Assembly (NCBI GenBank): GCA_947178105.1 | Contig: CAMWXD010000026.1 | Coordinates: 1 to 53,213 of the forward strand | DNA: 53,213 bases | Direction of reading: 5' to 3' | From: an uncultured Eubacterium sp. | GTDB lineage: Bacteria > Bacillota > Clostridia > Lachnospirales > Lachnospiraceae | In this document: piece by piece, positions 1 to 53,213 of the stretch | How the letters are laid out: every line of letters starts with the position of its first letter | How positions within the stretch are numbered: the first letter of the stretch is position 1 | Notes under the pieces: generated by a model | Told to the model about the DNA's origin: nothing | Seen by the model: the letters and a program-made list of their open reading frames with translations, nothing else | Database searches by the model: none | Program-made: the position numbers and the translations under genes

Positions 1-4
1 ATAA

Positions 5-54
5 GGGTGTGTCGAATAATCTGTGTTGTTTTACACAGTTTATTTTACACACCC
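5..54. repeat. Two abutted 22-bp terminal-repeat-like inverted repeats
   Basis: Positions 5-26 and 33-54 are inverted copies of each other, 19 of 22 bases matching, separated by only 6 bases (27-32). Each copy starts GGGTGTGT at its outer end and finishes CTGTGT at its inner end. The arrangement looks like two insertion-sequence ends placed back to back, as in an IS256-type circle junction, although a simple hairpin such as a terminator would look the same. Family assignment is inference; the repeat itself is directly visible. Confidence 0.5.
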
Positions 55-62
55 AGAAAAGT

Positions 63-1136
63 CTATGAAACTGGCAGCGTGTCAACTTTGCATGAAATGA
101 AATCCTTCTTTGTTATGATTCGTGAGTTATTCCCTGAAATTAATACGTTTATCTGTACACAAGGCAATGTATTGATTAATAGTGCCATAACTGATACGGA
201 GTTTTTAAGCCAACCCCACAGTTCTTCGATTTTGTTAAGGTTTGGGCTGTATGGCGGCAGGAAAACAAGCTCCAGGCGTTCACTGTTTTCTTCCAGAAAG
301 CCCTGCAGCAGCTTTGCGTGATGTATTTTTGCATTATCCAATATCATGACAATTTTGCCGGATGGGTATTTCTGGAGGATTGTTTTTAAAAAACCAAGAA
401 ATACCTCAGCATCGTATTTTTTATGTTCCTCCACATAAACACTGCCCGTTTCATAATCCAGGAACCCCACCAGTTTAACGCCCTCATGCTTTCCGTAAGC
501 CGGGATGATGCGCTGCTTCCCCACCGGGAACCATGTTTTCATGATGGCCTGATAATCACGGGTCATGGATTCATCTTCAAAAAGCATTACATCAATCTCC
601 CCGCTGAGAAGTTTTTTTAAACCTTCAAACTGCTGGCGGAATGCCTCCTGTTTTTCCGGGCCAGCCTTGTCAAGTGTATAAGTTGGCCTGGTATAGCTCA
701 GCCCGGTCCTGTAAAAAAGATCCCTCATTCCGCGTTCCGAGAATTTTACCTGGAAACGTTCCTCCACCAGGCGGCAGGCCAGCGGGGCTGTCCAGTTTGC
801 AAAAATTCCCACGCCGGCTTCTTCCGGCGTGCAGGTGGAAATGATATGGAAAAGTTCTTTTTCCTGCTCATCCGTTAAGAATTTAGTGCGGCCTGGCTGT
901 TTGTGGATGAGAAGGGCTTCTGCACCGCCTTTAGTGTAAAGGGATATGTATCCAGACACTGTCCTGCGCGGGATGTGGAGAACCTCAGAAATTTCACGGC
1001 AGGAACGTCCTTCCAGATAAAGCAGCACAGCATCATACCGGTTCTTTTGTTTAACGCTTTTTTCATTTCTGGAAAGCTGCACAAATTTTTCTATTTCACT
1101 TTTAACAGGCTGGTTTTCCATTTGATTTTCCTCCAA
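63..1136 (-). CDS. IS630-family transposase, C-terminus apparently replaced
   Basis: DDE transposase of an IS630-type element, 357 residues. The N-terminal ~100 residues form helix-turn-helix domains (SCREISEVLHIPRRTVSGYI). The catalytic triad is visible: Asp in FEDES, Asp in ILDNAKIHH, and Glu in PNLNKIEELW. After ELWGWLKNSV the family normally continues with a conserved helical tail, but here an unrelated ~40-residue stretch runs to the stop at the edge of the inverted repeats at 5-54. I infer that another element or a recombination joined here and cut off the true 3' end. The start has a GGAGGAAA ribosome site. The terminal repeats of this element could not be matched because one end is missing. 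Confidence 0.85.
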   Translation of the reverse strand: MEENQMENQPVKSEIEKFVQLSRNEKSVKQKNRYDAVLLYLEGRSCREISEVLHIPRRTVSGYISLYTKGGAEALLIHKQPGRTKFLTDEQEKELFHIISTCTPEEAGVGIFANWTAPLACRLVEERFQVKFSERGMRDLFYRTGLSYTRPTYTLDKAGPEKQEAFRQQFEGLKKLLSGEIDVMLFEDESMTRDYQAIMKTWFPVGKQRIIPAYGKHEGVKLVGFLDYETGSVYVEEHKKYDAEVFLGFLKTILQKYPSGKIVMILDNAKIHHAKLLQGFLEENSERLELVFLPPYSPNLNKIEELWGWLKNSVSVMALLINTLPCVQINVLISGNNSRIITKKDFISCKVDTLPVS

Positions 1137-1250
1137 AATATTTATGAGTATAGTATATATTACTTAGAAAAAAATGCAAGTGGATTTTAGCAATAATTAA
1201 TCACCGCCTATATAGGTTATTTTTCAATGAGGAATCCGCCGCCCTAAAAA

Positions 1251-2984
1251 TCAAACAGAAACCGCCTGATACCTCACTGCTTTCCCGCCATATTTTACAG
1301 TCAGCGGCAACTTCCCCCTGACAGCCAGCAGCACATATTCCTCTCCCGTCCCGCCTAAATCCACGATCTTAATCAGAGCCTTCTTTTTACCTAACTTTGG
1401 CTGAAACGCATATTTTCCAGGTACGCCGTTATAATACAGGTACTGGACGCCCTGATGCTTGATGACATACCACACCCCATCTTTGCAGTCCTCCACCGCT
1501 TCCCGTACCACTTTTTCAAGCTCCCCTATTCGCAGGCGGCTGACAGCCACTTTCGGATTTAATATCTCTTGTTTCTCTCCTGTATCGTCTGCGCCTGCCT
1601 GGTCGTAATCCTCCAAAATTTCTTCTGTCTCCTGTTCTGTCAAACCAGAGACGCCTGTTATGGTGAAATCCTTTGCACGGGTCAGCTTCACATCCACTTT
1701 CCCGTCTTTGTCAAAATGAAACCTGACAAAAGACGCGTCTGCACGCACATCCATAAAAATGCGGATACGTCTGCCTTTGTAATAATACGCGTCGCTTTTT
1801 TTCGTAATTCCCCAGGAGTTGTATTCGTCCTGCCTTACCGTTTGTACCTGTGCCGCTGCCGGCTGCCTGTAAGCTCCCGCAGCGACGGCGCCCGCCGTCA
1901 GCAGAAATGCCGACACAACCGATACGGCCGCCGTCCATGCTGTGTTCTTTCTCTCATTCATAAGCGCACCCAACCTTTCCTTCATTAATTTTTTTCCTCC
2001 ATGCAGTGTGACAGAAGCCGGAAATGCCTGAAAGCCACCTACTGCCGCGGCTGCACGCAGCAGCGTATCACCATAGGCACGCTTCCCCTCTGCGTCCAGA
2101 TCTTTTGTGACTGCCTCATCACAGGACAGCTCGCACATCCGGCTCACCTCACGCTCCAGCAAATAGACAAACGGATTGAACCAGTGCAGACATACCGTAA
2201 GCTGCACCAGCCATTTATAATACAAATCCCGCCGCCTGTAATGCGTCCATTCATGCAGTATCGTATAATAAAAATCCATATCTGACAGTTCCGCCTTCGT
2301 CAAAATAACCGCAGGATGCAAAAATCCAATCAATAGCGGAGATGTAACCATGCTATTTGTATACAGCCCCGCCGCCCTTGTAAAGCGGCTTTGTGCAATC
2401 ACCTTTCCGAATATTTCCAGACGGCAGATCTCCTCCACTGGAGAACAGCCCGCTTTTAAATACTTCACAAAACACTGATACACGATCACCTTCCGCGCAA
2501 ACAAGGCAAGCGCTGTCAGAATCCAGATTTTCCAGCTATGTTCCAGTATCCCCTGTGCCGCTTTTCGTACGGCAGGCGCATAGTCTCCTGCCTTGCCCGA
2601 TTTAAGCTGCCCTTCCCTTTCGATGTCTGCACCATCAGGTTCACTGCTGCTTTCTCCCGCTGCCAAACCGCCATTGACCGTATTAACTGTATTGACTGTA
2701 TCATTTTGCTGTGCCGGCTGCGCCTGCCCCTGTTTCGCCAGCCATTGCCCCTGCTCCAGCCATTGCGCGCTCTGCCCTTCCTGAAACAAACGCCCAACCA
2801 GCCCATCGCCCGGATTCCACGGAACAAGAAAACGTGCCACCACAACCAGCCAGATATAATACTGCCAGCGTTTGCTGAACCGTGCCTGATACAGCGGCGC
2901 AAGAAGCAGCAGTATCACCGTAAGCAGCGCGGCAGACACTGATACTGACACATATCCCATAAAAATCTCATGCATCCTGCCCAT
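1251..2984 (-). CDS. BlaR1/MecR1-type membrane metallopeptidase (M56)
   Basis: M56-family zinc metallopeptidase that normally senses cell-wall stress or beta-lactams and triggers loss of the BlaI repressor. Several N-terminal membrane segments precede a cytoplasmic zinc protease with HEWTH and a downstream CELSCDEAV ligand motif. A further membrane segment follows (TAAVSVVSAFLLTAGAVAAG), then about 200 outside residues. That outer part is not a recognisable penicillin-binding sensor domain, unlike classical BlaR1, so the ligand is unknown. The gene overlaps the end of blaI; the in-frame reading extends to 3017, but an ATG at 2984 (or 2975) at the blaI stop is the more credible start. No beta-lactamase gene is nearby. 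Confidence 0.85.
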   Translation of the reverse strand: MGRMHEIFMGYVSVSVSAALLTVILLLLAPLYQARFSKRWQYYIWLVVVARFLVPWNPGDGLVGRLFQEGQSAQWLEQGQWLAKQGQAQPAQQNDTVNTVNTVNGGLAAGESSSEPDGADIEREGQLKSGKAGDYAPAVRKAAQGILEHSWKIWILTALALFARKVIVYQCFVKYLKAGCSPVEEICRLEIFGKVIAQSRFTRAAGLYTNSMVTSPLLIGFLHPAVILTKAELSDMDFYYTILHEWTHYRRRDLYYKWLVQLTVCLHWFNPFVYLLEREVSRMCELSCDEAVTKDLDAEGKRAYGDTLLRAAAAVGGFQAFPASVTLHGGKKLMKERLGALMNERKNTAWTAAVSVVSAFLLTAGAVAAGAYRQPAAAQVQTVRQDEYNSWGITKKSDAYYYKGRRIRIFMDVRADASFVRFHFDKDGKVDVKLTRAKDFTITGVSGLTEQETEEILEDYDQAGADDTGEKQEILNPKVAVSRLRIGELEKVVREAVEDCKDGVWYVIKHQGVQYLYYNGVPGKYAFQPKLGKKKALIKIVDLGGTGEEYVLLAVRGKLPLTVKYGGKAVRYQAVSV

Positions 2985-3348
2985 CACCGCCCTGCCAGTA
3001 TTGTTGCAGCTCCTCAAAATCCTGTTCCGTCAGCAGTTCATTCTGAATCAGCGACGCAACCAGCCCTTTGGCACTTCCCTCAAAAAACTTAACCAAAAAG
3101 CTTTCCGCCTGTATGCCCTGATACTCGTCTGCTGACACAACCGCAGTATATTTGTTGCGATGCCCGATCTTATTTGCTTTCAAAAGCTTTTTGTCAATTA
3201 GCCGCGACAGCAGCGTGATAATCGTATTTTTTGTCCAGAATATCCTTTTGTCCGCTAATGCTGCCGTAATTTCTGCGTATAAAGCACTCCCTCCGTTTTC
3301 CCAAATTACTTTCATCAATTCCAGTTCATAATCTGATGCCTGCTGCAT
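2968..3348 (-). CDS. blaI: BlaI/MecI/CopY-family transcriptional repressor
   Basis: 126-residue winged-helix repressor of the penicillinase-repressor family (Pfam Penicillinase_R type): the N-terminal half is the DNA-binding winged helix (YELELMKVIWENGGSALYAEI, then WTKNTIITLLSRLIDKKLL) and the C-terminal half is the dimerisation helix. It is the usual partner of the M56 peptidase encoded next, with which it overlaps, so the two are translated together. Directly upstream lies a promoter overlaid by a perfect inverted repeat, which fits negative autoregulation. What the pair controls beyond itself cannot be told from this window. Confidence 0.92.
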   Translation of the reverse strand: MQQASDYELELMKVIWENGGSALYAEITAALADKRIFWTKNTIITLLSRLIDKKLLKANKIGHRNKYTAVVSADEYQGIQAESFLVKFFEGSAKGLVASLIQNELLTEQDFEELQQYWQGGDGQDA

Positions 3349-3400
3349 ACCATCTCAGTCCCTTCCTAATTATTTGATACACGAATGTAAAGGCAATTTT

Positions 3401-3456
3401 ATAGAGTACAAAGTGTTATCTAACTTAAAGATAACACTTTGTACTCTATATGTCAA
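3401..3456 (-). promoter_or_regulatory. blaI promoter with overlapping palindromic operator
   Basis: A perfect inverted repeat with 21-bp arms (3401-3421 and 3429-3449) and a 7-base centre lies between the start of blaI and the next gene. Reading towards blaI, TTGACA (3451-3456), a 17-base spacer and TATCTT (3428-3433) form a promoter, so the right arm fills the spacer and the palindrome covers the -10 box. A repressor bound here would block RNA polymerase. BlaI is the obvious candidate, by inference. Confidence 0.85.
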
Positions 3457-3564
3457 TACGGTAAACGCAAGTTTTTATGTATTCTCAAGTTACTATTTTT
3501 TTGGAGTAACGGGCTGCCATGATTCCGGCAGCACAGGCCCGTATTCCAGCAGTTTTAGAAATCA

Positions 3565-3593
3565 TTGCATGAACCCGCAGCCGGGTGTATAAT
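3565..3593 (+). promoter_or_regulatory. Probable promoter of the 68-aa gene
   Basis: TATAAT at 3588-3593 preceded at 17 bases by TTGCAT (3565-3570); the gene starts 53 bases downstream. The -10 box is perfect and the -35 box weak. Confidence 0.5.
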
Positions 3594-3646
3594 GTACACA
3601 AGCCAAACTGGAACACACACTGAAGGAGGTAAAGGAGTGGATTCAT

Positions 3647-3853
3647 ATGACGAAAATCGGAAAGCTATATGAGCAGGAAAAAATTGAATATGCGAACAAA
3701 CAGCGTGAAAATGATATTATTGATATGTGCAGGGAAGATGGCAAGTCAGATGAAGAAATCATCAGCCGCCTGAAAAAGAGGCTTGGCTATGATGACAAAA
3801 CTGCGGAGAAAGCAGTTGCATCCTATGACAGCCGCCAGGCTGTCGGCGTATAA
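3647..3853 (+). CDS. Small uncharacterised helical protein (68 aa)
   Basis: Not recognised. The 68-residue product is charged and predicted helical (KLYEQEKIEYANKQRENDIIDMCREDGKSDEEIISRLKKRLGYDDKTAEKAVASY), with no signal peptide or membrane segment. It is supported as a real gene by a strong ribosome site (GAAGGAGG; AAAGGAG) before the ATG and by a promoter-like pair 50 bases upstream. It is a single-gene unit facing the minus-strand genes on both sides; a hairpin follows at 3865-3904. The DGKSDEEII pattern resembles the helix-turn-helix tail found in some nuclease/transposase-like proteins, but this is too weak for a call. Confidence 0.65.
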   Translation: MTKIGKLYEQEKIEYANKQRENDIIDMCREDGKSDEEIISRLKKRLGYDDKTAEKAVASYDSRQAVGV

Positions 3854-3864
3854 CGCACAGGGAT

Positions 3865-3904
3865 CAAGGACTTTCGGCACATTGGTTGTTGCCGGAAGTC
3901 CTTG
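3865..3904 (+). terminator. 15-bp hairpin after the 68-aa gene
   Basis: Arms 3865-3879 and 3890-3904 pair over 15 positions with one G-T type mismatch and a 10-base loop. No T-run follows on either strand, so factor-independent termination is uncertain; it may serve the converging units from both sides. Confidence 0.45.
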
Positions 3905-3996
3905 CCGGTTCTGCGGGCAGTTCCAAAGGCTAAACAATCGCAGTCTGACATTCGTCTGATTTCTTTTGCAGAAATGACAAAGTAAGCCTCGCCTCG

Positions 3997-4815
3997 TCAG
4001 CACGCTCCTTCAAAATGCTGCTCCAGCCACCTTGCCACTCCGTCCTCTTGGTTGCTGCTAATCACGCCTGTCGCAATCGCTTTCAGCTCGTCTACCGCAT
4101 TCGCCACCGCATACCCTTCATCCGCGGCTTCAAACAGATCCAGGTCATTTTTTCCGTCGCCAAATGCAACGACCCTGTCGCATCCGAGCAGCTCCTTTAA
4201 CTGTACTACCGCATTCGCTTTGGACGCAGCGCGCGGCATGATTTCCAGCCACTGCGCGTTCGTATAGATGTCTCTTTGATAGACACAATGAAACTGCGCT
4301 TTATACTTTTCATACAAAGGCTCCAGTTTTTCCGGCTGGCCAATACAGGTAATATAAAAACACCTTCCCTCCGTCAATGCATCCGTTGTTTCCACCGAAC
4401 GGGTTCTTTTATCCCCTTTTCGCATCCGCAGAAAATCAACCATCCCTTTCGTGCAGTTTTGAGGAATAAAAGAAAATTTTTCCACCCCGCCTATATACGA
4501 ATAGACGATCGGATATACCTGATTTTGAAATAAATCCTGAAACACCTCTGCCACATCTTTTTCAAAATAATTGGATATTAAAATCTGTTCCGTGACATTA
4601 TCCATTACAAAAGCCCCGTTGTACACGATCAGGGGTATTTTAGCGTCCAGCCCCTTCGTCACCTTCTTTGCCGTCACCAGCGACCTTGCTGTGGCATAGG
4701 AAAAGATCATCCCTTCCCCGGTCAGCCTGTTAATCACAGCATTTGTATAGGCGGAAGTTGCCTCGTCACTCCGCAGCAGCGTGCCGTCCAGATCTGATAC
4801 ATACAGTGTCCTCAT
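3997..4815 (-). CDS. Cof-type HAD-IIB phosphatase
   Basis: Haloacid-dehalogenase family hydrolase of the Cof subfamily, 272 residues, likely acting on small phosphorylated metabolites such as sugar phosphates or nucleotides in the cytoplasm; the substrate cannot be read from sequence. The nucleophile motif is at the N-terminus (VSDLDGTLLRSD), followed by the large cap domain, then the lysine region and the Mg-binding GDGKNDLDLFEAA motif. The frame is open further upstream, but ATG at 4815 has GGAGGAAAAT before it and begins the conserved domain. It lies 16 bases after the DUF4132 gene, so it is the last gene of that unit. Confidence 0.92.
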   Translation of the reverse strand: MRTLYVSDLDGTLLRSDEATSAYTNAVINRLTGEGMIFSYATARSLVTAKKVTKGLDAKIPLIVYNGAFVMDNVTEQILISNYFEKDVAEVFQDLFQNQVYPIVYSYIGGVEKFSFIPQNCTKGMVDFLRMRKGDKRTRSVETTDALTEGRCFYITCIGQPEKLEPLYEKYKAQFHCVYQRDIYTNAQWLEIMPRAASKANAVVQLKELLGCDRVVAFGDGKNDLDLFEAADEGYAVANAVDELKAIATGVISSNQEDGVARWLEQHFEGAC

Positions 4816-4831
4816 ATCATTTTCCTCCTTG

Positions 4832-7800
4832 TCATCCCTGAATTTGTTCCAGTATAAACGGATCGCGGATCTTTTGATCCTCCGCCAGCAGCACAATCTT
4901 AGACAGGATCTCCGCTGTCTTTGGATCCTCGTCCACAAACGGCAAAAACAGCTTTCCTCTCCTCTGGCTGTGCACCGGCAGGATATGTAACATCGCGCCG
5001 CCCTCTTGGTGCACGACGCCGCTTCCAAGGTGCACGTTATAGTTTGCACGCGTTCCATGGATCAGCGCGTGGCTGTCTTTGAGCGCCACATTTTCAATCC
5101 GAAACAAAGGCAGGTTAAACTCTACAATCGCTCTGCGCATCTCGATCGTGGAATGGCTTGTCTGCGGGTCTACGCCGCCTGCGTGCGCCACGCTTATGGC
5201 AAGGTCTACATCCCGCATGGCCTCGCTGTAGATCAAATCCGGCACCTGCCCGATCGAAAGCGGTTCAAAGGTCTTGCGGTCGGAAAATTCCACCCATTCC
5301 AGTGTCGGCGCTTCTACATCGCTAGGAGAGAACCAGTCCGCCAATGCATAAATGCGGACAATGATATTTTCTTTATAGTAGATTTTTTGCAGCCCTTCCT
5401 CATAATCTGCAATCCAGCGGCGCCCTTTCAGACAGGCAGCCGTTTTCCGCGGCTGGATCTGGTTGCCCGCAAACATCCTGGAGGATTTTTGGCTAAGCTC
5501 CTCCGGCAGCTTTACGTACAGCTCGCGGAACACCTGCTTAAACGGCTGGCGGATCTGATGGTCAAACAAATATTTCTGATACGAATGCCAGACGCCCGCG
5601 CGGTAAAAGTCAAGCGGATGCGCAATACGGATTTTGTCGTCTGCTTTCAGCTTTTTCTTCTTTCCGTCATAAGCACATAACCACATAGACGAATCCAAAG
5701 CTTCAAAAAATCCCATCTCCATCTTGTCTGTTTCTTTTCCAGCCGCAAATACCAAAGGCCGCAGAATTGCCCGTACCACCGGATTACCCATCAGCCCTGC
5801 CGCTTCCGCCGCTGTAAACCCTTCGCCGTCCTCCATCGACTCTTCCATCAGCTTTTTCGCCCTTTGATATTGCTCTTTCAGCTTTTTATGCGCCTCTTTT
5901 ACCTGCTGCACATAAGCCTGTTTGCCAAGCCGCGAAGGGACGGATTTCAGCATTTTTTCACCCTTTCTGCACAATACCGCGCTTTTCCCGTTTTCATCTA
6001 TGTGCAGACAGATTTCCACATCATCCACCGCTTTCCAGCTCATCATCGGGGCAAATTCCTCAGCCATCCTGCCTTCCATATTCAGCGTCAGCCTGGTCAC
6101 ATCCGCATAGCCTGCGTGCATGCTGAGATTGAGCAGAGCCATCTGCGCCGCCTTCGTCTCGCTTGCCCGCCGCTGCGCGCCAAACTGCCTTGCCTCTTTG
6201 GCAAAATTCTGGATAAACTGATAACGCTCCAGCAAATCCTTCTCCATCTTTTTTCCAAAAGGCACCAGCCCATAGCTCATCAGCAGGTCTTTGTTCCGTT
6301 TTGCCGCAATCTGCTCCCGCAGCTCTTTTAACGTCACTTTTCCAGTCGCCGCGTCCGCGTATTTTCTTGCCCTTGCATGTTTCAGCCCGTCGGCAATGTA
6401 TTTCGCCGCTTTATAAAGTACTGCAAAGTTTTGCTCGCCCAGCATCCCATACGCTTCACGAAACCAGTCGATATCAAAGGCTCCGTCACGCAGCTCTTCT
6501 GTGGACAGCGGCGTGTATCTGGCGATCATCGCAGCCTTCTGGTCATCGAAACGCTCATTCATATGCGCCATGAAATAATAGCAGCCGCTCTTTAAGCCTG
6601 CCCAGCCCAAATACTGCTCGATCAGCCCGATCCACTGCGGCGCATACATCGCAGCCTCCACCAGACGCTCCTGGCGGATGCTAGTACCCTTTAACGCTTG
6701 TGCAAGCGTTTCTGCAGTGTCCTCCTTTGCCGGATAGCAGGATCTTAGCAGGCAGCTTAATACCTCTTTCTTCGTACTGTTCCCAGAATACCACGTATAA
6801 TATGCATCCCGCCCAAGCGTATCCTTCCCAAGCGCTTTTAAAATACGCACCAGGTATTCTGTGCCCGCGATATAAGTGATTCCTCCGATATCTTCTGAAA
6901 ATACCGTCTCTGCTTCGCCCCGGCGCAGCTCCGTATCTACCATCAGAGGGACGATCGCATCATACAGCTCCTTTACCAGCCTGCCGCACCACGTATCCTT
7001 TCCTACAAGCGCTTCCCCGCGCTCTAAAATATCCAGCCCCATACGGCTGCCGAAAAAGCTTTTCCACTTGCCAAGGTTGTACCTTTTTGCATACTCTCCC
7101 TGCACAAGCTGCGTCAGCGCCCGCAGGTTTTCCCTCCGGTTAAAATATACAAGCACCGCCTGGAATAAATGATCCCTGGATATCAGCCCCATATGGTAAG
7201 CTTTTAAAAACCAGTATGTTTTGATCGGCGTAAGCTGTGTGATCCGATAGGTATAAGAATTTCTGTCCTGCGGCAAAAAACGGGATTTCTCTGCCGCAGG
7301 GCTGCATTTTAGTTCCAGCGCCCACGCCGTATAAAACGCCTTTGTAAATTCCTCGTCGGTCTCCCAATACGAAAGCCCATCCAGAAAATGCTGCAGAAAG
7401 TGCAGGTCGCAGATCGGTTTAAAGGATTCCATGCTCTGCCCGTTCCAGCCGCTGTAATGGAAACAGACAGCCCTGTTTTGTTCATTCATTACCGGAAGCA
7501 GTGCCTGCGCCGCCTGTACGCCAGCCTCCAGCAGCAGCCTGCGGTCTAAAAACTCATAACGGTAATTAAGCCGGATCTTTTGCACCTGATCCGCATAGGT
7601 TAACTCCATTGGCAACGGCTCAAACGGCATTTTTCCAAAAACCGCCTCGTAATAAATCCTGCTGTTTTGAAAAATCTCATTGTTTGTGAGAAGTATGCGT
7701 GCTTCCCACTCAATAAATGTCCCATAATCCCCGATTTCTGTTTCATAATAGGCGCGCAGTTTTTCCTCCAACGGATAATTTTTCAGACGGTAGCCGCTAA

Positions 7801-10009
7801 AATCCCGGTCTTCCCCAGACGTATCCGCCAGCTTTGCATACCCGTTTTCCAAAATCTGCTTTCCGCCAAATGCCGCATCATATTCAAAATTCCGGTTTTC
7901 ATAGATCAGCGCATCCAGCTTTTTGATTTTATCGATGATTTCCTGTTCCGGCAGGGGAAGGCACTCTAAAATCTTGTCTCGCCCCACATCCAGCTTTGGA
8001 ATATCTACAGGCGCATCCGGGTTATAAATACCAAATCCTTTTTGATCCGCTGCCGATAACGTACGCTCTCCCAATATTTCTTCCAGCAGCACCTTTTCCT
8101 TGTCCGTAGGCTTTTCGATCGCCTGCGCATACGGTTTGACAGCCTCGTAAAACGCCGCCTTTTCCGTTTTTTTGGACAGGCGCAGAAGCAAGTCCAGCCC
8201 CGCAGTGCGTTTTTCCTCTTTTTTATCCGACAACAGGCGCTTTAAGCACTGCTCCATGCCTGCATCTTCCTGCCCCATCAGAAAATCCAGCAGCTCGCTG
8301 CGCAGCCTGCTCCTCTTAAACCGCAGCATATCCTCGATCAGGCGGTAATCCGGCTCACGCAGCTCCAGTTTTTTTACAAGGGTAATCGCTTTAGACGAGG
8401 TATATTCCTCCGCATTTCCCATATATCCGATCAGCAATTCCCTCTGTGCCTGATTGGACGGCTGATACAGCAGCAGGTGCATCAGCGCCGCCCGTTCGCT
8501 CATGTAGCTGCCGACGGTAATTTCTCCCAGCAGCCCCGCTGCCTGTGTGATTTTTTCCTCATCCTGGAGCACATACGCTGCAAACGCCATCTCACATACA
8601 GCCTCCGACGGCTTTAGCTCTACCCGGTACCATGGGAAAATACACGGGTCATAGACAACTCCTTTTTTCGGCAGGCGCTGATAAATATTCCAGAATGTTT
8701 CATAATGCCGCCGCGCATCCTGCTCGTCTTTATAATAATCCTCCAGTACTGCCCTGCGCGGCTTTTCCGGCTCATTCGAATGCATCTGCTTCCCGTACAG
8801 CAGCCCCTGGATATATCCGCTCAGGCGCGCTGTGTATGCAGGCATAAACGCTGCCACAAGCTCCAGGTCATCTGCATATTCCAGGACTGCCTTGCGCGCC
8901 GCCCGCATTTTCAGCTTTTCGTCAAATAAGCTCTGATTATAATACGACGCCGTCAGCTTCTGGTTTTTCGTCCCATTGCCAATCAGCTTCATTACCGCAT
9001 CCACTGCCGTTTCCGCTTCATCAAAGCCCAGTGCCCAGAGCGCAACGCTGACTGCAATCGAATCGTTCGTCTGTAGCTGCTTTCTGCAAAACGCTGCATC
9101 GCGCAGACATTCGCCCATCAGCGCAAGCAGCTTGCCGTTTATCCGGTCGACGTTGTTTTCATCAAATATCCCGATCCAGACAGAAACCGCACGCTTTACC
9201 GAAGCATACCGGATCAGGCCGTTTTCCTCAATCACCCGCAAGACTGCCAGAAATGCATCCTTTGTCCCTTCATCCGCTGTCTCGCACACCGCCTGGCGCA
9301 GCCCTTCCTGCAATCTTGCCGCCACCAGCAAATCACAGACAAGCTGGCGCAGCTTTTTGTGATCCGACTGGAAAATGCCCAGGATCATTTCCCGGTCTAA
9401 ATACGACGTATTGTTTTCACTGAGAATCAAATCCTCAAACGCTTCGATCACCGCCTGGTTGCCGCGGTCAATCTCCGCTGCATAAATCAGGCTGAAGTTC
9501 TGCGTAAAACCCCATTCATGCCTGATATAATCCATCTTTTCCGCATCCAGCCGCCTGTAAATAAAATCTTCGAGACGCTCGCCGCAGTAAAACAGCTTTT
9601 CATAAGCGATCAGCAGCGCAAATACCCTGCCCATCTGCGGGCCGTATCCAGCGGTACGCACAGTCCTACGGTTCCAGCCCGATGAAAACGAAAACTGGTT
9701 CAGCTTGTCAATAATATATAAATAAGACCCCTGATATTGTTTCGGTACAAACACTTCCAAAAGCCCCTGATGCTTTCCGCCAGAAGCCGTCTTTGCACCC
9801 TTTTGAAACCATTCGGACGGCTTTTTCGCCGGATCCTTATAAAACTGCCGTACAATCGGCACCGCCTTTGCCTCATTGATCAAATACCCGCCATGGGCTT
9901 CTGCAATCAAATCTGCATCACGCCCCGCATATTTTTTCATCCGTGCCCGCAGAGCCTCTGTCCTCTGTATCGTAATTTCACGCCTCGTACTATAATCAAA
10001 GTCTCCCAT
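4832..10009 (-). CDS. Giant DUF4132 protein (MolR/YehI-like), 1725 aa
   Basis: Very large cytoplasmic protein with no signal peptide or membrane segment. The first ~1200 residues look like alpha-helical repeat material, and the last ~500 match the DUF4132 region known from E. coli YehI/MolR: AATGKVTLKELREQIAAKRN, the ISVAHAGGVDPQTSHSTIEMR stretch, and a C-terminal HALIHGTRANYNVHLGSGVV segment. The function of this family is not established. It sits between a 141-residue protein and a HAD phosphatase, behind an Lhr-type helicase, all closely spaced, so a shared role with nucleic-acid handling is possible but is only inference from position. The start ATG at 10009 follows GAAAGGAAAATCAGA. Confidence 0.85.
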   Translation of the reverse strand: MGDFDYSTRREITIQRTEALRARMKKYAGRDADLIAEAHGGYLINEAKAVPIVRQFYKDPAKKPSEWFQKGAKTASGGKHQGLLEVFVPKQYQGSYLYIIDKLNQFSFSSGWNRRTVRTAGYGPQMGRVFALLIAYEKLFYCGERLEDFIYRRLDAEKMDYIRHEWGFTQNFSLIYAAEIDRGNQAVIEAFEDLILSENNTSYLDREMILGIFQSDHKKLRQLVCDLLVAARLQEGLRQAVCETADEGTKDAFLAVLRVIEENGLIRYASVKRAVSVWIGIFDENNVDRINGKLLALMGECLRDAAFCRKQLQTNDSIAVSVALWALGFDEAETAVDAVMKLIGNGTKNQKLTASYYNQSLFDEKLKMRAARKAVLEYADDLELVAAFMPAYTARLSGYIQGLLYGKQMHSNEPEKPRRAVLEDYYKDEQDARRHYETFWNIYQRLPKKGVVYDPCIFPWYRVELKPSEAVCEMAFAAYVLQDEEKITQAAGLLGEITVGSYMSERAALMHLLLYQPSNQAQRELLIGYMGNAEEYTSSKAITLVKKLELREPDYRLIEDMLRFKRSRLRSELLDFLMGQEDAGMEQCLKRLLSDKKEEKRTAGLDLLLRLSKKTEKAAFYEAVKPYAQAIEKPTDKEKVLLEEILGERTLSAADQKGFGIYNPDAPVDIPKLDVGRDKILECLPLPEQEIIDKIKKLDALIYENRNFEYDAAFGGKQILENGYAKLADTSGEDRDFSGYRLKNYPLEEKLRAYYETEIGDYGTFIEWEARILLTNNEIFQNSRIYYEAVFGKMPFEPLPMELTYADQVQKIRLNYRYEFLDRRLLLEAGVQAAQALLPVMNEQNRAVCFHYSGWNGQSMESFKPICDLHFLQHFLDGLSYWETDEEFTKAFYTAWALELKCSPAAEKSRFLPQDRNSYTYRITQLTPIKTYWFLKAYHMGLISRDHLFQAVLVYFNRRENLRALTQLVQGEYAKRYNLGKWKSFFGSRMGLDILERGEALVGKDTWCGRLVKELYDAIVPLMVDTELRRGEAETVFSEDIGGITYIAGTEYLVRILKALGKDTLGRDAYYTWYSGNSTKKEVLSCLLRSCYPAKEDTAETLAQALKGTSIRQERLVEAAMYAPQWIGLIEQYLGWAGLKSGCYYFMAHMNERFDDQKAAMIARYTPLSTEELRDGAFDIDWFREAYGMLGEQNFAVLYKAAKYIADGLKHARARKYADAATGKVTLKELREQIAAKRNKDLLMSYGLVPFGKKMEKDLLERYQFIQNFAKEARQFGAQRRASETKAAQMALLNLSMHAGYADVTRLTLNMEGRMAEEFAPMMSWKAVDDVEICLHIDENGKSAVLCRKGEKMLKSVPSRLGKQAYVQQVKEAHKKLKEQYQRAKKLMEESMEDGEGFTAAEAAGLMGNPVVRAILRPLVFAAGKETDKMEMGFFEALDSSMWLCAYDGKKKKLKADDKIRIAHPLDFYRAGVWHSYQKYLFDHQIRQPFKQVFRELYVKLPEELSQKSSRMFAGNQIQPRKTAACLKGRRWIADYEEGLQKIYYKENIIVRIYALADWFSPSDVEAPTLEWVEFSDRKTFEPLSIGQVPDLIYSEAMRDVDLAISVAHAGGVDPQTSHSTIEMRRAIVEFNLPLFRIENVALKDSHALIHGTRANYNVHLGSGVVHQEGGAMLHILPVHSQRRGKLFLPFVDEDPKTAEILSKIVLLAEDQKIRDPFILEQIQG

Positions 10010-10039
10010 TCTGATTTTCCTTTCTCTGTACGTCCCTCG

Positions 10040-10465
10040 TTACCACATTCTTCCTGCGAGCATCGTAAGCCTTACAAACGTAAAAACACTATGTTCCGTA
10101 ATGCAGATTTTATCATCCAGCGCCTCCAGCGGCATATCATCCAGAAAAATCCTGTAAATCCCATCCAAAAAGCTTTGCACCGCATGTTCCTGTGCTTCCT
10201 GCAAATCCGCCTGTTTCCCGCCATAATTTGTTCCAAACGAAATCCTGCCCGCCTGTGCCTGATCCTCAATGTCCTCTTTTTCCAGTATCATATGCCTAAG
10301 CAGCTTTGGCTCCTCTGCGCGGCTGTTGTACGCAAGCACCTCCGCTTCTGTAACGGCAAGGATCAGTTCCTTTACAGTAGACGGCCGCCCCTGGATTTGG
10401 CAGGGCACCGCCTGTACCGTCTGTTTCTTCTTTCCTATGGATTTCAGCGCAACTTTTATTTCCAT
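10040..10465 (-). CDS. Uncharacterised 141-aa partner of the DUF4132 protein
   Basis: Not recognised. A soluble alpha/beta-looking protein beginning MEIKVALKSIGKKKQTVQAVPC and ending FTFVRLTMLAGRMW. It has an early KELILAVTEAEVLAYN segment and a middle glycine-rich FGTNYGG turn. The frame stays open far upstream inside the helicase gene, but the ATG at 10465 has GGAGGAAAC before it and lies 23 bases after the helicase stop. The gap to the DUF4132 gene is 30 bases, so it is co-transcribed with both. Its fixed place between the two suggests it is an adaptor for the DUF4132 protein; that is inference. Confidence 0.75.
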   Translation of the reverse strand: MEIKVALKSIGKKKQTVQAVPCQIQGRPSTVKELILAVTEAEVLAYNSRAEEPKLLRHMILEKEDIEDQAQAGRISFGTNYGGKQADLQEAQEHAVQSFLDGIYRIFLDDMPLEALDDKICITEHSVFTFVRLTMLAGRMW

Positions 10466-10488
10466 CCTGCCCGTTTCCTCCTTTTTCT

Positions 10489-13400
10489 TTATGATTCCTG
10501 ATACAGCACATAATCCTGCATTTCCCTGTGAAATCCCGCCTGTGCCAACGCATCCTGCGCTGCTATCGGATAGTCCTTTACCACAATTCGCTTTCGTCCC
10601 GCAAATACTTCCCCCGCCTGGTACTGCCTGGCAAACGCTTTCATGCATTCTCCGGCAAGCTCTGGCGCAAACAGCCGCAGCAGCTTCCCCTGCCGCTCCA
10701 TTACTGCCACAACCGCCCCGCCACAGCACGCTGCCGCTGTTCCCGGCACACGCATAAAACTGCGCCCCGGCAGATGCGGCAGGATGTTCCCCCAGCTTTG
10801 CGCCGGGTCTGTAGCATTGACCCAGACAAGCTTTTCTGCTGGGTTTTGCAGCATCCGCATCACTGCTGCGGCATCCTTTCCCCGGACAAACTGCGCCCCG
10901 GACATCCCTTCTGCAAAATAGCCTCTTCTCGCCTGCCCAGTATATTCCCAGACCCGCAGCACCGACAGCGCCTCCTGCCAGGAAATCCCCCATGCCGCAG
11001 CCGTCTCCCGGCATAAAATAATGCTGCGGTCAAAGCAGCGTTCCAGCTTTTGGATCATCTGTGCCTTTAACGCCTGCTCCCTGACCGGGCGCACTACGTC
11101 CCATCTTCCGGCACGCAGCGCCTTTACCCGCATACTCGCCAGCCGTTTGGGCGCCATTTTTTTTGACCGTTCTAACTCAATCCACTGGCGTACAGGCACA
11201 AAGCTGTCCGCATATACGTATCCCCTTGCCATTAAGGAAAGCAGCGGCTCATGCGCGGATTCCCCATTTAACAGACGGTTCAGCGGCTGCATAAAGCTGG
11301 CTCCCCGCTTTAGCAGCGCTTCGTATATACGCGCTTCTTTGTCCGCACCGGCTTTTTCCAGCTCCTCCAGCCTGCCGCTTACGTCTGCGTCCCAGTCCGC
11401 CTCTTCCTGAAATTCAAAACACAGTCCGCCTTTTGCATCCATATGCCAGAACAGCTCTCCCTCTGCTAAAAACGCATCCAGCATCGTATCCCGATAATGC
11501 GCCACCCGCGCCGGAAGCACAATCGACTCCCAGGACGCTGCTGGAAAGGACGCTCCTGCATACTGCTTTAACGTATGCTCCAGGCATTCCTGCGCTGGCG
11601 CACCCGATTCCATCCGCGCAAGCAGCATTGCCGCATACGCCTGCGGCGGACAGGTCTTTGCCTCCTCCCGCCGGCTTTTTAATGTCCGCACTCTTGCGCG
11701 CTGGTACAGCACCGCATGATAATATAGCTTATCATGCTGCACCGCTTCCTTCTGCTGGCAAAGCGCTTGCAATATCTCCTCTGCAAGCGCCACCGTCCAG
11801 CCATAACGCTGCGCGACCTGGCACGCATCCGCCGCTCCGCGGTAACGCAGCATCCGCCTTACGATATGAAGCTGTGACGGCTGCACGCCTTGTCCCTGGC
11901 TGCCGCTCAACGCTTGCGCATACTCTGCTTCCTGCTCTGTTGCAATCCACAGTCCCTGCTCCAGGTACAGCGCCCTGCCGTCCAGTGCCAGCTCGTCCAG
12001 CCATTCCACCGGGATATCCAGATCCCCCGCCGCCAGATCTCCCTGCGTCATCAGCAGCGTATGAAGCTGTTTTGCATCCTCCGGCAGCTTCCCGTAAGCC
12101 TCCTGTACCTGCCGCAGCTCTTCATTTGACGGCAGCACAAGCTGTGTTCCCTGCCTCTGCTCTTCCTCCAGTGCCTCCCGCACTGCTGCATGGATGCCTC
12201 CCGGTGTCGGCGCATAATCATACATCACCGCTGCTTCCTGGCTCCATTGCAGCGGCAGCGACATCGGCGATGGCACGTCTACATAGACTTCCCGTATCTG
12301 CACGACACCCGCCTGGATATCCGAAAGGAGCTGCCGCAGCCCTTCCCCGTCCCACAATTCCTGCATACACTCCCGCCTGGTCTCCTGGATAAGCGGGTGC
12401 TCCTTTTCCCTGACAACCTGCTCCAATAACTGCGCACTTTTCAGCCGCTGCGCCCACAACGGCTGCCGCCCGTTCCTTTTCACGCCCATCATCAGTGCGC
12501 GCGCGCTGTTATACCGAAATGCCATATTGAACACCGGCGTCTCAGGCAGCAGGATTTCCAGTTTTTTGATGCACGTATCTGGGTTCAGCCTGTACAATGC
12601 CCCTTCGGGCAGCGGCTGATCCCCATAAGCATACACCAAAAAACCATCCTCCTCATCTACGCTGCCAACCTCCAGCCCCATCTCTTCCCGTATCATATGC
12701 GCCGTCAATAGCGCAAGCGGCGCATTAATCCGCCTTCCAAATACCGAATGGAACATAAGCTGGCTGCTCCCGGACGAATCCCTAAAATGCTCCACAAGTA
12801 TCGTGCGGTCATCTGCCAGGCTGCCGACCGCCCTGATCTGGCGCGCCAAGTAGCCGTAAGCCAGCTTTACCGCAGATGCATCCAGTCCCAGGCGCTCCAA
12901 TGCCTCTTCCAGCATCCCGTCTGCATGGGCTTGCTGCAAAGTATGCAGCATCCGGCCAAATGCCTCTCCGGTGCGCTTGTCCCTGCCTTTCATCTCTCCT
13001 TTCCAAAACGGAAGCCTTGCCCCTTCCACCGGAGCCTGTACGACAGTCACCGTGTCCCTGCTGATCTGGGTCACTCTCCAGGCAAACGATCCAAGAATAA
13101 ACCGGTCGCCCTTCTGCGTCTCATAGACAAATTCCTCATCTACCTCCCCAAGCTTTACGCCGTCCTCTGTTTTCACCGCATACAGCCCTTTGTCCGGTAT
13201 CGTGCCTCCCGCAGATATGGCAAGCATTCTGCTGTAGCCGTCGCCTTCCACCTTTTCATGGATCCGGTCATACAGCACCCGCGGACGCGCCGGGATGTCC
13301 TGTGCGTGCTCGTAATCTCCTGCCAGCATTTCAAGCACTGCTTTGACCTCCTGCTTTGTAATGCCGCGAAACGGCCAGGCACGCGGCAGTATTTCCATCA

Positions 13401-14655
13401 CCTCGTCTACCTCATAGCTGCCAAACGCCGCCATCGACACCAAATGCTGCGCCAGCACATCCAGGCATCCCACCGGAGGATGAAGCTGCTCCACACCGCC
13501 CTCCCTGGCTAGCTGCGCCGTCATGCCGCATAACACGCATTCCGCCGCTGTCCTCGGAAACAGGTACATCACGCTGACACGCCCCGGATTATGCCCTGCA
13601 CGCCCAAGCCGCTGCATCGTACCCGAAACGGTACGCGGGCATCCCACTTGCAGCACCTGGTCAATCTCTCCCACATCGATCCCAAGCTCCATCGAGGAAG
13701 TCGCACACAGCAGCCGCAGGCCGCCCTCCCGCAGCGCCAGCTCCGTCTCCAGGCGCTGCTCCTTGGACAAGCTCCCATGATGCACACGCGCAAAATTTTC
13801 CCCGCCCAACAGGTTGACATAATACGCCAGCTTTTCCGCATACCGCCTTCCTTCCACAAACGCAATCACACTGCGGCTCCCCTGACAGTACCGGTATACA
13901 ACCTTTCCCAGCTCTTCCCAGACCGGATCCTTACGCTTTCCCTTCGTCGCATCTGCAAAAGGGCTTAAGATCTCAAGACGCACCTTTTTTACCATGACAG
14001 GCGCCGCAATCTGCGCCTTTTCCGGCGCCAGATACTGCGCCGCCAGCTCCAGCGGTTCGATCGTAGCCGACAGCCCGATCCGCTGGAGCGGACGGCGGCA
14101 CAGCCTGTCCAGCCGCGCCAGGGAAAGCATCAGATGTGCGCCCCTTTTCGTATCAATCAGCGCATGAAGCTCATCTAAAATCACCGCCCGCGCCGTCGCC
14201 AATACCTTCCGCCCTGTCCTGCTCGTCAGCATCAGATACAACGACTCTGGCGTAATAATCAGGATATGCGGCGGCTTGCGCACCATCCGCTGCCTGTCCC
14301 TCTGCGGCGTATCGCCTGTGCGGATGCCCGTCGTAATCATCCCTTCCGCCCGTATCCCCTCCAGCGGGGTTTTCAGGTTTTCCCGGATATCCGCCGCCAG
14401 CGACTTTAGCGGCGACACATAAATAAGCTGCAATTCCTGCTTTAATTCACCCGTCTGTGCCTGCCGCATCATCTGGTCTAAAAATACAAGAAACGCCGAT
14501 AGCGTCTTACCCGTTCCCGTAGGAGCTGACACAAGCACATGCTCTCCTGCCGCGATCCGATGCCACGCCTCCTTCTGTACAGGCGTCGGCTCGCCGAGCG
14601 CCTCTTGGAACCAGTCTTTTGTTTGTTTCTCAAAAAGATCCAATATCTGCTCCAT
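10489..14655 (-). CDS. Lhr-type DEAD/DEAH-box helicase (large helicase-related)
   Basis: Superfamily 2 ATP-dependent helicase of the Lhr family, 1388 residues, acting on DNA or DNA:RNA in the cytoplasm. The ATPase motifs are clear: Q-motif region PTPVQKEAW, Walker A APTGTGKT (~44-51), DELH box (~162-165), GLSAT, and the second RecA domain with SSMELGIDVGEIDQVLQVGCP and QRLGRAGH. Winged-helix and Lhr-specific domains follow, and the long C-terminal part matches the extended Lhr form of ~1400-1500 residues. I chose ATG 14655 (GGAG 6 bases upstream); the frame also opens with GTG at 14703 inside rlmI. The gene is 34 bases after rlmI. Confidence 0.92.
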   Translation of the reverse strand: MEQILDLFEKQTKDWFQEALGEPTPVQKEAWHRIAAGEHVLVSAPTGTGKTLSAFLVFLDQMMRQAQTGELKQELQLIYVSPLKSLAADIRENLKTPLEGIRAEGMITTGIRTGDTPQRDRQRMVRKPPHILIITPESLYLMLTSRTGRKVLATARAVILDELHALIDTKRGAHLMLSLARLDRLCRRPLQRIGLSATIEPLELAAQYLAPEKAQIAAPVMVKKVRLEILSPFADATKGKRKDPVWEELGKVVYRYCQGSRSVIAFVEGRRYAEKLAYYVNLLGGENFARVHHGSLSKEQRLETELALREGGLRLLCATSSMELGIDVGEIDQVLQVGCPRTVSGTMQRLGRAGHNPGRVSVMYLFPRTAAECVLCGMTAQLAREGGVEQLHPPVGCLDVLAQHLVSMAAFGSYEVDEVMEILPRAWPFRGITKQEVKAVLEMLAGDYEHAQDIPARPRVLYDRIHEKVEGDGYSRMLAISAGGTIPDKGLYAVKTEDGVKLGEVDEEFVYETQKGDRFILGSFAWRVTQISRDTVTVVQAPVEGARLPFWKGEMKGRDKRTGEAFGRMLHTLQQAHADGMLEEALERLGLDASAVKLAYGYLARQIRAVGSLADDRTILVEHFRDSSGSSQLMFHSVFGRRINAPLALLTAHMIREEMGLEVGSVDEEDGFLVYAYGDQPLPEGALYRLNPDTCIKKLEILLPETPVFNMAFRYNSARALMMGVKRNGRQPLWAQRLKSAQLLEQVVREKEHPLIQETRRECMQELWDGEGLRQLLSDIQAGVVQIREVYVDVPSPMSLPLQWSQEAAVMYDYAPTPGGIHAAVREALEEEQRQGTQLVLPSNEELRQVQEAYGKLPEDAKQLHTLLMTQGDLAAGDLDIPVEWLDELALDGRALYLEQGLWIATEQEAEYAQALSGSQGQGVQPSQLHIVRRMLRYRGAADACQVAQRYGWTVALAEEILQALCQQKEAVQHDKLYYHAVLYQRARVRTLKSRREEAKTCPPQAYAAMLLARMESGAPAQECLEHTLKQYAGASFPAASWESIVLPARVAHYRDTMLDAFLAEGELFWHMDAKGGLCFEFQEEADWDADVSGRLEELEKAGADKEARIYEALLKRGASFMQPLNRLLNGESAHEPLLSLMARGYVYADSFVPVRQWIELERSKKMAPKRLASMRVKALRAGRWDVVRPVREQALKAQMIQKLERCFDRSIILCRETAAAWGISWQEALSVLRVWEYTGQARRGYFAEGMSGAQFVRGKDAAAVMRMLQNPAEKLVWVNATDPAQSWGNILPHLPGRSFMRVPGTAAACCGGAVVAVMERQGKLLRLFAPELAGECMKAFARQYQAGEVFAGRKRIVVKDYPIAAQDALAQAGFHREMQDYVLYQES

Positions 14656-14689
14656 ATCTGCTCCATCATTCCTGTTTTCCTGTCTCGCC

Positions 14690-15889
14690 TTACCGCTCCT
14701 CACACACCTGAAAAATATAAAACTTCAAATAGTACGACTCCTGTGCCGCCCATAATATCGGATGATCCGGCGCCTGCTGCCGAAATTCTACCTGCCGCAG
14801 CCTCTTATGGGCACTGCGCGCCGCCTGCTGGATCGTCTGCGTAAACAATTCGTATGTCATAAAGTGCGAACAGGAACAGGTCGCCAGAAATCCCCCGTCT
14901 TTTACCAGGCGCATTCCGCGCAGGTTGATCTCCCGGTATCCCCTGGCTGCATTTTTTACCGAATTTCTGGACTTTGTAAACGCCGGCGGGTCTAAAATGA
15001 CCACATCAAACTGCTTTCCCTGCTGCTCCAGCTCCGGCAGCAAATCAAACACATCCCGGCATAAAAACTGCACGCGCTCCTGCATTCCATTCTGCTCTGC
15101 ATTCAGACGCGCCTGCGCGATTCCGCTCTCCGAAGCATCCACGCCAAGCACGCTTTCTGCCCCGCCGGCTGCCGCATTGAGCGCAAAGGATCCTGTATGC
15201 GTAAAGCAGTCCAGCACCTTCGCGTCTTTGCAAAGCCTGCGGACGGACAGCCTGTTATATTTCTGATCCAGGAAAAATCCGGTCTTTTGCCCATTGCACA
15301 CATCGACTGCATATTTGACGCCATTTTCTTCAATCAGCACATTGGTATCAAAGGCTTCGCCTATAAATCCTTTCTGCCGCTGCATTCCTTCCTGCTCCCG
15401 TACCTTGGCGTCGCTTCTCTCATACACTCCGCGAACCGAGACGCCGTCCGCCAGCAGCACTTCCCGGAGTGCATCTACAATCATCCCCTTCATCCGGTCG
15501 ATGCCAAGTGCCAGCGATTCTACGACAAGCACATCTGCAAATTTATCCACGACAATGCCCGGCAGAAAATCCGCCTCCCCAAAGATCAGCCTGCAGCAGC
15601 CCGTCTCAACCGTTTTCTTCCGGTAATCCCACGCATTCTGTACACGCATACGGATAAACTCCCGGTCGATGTTTTGTCCTTCGTCTCTTGTCATCAGCCG
15701 AATCCGGATCTTCGAAGCCTCGTTGATAAACCCCTTGCCCATAGGATATCCGTCAAAATCATGCACCTGGACGATATCCCCATTTTCATATGTCCCTGCA
15801 ACCGAGGCAATCTCATTGTCATACACCCACAGCCCGCCGGCCTTTAACGTCCTTCCCTCCCCTTTTTTTAAGGTAACAACTGCGCTCAT
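14690..15889 (-). CDS. rlmI: Class I SAM-dependent rRNA methyltransferase, RlmI-like
   Basis: Probable 23S rRNA cytosine-5 methyltransferase (E. coli RlmI modifies C1962), 399 residues against 396 in E. coli. The N-terminal PUA domain (KKGEGRTLKAGGLWVYDNEI) is followed by the EEHV-like middle domain and the Rossmann methyltransferase: VLDCFTHTGSFALNAAAGGA binds S-adenosylmethionine, VILDPPAFTKS is motif IV, and ATCSCSHFM carries the likely catalytic cysteine. The frame is open to 15964, but ATG 15889 has GGAGGAAAC before it and starts the PUA domain. It is the first gene of the unit that continues with the Lhr helicase. Confidence 0.9.
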   Translation of the reverse strand: MSAVVTLKKGEGRTLKAGGLWVYDNEIASVAGTYENGDIVQVHDFDGYPMGKGFINEASKIRIRLMTRDEGQNIDREFIRMRVQNAWDYRKKTVETGCCRLIFGEADFLPGIVVDKFADVLVVESLALGIDRMKGMIVDALREVLLADGVSVRGVYERSDAKVREQEGMQRQKGFIGEAFDTNVLIEENGVKYAVDVCNGQKTGFFLDQKYNRLSVRRLCKDAKVLDCFTHTGSFALNAAAGGAESVLGVDASESGIAQARLNAEQNGMQERVQFLCRDVFDLLPELEQQGKQFDVVILDPPAFTKSRNSVKNAARGYREINLRGMRLVKDGGFLATCSCSHFMTYELFTQTIQQAARSAHKRLRQVEFRQQAPDHPILWAAQESYYLKFYIFQVCEER

Positions 15890-16226
15890 ATATGTTTCCT
15901 CCATTCCCTTAAGATCCCGCATTCTGGAACCTGTATGTATATTCATAGCACAATCATAACACAATTCCTGTATTTTTCAAAATTTTTCCTGACAGGATGC
16001 AACTTTTCATTTCTTTTTCACGTCTTAATGTTAGACTGTTTATGCATACAGCTCAAGGCTGTTGCGAAATTTCTGTAACAGTTCCATGGGTTAGCTGTTA
16101 CGAATTTCTAATAATTTCTATCAGAAAATTTCATAATACTACTGTTAAAAAATAAATTTCGTGGTATACTGTAACATGGTTTCAGTGATTCGCAGTCCTA
16201 ATGTGATGCAGCACCAAGGAGAATTT
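15890..16226. other. Intergenic region between rlmI and sigI
   Basis: 337 bases between divergent genes. It holds the sigI promoter candidate at 16162-16170 and a pair of near-identical 16-17 base direct repeats (GCTGTTGCGAAATTTCT at 16058-16074 and GCTGTTACGAATTTCT at 16094-16109). The first is part of a CTGTT...AACAG inverted repeat (16059-16081). A related ATTTCTGTCACAGTT occurs again just before rsgI (about 16970-16984). No open gene is seen. Confidence 0.6.
16162..16170 (+). promoter_or_regulatory. Extended -10 promoter of sigI
   Basis: TGG plus TATACT at 16162-16170 forms an extended -10 element 56 bases before the sigI start codon; a -35 box is weak. The direct repeats upstream (16058-16109) are candidate control sites. 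A SigI-specific promoter could not be identified with confidence. Confidence 0.45.
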
Positions 16227-16931
16227 ATGTTATTTAATATGGGGAAAGAGGCACTCGCTGCCGCCAATGACGAGCGCAGACGCGATGCCTTCATTCATAA
16301 AAATGAAAACTTTATATTAAATTGCGCAAGCAAATTTTCAAAACACTATGTCAGCAAGAGTGATGATGAGTGGTCGATCGCGCTCATCGCTTTTTCGAAT
16401 GCCATTGACACGTACAACGAATCGAAAGGTGCTTTTCCGTCCTATGCCAAGCTGCTGATCGAACATCGCCTGACAGACTATTTCCGTTCTCAGGCGCGTT
16501 TTTCTTCTGAAATGCAGACAGAGCCGTATCTGTTCGAAGGAGAAGTAGATGAGGATTCCGAAAACATGGGATTTCAGATCAATGTCATGAAGCAGGCTTC
16601 TGTATCGGACGACAATCCGCTGTTGGACGAGATTGTCGCGATCTCGGAATATCTGGATATTTATGGCATTACCTTTAGCGAGCTGACGGAGTGTTCCCCG
16701 AAGGCAGGAAAAACAAAGGACTCCTGTGCAAACGCCATTCGCTATCTCAAGGAACACCCGGTTTTAATCAACAATATGAAGACCACCAAACAGCTACCAA
16801 TTAAAATTATTTCCGAAAATGCAAAGGTACCCCGAAAAATTCTGGAGCGACATCGTAAATACATAATAACCGCAGCAGAAATACTTTCCGGTGATTATCC
16901 CAAGCTTGCCGAATATCTAAGCCATATTTAG
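16227..16931 (+). CDS. sigI: SigI-family RNA polymerase sigma factor
   Basis: Alternative sigma factor of the SigI family, 234 residues, the usual length. The region-2-like part is visible (DDEWSIALIAFSNAIDTYNESKGAFPSYAKLLIEHRLTDYFR), and the C-terminal SigI-specific DNA-binding part ends with LPIKIISENAKVPRKILERHRKYIITAAEILSGDYPKLAEYL. ATG 16227 has AAGGAG five bases upstream; an upstream in-frame ATG at 16161 lacks a ribosome site. rsgI follows 100 bases downstream on the same strand, the standard sigma/anti-sigma pair used in Firmicutes to respond to heat or extracellular polysaccharide. Confidence 0.93.
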   Translation: MLFNMGKEALAAANDERRRDAFIHKNENFILNCASKFSKHYVSKSDDEWSIALIAFSNAIDTYNESKGAFPSYAKLLIEHRLTDYFRSQARFSSEMQTEPYLFEGEVDEDSENMGFQINVMKQASVSDDNPLLDEIVAISEYLDIYGITFSELTECSPKAGKTKDSCANAIRYLKEHPVLINNMKTTKQLPIKIISENAKVPRKILERHRKYIITAAEILSGDYPKLAEYLSHI

Positions 16932-17031
16932 CAGGCACCAACCAACCCTACTGAAATTGCCGTGTTTGTATTTCTGTCACAGTTATTAATGTTTTAGGAA
17001 GCTACTCTAAGAAAGAAAGGAGCCATCTACT

Positions 17032-18564
17032 TTGAAAGCCGTCATAGTAGAATGCAGTAACGGCGCTGCGGTGGCATTATGCGACGATGGGTCTTTCCGA
17101 AAGCTCAAAAATAAGGGCTATTCGATTGGCCAGGAGCTTCTGATCAAACAGAAGCACACACCAAACCGCATGGTGCAGAAGCTTTCCATCTGTGCTTCGC
17201 TGGCATTGGTTCTGTTATCTTTCGCTGGCATTGGATCCCACAGCTACGTAGAGCCTTATTCCTACGTCAGCTTGGACATCAATCCTTCTATTGAATATGC
17301 TTTAAACCGTTATGACAAGGTCATATCGGTTGCCGGCATCAATACCGAAGGGCAACAGGTTGTTTCATCCATAGAAGCTGATATCAAAAATCAGAATATT
17401 ACAACTGCATTAGGTGTAACCATCGGACAGTTAGAAAAAGAGCATTATATTATGCAGGAAACTTATAACCATGTTATCGTGAGCGTCTATTCGACCAACG
17501 ATACAAAAGCACAGTCTATTGCTTCCCGCGTAAATTCTTTTTCTGCTGAAAAATCAGATATCTGTTCGATCGATACGATTCCCGTATCAAAAGAAGTAAA
17601 GGATGACGCTGACTCTCTTGGCATTACCCCAGGAAAGCTTGCCCTCATTCACGCAGTTGCAGAGACTACTTCTGATTCCAATTTTGACGTATCCGAATGG
17701 ACGAACAAATCCGTCAGTGAATTGGAGACTACGATCCAACAGGCAAGCAGCCAGACTCCAGATTCCGGAGCCGAACCGGCGGCAGCAAATGTTGTGAACA
17801 GTGACTATTTAAGCAGCGTTCTGGATAACAATGCAGCAAACAAGCCAGAAAGCTCTACAGCCTCGGTTGTAGACGCTGAACAGGGAGCCGGCAGCGCTTC
17901 TGCTGACAAACAGACAACCACAACCGATGATACAACAACCGGTTCAGGTACAAGCGGCACCGCTTCTGCCCCAAAACCGGATAATTCAGGCAATACCATA
18001 GCGCCTGCCGCAAGCGGCAGTGCAGACAGTGCGCAAAAACCTGACGCCTCAAATCCGTCAGGCACAGGAAGCAGCACATCAAATCAGGATCAGACAAATA
18101 CTTCAGATAAGAATACCTCACCAGGCAAAGGCGATTCGAGCGGCACAAGTTCTACCAAACCTCCTGCTTCTTCGGATCAGACGAACAGCCCTGAAAAAGG
18201 AGATTCTTCTGACACAGGCAGCAGCAATGACAAAAACGATGCAATGACAGAAGACAGCTCCAATAAAAAGGATCCTTATCCGCTTCCAGATCAATCCGCA
18301 TCGGAAGAAACACCTCCGCAGGAAGATGCTTCTGGAAAAGTTGATCCTCCATCTAATGAAGGTTCTTCATCAAAAGACGATACTTCTACTGATGATACCT
18401 TAACGGATGATATTTTGCACGAAGATACATCCAGCAAAAATCATCCATATACAGACTCTTCTACGAGTCCGAACAATCCGGACAGCAACACACCGGATTC
18501 CGGCAGCCCGGACAGTGATACTGTTTCGGATGCCAACCTTCCAGATGATCCGTCTTACAACTAA
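17032..18564 (+). CDS. rsgI: RsgI-family membrane anti-sigma factor with low-complexity exterior
   Basis: 510-residue partner of SigI. The RsgI N-terminal domain at ~1-45 (MKAVIVECSNGAAVALCDDG) holds the sigma factor in the cytoplasm. A single membrane segment is at ~51-69, followed by the conserved outside domain YVSLDINPSIEYALNRYDKVISV. Asn84-Pro85 there is where RsgI proteins are reported to self-cleave. GITPGKLALIHAV closes the ordered part at ~200. The remaining ~280 residues are Ser/Thr/Asp/Pro/Gly-rich and disordered, with no carbohydrate-binding or catalytic module such as cellulolytic clostridia have. Translation starts at TTG (17032) after GAAAGGAG. A strong terminator follows at 18595-18647. 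Confidence 0.92.
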   Translation: MKAVIVECSNGAAVALCDDGSFRKLKNKGYSIGQELLIKQKHTPNRMVQKLSICASLALVLLSFAGIGSHSYVEPYSYVSLDINPSIEYALNRYDKVISVAGINTEGQQVVSSIEADIKNQNITTALGVTIGQLEKEHYIMQETYNHVIVSVYSTNDTKAQSIASRVNSFSAEKSDICSIDTIPVSKEVKDDADSLGITPGKLALIHAVAETTSDSNFDVSEWTNKSVSELETTIQQASSQTPDSGAEPAAANVVNSDYLSSVLDNNAANKPESSTASVVDAEQGAGSASADKQTTTTDDTTTGSGTSGTASAPKPDNSGNTIAPAASGSADSAQKPDASNPSGTGSSTSNQDQTNTSDKNTSPGKGDSSGTSSTKPPASSDQTNSPEKGDSSDTGSSNDKNDAMTEDSSNKKDPYPLPDQSASEETPPQEDASGKVDPPSNEGSSSKDDTSTDDTLTDDILHEDTSSKNHPYTDSSTSPNNPDSNTPDSGSPDSDTVSDANLPDDPSYN

Positions 18565-18594
18565 GACAGGATCTAAGGGTCTTTTTGAAAGCTC

Positions 18595-18647
18595 AAAAAG
18601 ACTGTCGTATGGTTCTGCTGTGCAGTCCCTGTTACGACAGTCTTTTT
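18595..18647 (+). terminator. rsgI terminator overlapping a competing hairpin
   Basis: Perfect 15-bp stem, 18595-18609 with 18633-18647, 23-base loop, ending in a T-run; the A-run on the other arm makes it usable from the minus strand too, where the CoA-transferase gene ends at 18666. A shorter hairpin (GTCTTTTTGA paired with TCAAAAAGAC, about 18579-18602) uses part of the same left arm, so only one of the two can form. Confidence 0.85.
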
Positions 18648-18665
18648 AGCTTTAAATATGATTGC

Positions 18666-20009
18666 TTATTTATTGCTTCTTCTCCAGATCTTCATTTTTT
18701 CCGCTTCCGCAATCAGCTCGTCACGGAAATCTGGATGTGCGATGGAAATGATCGCTTCTGCCTTCTCCCAGGTAGACAGCCCTTTCACATTTACGATACC
18801 AAATTCTGTTACCAGATAATGTGTATTTGCACGCGTATCTGTGACAATCGAACCAGGATTCAGCGTCGGCAGGATTCTGGATTTTACCTGTCCGTCTTTG
18901 GTCTTATACGTAGAAGAACAGCAGATAAAGCTCTTACCGCCCTTAGACAGATAGGCGCCTAATACAAAATCCAACTGTCCGCCTGCACCGCTGATATGCT
19001 TAATACCGGCCGACTCTGCGTTTACCTGCCCAAACAGGTCGATGTCTACCGCGTTATTGATCGACATAAAGTTGTCCAGCGCAGAAATCGAACGGATATC
19101 ATTCGTATAGCTGACTGGCGCACTCATAATTTCCGGGTTTTCATCCAGATAATCATACATCTTTTTCGTACCGCAGCCAAATGCAAACGCCTGGCGGAAC
19201 CGGTCAATATTTTTTCTGGAACCGTTGATTTTACCTGCTTTTGCGATATCTACAAATGCATCGACATACATTTCCGTATGTACGCCAAGATCTTTGAGAT
19301 CCGATTCTGCAATCAAAGACCCGACTGCGTTCGGCATACCGCCGATCCCAAGCTGCAAACAAGCCCCGTCCGGAATTTCATTTACAATTAACTTTGCAAC
19401 CGCTTTGTCTACTTCGCTTGCCGGCCCGCCGGCACCCATTTCCGCGATTGGCGGATTGCTGCCCTCTACGATGAAATCCACGTCTGAAATATGTACGCCG
19501 TTTTCGGTACCTCCCAGACAGCGCGGCATATTTTCATTCACCTCGACAATTACTGTCGCAGACGTCTCAACGACAGCCGCAAGATGGGACGCATTTGGCC
19601 CAAAATTAAAAAATCCATGCTTGTCCATCGGTGTAACCTGGAACATAGCAACCGCATTTTTCTTTGTATTCGGGTCGCGGTAATAACGCGGCAGCTCTGA
19701 ATAACGAATCGGCGCATAGTATGCGCATCCGCGGTTGATCAGCTTACGCTCAATACCAGACATATGCCAGGAGTTCCATGTAAAGTGCTCGCCTGCATCC
19801 TCACGCTCAAAAATAGCCGGCGTTTTTAATAAAATGCCGCCCCGTACATTGACATCCTTTAATTCGTCTGTACGCTTTGCAAGCGCCTTGTCCAATGCAT
19901 CCGCCGTCCCGTTGCACCAGCCGTAATCGATCCAGTCGCCTGAATGTACCGCTTTTACAGCTTCATCTGCTGATACAAGTTTCTTTTGATATTCTTCTGC
20001 GTATCCCAT
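18666..20009 (-). CDS. Butyryl-CoA:acetate CoA-transferase-like enzyme
   Basis: Acetyl-CoA hydrolase/transferase family protein, 447 residues, close in length to the butyryl-CoA:acetate or 4-hydroxybutyrate CoA-transferases of gut clostridia. It would move CoA from butyryl-CoA to acetate in the last step of butyrate formation. The family motif [25 protein letters not shown], the glycine loop [13 protein letters not shown] and the NAESAG segment with the expected catalytic glutamate are visible. Start ATG 20009 has AAGGAGGTCATC before it. It stands alone, with a candidate Rex operator upstream. The exact acyl substrate cannot be fixed from sequence; 4-hydroxybutyrate CoA-transferase is the main alternative. 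Confidence 0.88.
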
Positions 20010-20048
20010 GATGACCTCCTTCATGATACTATATGGTGTATTCCACTA

Positions 20049-20066
20049 TTGTGAATAGTTTAACGA
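20049..20066. promoter_or_regulatory. Candidate Rex (NADH/NAD sensor) operator
   Basis: TTGTGAATAGTTTAACGA matches the clostridial Rex consensus TTGTTAANNNNTTAACAA at 12 of 14 specified bases. It lies about 40 bases before the start codon of the CoA-transferase gene, where a repressor would block transcription. Rex control of fermentation and butyrate genes is established in clostridia; its action here is inference. Confidence 0.6.
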
Positions 20067-20131
20067 TAATTCTATACTATCATTTTTAAAAAAGATACGC
20101 AAGGCTTCCAACAAAAAATGGTTAAAAAACA

Positions 20132-20146
20132 GGTGTGAAAAGTAAC
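20132..20146 (+). repeat. Solitary copy of the MITE terminal repeat
   Basis: GGTGTGAAAAGTAAC is identical to the right terminal repeat of the MITE-like element at 40710-40875. No inverted partner lies within 170 bases on the left, so this is a lone or decayed end. Confidence 0.6.
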
Positions 20147-20198
20147 GTGAACAGTAACTATGCCCATACCATCTTATCGCTGCAAATAGCAGCAAAAA

Positions 20199-20234
20199 GG
20201 ACGTTTTGAAAATGCAATCATTTCCAAAACGCCC
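20199..20234 (-). terminator. Terminator of the 211-aa protein gene
   Basis: Arms 20199-20214 and 20219-20234 form a long stem (core CGTTTTG with CAAAACG). On the minus strand it is followed by TTTTTG, about 20 bases after the stop codon at 20255. Confidence 0.8.
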
Positions 20235-20254
20235 CTTCTTCTTTTTATTTCGGC

Positions 20255-20890
20255 TTATGCTTCTGTAGAAATCACTTTCTTAGAATCATAATAATCTTCA
20301 AACAAGTCCGTCACAGCCTTATGTGTCTGCTTAGAAATATCCGGAAGCTCTTTGCCCCAGGATTTTGTAGCCAGCTTATAGCCTTTTTCAAAAGCAGCCT
20401 GCATTTCTTTCATTTTTTCCACGTCATCTCCTGCGAGAGCGCTTGCAAAATCAAAGATGCGCTGTGAGGTCTGCTTTACGCCGTAATAACCGTCTTCTGA
20501 AATAAGCTCCTGTGCTTTTTGTTTTGCAGCAGCATCTACAGAGAAGCCACCCTTTGCCATCGTGCTCCAGAAATCATCATTTGCTTCTGAGAACTTCTTT
20601 GCCTGGCCAAAGAGCGATTTATTTACGATGTCAACCAACTGATTCTGTCTGTTTACTGCATCCTGTTTCATCTGTTTTACAAGCTCAGCACGTTTTTCCG
20701 CACTCATCTTATTGACTGAATAGGTTGCTTTGTCCTTTTTGTCAGAATCTTTCTCATATACGGCGCCAGTGGTACTGTTTTTATCCGTATCTTTTGTCGT
20801 TTCTGTCTTGCTGTCTGCTTTTGTTGTGCTGTTATATGCAGTTGCATATGTAGCAGCCGTAGTGTTAATATTTACTCCTATTTCGCTCAT
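20255..20890 (-). CDS. Conserved uncharacterised soluble protein (211 aa)
   Basis: No known function. The first ~60 residues are Thr/Ser/Lys/Asp-rich and look disordered (TTKADSKTETTKDTDKNSTT). The rest is mainly helical, with recognisable blocks MSAEKRAELVKQMKQDAVNRQNQLVDIV, WSTMAKGGFSVDAAAKQKAQELISEDGYYGVKQTSQRIFDFA and KSWGKELPDISKQTHKAV. From memory similar proteins are common in Lachnospiraceae, but no role is assigned. There is no classical signal peptide. ATG 20890 is preceded by GGAGGGAATCAGA; longer reading to 20938 has no better site. It is preceded by a hairpin-rich leader and followed by its own terminator, so it is a single-gene unit. Confidence 0.8.
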   Translation of the reverse strand: MSEIGVNINTTAATYATAYNSTTKADSKTETTKDTDKNSTTGAVYEKDSDKKDKATYSVNKMSAEKRAELVKQMKQDAVNRQNQLVDIVNKSLFGQAKKFSEANDDFWSTMAKGGFSVDAAAKQKAQELISEDGYYGVKQTSQRIFDFASALAGDDVEKMKEMQAAFEKGYKLATKSWGKELPDISKQTHKAVTDLFEDYYDSKKVISTEA

Positions 20891-21090
20891 TCTGATTCCC
20901 TCCATGATTTGTATGATGCGAAACCCGCCGGTTTCCATTCACTGGTATCCTTTCATGGCGGACCCGCCATGATGATGCAATTCCGTTTGCATGTCAGGCT
21001 CCCGGCACTTACAGCCGCCGCTTTGCCTCTCGCCGGACTGCATGATCATTGCCAGATACTTCCTGATTACTAGATATATCGGCGCTAACG
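20891..21090 (-). ncRNA. Hairpin-rich 5' leader, family unknown
   Basis: The 200 bases before the 211-aa gene contain, on the minus strand, an outer TCCGGC/GCCGGGA pairing around an AGCGGCGGCT-rich core (about 20992-21040), an ATGCAA/TTGCAT hairpin (about 20976-20993), and a perfect CATGGCGG/CCGCCATG hairpin with a 2-base loop (20954-20971). The GC content is well above that of neighbouring intergenic DNA. It could be a regulatory leader, or partly the terminator of the upstream MATE gene. I could not match it to a riboswitch class I know. Confidence 0.35.
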
Positions 21091-21099
21091 GTTATTTTC

Positions 21100-22470
21100 T
21101 TAAGCCGTTTGCAGATTTCTCTCATCTTTTTTTCGCTGCAGCGACTTCATCACACAGACATATGCAGGGATCAAAAACAAATCTGCAAAAACCCATGCCA
21201 CCGGGCTGGCAAAGCAGGCGCCAAGATAGCCGACCGCCGGCACAATAAACGCGCCTACCAACGCCCTTGCCACCATCTCGCAGACTCCAGCCATAATCGC
21301 CAGCTTGCTGTAGCCAAGCCCCTGGATCGTAAACCGCATAATATTTACAAGCCCCAGCGGGAAGTAGAACGCACTGCCTACCGTCAGGTACAGTTTTGCG
21401 TTAGCAAGTATCGTGACCTCGCTTGCGTCCAGAAACAGCAGCGCGATCTTTGAGCCGAACAAAAACAACACCAAAAATGCCAGCGCTGCATACACAAGTC
21501 CGATCATACAGCAGGACAGCACTCCTTTCGTCACCCGCTTTAGCTTTCCGGCGCCGAGATTCTGCCCCGCATAGGTCGACATTGTAGAACCCATAGCATC
21601 AAACGGGCAGCAGAAAAACATCCCTACTTTGTTTGCCGCAGTTACCGAAGCGACTGCCGTCGATCCAAGCGTATTGACCGCGGTCTGTAAGATCACGCTT
21701 CCTACCGCCGTAATCGTATACTGTAGCCCCATTGGGATTCCCATATTGCATAATTGTTTCATGCATTCTTTATCCGTCCTCCATTCTTCTTTCGATAAAT
21801 GGAGCACCTCATACTTTTTCCGAATATAAAGCAGGCATAGAATGCCGGAAATCCCCTGCGAGATGACCGTCGCCCATGCCGCTCCGGCAATTCCCATCTC
21901 AAAGATCAGGATCAATGCCAGATCCAGCACAATATTCAGCAAAGAAGAAATGACCAAAAACATCAGCGGGCTTTTGCTGTCACCCAGCGAGCGGATAAAC
22001 CCGGAAAGCAAATTATACAGATAAATCACAGGGATCCCTAAAAAGATCACAAAAATATACTGGTACGCTCCCATTCGGATATCCGAAGGCGTATGCATCC
22101 AATCCAGTATATTTTTGCATAACAGGCATACTACCGTAGTCATCACTGCTGCAAACACTGCCGCAAGCCAAATCCCGTTTGCCACATATTTTCTCAGATA
22201 ATGATAATCCTTTGCGCCAAACCGCTGTGCAACCGGAATCGCAAACCCATTGCAGATCCCCATGCAAAATCCGATCACCATAAAATTGATCGACCCGGTG
22301 GAGCCGACAGCCGCTAATGCCTGCACCCCTAAGAACTTCCCGACAATAATCGTGTCCATCATACTGTAAAACTGCTGAAACAGCATACCCAGCATAAGCG
22401 GTATAAAAAACGAAAGAATCAGCTTTATCGGTGACCCTTGCGTCATATCTTTACTTGCACTTTTCGCCAT
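21100..22470 (-). CDS. MATE-family multidrug/sodium antiporter
   Basis: Inner-membrane exporter of the MATE family, 456 residues and about 12 membrane segments in two MatE halves. Conserved openings are present in each half: SPIKLILSFFIPLMLGMLFQQFYSMMDTIIVGKFLG at the start, and IPMGLQYTITAVGSVILQTAVNTLGSTAVASVTAANKVG at the middle. Likely exports cationic toxins or metabolites using H+ or Na+. The substrate is unknown. ATG 22470 has GGAGGAAAATT upstream and begins with a typical KDMTQGSP lead. It follows mtnN on the same strand with a hairpin between, so partial co-transcription is possible. Confidence 0.92.
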   Translation of the reverse strand: MAKSASKDMTQGSPIKLILSFFIPLMLGMLFQQFYSMMDTIIVGKFLGVQALAAVGSTGSINFMVIGFCMGICNGFAIPVAQRFGAKDYHYLRKYVANGIWLAAVFAAVMTTVVCLLCKNILDWMHTPSDIRMGAYQYIFVIFLGIPVIYLYNLLSGFIRSLGDSKSPLMFLVISSLLNIVLDLALILIFEMGIAGAAWATVISQGISGILCLLYIRKKYEVLHLSKEEWRTDKECMKQLCNMGIPMGLQYTITAVGSVILQTAVNTLGSTAVASVTAANKVGMFFCCPFDAMGSTMSTYAGQNLGAGKLKRVTKGVLSCCMIGLVYAALAFLVLFLFGSKIALLFLDASEVTILANAKLYLTVGSAFYFPLGLVNIMRFTIQGLGYSKLAIMAGVCEMVARALVGAFIVPAVGYLGACFASPVAWVFADLFLIPAYVCVMKSLQRKKDERNLQTA

Positions 22471-22505
22471 AATTTTCCTCCGAAAGCATTTCCCAAAACG
22501 CACCG

Positions 22506-22554
22506 ATGCCCCATACAGACAGAACGTACTTTCCTTTCTGACTGTATGGGGCAT
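22506..22554 (-). terminator. Long hairpin between mtnN and the MATE gene
   Basis: 19-base arms (22506-22524 and 22536-22554) pair with one mismatch around an 11-base loop. There is no strong T-run, so it may reduce rather than stop transcription into the MATE gene. Confidence 0.6.
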
Positions 22555-22588
22555 GGATGTTTTGACTATCAAAAACTTCTCAACATGC

Positions 22589-23284
22589 TCAAAATGACTT
22601 TACGAATTCAGATACCATCTTCGCACAATGCTCCGCCGCCTGGTTCTCAAACGTTGGATAATCCATCTGTGCAGAACCGTCAGCTTTATCTGAAATCGCG
22701 CGCACCACAACAAACGGAATCTTATTCAGTACTGCCGCCTGCGCAATCGATGCCCCTTCCATCTCGGCACAATCCCCATGAAACTCAGAAATTAAATAAT
22801 CTTTTACTTTTGCATCAGAAATAAACTGATCGCCGCTGACAACACACCCTTTTACAATATTGACGTCTGGATTGGCGCGTTTGCAGGCATCGGCAACCGC
22901 ATCTGCCATAACAGCGTCTGCTGTAAACTCCCTGCTTTCAAACCCAGGCACCGTGCCGACCTGGTATCCAAATATTGTAACATTCACATCATGCTGGATC
23001 GCCTTTTCTGATACAAGGATATCTCCTATATTCAAATCTGCATTTAAAGAACCTGCCACTCCTGTGTTTAATACATGCGTGATTTCAAACAGATCCGCCA
23101 GTATCTGCACACACATCGCAGCGTTTACTTTTCCAATGCCGCACTGCACGACCACTGCCTGCTTCCCATGCAGCGTCCCCTCATAAAAATCCATTCCCGC
23201 TTTTGTCACTACCTTGTCGACTTCCATAGCTTCTTTTAATGCGGATACTTCCGTCTCCATAGCCCCGATAATCCCTAACTTCAT
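22589..23284 (-). CDS. mtnN: 5'-methylthioadenosine/S-adenosylhomocysteine nucleosidase
   Basis: 231-residue MTA/SAH nucleosidase (Pfs). It cleaves S-adenosylhomocysteine to adenine and S-ribosylhomocysteine, the substrate of the LuxS enzyme encoded just upstream, and also recycles methylthioadenosine. Conserved blocks: MKLGIIGAMETEVSAL at the N-terminus, VVQCGIGKVNAA, NTGVAGSLN, and VVSGDQFISD followed by EMEGASIAQ with the purine-binding Met-Glu. The catalytic aspartate region AISDKADGSA is intact. Strong AAGGAGGAG ribosome site; 42 bases after luxS. Confidence 0.96.
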   Translation of the reverse strand: MKLGIIGAMETEVSALKEAMEVDKVVTKAGMDFYEGTLHGKQAVVVQCGIGKVNAAMCVQILADLFEITHVLNTGVAGSLNADLNIGDILVSEKAIQHDVNVTIFGYQVGTVPGFESREFTADAVMADAVADACKRANPDVNIVKGCVVSGDQFISDAKVKDYLISEFHGDCAEMEGASIAQAAVLNKIPFVVVRAISDKADGSAQMDYPTFENQAAEHCAKMVSEFVKSF

Positions 23285-23326
23285 CGCAATTCTCCTCCTT
23301 GTGCCGTATATATTCTGCGGCGTGTC

Positions 23327-23806
23327 CTACTGCGGATACACCAAACGGGAATCATCGATCCCATACAGTACTTCCTCCAGATATTTTTTCGCTAGGTAAT
23401 TTGCCATGCCCAAATTCATATCCAGATAGTTGCCGCAGTCTTTTGGGCTTGCTCCCGGCACCTCATCCTTATAATCCCTTATAAACTCAAACATTGCCGT
23501 AACCAGGCTTACAATGTCCCTGGACTCATAGTCTCCCGCCAGCAGCAGATAAAAGCCTGTCCGGCAGCCCATCGGACCAAAATACACTGTCTGATCCTTA
23601 TACTGCGGGTCATTGCGCAAATACGTAGCAGCCAGATGCTCGATCGTATGCACTTCGGCTGTATTCATGACCGGCTCCTCGTTCGGCGAAGTCATGCGCA
23701 GGTCAAACGTCGTAATAACACTGTCTCCGACATGATCCTTTCTGGACACATAGACGCCCGGCTGCAATTTGATATGGTCGATCGTAAAACTCGCTATTTT
23801 TTCCAT
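23327..23806 (-). CDS. luxS: S-ribosylhomocysteine lyase (AI-2 synthesis)
   Basis: 159-residue LuxS. It splits S-ribosylhomocysteine to homocysteine and DPD, the precursor of autoinducer 2, thereby closing the activated methyl cycle. The metal site is complete: HTIEH (His-x-x-Glu-His) and the GPMGCRTGFYLL cysteine. ATG 23806 begins the conserved MEKIASFTIDHIKLQPGVYVSRKD sequence and has a GGGG-type ribosome site about 12 bases upstream; the longer in-frame reading to 23902 would overlap the promoter. It forms a unit with mtnN. Confidence 0.96.
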   Translation of the reverse strand: MEKIASFTIDHIKLQPGVYVSRKDHVGDSVITTFDLRMTSPNEEPVMNTAEVHTIEHLAATYLRNDPQYKDQTVYFGPMGCRTGFYLLLAGDYESRDIVSLVTAMFEFIRDYKDEVPGASPKDCGNYLDMNLGMANYLAKKYLEEVLYGIDDSRLVYPQ

Positions 23807-23873
23807 AATACCATTTCCCCTTTCCAAACATGTGTCAGATTTTTTGCATCGCATAGATACAGAACTATCCTCT

Positions 23874-23902
23874 ACACTATCGAAATCCAGAGCAAAAGTC
23901 AA
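23874..23902 (-). promoter_or_regulatory. luxS-mtnN promoter candidate
   Basis: On the minus strand TTGACT (23897-23902), 17 bases, then TAGTGT (23874-23879). The -35 box is strong and the -10 box poor. Confidence 0.5.
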
Positions 23903-23911
23903 GCAGATTTA

Positions 23912-23944
23912 TAAAAAAAGCCAGCCCATATGCCTTCGGCTGGC
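23912..23944 (-). terminator. trp operon terminator
   Basis: GCCAGCC (23938-23944 on the complement) pairs with GGCTGGC (23920-23926), followed on the minus strand by seven T. It lies 26 bases after the trpA stop. Confidence 0.9.
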
Positions 23945-23969
23945 TTTCTTGATTTCCTGTTTTGCCTGT

Positions 23970-24740
23970 CTAACGTATTGCGTCCTTCATATGCTTCACA
24001 TACGATGCTACATGCGGGACACAGTCCTCTCCATACTGTCCGCATAATGCCACGATCGCAGATCCTACAATCACGCCGTCTGAGACCTCTGCCATCTGCG
24101 CTGCCTGCTGCGGCGTAGAGATTCCGAATCCAACCGCGCACGGAAGCTGTGTCTCTTCCTTTACGACCTGTATCATCGCGCCGATATCCGTCGTAATCTC
24201 GCTTCGCGCCCCGGTGACACCAAGAGACGATACACAGTAAAGAAATCCTTTTGCTTCTTTTGCAATCATGCGGATGCGTTCATGCGAAGTCGGCGCAATC
24301 ATAGAAATCAGCGCCAGACCATACTGGCCGCAAATCCCGTCAAACTCCTCCTTTTCCTCATATGGAATATCCGGCAGTATCAGCCCGTCAATGCCAAGCT
24401 GCGCCGCCCTTTCGATAAACCGCTGCGCGCCATAGGAGAACACGACATTCGCATAAGTCATAAACACCAGCGGAATCTGCGTATGTTTACGGATCTCATC
24501 CACCATTTCAAAAATCTGGTCTGTCGTAACGCCCGCGTTTAATGCACGCAGGCTTGCCTGCTGGATCACTGGCCCTTCGGCCGTAGGATCTGAAAACGGG
24601 ATGCCAAGCTCAATCAGGTCGGCTCCTGCCTCCTCCATGGCATAGACCAACCGCTTTGTTGCCTCCAAAGACGGATCCCCGCAGGTTATAAACGGAATAA
24701 ACGCTTTCCCATGTTCAAATGCATGTTTGATCTTATTCAT
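23970..24740 (-). CDS. trpA: Tryptophan synthase alpha subunit
   Basis: 256-residue alpha chain, which cleaves indole-3-glycerol phosphate to indole and glyceraldehyde 3-phosphate and channels indole to TrpB. Family features: [48 protein letters not shown] with the catalytic glutamate, [12 protein letters not shown] with the catalytic aspartate, and the phosphate-binding GFGIS and VIVGSAIV loops. ATG 24740 overlaps the trpB stop by 8 bases, so translation is coupled. It is the last gene of the trp operon. Confidence 0.97.
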
Positions 24741-25923
24741 ATACTTCCTCTCCTCTATAACGTGCGATTGCCGCACAGTCTTTGTCTCCGCGCCCGGATA
24801 TATTGATGACGATGATTTCCTCCTTTTTCATGGACGGTGCAATCCTGATCGCATGTGCGACTGCATGTGCGCTTTCGATCGCAGGGATAATGCCTTCGGT
24901 ACGGGATAAATATTCAAACGCCCGCACTGCTTCTTCATCGGTTACCGCGACATATTCCGCCCTTTTCGTATCGTACAGCTTCGCATGTTCCGGCCCGATC
25001 CCCGGATAATCCAGCCCGGCGGAAATTGAATATACCGGCGCAATCTGTCCGTATTCATCTTGGCAAAAATATGACTTCATGCCATGGAAAATGCCCGGCT
25101 TTCCCGTCGCGATCGTCGCTGCGGTTTCCGACGTATGGACGCCGCGCCCGGCAGCCTCGCATCCGATCAGCCGCACCTGCGTATCCTCAATAAAATCATA
25201 AAATGCGCCCATTGCATTGGAGCCCCCGCCGACACATGCCATTACAATATCCGGCAGTCTGCCTTCCTTTTCCATCATCTGGCTGCGGATTTCCCTGGAA
25301 ATCACCGCCTGAAAATCCCTGACAATCATTGGGAACGGATGCGGCCCCATCACAGAGCCGATTAAATAATGCGTATCGTCGATCCGCTTCGTCCATTCAC
25401 GCAGCGCTTCTGAAACAGCATCCTTTAAGGTGCCTGTACCAGAAGCCACCGGATGGACTTTGGCGCCAAGCAGGCGCATACGGTATACATTCAGCGCCTG
25501 CCGCCGGGTATCCTCTTCTCCCATAAATACTTCGCATTCCATCCCCATCAAGGCTGCGACTGTCGCCGTAGCAACCCCGTGCTGCCCGGCGCCCGTCTCT
25601 GCGATAACCCTGGCTTTTCCCATTTTCTTAGCCAGCAGGCACTGCCCAAGTACATTGTTGATCTTGTGCGAACCGGTATGGTTTAAATCTTCCCGTTTTA
25701 AATAGATCTTTGCCCCTCCCAGGTCCTCCGTCATATGCGCCGCATACGTAAGCCGGGATGGCCTTCCGGCATAATCGTGATATAATTCCTCCAGCTCCCG
25801 TTTAAATTCCGGGTCGTTTTTATATTGTTCATAAGCCTGTTCCAGCTCTGTGACCGCATTCATAAGTGTCTCTGGTATATATTGGCCACCATGATTTCCA
25901 AACCTTCCGTTTTGATTTGACAT
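24733..25923 (-). CDS. trpB: Tryptophan synthase beta subunit
   Basis: 396-residue PLP enzyme joining indole and serine to make tryptophan. PLP-binding lysine lies in [36 protein letters not shown] and the phosphate loop [10 protein letters not shown] are intact. The C-terminal [13 protein letters not shown] is typical of TrpB1. GGAGCATAAA ribosome site; 17 bases after trpF and overlapping trpA. Confidence 0.98.
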
Positions 25924-25940
25924 TTTATGCTCCTCTCTGT

Positions 25941-26543
25941 TTACGTTTGTATACGGACAGCTTTGACAATTTCTGCTATTTTTTCCGGGTCTTTCTGTCC
26001 ATTTGTCTCAGCGCCGCCCGACAGGTCAATGGCATACGCGCCTATCTTAAGCGCTTCTTTTATATTTCCTATATGAATGCCGCCGGCAAGAAAATAACGT
26101 TTTTTGCAGGTATCCGCCAGGCTCCAGTCAAATGACTGCCCGCTGCCGCCAGCTCCGTGATCCAGCAGCAAATAATCCGCGCAGCTTTCCTGCCAGCGTG
26201 CAATATCCATTTGAGACTGTACAGAAACCGCCTTTATCACAGGCTTTCCGGTGCGTTTCCTGATCCAGGCAATCTCCTGCTCTGTCTCCTGCCCATGTAA
26301 CTGTGCAAGATCAATCGTGCCCTGCTCTAACAGACGTGCAACCGTTTCTTTTGCTTCATTGACAAAAACACCAACTGCGGCAATATCCGCAGAAAGCTGC
26401 GTTTTTAGTCTGGCCGCCTGCTGCGGCGATACATAACGGCGGCTTTTTTTCACAAATACAAACCCAATATAATCCGGTAAAGATACATTAACTGCCAAAA
26501 TATCTTCCATCCTCGTTATGCCGCAAATTTTGATCTTAGCCAT
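25941..26543 (-). CDS. trpF: Phosphoribosylanthranilate isomerase
   Basis: 200-residue beta/alpha-barrel enzyme catalysing the Amadori rearrangement of phosphoribosylanthranilate. The N-terminus [13 protein letters not shown] carries the catalytic cysteine, LQLHG-like AQLHGQE follows, and the catalytic aspartate region is [29 protein letters not shown] and the AIDLSGGAE phosphate site close the barrel. It overlaps trpC by 8 bases. Confidence 0.97.
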
Positions 26544-27333
26544 TCGCTTTGCACGCTCCCATCCATTCCGTCAATATCTGCTTTTTATCAGGCGAACGCA
26601 TCAGCGTCTCGCCAACCAATACCGCATCTGTCCCATTCTGGTACAGCCGCACGATATCTTCTGTCCCCCGTATCCCGCTCTCTGATACAAACAGAATCTC
26701 TTGCGGCACCATACCCCTCAGGCGCAGGCTTGTCGAAAGGTCTACCTGAAAGGTTTTTAAATCCCGGTTGTTCACACCGATCACCCTGGCGCCGCTTTGT
26801 ATGGCACGTTGCACCTCTTCTTCTGTATGGGCTTCTACCAAGGCTGAAAGCCCTAGAGAATGTGCTGTTGTTAAATATTCTTTTAATTCTCCATCTGACA
26901 GGATCGCACAGATGAGCAGAACCGCAGACGCACCCAGCAGCTTTGCCTCATAAATCATATACGGATCGACAGTAAAGTCCTTGCGCAGCACTGGAATCGA
27001 TACCTGCGATGCGATTTCCTGCAAATACCGATCCTGCCCCTGAAAATAATTCGGTTCTGTCAGGCAGGAAATTGCCGCCGCACCTGCCGCTTCATATTCC
27101 CTGGCAATCTGCACATAGGGAAAATCCGGCGCGATTACTCCTTTGGACGGGGACGCTTTTTTCACCTCGCAGATCAAAGAAATGCCTTGCTGGCTCAGCG
27201 CCTGTTCAAATGGAAATCCAGTATGCGCATTCATCGCTTCCGCCTGTGCGCACACGGCCTCTGAAGGCGTCTCTTTTTTCCGCTTTGCAATTCTTTCTTT
27301 GGTATTTGCTGCTATTTCATCTAAGATTGTCAT
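26536..27333 (-). CDS. trpC: Indole-3-glycerol phosphate synthase
   Basis: 265-residue beta/alpha-barrel enzyme closing the indole ring. Conserved sequence: ICEVKKASPSKGVIAPDF with the catalytic Glu and Lys, ISCLTEPNYFQG, VLRKDFTVDPYMIYEAKLLGASAVLLI, and IGVNNRDLKTFQVDL. The start has AGGAAAG upstream. A 126-base AT-rich gap with short TTTATTCCTTC repeats separates it from trpD, the largest gap inside the operon. Confidence 0.97.
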   Translation of the reverse strand: MTILDEIAANTKERIAKRKKETPSEAVCAQAEAMNAHTGFPFEQALSQQGISLICEVKKASPSKGVIAPDFPYVQIAREYEAAGAAAISCLTEPNYFQGQDRYLQEIASQVSIPVLRKDFTVDPYMIYEAKLLGASAVLLICAILSDGELKEYLTTAHSLGLSALVEAHTEEEVQRAIQSGARVIGVNNRDLKTFQVDLSTSLRLRGMVPQEILFVSESGIRGTEDIVRLYQNGTDAVLVGETLMRSPDKKQILTEWMGACKANG

Positions 27334-27459
27334 ATTTTCTTTCCTTTTTCAATGATCTTCTAAAGATATTTCTATCTTTATTCCTTCTTTATTCCTTCTT
27401 AATTTCTATCTTTGCTTCTATGCCTTTATATATGCTTTGTATTCTGGTGCATTATTTAT

Positions 27460-28470
27460 TTATTCCTGATTTGATAAAATAACAAATTCTTCCAACCGCC
27501 GTTTTGCTGCGCCGCTGTCTATAAGCTGCTCTGCCATACGCACGCCGTCTGTCAGGCTTGGCGCTTTTCCTGCGACATAAAGCCCTGCACCTGCATTCAA
27601 TACTACCGCGTTTCGTTTTGCCCCTTTTTCGCCATTTAACACAGCCGTTGTAATCTTTGCATTTTCTTCTGGCGTACCGCCCTCCAAATCAGACTTGCTG
27701 CATTTTGCAAAACCAAACTGTTCTGGTTCGATCACATAAGAACGGTAGCTGCCGCCCTGCACTTCACAGACAGCCGTTTGGGCGCTCAAAGAGATCTCAT
27801 CCAGGACGTCCCTGCCGTATACGACCATGGCGCTTTTTACCCCAAGGTTTGTCAACACCCTTGCCAACGGTTCAACCAGCGCTTCCTCATACACGCCCAT
27901 CACCTGCATACTTGCTCCGGCAGGATTTGTCAGCGGGCCGAGTATATTAAATACAGTACGGATGCCCAGCTCTTTTCGCACCGGCGCGACATACTTCATA
28001 GCAAGATGATAATTTTGCGCAAACAAAAAACAAATATTGATTTTATTTAATAACTCCGTGCTCTTTTCCGGCGAAATTGTAATATTCACGCCAAGCGCCT
28101 CTAATACATCCGCCGCTCCGCACCTGCTGGACGCCGCACGGTTGCCATGCTTTGCAACCGGGACTCCTGCTGCGGCGATCACCAGCGCTGCTGTTGTGGA
28201 AATATTAAAAGAATTCGAGCGGTCTCCGCCAGTCCCTACGATTTCCAGCACATCCATGTCATGCAGCAGGCGGATACAATGCTCCCGCATTCCTTTTGCC
28301 GAGCCTGTGATCTCATCGATCGTCTCCCCCTTCATTGCAAGCGCCGTCAGATAAGCGCTCATCTGGATCTGGCTTGTTTCTCCGCTCATGATCTCATGCA
28401 TCACTGTTTTTGCCATATCATAGCTTAAATTTTCTTTGTTGCCCAACGCAATAATTGCTTCCCGAATCAT
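27460..28470 (-). CDS. trpD: Anthranilate phosphoribosyltransferase
   Basis: 336-residue enzyme transferring phosphoribose from PRPP to anthranilate. The PRPP-binding motif [50 protein letters not shown] is complete, and the metal-binding DEIS is present. ATG 28470 (GGAGGAAATCAAT upstream) is preferred over the in-frame ATG five codons earlier, which would have its ribosome site inside the coding sequence. It follows trpG by 24 bases. Confidence 0.97.
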
Positions 28471-28494
28471 ATTGATTTCCTCCAAAATTATTAT

Positions 28495-29070
28495 TTACAG
28501 ACTGTTTATATTTAATAAATTTCGTATCATCTGATTTCCGTCCGGCGTCAGGATCGATTCTGGATGAAATTGCAGCCCAAATACCGGATCTTTACAGTGT
28601 TCGACTGCCATAATCTCTCCCTGCGCTGTCTGCGCCGTGATGCGCAGGCATTCCGGCAGGCACTCCCGCACTGCGGCAAGAGAGTGGTATCTGGCTGCCG
28701 TAATTTCCGCATTCATCCCGCGAAAGATCCTGCTGTCTGTATCCAGCCTGAGCGTGGACGCCTTTCCATGCATCAGTTCCTTTGCATAAGAGACAACGCC
28801 GCCATATGCTTCACAAATCGCCTGATGTCCCAGGCACACGCCCAAAATCGGTATCCTGCCGGCGAAACGCTGTACTGCTTCGATACAAATGCCTGCATCC
28901 GCTGGTTTTCCAGGCCCCGGAGACAAAATCAACGCCTCTGGCTTCATGTCCCTGATTTCTTCCACCGTAACCGCATCGTTGCGCACCACCTTGATATCCG
29001 CATTCATGCTTCCTACCAACTGGTACAGGTTATAGGAAAAGCTGTCATAATTATCTATTAATAAAATCAT
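28495..29070 (-). CDS. trpG: Anthranilate synthase glutamine amidotransferase subunit
   Basis: 191-residue class I glutamine amidotransferase that supplies ammonia to TrpE. The catalytic triad is visible: Cys in LGVCLGHQAI, and His-Glu in FHPES. NYDSFSYNL at the N-terminus and LSPGPGKPADAG are typical. It is not fused to trpD, unlike in enterobacteria. A paralogue serving 4-aminobenzoate synthesis cannot be excluded, but the position after trpE argues for TrpG. Confidence 0.96.
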   Translation of the reverse strand: MILLIDNYDSFSYNLYQLVGSMNADIKVVRNDAVTVEEIRDMKPEALILSPGPGKPADAGICIEAVQRFAGRIPILGVCLGHQAICEAYGGVVSYAKELMHGKASTLRLDTDSRIFRGMNAEITAARYHSLAAVRECLPECLRITAQTAQGEIMAVEHCKDPVFGLQFHPESILTPDGNQMIRNLLNINSL

Positions 29071-29093
29071 AATTCAATTCCTCCATCAATTTT

Positions 29094-30575
29094 TCAATCA
29101 ATTGCTTTATCAATTCCTCCTTCTGCTTCCTGTAACGCCTGTATCACTGCTCTTGCTTTATTTTCACATTCCGCAAACTCCATTTCTGGCACACTGTCCG
29201 CCACAATCCCGGCACCAGAACGCACAAAGACTTTTCCATTTTTGGCAAATGCAATCCGTATCGCAATACAAGTGTCCAGATTTCCGGTAAAGTCTATATA
29301 TCCGATCGCACCGCCATATATGCCGCGTTTATTCTGCTCCAGTTCATTGATAATCTCGCACGCGCGCAGCTTTGGCGCACCGGAAAGCGTACCTGCCGGA
29401 AGCACTGCATCTACTGCGTCCAGCGCATCTTTCCCGTCCTCGATCCGCCCTCTTACAGTCGAACCAATATGCATGACATGGGAAAACCGTTCGATGCACA
29501 TATATTTTTCCACCTCCACAGATCCGATCTTGCTGATCTTCCCAAGATCGTTCCTGCCAAGGTCTACCAGCATATTATGCTCTGCCCGTTCCTTTTCGTC
29601 TGCAAGCAGGCTTCGCTCCAGTGCAAGGTCTTCTTCCTGCGTATCCCCTCTCTTTCTCGTCCCCGCCAGCGGAAAGGTATGCAGCATACCGTCCTCCAGC
29701 TTGACAAGCGTCTCTGGCGATGCGCCCGCAATCTCAATCTGATCGCTGGAAAAATAAAACATATACGGCGACGGATTGGACGTGCGCAGGATCCGGTAAG
29801 TATCAAACAGGCTCCCTTCCATATCCGCTTCCATGCGGTTTGACAGCACGACCTGAAAAATGTCCCCTTCCCGTATATACTGTTTCCCTTTTTCCACAAT
29901 CTCACAGTATCGCTGTTTATCAAACAAATACCGGAACTCGCTTTTGAGCTTTAACGGCGGATTTTCCGCCAGGCTGCCAGAAAGCAGCAAGGCTGCTGTT
30001 TCCCGCAGTGTTTGCTCGCCCTGCCTGTATGACTCATCCAAATGTTCTGTCTTTATATTTACAATAATCATGATCTTTTGCCGGTAATGGTCAAAAGCGA
30101 TCACTTTATCAAACAGCATCAGGTCTGCGTCCTGAAACGCTTCTTCATCCTTCGCATCTAACTGAAGGGAAGGTTCGCTGTATTTCATATAATCATACGA
30201 AAAATACCCTACCAGCCCGCCGGAAAACGGCGGCATTCCTTCCAGGCGCGGCGCCTTGTTTTCATTCAAAATACTGCGGATCCGATTTCCAGGATGCTGT
30301 GTCTGCTCTGTGGTCACCGTTTTGCCTGCTGTTATTTTGACAACGCCATTCTGGCAGGTGATCTCCAACTCCGGGTCATAGCCCAAAAACGAATATCTGC
30401 CCCATCGCCTTGACTGTTCTGCACTTTCGAGCAGAAAACAATGATGGCTCGCCTGTTTCAGACGGCGTACCGCAACAACCGGCGTCATTGTATCTGCATA
30501 TAGCTCCATTTTCATCGGAATTCTGTTTGCATTTGTACAAAGCTCTTTTGCCTGCGCTAAAGATGGAAAGATCAT
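29094..30575 (-). CDS. trpE: Anthranilate synthase component I
   Basis: 493-residue chorismate-using enzyme, first committed step to tryptophan. The feedback-inhibition motif LLESAEQSRRWGRYSFLG is present, so tryptophan inhibition is expected. The catalytic chorismate-binding domain occupies the C-terminal ~270 residues (PSPYMFYF, GASPETLVKLEDG, PLAGTRKRG, DLGRNDLGKI, GTLSGAPKLRA, RSGAGIVADS). Ribosome site AGGAGGAG. It is the first gene after the T-box leader and the operon then runs trpG-D-C-F-B-A. Confidence 0.97.
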   Translation of the reverse strand: MIFPSLAQAKELCTNANRIPMKMELYADTMTPVVAVRRLKQASHHCFLLESAEQSRRWGRYSFLGYDPELEITCQNGVVKITAGKTVTTEQTQHPGNRIRSILNENKAPRLEGMPPFSGGLVGYFSYDYMKYSEPSLQLDAKDEEAFQDADLMLFDKVIAFDHYRQKIMIIVNIKTEHLDESYRQGEQTLRETAALLLSGSLAENPPLKLKSEFRYLFDKQRYCEIVEKGKQYIREGDIFQVVLSNRMEADMEGSLFDTYRILRTSNPSPYMFYFSSDQIEIAGASPETLVKLEDGMLHTFPLAGTRKRGDTQEEDLALERSLLADEKERAEHNMLVDLGRNDLGKISKIGSVEVEKYMCIERFSHVMHIGSTVRGRIEDGKDALDAVDAVLPAGTLSGAPKLRACEIINELEQNKRGIYGGAIGYIDFTGNLDTCIAIRIAFAKNGKVFVRSGAGIVADSVPEMEFAECENKARAVIQALQEAEGGIDKAID

Positions 30576-30653
30576 ATTTACTCCTCCTGACGTTCTAAAA
30601 GAAACTCCATTTCATATCCAATCCCATGGCTCCGCGTGCGTAATTATGGCAAC

Positions 30654-31105
30654 AAAAAAACACCCAGTCCATGATAACTGTAACAACTACATTATCAAGG
30701 ACGGGTGTATGAATCCAAAATACAATCCTGGCAAGCCCGCCAGGCTGGGCGAACAACCTTATCTGCGCATCTGCTACTGCAAATAAAATCATCCTTTCGC
30801 CATCTATATTTTTCTATTCATCATCCGCGGTGCCACCTTGCTTCACAGGAAATCCTGCACACTTTGACGAGATACCATCATATCTCCGGCAACTAACGTA
30901 TGCCCAACGTCGCAGAATACTCAGCAGCAATCCATACTGCCTTTGGCTGCGCCCTCCGTGGTCCATTTAATAACCTGCGTTTGATCCGGCTCCCACCTTA
31001 TCCGGACTCTCTGGACATGCACAATTATTTTTATCTCCACATCTTCGGTTTTTTACGGATATTCAATTTTCATTTCTTTTCTAAATTCTTTTTCTGTTTC
31101 TTTTC
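30654..31105 (-). promoter_or_regulatory. Tryptophan T-box riboswitch leader of the trp operon
   Basis: On the minus strand the leader shows Stem I landmarks (AGAGAGTCCGG and GGTGGGAGCCGG, about 30987-31012), a specifier TGG followed by A (30963-30965), and the T-box sequence GGTGGCACCGCGG (30825-30837). The terminator has arms 30661-30677 and 30692-30707 and a T-run at 30654-30660. The specifier reads tryptophan. Uncharged tRNA-Trp would pair and favour the antiterminator (CAAGG of the T-box with CCTTG at the terminator). About 115 bases, including a CCTGGC/GCCAGG hairpin, separate the T-box from that pairing strand, which is longer than usual. Confidence 0.93.
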
Positions 31106-31111
31106 CAATAC

Positions 31112-31140
31112 ATTAAAACACAGGTTTTTGGATTTGTCAA
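31112..31140 (-). promoter_or_regulatory. trp operon promoter
   Basis: TTGACA (31135-31140) and TTTAAT (31112-31117) on the minus strand with a 17-base spacer. The -35 box overlaps the stop codon of the upstream membrane-protein gene, so the trp unit starts immediately after it. Confidence 0.85.
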
Positions 31141-31469
31141 TCCTTTTTTTCTTCCGTCTGCTTCTTCGTCCAAAACCAAGGAACATCGTATTTTTTCTTC
31201 AAACAGATGATGTATATAATAGGAACAGCATAGGGAATCCCAAAATATATAAAAGCTAATTTAAAATTCATCCTCATCCCATATATACTTTCATATACAA
31301 AAATATACGCAGCAACTACCGAACATAATAAAAAAGCAATTCCTCGCCTGTGCCTGTACTTTTTGCGGACATCGGCACTTAAATTATCTATATCACTATT
31401 CCTGAACAAGGGTTTTGCATCTATTATGTCACGTATCCCCCATATAAAGAAATACAGCGCCCAATACAT
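31137..31469 (-). CDS. Small membrane protein, unknown (110 aa)
   Basis: Not recognised. About three membrane segments: MYWALYFFIWGIRDII at the N-terminus, GIAFLLCSVVAAYIFVY in the middle, and FKLAFIYFGIPYAVPIIYIICL near the C-terminus, with a basic loop (RKKYRHRR) and a charged tail TKKQTEEKKD. Its ATG follows directly on the stop codon of the exported-peptide gene (TAAATG) with GGGGAGG before it, so the two are translated together. Its position as last gene after the kinase/regulator pair suggests a role tied to that signalling system, such as transport or immunity; this is inference. Confidence 0.8.
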   Translation of the reverse strand: MYWALYFFIWGIRDIIDAKPLFRNSDIDNLSADVRKKYRHRRGIAFLLCSVVAAYIFVYESIYGMRMNFKLAFIYFGIPYAVPIIYIICLKKKYDVPWFWTKKQTEEKKD

Positions 31470-31691
31470 TTATGCCCTCCCCAATGCAACCGCAATGAAT
31501 TCATTTCCAATTCTTATTTGCTGTGTCTCAACAATACCTATTTTAACATTACGGTCAAGTTTCTGATCGTATATTTCCACCTCATCCTGTTCTTGTACAG
31601 AATCAATACTGGAAGCATGTGCTAATGCAGTTGCCGATACAGACAAAACACCAAATATAACAGACATCATAAAACATATTAATCTCTTCAT
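31470..31691 (-). CDS. Small exported peptide/protein, unknown (73 aa)
   Basis: Not recognised. It has a classical Sec signal peptide (MKRLICFMMSVIFGVLSVSATALA, probable cleavage after ALA or AHA), leaving a mature acidic ~48-residue chain with NVKIGIVETQQIRIGNEFIAVALGRA at the end. No cysteine or double-glycine leader, so it is not an evident bacteriocin or AgrD-type pheromone. It has its own strong promoter at 31745-31773, AAGGAG ribosome site, and is read into the next membrane-protein gene. It may be a target of the neighbouring LytTR regulator. Confidence 0.75.
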   Translation of the reverse strand: MKRLICFMMSVIFGVLSVSATALAHASSIDSVQEQDEVEIYDQKLDRNVKIGIVETQQIRIGNEFIAVALGRA

Positions 31692-31744
31692 AATTCAGAT
31701 TCTCCTTTTCATTTAGATTCATTTATAAGACAGATTTCTAAAGC

Positions 31745-31773
31745 ATTATAGGCCTATGAATAAATTCTGTTAA
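31745..31773 (-). promoter_or_regulatory. Promoter of the exported-peptide gene
   Basis: TTAACA (31768-31773), 17-base spacer, perfect TATAAT (31745-31750) on the minus strand, 54 bases before the start codon. A TATAGTTAG word just upstream (about 31778-31787) resembles one half-site of LytTR regulators; a clear second half-site was not seen. Confidence 0.7.
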
Positions 31774-31847
31774 CATACCTAACTATAACATATATATGAA
31801 AAAAATGTTTCATTTGACCACCAAATCATTGAAATCTGGCTGCGAAT

Positions 31848-33176
31848 TTATTCAGTGCCTGGAAGCTTTCTAAAAAAAAGCATGGCTGTAGCTACAAATC
31901 TATCGTTTTCGTTTTTGCATTTCAACGTTCCATTATATTTCTTAACTGCATCAGCCACACTCAAAAGTCCCCAGCCATGAAGCTTTACATCCCTTTTTGA
32001 TGTAACTGGCAGTCCTATATATTCTCCTTTATTTCCAGCACATGGATTTGATACCTGTATGACAACAAAATGGTTGATTTTCCTAATACATATAGCTATA
32101 TTGCCCGGCATATAGGATTTTTCTGTTGCTTCAATCGCATTATCTATCAGGTTTCCCAATATTGTGCATAAATCATGTGGCTGTATATTAGTATTTCGTG
32201 GAAATTCAACGTTAATGTCAATATTTATCCCATTTTCCTGTATCTTTTCAATTTTGCTGTTTAGAACCATGTCCACAAGATCAATCCCTGTCCATGTGGT
32301 TTTTGACAACTTTGCAACAGGCTCACTTATTTTTTCAATATAAGTCTTCGCATCTTTTATTTTATTTTCATCCAGCATTTGGTACAGCACATTCAGGTGA
32401 TTGTTTAAATCGTGGTATAGCTTTGCATGGCTCGTATAGATACTGCTGATCGTTTTATAATTTTCCTCTAACAAGCTGTTTCTCATTTCCAGCAGTTCAG
32501 TATTTTTCTGTTCTTCCTTACATTCCGCCATGTAGAAGTAAATCGTAAAAGCAACGGCTATGGATGCAAAACCAAAAAAGAGCCATATGCGTACCATAAC
32601 ACTGGTATATAGCTCAAGTATTTCTGCTGACAGATATATAAATCCCATACATCCCACGCATACAAATATCGGCAATGTATATGTGTTTTTCTTCGGTATA
32701 CTGACCTTGTTTAAATATTTGCAGGCCATTGCTGATACAGCATACCATAACATGGTCTTCACACATAGAACCACTGCACGAAACATTCCATCTGACAGCA
32801 ACAGGCCAAGAAATTCCGTATATCCCCCGAAAAACAATGAGGAAAATACATACATGACAAATTCAAAACTTTTGAAACAGAGCATGTAAAATCCAGCCAT
32901 CGAAAACAATACAATATGGCGGGCTTTATAAACCCGCCTTCCTATGATGCATAAATATACAGCCAGAATGAACGTTATATTATATGACAGCAGCGGAATA
33001 TAACTGCACAGCCATGCCAGCAGCACTCCTGCACCCGACCACAGTAAGTCATGCTGCAAATTGCCCCTGATATCGTAAATGCCCATCGTATGCAAAACAA
33101 TCCGATATAGCCTAAATAATATCAATAATCTGATAAAAGATGCTGCTGCTTCTGCAATCAAATATACGGCACTCAT
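31848..33176 (-). CDS. AgrC-like membrane sensor histidine kinase (GHKL)
   Basis: 442-residue sensor kinase of the AgrC/HPK10 type. The N-terminal ~190 residues hold about six membrane segments, the usual peptide-sensing part. A coiled helix leads to the phospho-acceptor box YHDLNNHLNVLYQML, and the GHKL ATPase follows with N-box LGNLIDNAIEATEKS and G-box KLHGWGLLSVADAVKKYNG. The start ATG 33176 overlaps the regulator stop (ATGA), so the two are coupled. No AgrB/AgrD genes are nearby, so the signal is unknown; the small exported product encoded downstream is one candidate. Confidence 0.92.
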   Translation of the reverse strand: MSAVYLIAEAAASFIRLLILFRLYRIVLHTMGIYDIRGNLQHDLLWSGAGVLLAWLCSYIPLLSYNITFILAVYLCIIGRRVYKARHIVLFSMAGFYMLCFKSFEFVMYVFSSLFFGGYTEFLGLLLSDGMFRAVVLCVKTMLWYAVSAMACKYLNKVSIPKKNTYTLPIFVCVGCMGFIYLSAEILELYTSVMVRIWLFFGFASIAVAFTIYFYMAECKEEQKNTELLEMRNSLLEENYKTISSIYTSHAKLYHDLNNHLNVLYQMLDENKIKDAKTYIEKISEPVAKLSKTTWTGIDLVDMVLNSKIEKIQENGINIDINVEFPRNTNIQPHDLCTILGNLIDNAIEATEKSYMPGNIAICIRKINHFVVIQVSNPCAGNKGEYIGLPVTSKRDVKLHGWGLLSVADAVKKYNGTLKCKNENDRFVATAMLFFRKLPGTE

Positions 33177-33892
33177 ACCTGCTCGCCCCAAAAATCAATC
33201 AACTGCTCTTTCACTTGCTCCAATTTTGTATGGCTGGTCCAAATCTGTTTACCATCTTCCATTTCTATCATATTATCTATGATACCCATAACATGACTTA
33301 GATTTACGATATCGCCGCGGCTGGCATAGGCAAAATCCCCAGCCGCAAGCTCCTTATAAACCTGAGCCAGCGTTTTCCTTACCCTAACCGTGGAACCTCC
33401 CATTAATGTTATGACAGCATATTTGCCTTCTCGATAAATGTATAGGATCCTATGATACCGGATTTTCTCTAAATGCCCAGCTATCTGCACTATATAATAT
33501 TGATCCGACTGCATCTGGATCATCTGGACAGCATCCTCAAAAGCATATCGGAACTTTACTTTAAAGGAATCTTTGGGAATGTACCGAAATATAGATAGCT
33601 CAAATGCGTCAATCGCATATTGCAAATGCGCTGTAATGAAAATGATCAGGACATCGGGCAGATAGTTTTTCATATCGGCGGACAACTTCATGCCGTCTAT
33701 ATCTGGCATCTCTATATCGCACAATATCAGATCAAAAAATTTACCTTCCTGAATATCATATTGCATTGCCCTGCTTTGTACATAAGCTGTTATTTCTGCC
33801 GTAAGAACTTTTTCCTTAAGTAGTAAGATAATATTTGTCTTAACCATTTCTAGCATCTTTTCATCGTCATCACAAATTGCAATGTATAACAT
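33173..33892 (-). CDS. LytTR-family response regulator
   Basis: 239-residue AgrA/VirR-type regulator. Receiver domain ~1-125: acidic pocket YIAICDDDE, phospho-acceptor Asp in LILCDIEMPDIDG, Thr in IFITAHLQYAIDAF, Lys in IPKDSF. The C-terminal LytTR DNA-binding domain (YYIVQIAGHLEKIRYHRILYIYREGKYAVI through ASRGDIVNLSHVMGI) normally binds paired 9-bp repeats. ATG 33892 is chosen because it starts the receiver; GGAGG is 13 bases upstream, slightly far. It forms one unit with the kinase gene. Confidence 0.93.
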   Translation of the reverse strand: MLYIAICDDDEKMLEMVKTNIILLLKEKVLTAEITAYVQSRAMQYDIQEGKFFDLILCDIEMPDIDGMKLSADMKNYLPDVLIIFITAHLQYAIDAFELSIFRYIPKDSFKVKFRYAFEDAVQMIQMQSDQYYIVQIAGHLEKIRYHRILYIYREGKYAVITLMGGSTVRVRKTLAQVYKELAAGDFAYASRGDIVNLSHVMGIIDNMIEMEDGKQIWTSHTKLEQVKEQLIDFWGEQV

Positions 33893-33970
33893 TGAATCTT
33901 CAAATCCTCCTTTTTGTGTTTGCAGCATATCAATCGCGCAAGTCCCCATCAATGATAGTTCAAACCATTT

Positions 33971-36900
33971 TTAACAGTTTTCTTCCAACACAGAAAGAAG
34001 CTGCTCCCGATCCAGGCCGCTGATCGATACCCCGTCCTCAGAGATAATGGAATCCGCCAGATTCTGCTTGTCCGCCTGCATTTTTAAAATACGTTCTTCA
34101 ATCGTATCCTTCATAATCAGCCGCAGTACAGTGACTTTATTATCCTGCCCAATCCGGTAGGCACGGTCTGTCGCCTGATTTTGCGCCGCCAGGTTCCACC
34201 ATGGGTCATAATGGATCACCAGGTCGGCGGCGGTAAGGTTTAGCCCGGTTCCGCCTGCCTTTAACGAAATCAAAAATACATCCGCATTCCCGCCCTGAAA
34301 TTCCGCCACCAGACGCCGGCGCTCCTCCTTGCTCGTCTTGCCTGTCAGCAAAAAGACCCGCAGCCCGCGGTCTCGAAGCTTCACAGACAAATATTCCAGC
34401 ATCGATGAAAACTGGGAAAACAGCAAAATCTTATGTCCGCCGCCGACTGCACTTTCCACGACCTCAACGCAAGCTTTTGTCTTTGCGGATTCGCCTTCAT
34501 AGTTTTCATATACAAGCTGCGGGTCACAGCAAATCTGGCGCAGCGCCGTTAATTCTGCCAGAATCCATAGCTTCTGCGTCTTAAATTCCGCTTCTGTCTG
34601 CTTAGAAAGCGTCATCAGTAGCTGCTTTTCACGCGCCTGATACAAATTGTGCTGTTCTCCCTCCATCCTGGCATATACGACTTCCTCCACCTTGTCCGGC
34701 AGCTCCTTTAACACATCTTTTTTCAGGCGCCGCAGGATAAACGGACGCACAAACCGGGAAAGGCGGATTCGCGCCGCTTCGTCCTTGCTCTCGGCAACCG
34801 GCACTTCCAGCTCTTCTTTAAAGCGCTTGTAGCTGAACAGATAGCCTGGCATTAAAAATTCAAAAATACTCCATAGTTCGCTCAGGCGGTTTTCAATCGG
34901 CGTACCCGTCAAGGCGAAACGGCACGTACACGAAATCGCTTTTACAGCTTTTGCTGCCTGTGTCGAGGCATTTTTAATATACTGCGCTTCGTCTATAATC
35001 ATATATTCAAAATGCCTGCCTTCATAATAATCTATATCACGTTTTAATAAATCATACGAAGTAATCAAGATCTGGCATGTTTCGTATGCTTCGATCTGGG
35101 CTTGTCTTACATGCACCGCACCTGCCACCGTAACGACATCTGCCGACGGATAAAAACGCCTGCATTCTTCTTCCCAGTTGTAGATCAGGGAAGCAGGGCA
35201 GACTACAAGCGCTTTTGCCTGCGGTTCTGCCGCTAAAAACGTCAATACCTGCAAGGTTTTTCCAAGCCCCATATCGTCCGCCAAAATACCGCCAAAGCCA
35301 AATTTCGCAAGCGAACAGAGCCATTGGAACCCAATCTCCTGATAAGGGCGCAGCACAGCATGAATCTCTCCGGGCACTTCACGGTCTCCATCCTCCATCG
35401 AGCGCATTTCACGTATGACCGTCTTAAACTTCTTATCACGCTCAAGCCTTATGTAATCAGCATTCTCTTTCATTAATGAATCCAGATATAAGGATCTGTA
35501 CAATGGCACCTCTGCCTTGCGCTCCTTAAGCTCCTCCTTTGTCAGATGCAGGCCTTCGTTTAATTCCGCCAATACGGCAAGTGAATTCTCATCCATGCGC
35601 AAAAATTCACCTGTTTTGAGTTTGTGATATTTCTTTTTCTTTTTATAGTCCGCAAGAATCTCCATGACCTCCTGCGCGCTCATGCCCTCTATATTCCAGC
35701 TTACGTCGAGCAGATTCCCTTTGATGACAATGCCGGCAGTCACCATCGGCATAGGGATCACCCGCATACTTTTAAAACGGTCTGTTGCAAAAATTTCAGA
35801 TACCGTTTCCAACAAGGACAGCCCGTTTTCCAGAAACCCAAGCATGGAGTCCTCTTCCTTGCTGAAATAAGTCTGCTGGTCAGACGCCACTTCAAAATAT
35901 CTCTCCAGGATACTTCTGACCTCATACTCGCGTCGGATATCACGGATCGCTTCTTCCTTTGCCGGTATCTTAGCCACATCAAATTCCCGGTCGCCATACA
36001 GCACCTTTGCCTTGCATTCAATATGGCTGCCAACCTTATCCAGATAGCTGCGGAACACTGCCTCCTCCGGCTCATATGCCGCAAAATCCACGTTTTCAAT
36101 CCGAATGTCCATCGCATCCGCCGTCATCGGCAGTACATTTTTTGCAAATGCGCCATAATCTGCCTCACTCAGATAAAACGTAGGATTTGATAATTGTTCA
36201 TAAAAATATCTGTATCTTCCATTATAACTGTTTCTCTTTAGCTGCTCGCGCTCCTGCATCATCAGCTTTAAAAAGCCCTTTACCTGTTCATAATATTCTC
36301 TTGTACAGATATAAAAGCAGTTTCTCCACAAGAGATACCACTGCCTGCCTCCTTCTGTCAAAAATACTGGTTCCAGCTCCACATTCGCTCCCTTTTTTTG
36401 ATCCCCCGTTATCGTCAGCGGCAGCTTAGGATTTTTCCTTAGCACACAAACATTTAATTCCTGGTTTAATAATTGATCGTCCACTTGCAGTTCTTTGCCT
36501 TCGTACAGCTCCATCAAACGATCCAGCATCGGCGGAGACAGCGTCACCGAGCGGCGCTGCTGTGTACTGCTGTATCCCCAGCTCTGGTAGCGGTAAGAAA
36601 ATTCATTCTCGCTATCCATCTCCAGCAGCAAATTTACTATGCCCGTAGCTTCCCTTGTAAAAGCACTCTGGCTGTGTGTAAAAGCCAGCTTTTTCCCATA
36701 AGAAACATACCGCATCTGCTTGATATTATCCACCAGCTCCCCGATATCCTTGACCACATAAAGCTGCGTCGTCCCGATCTTTAGATCTAGCGATTCTCTG
36801 TCTGCTTCCAGATGCAGTGTCGGCACCAGCCGTACGTCCCCGTTCCCGTATTGCTGGCAAAACTGGTTGCGGTCTTGCAGCACATAATAATCGACCAGCT

Positions 36901-37327
36901 TTTTCAGTTCGGCATCGCTTGGTTTTAACGGCGGTACATATTTTTGCACTGCTCTGGGCTCGCCAAAACTGCTTGTTTTCCGGTCTTTTTCACTTTGGTC
37001 AAACTCCCCGCCATCCGCCTGATAGTTATACTCCATCAGCATCGCTACAATGTGCTTGCACATACCCGCATATTTTTGATATGCCTGGCACTCGCACGCA
37101 TAATCCTTGATCAGCTCTCCCTGATGCAAAAAAGCGACTGTTGCCTGCGTATTATAAGTCTTTCCGCTACTCCCCCTTACTTTTGCAGAGATTTCATAGG
37201 TTTTCGGCGCTTTGGCGGTCATCTCGATCCTCCGCACTCTTTCATCCATAAACAAGCTGTTCCCTCGTTCATATACAGCGCTGCTTGAAGCTTTGCTTTT
37301 AATCAGGCTTGGATTGATTAATTTCAT
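33971..37327 (-). CDS. SWIM zinc-finger SNF2-type helicase/ATPase
   Basis: 1118-residue Swi2/Snf2-family ATP-dependent DNA translocase. The SWIM zinc motif is at residues 78-92 (C-x-C, then C-x-H). A bacterial SNF2-associated region fills ~100-640. The helicase core has FGGILADDMGLGKTLQVLTFL (Walker A), IIDEAQYIKN (DEAQ box), ALTGTPIENRLSELWSIFEF, and in the second lobe LKAGGTGLNLTAADLVIHYDPWWN with ATDRAYRIGQ. Standalone bacterial SNF2 proteins of this form remodel protein-DNA complexes; the target is unknown. It lies between corA and the LytTR genes with gaps of 138 and 78 bases. Confidence 0.95.
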   Translation of the reverse strand: MKLINPSLIKSKASSSAVYERGNSLFMDERVRRIEMTAKAPKTYEISAKVRGSSGKTYNTQATVAFLHQGELIKDYACECQAYQKYAGMCKHIVAMLMEYNYQADGGEFDQSEKDRKTSSFGEPRAVQKYVPPLKPSDAELKKLVDYYVLQDRNQFCQQYGNGDVRLVPTLHLEADRESLDLKIGTTQLYVVKDIGELVDNIKQMRYVSYGKKLAFTHSQSAFTREATGIVNLLLEMDSENEFSYRYQSWGYSSTQQRRSVTLSPPMLDRLMELYEGKELQVDDQLLNQELNVCVLRKNPKLPLTITGDQKKGANVELEPVFLTEGGRQWYLLWRNCFYICTREYYEQVKGFLKLMMQEREQLKRNSYNGRYRYFYEQLSNPTFYLSEADYGAFAKNVLPMTADAMDIRIENVDFAAYEPEEAVFRSYLDKVGSHIECKAKVLYGDREFDVAKIPAKEEAIRDIRREYEVRSILERYFEVASDQQTYFSKEEDSMLGFLENGLSLLETVSEIFATDRFKSMRVIPMPMVTAGIVIKGNLLDVSWNIEGMSAQEVMEILADYKKKKKYHKLKTGEFLRMDENSLAVLAELNEGLHLTKEELKERKAEVPLYRSLYLDSLMKENADYIRLERDKKFKTVIREMRSMEDGDREVPGEIHAVLRPYQEIGFQWLCSLAKFGFGGILADDMGLGKTLQVLTFLAAEPQAKALVVCPASLIYNWEEECRRFYPSADVVTVAGAVHVRQAQIEAYETCQILITSYDLLKRDIDYYEGRHFEYMIIDEAQYIKNASTQAAKAVKAISCTCRFALTGTPIENRLSELWSIFEFLMPGYLFSYKRFKEELEVPVAESKDEAARIRLSRFVRPFILRRLKKDVLKELPDKVEEVVYARMEGEQHNLYQAREKQLLMTLSKQTEAEFKTQKLWILAELTALRQICCDPQLVYENYEGESAKTKACVEVVESAVGGGHKILLFSQFSSMLEYLSVKLRDRGLRVFLLTGKTSKEERRRLVAEFQGGNADVFLISLKAGGTGLNLTAADLVIHYDPWWNLAAQNQATDRAYRIGQDNKVTVLRLIMKDTIEERILKMQADKQNLADSIISEDGVSISGLDREQLLSVLEENC

Positions 37328-37465
37328 ACATTATTTCTCCCTGTTTGATGCATGTCCCTCTTTCATCGGGCACATCGAATTTTCTGGTTCTTACGATTCC
37401 TCTACTTATCTTACCATGAATGAAGGAAAAACACACTCCTATTTCCATGAATTTATTCGAAATCT

Positions 37466-38308
37466 CTACACCCATCCCTTTTTCTTAAAAAACGCCAGCA
37501 ATATCACGCATACAATCACACTGGCTCCAATAAACACCGGATACGCATATTTCCAGTCCATCTCCGGCATATTGGCAAAATTCATCCCATACCATCCTAC
37601 CATCAGCGTCAGTGGCTGGAACACCGTCGTAATCACAGTAAACAGGCGCATCAGGTTATTCTGGTCAATATCGATCTGCGACTGGTACGCTTCCCGCATC
37701 TGGGTAACATAATCGCGCAGATTCAATACATTCTGCAAATACCTGGTCGTCCGGTTTGCTAGAATTGTAAAATGCTGGATACCGTCTTTGGAAAACATTT
37801 TATTCTCATTTAAGATCAGGCTGTCAATAATCGTATCCAACTGTTCATAATAGCGTTTTAGCCGCAGCAGCTCCTTACGGTATGAAATAATCTTACGGAT
37901 ATAATCGTTTTGAAACCGTACCATTGCCGCCATTTCTGCATCCGCGATCTCACATTCCAGGTCTTCCAGATGGTCCATATCATTTTTCAGCAGGTTCTGG
38001 AAAAAACTCCAAAGCGCACATTCATTAGTCTCTTTCTTCTGATACAGGCTGCTGACACGTTCATATCCCCGCTGCCCTTCGCAAAAAATCAGCAAATCCT
38101 CATGATCCATATAAATAACGACCTGATTTGCCGCCAGGCTTGTCTGACGGATATCATACATAGGAAACACAAATACGGTATATTTCTGACGGCTTTCAAA
38201 TGATTCTGTCCTGTCATCCCGGATCTCCTTTACGATCTTCGGATCCATATATTCTGCATATTGTTCCGCCTCCTGTACATATAACACTTTCTGCATAAAT
38301 GCAAGCAT
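37466..38308 (-). CDS. corA: CorA-family magnesium/divalent cation transporter
   Basis: 280-residue CorA-type channel for Mg2+ (or Co2+, Zn2+). A cytoplasmic N-terminal alpha/beta domain and long helical stalk lead to two C-terminal membrane segments, with the selectivity motif GMNFANMPEM between them and a basic end (FFKKKGWV). The start is uncertain: the first ATG (38308) follows GAGGAG directly, while the ATG four codons later has a 12-base spacing. No M-box or other Mg riboswitch is recognisable in the 150 bases upstream. Confidence 0.93.
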   Translation of the reverse strand: MLAFMQKVLYVQEAEQYAEYMDPKIVKEIRDDRTESFESRQKYTVFVFPMYDIRQTSLAANQVVIYMDHEDLLIFCEGQRGYERVSSLYQKKETNECALWSFFQNLLKNDMDHLEDLECEIADAEMAAMVRFQNDYIRKIISYRKELLRLKRYYEQLDTIIDSLILNENKMFSKDGIQHFTILANRTTRYLQNVLNLRDYVTQMREAYQSQIDIDQNNLMRLFTVITTVFQPLTLMVGWYGMNFANMPEMDWKYAYPVFIGASVIVCVILLAFFKKKGWV

Positions 38309-38460
38309 CTCCTCTTTTTCCTATCATCTGCCAGCATTCCCTGCCAGATTCTGTTTTATACATGATCTATAGCTCCTTTTTCTATAAAAATAATCAATTC
38401 TATGCATAAATATTTCCAAATCTGAAAACAATAGGGAAAAAATGTAAAGAGGTAAAGCAT

Positions 38461-39429
38461 ATGTCCAACACCGAATGTGTAAAAGTCAACCTGCGTAAAG
38501 CCGCTGTCATTGGCTGTGGTTTCGTAGGTTCTTCTGCCGCTTTTGCATTAATGCAGAGCGGCCTGTTTTCTGAAATTGTCTTACTCGACGCCGACGCAGA
38601 CCGCGCCGAAGGAGAAGCGCTGGATATCAGCCATGGAACCCCATTTGCAATGCCAATGAAAATCTACGCTGGCAGCTATCAGGATCTGAGTGATGCAGCT
38701 ATTATCATTATTACAGCAGGCGCAAACCAAAAGCCGGACGAGTCAAGGCTGGATCTTGTCAGCAAAAATACCAAAATCATGCGCTCCGTCGTCCAGGAAA
38801 TCATGCAGCATGGATGCGAAGGCATTCTCCTGATTGTATCAAATCCAGTCGATATCCTGACTTATGAAGCATTAAAAATCTCCGGCCTGCCAAAAAACCG
38901 TGTCATTGGTTCAGGTACTGTCCTGGATACCGGAAGGCTGAAAAGCGAGCTTGCCGAACATCTGGGTGTAGACAGCAGAAGCATTCACGCATTTATTATT
39001 GGAGAGCATGGCGACAGTGAAATCGCTGCTTTCAGCAGTGCCAATGTATCCGGCGTGCCATTAAACGACGTGTGCGAAATGCGCGGCTATTATCATCATG
39101 AAGCAGCGATGCGTGAAATTGCGCAGACAGTCAAAAACAGCGCTTACGAAATCATTGAAAAGAAAAAAGCGACCTATTATGGCATCGCTATGGCTGTCCG
39201 CCGGATCTGCGAAGCAATCGTGCGGGATGAAAAATCCATCCTTCCGGTATCTGTTATGCTGGATGATTTTTACGGACTGAACGATATTGTACTGAGTATC
39301 CCTACAATCCTTGGTGCAAACGGCGCCGAAGGACAAATGCCGATCACATTAAACAGCACCGAGCAGGAGCAGCTAAAAGCCTCCGCCAAATTGCTCAAAG
39401 AAATTATCCTGCAAATCGAGGAACCATAG
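38461..39429 (+). CDS. ldh: L-lactate dehydrogenase
   Basis: 322-residue NAD-dependent L-LDH that reduces pyruvate to lactate and reoxidises NADH. Rossmann glycine loop AAVIGCGFVGSSAAFAL, substrate-binding Arg in the mobile-loop region NQKPDESRLDLV, IVSNPVDILTY, and the catalytic His in IIGEHGDSEIAAF are present. IGEHGDSE and the substrate-site Gln/Arg pattern argue for LDH rather than malate dehydrogenase. AAGAGGTAAAGC ribosome site. It is a single gene divergent from corA; no Rex site was seen in its 150-base upstream region. Confidence 0.95.
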   Translation: MSNTECVKVNLRKAAVIGCGFVGSSAAFALMQSGLFSEIVLLDADADRAEGEALDISHGTPFAMPMKIYAGSYQDLSDAAIIIITAGANQKPDESRLDLVSKNTKIMRSVVQEIMQHGCEGILLIVSNPVDILTYEALKISGLPKNRVIGSGTVLDTGRLKSELAEHLGVDSRSIHAFIIGEHGDSEIAAFSSANVSGVPLNDVCEMRGYYHHEAAMREIAQTVKNSAYEIIEKKKATYYGIAMAVRRICEAIVRDEKSILPVSVMLDDFYGLNDIVLSIPTILGANGAEGQMPITLNSTEQEQLKASAKLLKEIILQIEEP

Positions 39430-39718
39430 CCCCCTTCTTTGCACAGCGGCGCAGGATCGGCAATCAGATCTGCCTGCCAGAATTTTCTTGCAGCCTTCCC
39501 CTGCATTATGATGCCGTTTTGATCGTTTTTCATTTTATAATCAGACCCATACATGAGAGAAAACGCAGCCATACAGCCAAAAGCCAAACGGTGCGGTACC
39601 GGACTGTAAGAATTTTGTAAGAAAATCAATCTCATTTTGCAAGAAAACCGCATAAAGAAGGAAAAGAAAAACCATTCAAAAAAAGTTATACTATTTACAA
39701 AGCATCAAGGAGGAGAAC

Positions 39719-40639
39719 ATGACAAGATCAGAAGTTATCACAAAAAGAAAGAAAATCCGCCGTAAAAAACAACGACGTGCTATAAAGCGTGCTGTCTGCA
39801 TGGCTGCCCTTATGACAGTCATTGTTGCCGCACTGCGTACCGCCAGCAATTACCTGCTCACTGCTGACAGTATCACACAGCCTGACACCAGCCGTCTACA
39901 GGCAGCTTCTGCCGTATCGGTAAAGCAGCCAGTCGAACGCCATGCTTCTCAGATCGTATCAGACCTGAAAGATTATGCCGGTACAAGCAAGACAGCCGCT
40001 CGTATCTATGAAAACCGCAACCAGTATACTGAGACGCTGCTGGCTGCTTACCTGAATAACCCAGAAATGGAAGACTTTATTGACGGTTATCTGGATGCAG
40101 GACTGCCGCAATATTCCGCACAGTCAGGTTTTACGCAGCAGGAGCTTGCACAGGAGTTCCCGCTTTTCCTGCAATGGGACAAGCGTTGGGGCTACGTCTC
40201 TTATGGCGGCAGTATCATCGGGCTGTCCGGCTGCGGCCCGACCTGCCTGTCCATGGTACTCGTATCACTGACCGGGCAGGAAAGCCAGACCCCGGACGCA
40301 GTCGCACATTTCAGTGAAGAACGGGGCTATTATGTGGAAGGAAGCGGTACCGCATGGTCACTGATGACAGAAGGCGCCTCCCAGCTTGGGCTTTACGCCA
40401 GAGAATTGTCCTTAGACGAATCCGTGATGAAATCATCGTTAGACGCCGGCAGGCCGATTATCTGCTCCATGGGGCCAGGCGATTTTACGACACAGGGACA
40501 TTTTATCCTGATCTACGGCTACGATCAAGACGGCTTTCTTATCAATGATCCAAACTGTATCGCAAGAAGCAGCAAAAGCTGGAGTTTTGAAGCACTGCGG
40601 GGACAGATTAAAAACCTTTGGGCATACTCCGCAGCATAG
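39719..40639 (+). CDS. Membrane-anchored C39-like cysteine peptidase
   Basis: 306-residue exported papain-like peptidase of the C39_2 type. A very basic N-terminus (KRKKIRRKKQRRAIKRAV) and one membrane segment (CMAALMTVIVAALRTASNYLL) anchor it facing outward. After ~110 linker residues, the peptidase domain begins at FPLFLQWDKRWGYVSYGG; the catalytic Cys is in LSGCGPTCLSM, the His in GHFILIYGYD and the Asp/Asn in INDPN. The substrate is unknown; a cell-wall or secreted-peptide target is plausible. AAGGAGGAG ribosome site; its own terminator at 40659-40698 shows it is a single-gene unit. Confidence 0.9.
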   Translation: MTRSEVITKRKKIRRKKQRRAIKRAVCMAALMTVIVAALRTASNYLLTADSITQPDTSRLQAASAVSVKQPVERHASQIVSDLKDYAGTSKTAARIYENRNQYTETLLAAYLNNPEMEDFIDGYLDAGLPQYSAQSGFTQQELAQEFPLFLQWDKRWGYVSYGGSIIGLSGCGPTCLSMVLVSLTGQESQTPDAVAHFSEERGYYVEGSGTAWSLMTEGASQLGLYARELSLDESVMKSSLDAGRPIICSMGPGDFTTQGHFILIYGYDQDGFLINDPNCIARSSKSWSFEALRGQIKNLWAYSAA

Positions 40640-40658
40640 CAGCATTTGCTGAGAGTAT

Positions 40659-40698
40659 AACAGGGCTGTTCAGAAAATGATATTCTGACAGCCCTGTT
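40659..40698 (+). terminator. Terminator after the C39-like peptidase gene
   Basis: Stem AACAGGGCTGT...ACAGCCCTGTT (40659-40698) with one mismatch, followed by GTTGTTT. The MITE-like element begins 12 bases further. Confidence 0.8.
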
Positions 40699-40701
40699 GT
40701 T

Positions 40702-40883
40702 GTTTACATGTTACTTTTCACACCCCAGCCAAAAAACGGCTGTGCTGTGAAAAGTAACGGCATCCAGTCCATTGAAAATTCGCCTTTGGCGAAGGACTGG
40801 ATGCCTTCTAGGCTGAATTTACACGTTCTCACGACCTTTGCAGCGGAGTGCAAAGGTCTAGGTGTGAAAAGTAACGTTTACAT
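40702..40883. mobile_element. 166-bp MITE-like element with 8-bp target duplication
   Basis: The element spans 40710-40875. Its ends are perfect 15-bp inverted repeats, GTTACTTTTCACACC (40710-40724) and GGTGTGAAAAGTAAC (40861-40875). Both sides carry the same 8 bases GTTTACAT (40702-40709 and 40876-40883), the expected target-site duplication. Inside are three hairpins: the left repeat pairs with a second copy at about 40747-40758, GGCATCCAGTCC (40759-40770) pairs with 40794-40805, and GACCTTTGCA (40833-40842) pairs with 40849-40858. There is no coding capacity, so it must move by a transposase encoded elsewhere. Confidence 0.85.
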
Positions 40884-40905
40884 TACTTTCTTTTGTATTT
40901 TAATA

Positions 40906-40934
40906 TTGATTATTGTGTAATTAGTGTGTATAAT
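40906..40934 (+). promoter_or_regulatory. hicAB promoter
   Basis: TTGATT (40906-40911), 17 bases, perfect TATAAT (40929-40934), 22 bases before the hicA start. TGTGTAATTAGTGTGTA between the boxes contains direct GTGTA repeats that HicB could bind. Confidence 0.8.
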
Positions 40935-40956
40935 ATAGTAGTAAGGAGAAACACTA

Positions 40957-41130
40957 ATGAAACAAAGAGATTTAATTAAGAAACTTGAAGATGCAGGTTT
41001 TTCTTTTGAAAGACATGGTGGAAATCATGACATATACAGAAGAGGTAGTGATATTGAAAAGATACCAAGACATAAAGAGGTTAATGAATATTTGGCAAAA
41101 ATGATACTTAGAAAATGGAAGTTATTGTAA
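40957..41130 (+). CDS. hicA: HicA-family mRNA interferase toxin
   Basis: 57-residue toxin of the HicA type, a double-stranded-RNA-binding fold that cleaves mRNA. The diagnostic GGNHDIYRR segment carries the catalytic histidine, with MKQRDLIKKLEDAGFSFERH before it and IPRHKEVNEYLAKMILRKW after it. AAGGAG ribosome site seven bases before ATG 40957. hicB begins 12 bases after its stop, the normal toxin-antitoxin order for this family. The pair is AT-rich compared with neighbours, a sign of transfer, and lies next to a MITE-like insertion. Confidence 0.93.
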   Translation: MKQRDLIKKLEDAGFSFERHGGNHDIYRRGSDIEKIPRHKEVNEYLAKMILRKWKLL

Positions 41131-41142
41131 GGAGCGAACGAT

Positions 41143-41583
41143 ATGAAACAGGTTTATCCAACTTTTATATTGAATACAAATGATGCGTCTAAACATTCTT
41201 TTTTGGTATGTGTTCCTGATATGGAGATTTTTACTGAAGGAGATACTTTTGCAGATGCTATTGAGATGGCAAGGGATGCTATTGGGCTGGCAGGAATATC
41301 CATGGAAGATAATAAGGAAGAACTTCCTGTTCCATCAGATCAAAATGCTGCTATTGAAAAAGTAAAGCAAGATACAGAGGATATTGATTTCTCTAAAGGT
41401 ATTTTGACATATGTAGATGTTGATTTCTCTGAGTATAGAAAAAAAGTAGATACAAAAACTGTCAGGAGAAATGTCGCTCTTCCAAGTTGGCTCAATTATG
41501 AAGCTGAACATGCAGGAATTAATGTTTCGAGAGTATTACAAGAAGCGTTGATGAATGTGTTGAATGTGAAGAGAAATATATAG
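41143..41583 (+). CDS. hicB: HicB-family antitoxin
   Basis: 146-residue antitoxin with two parts. The N-terminal partial RNase-H-like HicB fold (YPTFILNTNDASKHSFLVCVPDMEIFTEGDTFADAIEMARDAIGLAGI) neutralises HicA, and the C-terminal ribbon-helix-helix region (VRRNVALPSWLNYEAEHAGINVSRVLQEAL) binds DNA and presumably represses the hicAB promoter. The ribosome site AAGGAG overlaps the hicA stop. A hairpin terminator shared with trpS follows at 41639-41678. Confidence 0.92.
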   Translation: MKQVYPTFILNTNDASKHSFLVCVPDMEIFTEGDTFADAIEMARDAIGLAGISMEDNKEELPVPSDQNAAIEKVKQDTEDIDFSKGILTYVDVDFSEYRKKVDTKTVRRNVALPSWLNYEAEHAGINVSRVLQEALMNVLNVKRNI

Positions 41584-41638
41584 TATATGATTCGTAGATT
41601 AGGCTTGCTGGAAGCTATTCGACTCACAAACATAACGT

Positions 41639-41678
41639 TTATGCCCGCTATCCGCATCCAAACAGATAACGGGCATAA
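41639..41678. terminator. Bidirectional terminator between hicB and trpS
   Basis: TTATGCCCGCTATC (41639-41652) pairs with GATAACGGGCATAA (41665-41678), one mismatch, 12-base loop. A/T runs flank it on both sides. Confidence 0.7.
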
Positions 41679-41700
41679 AAACTCTTCTACTGAAATTTTT

Positions 41701-42792
41701 TTATTGAAACTTCTCCTTCTGCTCCGCCAAAAACGCCGGATCACTGAAATAATCGATCTTCATTGCATGTTTCACCTTCTCCAACGTCTTAGCCGCTGTT
41801 TCTCTTGCAGCTTCACTTCCGCTGCGCAGGATCTCATAGACCTGGTCGATCTGTTTTTCGTATTGTGCCCTGCGTGCACGAATTGGGCTCAATTCTTCCT
41901 GCATCACGCTGTTTAAGAACTTCTTCACCTTCACATCACCCAGCCCGCCGCGCTGATAATGCTCTTTCAGTTCATCCAGGTTCGCATATTCCGGCAGATA
42001 TTCAGCAAAATGTTCCTGTCTGCTGAACGCATCCAGATACGTAAATACGGTGTTTCCTTCCAGTTTTCCCGGATCCTGCACACGGATATGCCCAGGGTCT
42101 GTAAACATGGACATCACTTTTTTCCTGACATCCTCATCAGATTCTGATAAATAGATACAGTTTCCAAGCGATTTGCTCATCTTTGCCTTGCCGTCTGTCC
42201 CCGGCAGCCGCAGACATGCCTCGTTATCCGGCAGGAGTATTTGCGGCTCTGTCAGAGTCTCGCCGTAAACAGAATTAAACTTATGCACGATTTCCCTGGT
42301 CTGCTCCAGCATCGGCGCCTGGTCTTCGCCTACCGGGACGGTTGTTGCCTCAAACGCGGTAATATCCGCCGCCTGGCTGATCGGATAAGTGTAAAACCCG
42401 ACCGGGATGCTCGTTTCAAAATTACGCATCTGAATCTCTGCTTTTACCGTTGGATTCCGTTGCAGCCTGGACACCGTTACCAGGTTCATATAGTAAAATG
42501 ACAGTTCTGTCAGCTCTGTCACATGGGACTGAATAAAAATCGTAGATTTTGCCGGATCAATGCCGACCGATAAATAATCCAGAGCCACCTCCATAATATT
42601 TTCGCGGATTTTCGCCGGATTGTCCGCATTGTCTGTCAATGCCTGTGCATCCGCGATCATAATAAATACTTTCTCATATTCTCCTGAATTTTGCAGCTCC
42701 ACGCGGCGTTTTAAAGAGCCGGCATAGTGCCCCACATGCAGCTTTCCCGTTGGACGGTCGCCTGTCAATATGATTTTTTTCTTTTCTGCCAT
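41701..42792 (-). CDS. trpS: Tryptophanyl-tRNA synthetase
   Basis: 363-residue class I aminoacyl-tRNA synthetase charging tRNA-Trp. The HIGH-like motif is KLHVGHYAGSL near the N-terminus and KMSKS is AKMSKSLGNCIYL. TGDRPTGKLH, ADAQALTDN and PVGEDQAPMLEQTREI are typical of TrpS. It links functionally to the trp operon, but its 90-base upstream gap contains no T-box. It lies downstream of the YhgE genes on the same strand. Confidence 0.97.
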   Translation of the reverse strand: MAEKKKIILTGDRPTGKLHVGHYAGSLKRRVELQNSGEYEKVFIMIADAQALTDNADNPAKIRENIMEVALDYLSVGIDPAKSTIFIQSHVTELTELSFYYMNLVTVSRLQRNPTVKAEIQMRNFETSIPVGFYTYPISQAADITAFEATTVPVGEDQAPMLEQTREIVHKFNSVYGETLTEPQILLPDNEACLRLPGTDGKAKMSKSLGNCIYLSESDEDVRKKVMSMFTDPGHIRVQDPGKLEGNTVFTYLDAFSRQEHFAEYLPEYANLDELKEHYQRGGLGDVKVKKFLNSVMQEELSPIRARRAQYEKQIDQVYEILRSGSEAARETAAKTLEKVKHAMKIDYFSDPAFLAEQKEKFQ

Positions 42793-42882
42793 ATTTTAAT
42801 TCTCCATTTCCCTTTTTGACTCTTTTATATTCCAATACGCTATCAATCCTGCTATTTTCTGTGTATTCCCAGAACTTTTTAT

Positions 42883-44529
42883 CTATATCATCAGTTTTGA
42901 GCGTTCCTTGCTCTCTTCAATCACAGCATTCAGCCTGCGGAACGGAATGCTAAGTACCAGCCCGATCAACAGGGATACCGGCAAAAATGCCGCCAGCCAT
43001 CCCAGGCTTTCCAGATGTGCATTCTCATAGATGCCGCCGACTGCCTCCTTTAATGCATCCATCGCATACGGAAACGGCAGGTATGTATAAATCTGCTGGT
43101 AGATATCCGGCAGCACTTCCTTTGGAAATGTCCCTCCGGCGCCTGCTACCTGAATCACCATAATCACAACCGCAAGCGCTTCTCCGACATTCCCAAACGC
43201 ATAAGTCAGCGAATAGATCAGCAGCGTAAATACAAAGCTTGCAAGCGCAGCCGCACACCAGAACAAAAACAGATGTACGCATTGGATATCCAGGAAAAAT
43301 ACATCTCCCAGCACACAGATCAATGTCTGAATCTGCCCCACCAGAAAAAATACTGCATACCGCCCAAAATATTCCTGGTAATGCTTTACATTGTCAATAC
43401 CCTCGGCCGGATGCACCTTCGTATGGATAATGGCTGCCTGTATCAATGCCCCTACCCAGATCGCAAGCACTGTATAAAACGGCGCCATCTGCGAACCATA
43501 ATTTTTAATCGGATAGACACGCTCCTTTTGCAGATCCACCGGGGATGAAAAAAAGGCAGCTATTTTTTCCGGTTCGTTCTCCAATACCTGCACAAGCTGC
43601 TGCAGCAGCTCGCTGTCCTTGATCCCCAGCAGTTCCGTCTCCAGCGCGTCCACCTGTGTGTACATCTGCTTTAACAGCCTGCGGATCCGGTTGATGCCGC
43701 TTTTTCCATCCTCCATCAGTATCAAATAATCTTGCAGGCGCACATTCGCTGTCTCAATGCCAGATGTACTCGCTGCCGATGCCGTTGCAAGCATTCCTAT
43801 GCCGCTGCGCAGGTCTAAAATAATTTTATCATTCAGCTCCACAAGCCCCTTCATAGTCTCTAATGCAGCGTCCGTCATACTGCCCGCCGATCCTAGCATA
43901 TGCTGCAAGCTTTTGATATCTGCCTTTAAGGTTTCCATTCGTGCTGCCGTCTGGCGAATCAGCGCATGGTCGTCTGTATTTTCGAGTACGCTGCCAAGCC
44001 TTGCCGCTAGCTCCGTAATCGTGGCAAATACTGTCGTATTGACCTGTGTTTCCACTGCGGTTTTTGCTTTTCCGGTTATTTTTGTGGCGATTGCATTTTT
44101 CTTATCATTTTCATAGTACAGAATCTTTCCGCCGTCCAGATTTCCTTCTGCAATGCCTGCAATGCTCTTTGTAAAGTCTTCGGGAATGATAAGCGCCGCA
44201 TAGTATTCCCCGCTGTACACGCCGTTGATTGCTGTCCGTTCCTCTTGTGGGAATACCCAGCCAATCGTATGGTTGTCATGCAGCGCACTGACTACAGACT
44301 CTCCTACTGCCAGTGACAGATTTTTCACCTGCACGCCCTCATCTTTGGAGCATACGGCTATTTTTAAATTGGATGTCGCTCCTTCGCTGTACGGATCCCA
44401 GTTGGAATGAATATTAAACCATGCATACAGGGAAGGTATGACGCACAGGCCCATCAGGATCACCATTGCAACAACGTTGGTTCTGACACTTCTCAAATCC
44501 CTCAGCATAATCTTAATGATATTCGTCAT
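42883..44529 (-). CDS. YhgE/Pip-family membrane protein (first copy)
   Basis: 548-residue membrane protein of the YhgE/Pip family (related to phage infection protein and the type VII secretion factor EsaA). One membrane segment at the start is followed by the signature LYAWFNIHSNWDPYSEG, then an outside coiled-coil region (~170-330) and about five membrane segments at the C-terminus with YGSQMAPFYTVLAIWVGAL, AGAGGTFPKEVLPDIYQQIY and YLPFPYAMDALKEAVGGIY. It overlaps the 182-aa repeat-protein gene by 17 bases. The neighbouring 699-aa paralogue suggests a two-subunit complex; the role is not established. Confidence 0.9.
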   Translation of the reverse strand: MTNIIKIMLRDLRSVRTNVVAMVILMGLCVIPSLYAWFNIHSNWDPYSEGATSNLKIAVCSKDEGVQVKNLSLAVGESVVSALHDNHTIGWVFPQEERTAINGVYSGEYYAALIIPEDFTKSIAGIAEGNLDGGKILYYENDKKNAIATKITGKAKTAVETQVNTTVFATITELAARLGSVLENTDDHALIRQTAARMETLKADIKSLQHMLGSAGSMTDAALETMKGLVELNDKIILDLRSGIGMLATASAASTSGIETANVRLQDYLILMEDGKSGINRIRRLLKQMYTQVDALETELLGIKDSELLQQLVQVLENEPEKIAAFFSSPVDLQKERVYPIKNYGSQMAPFYTVLAIWVGALIQAAIIHTKVHPAEGIDNVKHYQEYFGRYAVFFLVGQIQTLICVLGDVFFLDIQCVHLFLFWCAAALASFVFTLLIYSLTYAFGNVGEALAVVIMVIQVAGAGGTFPKEVLPDIYQQIYTYLPFPYAMDALKEAVGGIYENAHLESLGWLAAFLPVSLLIGLVLSIPFRRLNAVIEESKERSKLMI

Positions 44530-45061
44530 GATGCACTTTCCTTCCCAACAGTTTCTCCTTTTGCTGTCTAAGCAGCTCCAGCCTCTCTTGTCGGCTGTAT
44601 GTTTTCCGCTCTTCTATCTGCCGCAGCAGCTCCAGCACCGTAGCTTCAAACGCTTCCATATCCGCACCGATCAGCCCGGCTTCTTCAAACGCTTCCATAT
44701 CCGCGCCCATCAGCCCGGCTTCTTCAAACACTTCTTTATCTGTGTCTGTATCTGCCTCTGCCAGGTCCGCCTTATGCCGGCGGGTTTTGCCTGTATACCG
44801 ATGCAGGCGCTCCTGTGCCTGAAAGTCTATGTATTCAATATACATCAAATAGCCTGCAATGACAAATAAAGATACAACCCACAGTACCAGAAAAATCGCT
44901 TTTTCGCTTTCTGTCAAAAACAGCAGCGCTAAAAACAGCAGAGGTATCCAGACCAGACAGCGGATCCCGGAGCGGATACGTCTTTGATTCTGCTTATGTA
45001 GCTGCTCTTCTTCGTTTACAAGCTGCCGAAACAGCCTTTTGTATTGTTCCTGTTCTTCCAC
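44513..45061 (-). CDS. Small membrane protein with 13-residue tandem repeat (182 aa)
   Basis: Not recognised. A basic N-terminus, two adjacent membrane segments (CLVWIPLLFLALLFLTE and AIFLVLWVVSLFVIAGYLMYI), and a charged cytoplasmic tail. The tail has two exact-size 13-residue repeats, FEEAGLMGADMEA and FEEAGLIGADMEA, plus a partial third, encoded by 39-bp tandem repeats at 44644-44721. GTG at 45061 is the likely start, seven bases after GGGAGG. It sits between the two YhgE/Pip genes, 12 bases after one and overlapping the other, so it is probably a subunit or regulator of that complex. Confidence 0.78.
   Translation of the reverse strand: MEEQEQYKRLFRQLVNEEEQLHKQNQRRIRSGIRCLVWIPLLFLALLFLTESEKAIFLVLWVVSLFVIAGYLMYIEYIDFQAQERLHRYTGKTRRHKADLAEADTDTDKEVFEEAGLMGADMEAFEEAGLIGADMEAFEATVLELLRQIEERKTYSRQERLELLRQQKEKLLGRKVHHDEYH
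44644..44730 (-). repeat. 39-bp in-frame tandem repeat
   Basis: Units at 44644-44682 and 44683-44721 differ at two or three positions, followed by a partial unit. The unit is a multiple of three, so copy number can change without breaking the gene. Confidence 0.9.
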
Positions 45062-45073
45062 GCACACACCTCC

Positions 45074-47173
45074 CTACATCATTTCCGTATCTTCCATCCG
45101 CCGTTCAACAAACTGAAAGAATTTACAAAACGGAAGCCGTATCACAAGCCCCAATGCCAGTGCAGCGGCAGCAAACAGCAAAAGCCGCAGCAGATACAGG
45201 GAATAGTCGTGCTCATATATACCGGCAATCGCTTCCCGCATGGCATTGATCGCATACGGAAACGGGAAGAAAATATACAGCTTCTGGTAAAACTGCGGCA
45301 GAATTTCGATCGGATATGTCCCGCTGGAGCCTGCGATCTGGAGAACCATAATCACGACTATCATCGCTTTGCCCACATCGCCAAACGAAATGGTAAGCGC
45401 ATATATCAGCAGCGAAAAGGTAAAGCTTGTCACAAATGCAGCCAAAAGGAACCGCCTTGGATACAGGCACTGGATATGCAGCAGATAAAAATTCCCCCAC
45501 ACTGTAATCGCCGCCTGTATCAGCGCCAGTACAAAAAACAGCAGATACCTTCCAAGAAACAGCTCATATGCTTTTGGTTCTTCGATACCGTCCGTATGCG
45601 CTTTTACTTTAATCATCGAAACAAGTACAACACCGCCGACCCATAGCGCCAAAGTCGTATAAAACGGCGCTACGCCGGAGCCATAGTTATCAACCGGATA
45701 GATAGCCTCTGTCTCCATTGTGACTGGCTCTGCGAAAAATGCGCCATACCCTTGTGCATTTCCCTGCACAAAATTTAGTACTTTCTGCGCAAGCTGTGCC
45801 TCGCTGATCCCATTGATAAGCTCTGTCATCTGCTCCAATTTATTGCTGATCTCGTAAAAATCCTCAGACATCCCCGAAAAACCCTGGTTTGCCATGCTGA
45901 TCGCCGTTGTGCCGCTTTCTAAGATCTGCCCAAGCAGCACTGTATCCTGTCTGACATTGCCAAGTACTTGTGACATTTCAGCCGATGCCTGCTGCAGCTC
46001 ATTGCCAAGCAGTGCAAGCGACTGGCTGACTGTCGTCTGCAACACCTGCTGCACGACTTTGACCTGCTGCTCTAACTGCTGCTCCATCTGCGCAAGCATC
46101 CCAGTGTCCTCCGTTTCGGGACGGCTGCTTAACCGCTGCTGCATCTCTCCCAATGCCTGCGACTGGTTTTCCAGTTGTGTCAGCACAATCCCCTTTGAAA
46201 GATTGACGGTAGCCGCGTTCAGAGACTGGATCGAATCGATCAGTTGGTCAAGAGACCCTTTTGCACTGGAAATCCCCGCCGCAAACCGTTCGTAATATGC
46301 ATTTTTCTGCGCCGCAACCGCTGTCTCCTGCGCCTGCTTTAACTGTGCAAGCGAATCACTGACCGACTGTACGGCACGTGCATTTGCCGCATTCAGTCGA
46401 TCAGCCAGAGCCTGCATATCCGGCACATCCGAAAGCTGCGACTGTACCTGTTCCAGACTGCTGTCAATCGCAGACAAGTCACTGTTCGCCCCATCTAATG
46501 CTGCCGTCAGTTTATCGTTTGCCTGTACAACGGACTTTACCACAGACGCAAACCGGCCTGCTGCATCTTTCGTCCGCTGGATCTTCGCTATGATTTCTTC
46601 TGTAATGCCTGCCGCCTCCATATTTTGCACAACATCTCTCTGCTTTTCAAAGAGCAGGCTGACAACAAGCGAAATATACTGCTCATTGATATTCGTCTCC
46701 AGCGTCGATACTGCCGTATCTGTGATCTTTGTGGCGACCGCATTCTTTTTTTCATTCTCATAATAGGTAACGGCAGGGCGTTTCATTCCATTTAAAAACC
46801 CCTCGTACATACATTGCGTAAAATCCTCGGAAAAGACAACCGCTGCATAATAGCTACCGTCATACACGCCGTCTACCGCTGCTTTCTCCGTCTCTACCAC
46901 CGTCCATGCAATACTTTCATTTTCCTTTAACGTATCTATGACCGTATCCGCCACATTTGCCGTACTGCCGTCCGCATTTTTATACCCTTTATCCTTAGAT
47001 GCAACTGCTATCCTGATATTTCCTGTATTCCCATAAGGATCCCAGTTAGAATAAATATTAAACCATGCATATAATGCCGGAAGGATGCACAACCCTCCGG
47101 CAATCACCAGCGCAAACGGATGTTTAAACAGCGCCGCTACATCTCTGAAAAATATTTTTCTGATATTTTGCAT
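45074..47173 (-). CDS. YhgE/Pip-family membrane protein (second copy)
   Basis: 699-residue YhgE/Pip protein, paralogous to the product of 42883-44529. N-terminal membrane segment and LPALYAWFNIYSNWDPYGNTGN, conserved YYENEKKNAVATKITDTAVSTLETNINE, then a ~300-residue Gln/Ala/Ser-rich coiled coil outside. The C-terminal membrane block has YGSGVAPFYTTLALWVGGVVLVS, AGSSGTYPIEILPQFYQKLY and FFPFPYAINAMREAIAGIYEHDYS. ATG 47173 is preferred over 47194 because of CAGGAAGAG upstream. It follows the fibronectin-type protein gene by 36 bases. Confidence 0.9.
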   Translation of the reverse strand: MQNIRKIFFRDVAALFKHPFALVIAGGLCILPALYAWFNIYSNWDPYGNTGNIRIAVASKDKGYKNADGSTANVADTVIDTLKENESIAWTVVETEKAAVDGVYDGSYYAAVVFSEDFTQCMYEGFLNGMKRPAVTYYENEKKNAVATKITDTAVSTLETNINEQYISLVVSLLFEKQRDVVQNMEAAGITEEIIAKIQRTKDAAGRFASVVKSVVQANDKLTAALDGANSDLSAIDSSLEQVQSQLSDVPDMQALADRLNAANARAVQSVSDSLAQLKQAQETAVAAQKNAYYERFAAGISSAKGSLDQLIDSIQSLNAATVNLSKGIVLTQLENQSQALGEMQQRLSSRPETEDTGMLAQMEQQLEQQVKVVQQVLQTTVSQSLALLGNELQQASAEMSQVLGNVRQDTVLLGQILESGTTAISMANQGFSGMSEDFYEISNKLEQMTELINGISEAQLAQKVLNFVQGNAQGYGAFFAEPVTMETEAIYPVDNYGSGVAPFYTTLALWVGGVVLVSMIKVKAHTDGIEEPKAYELFLGRYLLFFVLALIQAAITVWGNFYLLHIQCLYPRRFLLAAFVTSFTFSLLIYALTISFGDVGKAMIVVIMVLQIAGSSGTYPIEILPQFYQKLYIFFPFPYAINAMREAIAGIYEHDYSLYLLRLLLFAAAALALGLVIRLPFCKFFQFVERRMEDTEMM

Positions 47174-47209
47174 ACTACTCTTCCTGACTTCCATCCTGAA
47201 TATAGCACA

Positions 47210-48202
47210 TTACTTGATTTTTATTTTATATACCGCACTGTCCGCCGTATAGTCTTGATTTTCCCTTGTCATAGAAGCCGTAACTTTGAAATAATACGTC
47301 TTTCCCGACTTTAGCTTTGTACCGCTGTACTTCGTGACCACAGCAGAAGTCCCGGCTGTTGCAGCCGCTTTACGAAATCCGCCCGACGCGCTTTTAGATA
47401 TAGCTATGGTATAGCCTTCTGCACCTTGGACAGCCTGCCACTTTACCGTAACCTTGCCGTTTTTCTGGCTGAGTTTTACCGGCTTTACTACGGTAGCAAA
47501 ATAAAGGTACTCCGACCAGTCCCCATAGCTGCGGCAGCCGCCTGCCTGGTCATAAAATCCCCGCACACGAACCGCATAAAATCCATTATTTTTAATACTG
47601 TCATCTTTAATGGCAACGCCCGCACAATCCCCCTCGCTGCTTTCAAGCAGCCTGCCGGATGCGTCATAGATTTCCGCTTCGGATCGATAGAGGCTGTCCA
47701 ACCCGCCGACCGTCAAAGAACAGTATCCTGCTGCCACATGGTTCAGCCGGACAGATTCCGGTACTGCCGCAGCCGGAGCGCCTTGCGTCTTTGCAATCGC
47801 TCCTTTCAGCGGAATGCCGGTATGCAGCTTATTGGCAGGCTGTATCTGAAAAATATATTTTACCTGTTTCAGATTGGTAATCGTATATTCCGATACATCG
47901 CCGATATCTTCCCGTTCTGCCGCCGTGCTTGGTTTTCCGGACTCCCAATAGCTGATATAATATGTCTGCGCATCCGAAGCCTTTGTCCAGGACAGTGTCA
48001 CCGAATCCATCGTAGCAGAACTAATCCGAAAATCCGCAACTGCCTGATCCGGCGCCTTTACCAAAATATGTTCCAGACGTTCTGCTGCCTGTGCCTGCTG
48101 CCTGTTTCCTGCATCGGCGGCAGGCAGCAGCATACCGGCAAACAATCCAAGCAAACAGCAGTAAGAAAAGCAATGCCGCCATAAATTTTGACGTATTTTC
48201 AT
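47210..48202 (-). CDS. Secreted fibronectin type III-like protein
   Basis: 330-residue exported protein. Signal peptide in the first ~35 residues (CFSYCCLLGLFAGMLLPAADAG), then three fibronectin-III-like units: one with VADFRISSATMDSVTLSWTKASDAQTYYISYW, a middle divergent one, and a C-terminal one with VKLSQKNGKVTVKWQAVQGAEGYTIAISKS and GKTYYFKVTASM. Such modules typically bind proteins or cell-wall material. Its ATG overlaps the stop of the CBM protein gene by four bases (ATGA), so the two are translated together. No sorting motif is present. Confidence 0.88.
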   Translation of the reverse strand: MKIRQNLWRHCFSYCCLLGLFAGMLLPAADAGNRQQAQAAERLEHILVKAPDQAVADFRISSATMDSVTLSWTKASDAQTYYISYWESGKPSTAAEREDIGDVSEYTITNLKQVKYIFQIQPANKLHTGIPLKGAIAKTQGAPAAAVPESVRLNHVAAGYCSLTVGGLDSLYRSEAEIYDASGRLLESSEGDCAGVAIKDDSIKNNGFYAVRVRGFYDQAGGCRSYGDWSEYLYFATVVKPVKLSQKNGKVTVKWQAVQGAEGYTIAISKSASGGFRKAAATAGTSAVVTKYSGTKLKSGKTYYFKVTASMTRENQDYTADSAVYKIKIK

Positions 48203-49119
48203 TTACTCGTTCCTCCTTTTTTCACCAAGGCAAAATCGTCCGCAACTCCCCAACTGCCGCCTGCACATTTCACCTTCATACCTATGATTACGTTTGTTTT
48301 GCCGTCCAGCTTCAGCCCTTTGATCTTTGGCGCGCACCATGTCTGTCCACCGTCTAGTTTTACAGGCTTTGACCGTATCGTTTTGCCATCTACAACGGCA
48401 TACAGACAGATCTTTGCCGAAGCGGCGTCTCCCCGAATATTTACCGACGCTTCATACGTCCCTGCTTCCAGGCTGGATACAGACTGCCAGATTTTAAAGT
48501 TCTGTTTCTTATCACTCCTGAAATAAAAGCTGTTTTTCCCAGACTTTGCGTCTGCTTCGTCATCCTGTATCCCTGTCGGATTGGAACTGCCCTGATACGA
48601 CACCTTCCACATTGAGATATCATTTTTCTCAAAACCTGGATTTAACAGCCAGTTTTTAGGCGCTACAACGACCTGGCAAATCACTGGCGTGCCATCTTCC
48701 AGCCTTCCTTTTACGGTATACAGCCCGCTCTTTGCCGTCTTGACTTTCTCCACCTGCCTGTCATCCCAGCGTACCGGCTCCATCCCGGTTCCCGCGTCGC
48801 CGCTGTATACAACCTCTGCCATTTCCGGCATATTCAGCGGATCTCCAAGGCAAACCTCCAGCCTTGTATCCTTTGCATAGGCAATCTCATCTGGTTCAAC
48901 TTCTGCAATATTCCCGACATCTTCCTCCCCCGCCGGAAGCTGTGTTTTCATCCCCTCTGTTTTTTCCTGTACTCCTTCTCCCCCTCGTTCTTCCTGCGCA
49001 TTGCTGCCTGACTGTGTCTCCTGCTGCCCGCCGTCCGGCTGTATTTTCTTCCTGCCGCACGCAGAGTTTCCTGCAAGCACCGTAAATACCAGCCATGCGC
49101 ATATTAGCTTCTTTTTCAT
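48199..49119 (-). CDS. Exported Ig-like plus carbohydrate-binding module protein without catalytic domain
   Basis: 306-residue probable lipoprotein: signal MKKKLICAWLVFTVLAGNSAC (lipobox weak), a Gln/Glu/Gly-rich linker to ~85, then a bacterial Ig-like domain of group 4 type (~90-150: EVVYSGDAG, PVRWDDRQVEKVKTAKSGLYTVKG). The last ~150 residues (LLNPGFEKNDISMWKVSY to CAGGSWGVADDFALVKKG) resemble the terminal binding module of Lachnospiraceae endo-galactanases (GH53). No glycoside hydrolase domain is present, so it is likely a surface sugar-binding protein, not an enzyme. It is the first gene of a unit that goes on to the fibronectin and YhgE/Pip genes. Confidence 0.82.
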   Translation of the reverse strand: MKKKLICAWLVFTVLAGNSACGRKKIQPDGGQQETQSGSNAQEERGGEGVQEKTEGMKTQLPAGEEDVGNIAEVEPDEIAYAKDTRLEVCLGDPLNMPEMAEVVYSGDAGTGMEPVRWDDRQVEKVKTAKSGLYTVKGRLEDGTPVICQVVVAPKNWLLNPGFEKNDISMWKVSYQGSSNPTGIQDDEADAKSGKNSFYFRSDKKQNFKIWQSVSSLEAGTYEASVNIRGDAASAKICLYAVVDGKTIRSKPVKLDGGQTWCAPKIKGLKLDGKTNVIIGMKVKCAGGSWGVADDFALVKKGGTSK

Positions 49120-49163
49120 ATCATACAGTTCCTTATATTTGTTTTATCATAATTACTCAGGTT

Positions 49164-49192
49164 ATTTTAGCAAAAAATCCGTATAAATTCAA
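49164..49192 (-). promoter_or_regulatory. Promoter of the CBM/fibronectin/YhgE unit
   Basis: TTGAAT (49187-49192), 17 bases, TAAAAT (49164-49169) on the minus strand, 45 bases before the start codon. Confidence 0.7.
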
Positions 49193-49313
49193 TCCAAAAT
49201 CAGAAATACGCGCTATAAATACAGTATTCTGTATACTGCGCTATGCATACAACATTATGAATACAACACTCTTAATTCTGTATGCTGTATACAATATGGT
49301 ACACATAGAGTAA

Positions 49314-49368
49314 GAAACTGTATGCAGACAGCCCGCACAGCCTTTGCAGGTAATCTACATACAGTTTC
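49314..49368 (-). terminator. Terminator of the FGGY kinase gene
   Basis: GAAACTGTATG (49314-49324) pairs perfectly with CATACAGTTTC (49358-49368); loop of 33 bases; T-containing tract follows on the minus strand. Confidence 0.7.
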
Positions 49369-49423
49369 CAAGTTTTATCCAATATGTGAAATAAAACGCA
49401 TCGCTTTGCGCTTATTTGTCATT

Positions 49424-51019
49424 TTACTGCAAATGGTCAACCGCTGCCCGTTCAATCGGAAGCCCTGCTGTATATACCTCCAAAAATTCGTCAAATCCTT
49501 TCACATCCGCAGGATCCGGATCCATCTTCGTGCCTTCCTGCCCTGCAAATACCTTGTGATTCAGGTAATCATCCAGGCTTTCTCCGTCTGCCTTGTTTAC
49601 CATATAAGCTGCAAGCAGCGCGATACCCCATGCGCCGCCTTCTCCGGCAGTCTCCATGACAAATACCGGAGCATCGATCGCCGCTGCAAGGATGCTCTGC
49701 CCGACACCCTTCGTCTTAAACAGCCCGCCGTGGCCTAACATTTTATCTACTTTTACGCCCTCTTCCTTAAGCATCAGGTTCAGCCCTGTCTTTAATACGC
49801 TTAAAGAAGCCATCAGATGCACGCGCATAAAATTGGCAAGATTAAAATTGCTGTCCGGCTTGCGCACAAACAATGGACGCCCCGCTTCAAAATTGGTTAC
49901 ATGCTCGCCGGAAAAATAATTGTAGGCAAGCAGGCCGCCGCAGTTCTTGTCCCCTTCCAACGCTTTGTTATAAAGAGTTCCAAACAACTGATTCATATCT
50001 ACGGACATCCCAAAGCTTTCCGCAAATTCCTTAAATAGATTCACCCACGCATTTAAGTCTGACGTACAGTTGTTGCAGTGTACCATCCCGACCAGGTTGC
50101 CCGTCGGCGTTGTGACAAGGTCAATTTCCTCATATACCTTGGACAGCTCTTTTTCCATAACGACCATACCAAACACGGAAGTTCCTGCCGATACATTCCC
50201 TGTACGCACTGCCACACTGTTCGTAGCAACCATGCCTGTCCCTGCATCGCCTTCCGGCGGGCAAACCGGAACGCCTGCCTGCAATTTTCCGGACACATCC
50301 AGCCGCTTCGCGCCTTCTTCTGTTAAAGTCCCAGCCGCTTCTCCTGCGGACAGCACCTTTGGCAGAATGTCCCGAAGCTTCCATGCAAATCCCTTTGCTG
50401 CAACCCTCTCGTCAAACTGTGCAATCATACGCTGGTTATAATCACATGCCGTAATATCGATCGGGAACATCCCGGACGCTTCGCCAACACCAAGCACTTT
50501 TTCCCCGGTAAGCTGCCAGTGTATGTAGCCCGCAAGCGTCACAAGATAATCGATCTTTGCCACATGCTCTTCTCCGTTTAAAATTGCCTGATCCAGATGC
50601 GCAATACTCCACCTCTGCGGAATATGGTACTGGAACAGCTCCGTGAGCTGCTCGCTCGCCTGCTCGGTAATCGTATTTCTCCAGGTACGGAACGGCACAA
50701 GCAGCTCCCCTGCCTTGTCAAATACCATATATCCATGCATCATCGCAGAAAAGCCGATCGCTGCCAGCTTTGTCACTTCCACGCCGTATTGCGCTCTGAC
50801 GTCCTCCGTCATCTTTGTATAGCTGTCTGCCAGCCCCGTCCAGATATCATCCAGCGTATACGTCCAGATCCCGTCTTCCAAACGGTTCTCCCAGTCATGC
50901 GCACCCGACGCGATCGGCGTATTATCTTCCCCGATCAAAACAGCCTTAATCCTTGTAGAACCAAACTCAATGCCAAGGACAGCTTTTCCATTCACGATTG
51001 TTTCTTTACTATTGCTCAT
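49424..51019 (-). CDS. FGGY-family carbohydrate kinase, ribulokinase-like
   Basis: 531-residue sugar kinase of the FGGY family (ASKHA fold), phosphorylating a pentulose or related sugar with ATP. First ATP-site motif: [19 protein letters not shown] at the N-terminus; the catalytic-Asp region is [28 protein letters not shown]; the second nucleotide site is [26 protein letters not shown], ending in [18 protein letters not shown]. Length and motifs fit the AraB/xylulokinase-like clostridial branch; exact substrate (L-ribulose is the best guess) cannot be read. GGGAGGTGCCTA ribosome site. It stands alone, without transporter or isomerase genes in the window. Confidence 0.88.
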
Positions 51020-51050
51020 TAGGCACCTCCCAATATTTTATGATACCCCT

Positions 51051-51079
51051 ATGTTACTATTTTTTTGGTCATTTGTCAT
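51051..51079 (-). promoter_or_regulatory. Promoter of the FGGY kinase gene
   Basis: ATGACA (51074-51079), 17-base spacer and TAACAT (51051-51056) on the minus strand, 32 bases before the start codon. Confidence 0.55.
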
Positions 51080-51213
51080 TAAAAAGAAGAAAAATTTTTT
51101 AAAAAAATGTAAAATATTTCACGGTTCATTAAAACATCAAATGCTAACGCTTCAGTTTGTACAATTTCTCAATAGCTTTTCCAATGCTCTCCAACAATGC
51201 TGTTATGCCATAC

Positions 51214-51741
51214 TTAATTACTTTCCTCGATTTTAATAAATGGATATTTTCCATATTCATCATGCATGTTCCACTCCTCTATAGAAAGAACATCAACTTT
51301 GTTTATAAGTTTTATTCCTGTATTCAATTTTTCCTGCAAGTCAAAGGGTAACAGTTTCTTCATTTTATCACGTAATCTTTTTCTCATTGTTTCATCTCCG
51401 TTTGGTGTTTCAACCACATAAATATACCTTACCGGTTTATATTTTTCCAATAAACGCACGTAATGAAGTGAATCATAAAATTTACGGACAATCGAAGCAA
51501 ATTTCTTATCATCCATTGGATTAAATTGCGGCGTTTTAAGACCTGCATCTCTGGCTTTTCTGATATTTGCATTTTTATATTCTACAATCATAATAAATTT
51601 TTCATCTTCAAGCAGAAAATCTGCATCTGCCAGCGGAACTTTTGTAGTATGATAATCCTTGTGCATTTGATCTGATGCCCAAACCGCATTCGTATACTCC
51701 AGGCCGTAATCCCCATTTTCATCTATCAATATATTTTTCAT
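51214..51741 (-). CDS. PD-(D/E)XK-like nuclease candidate, partner of AAA ATPase
   Basis: 175-residue protein without a recognised family name. The pattern suggests the PD-(D/E)XK nuclease fold: helix glutamate in YGLEYTNAVW (E15), Asp in ADADFLLEDE (D41), strand IMIVEYKNA with E54-x-K56, then a helix and the QFNPMDDKKFASIVRKFYDS and VRYIYVVETPNG segments. ATG 51741 (GAGGATAGGC upstream) is preferred to the GTG at 51753. It follows the ATPase gene by 8 bases and is AT-rich like it. Together they resemble ATPase-plus-nuclease anti-phage pairs; nuclease activity is inference. Confidence 0.75.
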   Translation of the reverse strand: MKNILIDENGDYGLEYTNAVWASDQMHKDYHTTKVPLADADFLLEDEKFIMIVEYKNANIRKARDAGLKTPQFNPMDDKKFASIVRKFYDSLHYVRLLEKYKPVRYIYVVETPNGDETMRKRLRDKMKKLLPFDLQEKLNTGIKLINKVDVLSIEEWNMHDEYGKYPFIKIEESN

Positions 51742-51749
51742 GCCTATCC

Positions 51750-52856
51750 TCACATATTATAAACTTCATCGAGCAGCCGATTATCTGCCATCATTATATG
51801 ATTTGGCCCCAAATCTTCCATTTTATAGGCAGAAATACTATATACTTCATCTTTACTGTGATTTTCATCAGAATAATCACTAAGGACATCTGGAATCTCT
51901 GAAGTTCCTTTATACAAATTATGGAACATCACCTGCTCTTTTCTAAATTTTCTAATTTCCAGATATTTAGCAAAATTATAACTATGCGTAGCAATAAATA
52001 TCTGAACTCCGTTATTTTGCAGTTCTAATAATATGCTAACGACCAAAGGATATAATTCCGGATTTAAATTTGCCTCCGGCTCATCCCATAACAAGACCGT
52101 CCCCTTTTCAAGAAGCCCATTCCGTATTAATTTCCATAACAAGCCAAGTTTACGGAAGCCCTCTGCTTCCAGTGAAAAATCAATTTTTCTTCCATCCTCT
52201 TTTAGCACATAAAATATATCATCTTCCTGAACAACCGTTCCTCCAATCGCATCACTTATTTCTTTCAGAACCGCTTTACATGACTCAGGTATTACCCTTG
52301 TTTCCGGCAATGAAGCATTCACTATAATGTCAATCTGCGTACCATCAAATGGCATATTGTATTTTTGGTTCATTGCTAAAAATCCTTTGGAATGAGAAAG
52401 CATTTCTGTCGATGGAATATACACAGACTGTATATTCAATCCTAACCAATCGTCAAAATTAAAAATTCCATTATGTGATAAACTATCCGTAAATGTATGT
52501 CTACCATATGATACTTTATAATAGCAGTAATCCTCATTTCTATCTGCGTTCTTTAAATTATTCGAATCTTTTAAATTATTAGAAAAAAAATCTGTTAATT
52601 TTTTAGTTTTATTCGGATCTGTCTTTTCATTCGACCACTGTGTTGCAGCATAAATCATTTTTAAGATTGTCGTTTTTCCTACTCCGTTTTCACCGACCAG
52701 AACATTGATACCGCTACAAAACTCTAAATGAAATCCATTAGTAAACTTATCGCCATCCTTGATTTCCCCCTGTTTACAGTCTCCATTATTTTTTCTCCAC
52801 TGACGCCCAAAAACCATAACATTTAAAATATCTATTGAACTAATCGCCATTAACAT
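51750..52856 (-). CDS. AAA/ABC-type ATPase of a two-gene putative defence module
   Basis: 368-residue P-loop ATPase of the OLD/RecF-like AAA_15/AAA_21 group. Walker A GENGVGKT (55-62), signature-like LEAEGFRKLGLL (~229-240), Walker B TVLLWDEPEANLNP (~253-266) and switch histidine IFIATHSYNFAKYL (~287-299). No TOPRIM domain is fused, so an effector must be supplied by the next gene. The start may be ATG 52856 or the ATG two codons later (52850); AAAGGGGG lies just upstream of both. It is the first gene of the pair and markedly AT-rich, which suggests horizontal transfer. Confidence 0.9.
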   Translation of the reverse strand: MLMAISSIDILNVMVFGRQWRKNNGDCKQGEIKDGDKFTNGFHLEFCSGINVLVGENGVGKTTILKMIYAATQWSNEKTDPNKTKKLTDFFSNNLKDSNNLKNADRNEDYCYYKVSYGRHTFTDSLSHNGIFNFDDWLGLNIQSVYIPSTEMLSHSKGFLAMNQKYNMPFDGTQIDIIVNASLPETRVIPESCKAVLKEISDAIGGTVVQEDDIFYVLKEDGRKIDFSLEAEGFRKLGLLWKLIRNGLLEKGTVLLWDEPEANLNPELYPLVVSILLELQNNGVQIFIATHSYNFAKYLEIRKFRKEQVMFHNLYKGTSEIPDVLSDYSDENHSKDEVYSISAYKMEDLGPNHIMMADNRLLDEVYNM

Positions 52857-52891
52857 TCAGCCCCCTTTAAAATTTGTGCCTAATTCTATTT

Positions 52892-52920
52892 ATTCTATAT
52901 ATTTTGGAATAACCGATCAA
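52892..52920 (-). promoter_or_regulatory. Promoter of the ATPase/nuclease pair
   Basis: TTGATC (52915-52920), 17 bases, TAGAAT (52892-52897) on the minus strand, 36 bases before the ATPase start. Confidence 0.55.
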
Positions 52921-53033
52921 GGAAGTCAAGTGAATAGTAAAAAGCTCCAAATATTTTCATTAACCATTTCCATTACTTGTATTTGCAAAAAGAGATATTA
53001 TCTTTAATAGCAATAAAACCCTACATCAAAACA

Positions 53034-53062
53034 TTGTAAAATTTTATAGAATGTGCTATATT
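53034..53062 (+). promoter_or_regulatory. Outward promoter near the right edge
   Basis: TTGTAA (53034-53039), 17-base spacer, TATATT (53057-53062) on the plus strand. Confidence 0.5.
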
Positions 53063-53111
53063 CTTTTGAATCAGATTAGAAAACGCAGGGATAGTCCGAT
53101 GGTTGTTCTTC

Positions 53112-53213
53112 ATGGAAACGGATATGACAAAAATTCAACTATTTGTTCACTTATCACCTGGTATTCAAAATCATGAATATAATGTGGACAGTCTAATTCT
53201 ATCATTTTACTAT
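53112..53213 (+). CDS. Possible partial gene running off the window
   Basis: 34 codons open to the window edge from ATG 53112 (METDMTKIQLFVHLSPGIQ), behind a plausible promoter at 53034-53062. There is no good ribosome site for this ATG (AGGGA lies about 20 bases upstream, nearer a TTG at 53103 in the same frame). Too short to identify. Confidence 0.25.
   Translation, partial: METDMTKIQLFVHLSPGIQNHEYNVDSLILSFYY

What the first reader, a model, noticed from the sequence alone, without database searches (positions are those of the whole stretch)
51214..52920. AAA ATPase plus PD-(D/E)XK-like protein: candidate anti-phage module
The ATPase has complete Walker A, signature, Walker B and switch-His motifs but no effector domain. 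An 8-base gap leads to a 175-aa protein with a D...ExK core (D41, E54, K56). Both are AT-rich, share one promoter and have no housekeeping neighbour, as in PARIS, Septu or Gabija type pairs. The partner does not look like the DUF4435/TOPRIM of PARIS or the HNH of Septu, so it may be a different combination.
Basis: partly seen in the sequence, partly recalled or inferred. Interest (0 to 1): 0.75.

Follow-up and report, generated by a model that had tools for sequence, protein, structure and literature searches.

The report
ATPase–nuclease phage-defence gene pair (HEC-02)
This bacterium carries a two-gene cassette, an ATP-driven protein plus a small likely nuclease, that matches an already catalogued candidate antivirus system; it is a new member of a known kind, and its relatives appear to have swapped nuclease partners.

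Summary
Two minus-strand genes, 8 bases apart, encode a 368-aa ABC-type ATPase (51750..52856) and a 175-aa protein (51214..51741) with D41, E54 and K56. They match PADLOC's candidate defence system HEC-02 (HEC-02A E 2e-100, HEC-02B E 6e-70). The small protein is very probably a PD-(D/E)XK nuclease: ExK is present in 22 of 22 paired nucleases, and profile comparison to UPF0102 and NERD beats decoys. A 9-sequence AlphaFold2 model (pLDDT 69.5) gives only weak, mostly nuclease, fold matches. Some relatives lie inside a BREX operon, beside BREX, Shango or AbiE genes, or on phage contigs; many lie between ordinary genes, and neighbours showed no enrichment over controls. In the genus the cassette is patchy and sometimes broken. 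The closest tested analogue I found is WonAB, an abortive-infection system (PMC12137116). Most likely function: ATPase-controlled abortive infection, target unknown, RNA slightly favoured. My addition: ATPase and nuclease trees conflict, which suggests partner swapping.

The parts
51750..52856 (-). HEC-02A: OLD/ABC-type ATPase, 368 aa, stop codon included in the span
   Evidence: frame; PDLC04213 E 2e-100; AAA_21 1.9e-20; profile's nearest solved chains: retron/Septu PtuA-type ATPases, then AriA
52671..52694 (-). Walker A GENGVGKT, residues 55-62 (K61)
   Evidence: sequence; G55, N57, G60, K61, T62 invariant in the 15-row alignment
52149..52166 (-). ABC-signature-like AEGFRK, residues 231-236
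   Evidence: sequence; G233 and K236 invariant, E232 and R235 nearly so
52074..52097 (-). Walker B region with D258 and E259
   Evidence: sequence; D258, E259, E261 and, just after, P266 invariant
51984..51986 (-). switch histidine H291
   Evidence: sequence; invariant in 15 rows
51214..51741 (-). HEC-02B: PD-(D/E)XK-type putative nuclease, 175 aa, stop codon included
   Evidence: frame; PDLC04226 E 6e-70
51619..51621 (-). D41, motif II acidic residue (E in some relatives)
   Evidence: aligned with the D of UPF0102 in the profile comparison
51574..51582 (-). E54-x-K56, motif III
   Evidence: invariant in 16 of 16 rows and 9 of 9; ExK present in 22 of 22 paired nucleases
51481..51483 (-). K87 of the following helix (KxxDS), invariant in both alignments
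   Evidence: helix 78-97 in the model
51122..51214 (.). left edge of the inserted cassette: blastn similarity to the two congeners with the most similar kinase-like gene (G1065, G1063) ends at 51122
52892..52929 (-). two overlapping promoter-like matches upstream of the ATPase (consensus only, no evidence of function)

Best explanation
It is a two-gene anti-phage cassette of the candidate type HEC-02. The ATPase, an ABC ATPase of the OLD kind without an effector domain of its own, forms an ATP-dependent dimer (inferred from the family) that binds the small protein and senses infection (inferred). The small protein is a PD-(D/E)XK nuclease (motif and profile shown, fold weakly supported, activity not shown). 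On infection the ATPase switches the nuclease on and the cell stops growing before phages are assembled, that is, abortive infection (inferred). The substrate is unknown; by analogy with WonAB, whose nuclease stops translation and leaves chromosomal DNA intact, RNA is slightly more likely than DNA. The cassette moves as a unit, is gained and lost often, and over longer times ATPases and nucleases have probably been exchanged between lineages.
For: HEC-02A/B profile matches. Nuclease directly downstream of the ATPase in 14 of 19 loci with an ATPase hit at E <= 1e-80 (eight of the fetched regions were found through the nuclease, so the number is biased upward), in 7 of the 11 loci found through the ATPase alone (read), and in 8 of 10 distinct viral contigs. 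ExK in 22 of 22 paired nucleases; NERD hit above Pfam's cut-off in one family member; profile comparison with two PD-(D/E)XK families at P 2.4e-4 to 0.014 (hhalign probability 3-43%) against P 0.26-0.87 for controls; model pLDDT 69.5 with mostly PD-(D/E)XK entries among the best, though weak, fold matches. Defence context of some relatives: inside a BREX operon with HEC-01, before BrxX/PglX in L111, beside BrxA/B, beside SngA/B, before AbiEi/AbiEii on a phage-like contig. Patchy presence and broken copies in the genus. Purifying selection on both genes. A passage of one paper says several HECs, HEC-06 among them, have shown antiviral activity (PMC12988326). Tested analogue WonAB: both genes needed, ATPase and nuclease residues needed, abortive infection, translation stopped, genomic DNA intact (PMC12137116 sections 7 and 9).
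Confidence: 0.68

Rival explanations
1. Same module, but the nuclease cuts DNA (phage or host) rather than RNA: the ATPase loads or licenses a DNA-cutting effector. This overlaps with the best explanation and differs only in the substrate.
For: PD-(D/E)XK proteins are mostly DNA nucleases (general knowledge); the best, weak, fold matches are mostly restriction enzymes and CRISPR ancillary nucleases; NERD and UPF0102 are the profiles that matched; association of some relatives with BREX, a DNA-modification system.
Against: The closest tested analogue stops translation without degrading the chromosome (PMC12137116). No methylase-like gene is seen next to the pair on the side that the contig covers (by eye).
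Confidence: 0.35
2. A stress-responsive toxin-antitoxin-like pair that stabilises its own inheritance, with no specific role against phages.
For: Small operon, toxin-like nuclease, patchy distribution and broken copies, toxin-antitoxin-like genes near two relatives (a PDC-S09 match to an MNT-looking protein by G493; a PIN/UPF0175-looking pair by G1062, by eye).
Against: The ATPase is large for an antitoxin and carries complete catalytic motifs under purifying selection. Relatives inside or beside BREX operons. In WonAB simple sequestration was ruled out.
Confidence: 0.15
3. A DNA-repair or recombination pair kept for chromosome maintenance.
For: RecF/Rad50-like profile similarity of the ATPase.
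Against: HEC-02B in only 7 of 299 genomes of the family sample, own included, and 6 of 13 genomes of the genus, own included, two of them only as fragments; different sites in congeners; phage-borne copies.
Confidence: 0.05

Closest known systems
HEC-02 (PADLOC-DB candidate, Hma-embedded candidate 02)
   Same: Both proteins match its models over nearly their whole length, in adjacent genes.
   Different: Nothing found at the level of the models. This copy stands alone next to a sugar-kinase-like gene on the side that can be seen, not inside a larger defence operon. I could not read the preprint that proposed it.
WonAB (OLD-ABC ATPase plus PD-(D/E)xK nuclease, experimentally shown)
   Same: Two-gene order, OLD-type ABC ATPase without TOPRIM, small PD-(D/E)XK partner; WonAB is prophage-borne and some HEC-02 relatives are on phage contigs.
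   Different: WonA has 266 residues between K34 and E300 as numbered in the paper; here 198 between K61 and E259, and 262 in the phage-filed relatives L111/L112. WonB is 16.1 kDa; this partner has 175 aa. Sequence comparison not done.
OLD-ABC ATPase + novel REase operons (Krishnan and colleagues 2020, as cited in PMC12137116 and PMC12409358)
   Same: Same pairing as described second-hand.
   Different: Original paper not held, so no direct comparison.
PARIS (AriA/AriB)
   Same: Two-gene design, related ATPase (an AriA profile E 6e-22; AriA chain E 2e-7).
   Different: Partner has no TOPRIM or AriB match; it is PD-(D/E)XK-like.
Septu / Retron Ec78 (PtuA/PtuB)
   Same: Nearest solved ATPases (E 2.9e-14 to 4.8e-9).
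   Different: PtuB is an HNH nuclease (recalled); these ATPase chains have 456-552 residues, this one 368.
PD-T4-4
   Same: ATPase scores against PD-T4-4_A (E 5e-14); named as similar in organisation to WonAB.
   Different: Partner gave no PD-T4-4_B hit at E <= 1.

Membership tests
HEC-02 (PADLOC candidate) | ATPase matches an HEC-02A model | tested here: met
   PDLC04213 E 2e-100, residues 3-367 on profile 1-331 of 337
HEC-02 (PADLOC candidate) | Adjacent protein matches an HEC-02B model | tested here: met
   PDLC04226 E 6.2e-70, residues 1-173 on profile 1-169 of 171
HEC-02 (PADLOC candidate) | Embedded in another defence system (Hma in the name; recalled) | tested here: inconclusive
   Seen for a relative inside a BREX operon (L105), none seen in Hma; this copy is not embedded on its visible side and the other side is cut by the contig end
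PD-(D/E)XK nuclease superfamily | Acidic residue, then ExK, at the usual spacing | tested here: met
   D41 and E54-x-K56 (D to E 13 residues, as read in UPF0102 rows); ExK in 22 of 22. The position of D41 is E in G1006, G332, G880 and L074
PD-(D/E)XK nuclease superfamily | Profile relationship to a known member family | tested here: met
   NERD above Pfam's cut-off for one member of 8 scanned singly (23.7 against 22.1 bits; 2 of 16 at E <= 1); hhalign P 2.4e-4 to 0.014 against 0.26-0.87 for controls, probability 3-43%. The window protein alone has no Pfam match
PD-(D/E)XK nuclease superfamily | Core fold | tested here: inconclusive
PD-(D/E)XK nuclease superfamily | Metal-dependent nuclease activity | not testable with these tools
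   needs purified protein
[quoted passage not shown]
   AAA_21 and AAA_15 above cut-off
WonAB | Two-gene operon, OLD-ABC ATPase then PD-(D/E)xK nuclease | tested here: met
   description from PMC12137116 section 7
WonAB | Sequence homology to WonA and WonB | not tested
   WonA/WonB sequences were not fetched; only motif spacing compared with the paper's residue numbers, 198 here against 266
WonAB | Abortive infection with translation stop | not testable with these tools
   needs infection assays
PARIS | TOPRIM (DUF4435-type) effector AriB | tested here: not met
   Partner has no Pfam match up to E 1 and only HEC-02B matches in PADLOC
Septu | HNH partner PtuB | tested here: not met
   no HNH or PtuB match for the partner up to E 1
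Gabija | TOPRIM on the ATPase and a GajB helicase | tested here: not met
   no TOPRIM match in the 368-aa ATPase; the gene after the ATPase is the 175-aa protein, not a helicase
PD-T4-4 | PD-T4-4_B partner | tested here: not met
   no match up to E 1

The most novel reading that the evidence does not exclude
HEC-02 is a modular immune platform: a conserved ABC-type sensor chassis onto which different PD-(D/E)XK effectors have been swapped repeatedly, with the effectors acting as infection-triggered RNases rather than DNA cutters. Closely related ATPases (vL074 and G493, 58% identical) carry nucleases only 20% identical, while distant ATPases (window and G281, 35%) carry nucleases 47% identical.
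Probability: 0.25. Interest if true: 0.6.

Novelty: new member of a known kind. Interest (0 to 1): 0.35.

Why it matters
It adds a well-preserved copy of a candidate defence system in a bacterial genome bin, shows relatives on phage contigs and inside a BREX operon, and gives concrete residues to mutate (K61, E259, H291; D41, E54, K56). If the partner exchange holds, swapping effectors between natural pairs would be a direct way to ask which half senses the phage and which half decides the outcome.

Tried and rejected
A direct search for relatives of the small protein in viral contigs, plasmids and phage records found none; likewise the A2 profile and two distant members in viral contigs, two members in plasmids and one in phages and the close-ATPase profile in viral contigs. 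Viral copies appeared only with more distant ATPase queries. The genome-contig scan gave one relative, L014.

Neighbourhood enrichment was tested and not shown. Up to three ORFs on either side of 21 loci gave 108 neighbour proteins. Controls were 103 of the 124 ORFs listed from ten stretches farther off on the same contigs; I left out 21 at the stretch ends. At E <= 1e-20 the neighbours matched 44 PADLOC families, the controls 60; BREX families are in both lists, restriction-modification families are in the control list; only 25 families of each are displayed. The ORFs come from a simple longest-frame caller and include some that are probably spurious. The ten proteins scanned singly and the ten were chosen by me as likely defence or phage genes, so those hits are examples, not a rate; L055:12392-12961 and L048:2295-4064 had no hit, L106:270-1451 none.

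Rows dropped: the trees used 22 pairs with both genes readable. Left out were G204 (nuclease only), G225, G392, G972, the three other G880 loci and the broken copies of G1062, G1064 and G1069 (no readable pair), the nucleases of L012 and L027 (in alignment A1, but beside more distant ATPases), L113 (the same as L112 in what was printed), L114 (contig ends before the nuclease) and L116 (frame unclear). In one search, 12 of 14 NERD rows were used and at least one (L126) seems cut at the wrong motif. All six AU tests rejected the group tried, with p from 0.017 to 5e-48, but the groups were chosen after seeing the trees, so the p-values are too small; the nuclease alignment is short (196 columns) and the program warned of long branches in it.

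Full report
What is there. The window is one whole contig of a genome of 4.95 Mb in 159 contigs (95.6% complete, 8.3% contamination). At its right end two genes run on the minus strand: an ATPase of 368 aa (51750..52856) and, 8 bases after its stop, a protein of 175 aa (51214..51741). The ATPase matches Pfam AAA_21 and AAA_15 above cut-off; the small protein has no Pfam or NCBIfam match up to E 1 and only a PHROGs match at E 0.16. PADLOC names them HEC-02A (E 2e-100) and HEC-02B (E 6e-70). So the pair is a copy of an already catalogued candidate defence system.

The ATPase. [quoted passage not shown] The profile's nearest solved chains are retron and Septu PtuA-type ATPases (E 2.9e-14 and weaker); FtsE, AriA, Retron Eco8, Rad50 and OLD follow. 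No extra effector domain was matched. In the naming of the papers below this is an OLD-type ABC ATPase.

The pair as a unit. In 20 fetched regions plus the window, 19 loci hold an HEC-02A hit at E <= 1e-80; 14 have the nuclease directly downstream. Eight of the regions were fetched because of a nuclease hit, so the fairer count is that of the loci found through the ATPase: 7 of 11, own copy left out. Without an intact partner are G225 (nuclease broken, at a contig edge), G392 (shortened), G972 (ATPase with an in-frame stop, no nuclease), two loci of G880 (none recognised) and a third of G880 in pieces. In G993 the ATPase is split before Walker A. Ten distinct contigs filed as viral were confirmed by tblastn; eight carry both genes, L114 ends before the nuclease, L116 was unclear. 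dN and dS against congeners imply ratios of about 0.11 and 0.09 for the ATPase (G1066, G1065) and 0.18, 0.17 and 0.22 for the nuclease (G1066, G1065, G1062); the kinase-like neighbour gives about 0.04 and 0.02 (my ratios).

Distribution and movement. HEC-02B rang in 7 of 299 genomes of the family sample and in 6 of 391 of the class sample, four of these six weakly, own genome included in both. In the genus 6 of 13 genomes ring, own included: four full-length nucleases and two fragments. The ATPase is interrupted in G1062 and shortened in G1064. Similarity of the window to G1065 and G1063 stops at base 51122, before the cassette; G1063 has a histidine-kinase-like gene next there and G1065 a large peptidase-like gene (names by eye). 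G1065 carries its own copy elsewhere, beside genes that look like holA and rpsT (the same contig as L014). The kinase-like neighbour is 96.8% identical between the two genomes, the ATPase 78.9% and the nuclease 72.0%, so the copies are probably not simple orthologues. A roughly 110-base stretch just upstream of the window's ATPase occurs twice around the G1062 copy.

Context. In L105 (a 44.7-kb contig filed as viral) HEC-02A and B sit between a PglXI methylase and a BrxHI helicase, with BrxC, HEC-01A/B and PglZ in the same run. In L111 the next gene is BrxX/PglX (E 1.4e-195); L112, L113 and L109 look alike by eye. G217's copy lies by BrxA and BrxB, G204's by SngA and SngB of Shango, G972's by a PDC-M07A ATPase, one of G880's by a PDC-M42A protein. 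L074 is a phage-like contig where an AbiEi/AbiEii pair follows; L106 looks like an inovirus (by eye). Against this, many neighbours look like ordinary genes (whose output was cut), and 108 neighbour proteins matched fewer PADLOC families than 103 controls (44 against 60). The defence label therefore rests on HEC-02 membership, on embedding and phage carriage in some relatives, and on the analogue below, not on a measured enrichment.

Partner exchange. Trees of 22 ATPases and of their 22 nucleases disagree. The ATPase data reject the nuclease clade of window, G1065, G1066, G183, G217 and G281 (log-likelihood 222 lower, AU p 5e-48); the nuclease data reject the ATPase clade of G281, G217, G1006, G493, G819 and vL074 (112 lower, p 1e-5). 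Four further groups gave p 0.0006 to 0.017. Plain identities say the same: vL074 and G493 share 58% in the ATPase and 20% in the nuclease, window and G281 35% and 47%. The groups were named after seeing the trees and the nuclease alignment is short, so I treat exchange as likely (about 0.8), not proven.

What is known. In V. cholerae, WonAB (OLD-ABC ATPase plus PD-(D/E)xK nuclease) is necessary and sufficient for defence; ATPase and nuclease point mutants lose it; excess nuclease is toxic only when active WonA is present, stops translation and leaves genomic DNA intact (PMC12137116, sections 7 and 9 read, other passages seen). [quoted passage not shown]). A BREX survey reports OLD-ABC ATPases paired with HNH, PD-(D/E)XK or PIN nucleases in 594 taxa (PMC12839542, section 35 part 1 and passages). 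One paper says that several Hma-embedded candidates, HEC-06 among them, have shown antiviral activity (PMC12988326, two passages). The listings showed me no experiment on HEC-02, but I opened few of those papers, and the proposing preprint (10.1101/2024.01.29.577857) and the 2020 ABC survey are not held. So I cannot say whether HEC-02 itself has been tested.

Mechanism. Shown: the genes, motifs, family, pairing, patchiness. Inferred: dimer formation, sensing, control of the nuclease, abortive infection, and the substrate. I hold defence by an ATPase-controlled nuclease at 0.68; for the substrate RNA at about 0.5, DNA at 0.35, the rest open.

Verdict. A sound observation and a correct reading of the kind of system; not a new combination. 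New member of a known candidate kind, interest 0.35, raised slightly by the partner-exchange signal.

Noticed in passing
L105:1387-7532: A BREX-type operon on a contig filed as viral holds both HEC-01A/B (ATPase plus a TOPRIM-looking protein, by eye) and HEC-02A/B around PglXI.
   Followed up: partly
L074:6004-9412: Phage-like 117-kb contig with HEC-02A/B followed by an AbiEi/AbiEii pair.
   Followed up: partly
L106:5998-7548: A 10.2-kb inovirus-like contig (Zot-like ATPase by eye, no PADLOC hit) carries HEC-02A- and HEC-02B-like genes; a defence pair on so small a phage would be notable.
   Followed up: no
window 52886-53003; L101:8427-8537 and 12102-12216: A roughly 110-base stretch upstream of the cassette occurs as two direct copies around the HEC-02 copy of congener G1062, with a third weak match elsewhere there; possible small mobile repeat.
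   Followed up: partly
G880 (L060-L063): One genome holds four HEC-02A-like loci, only one with a recognised nuclease and one in pieces.
   Followed up: no
L100:5188-5982 and L102:6588-8972: Near congener copies lie a PDC-S15 match and a DUF262-looking gene (by eye), both of defence-associated kinds.
   Followed up: no
window ATPase, residues about 17-43: An insert of roughly 20-25 residues before Walker A is present in the window, G225, G130 and G183 ATPases but absent from L014 and the other rows.
   Followed up: no
PADLOC models PDLC04146 and PDLC04145: Labels look crossed: a model named HEC-02B matches the ATPases (15 of 15) and one named HEC-02A matches 3 of 16 nucleases.
   Followed up: no
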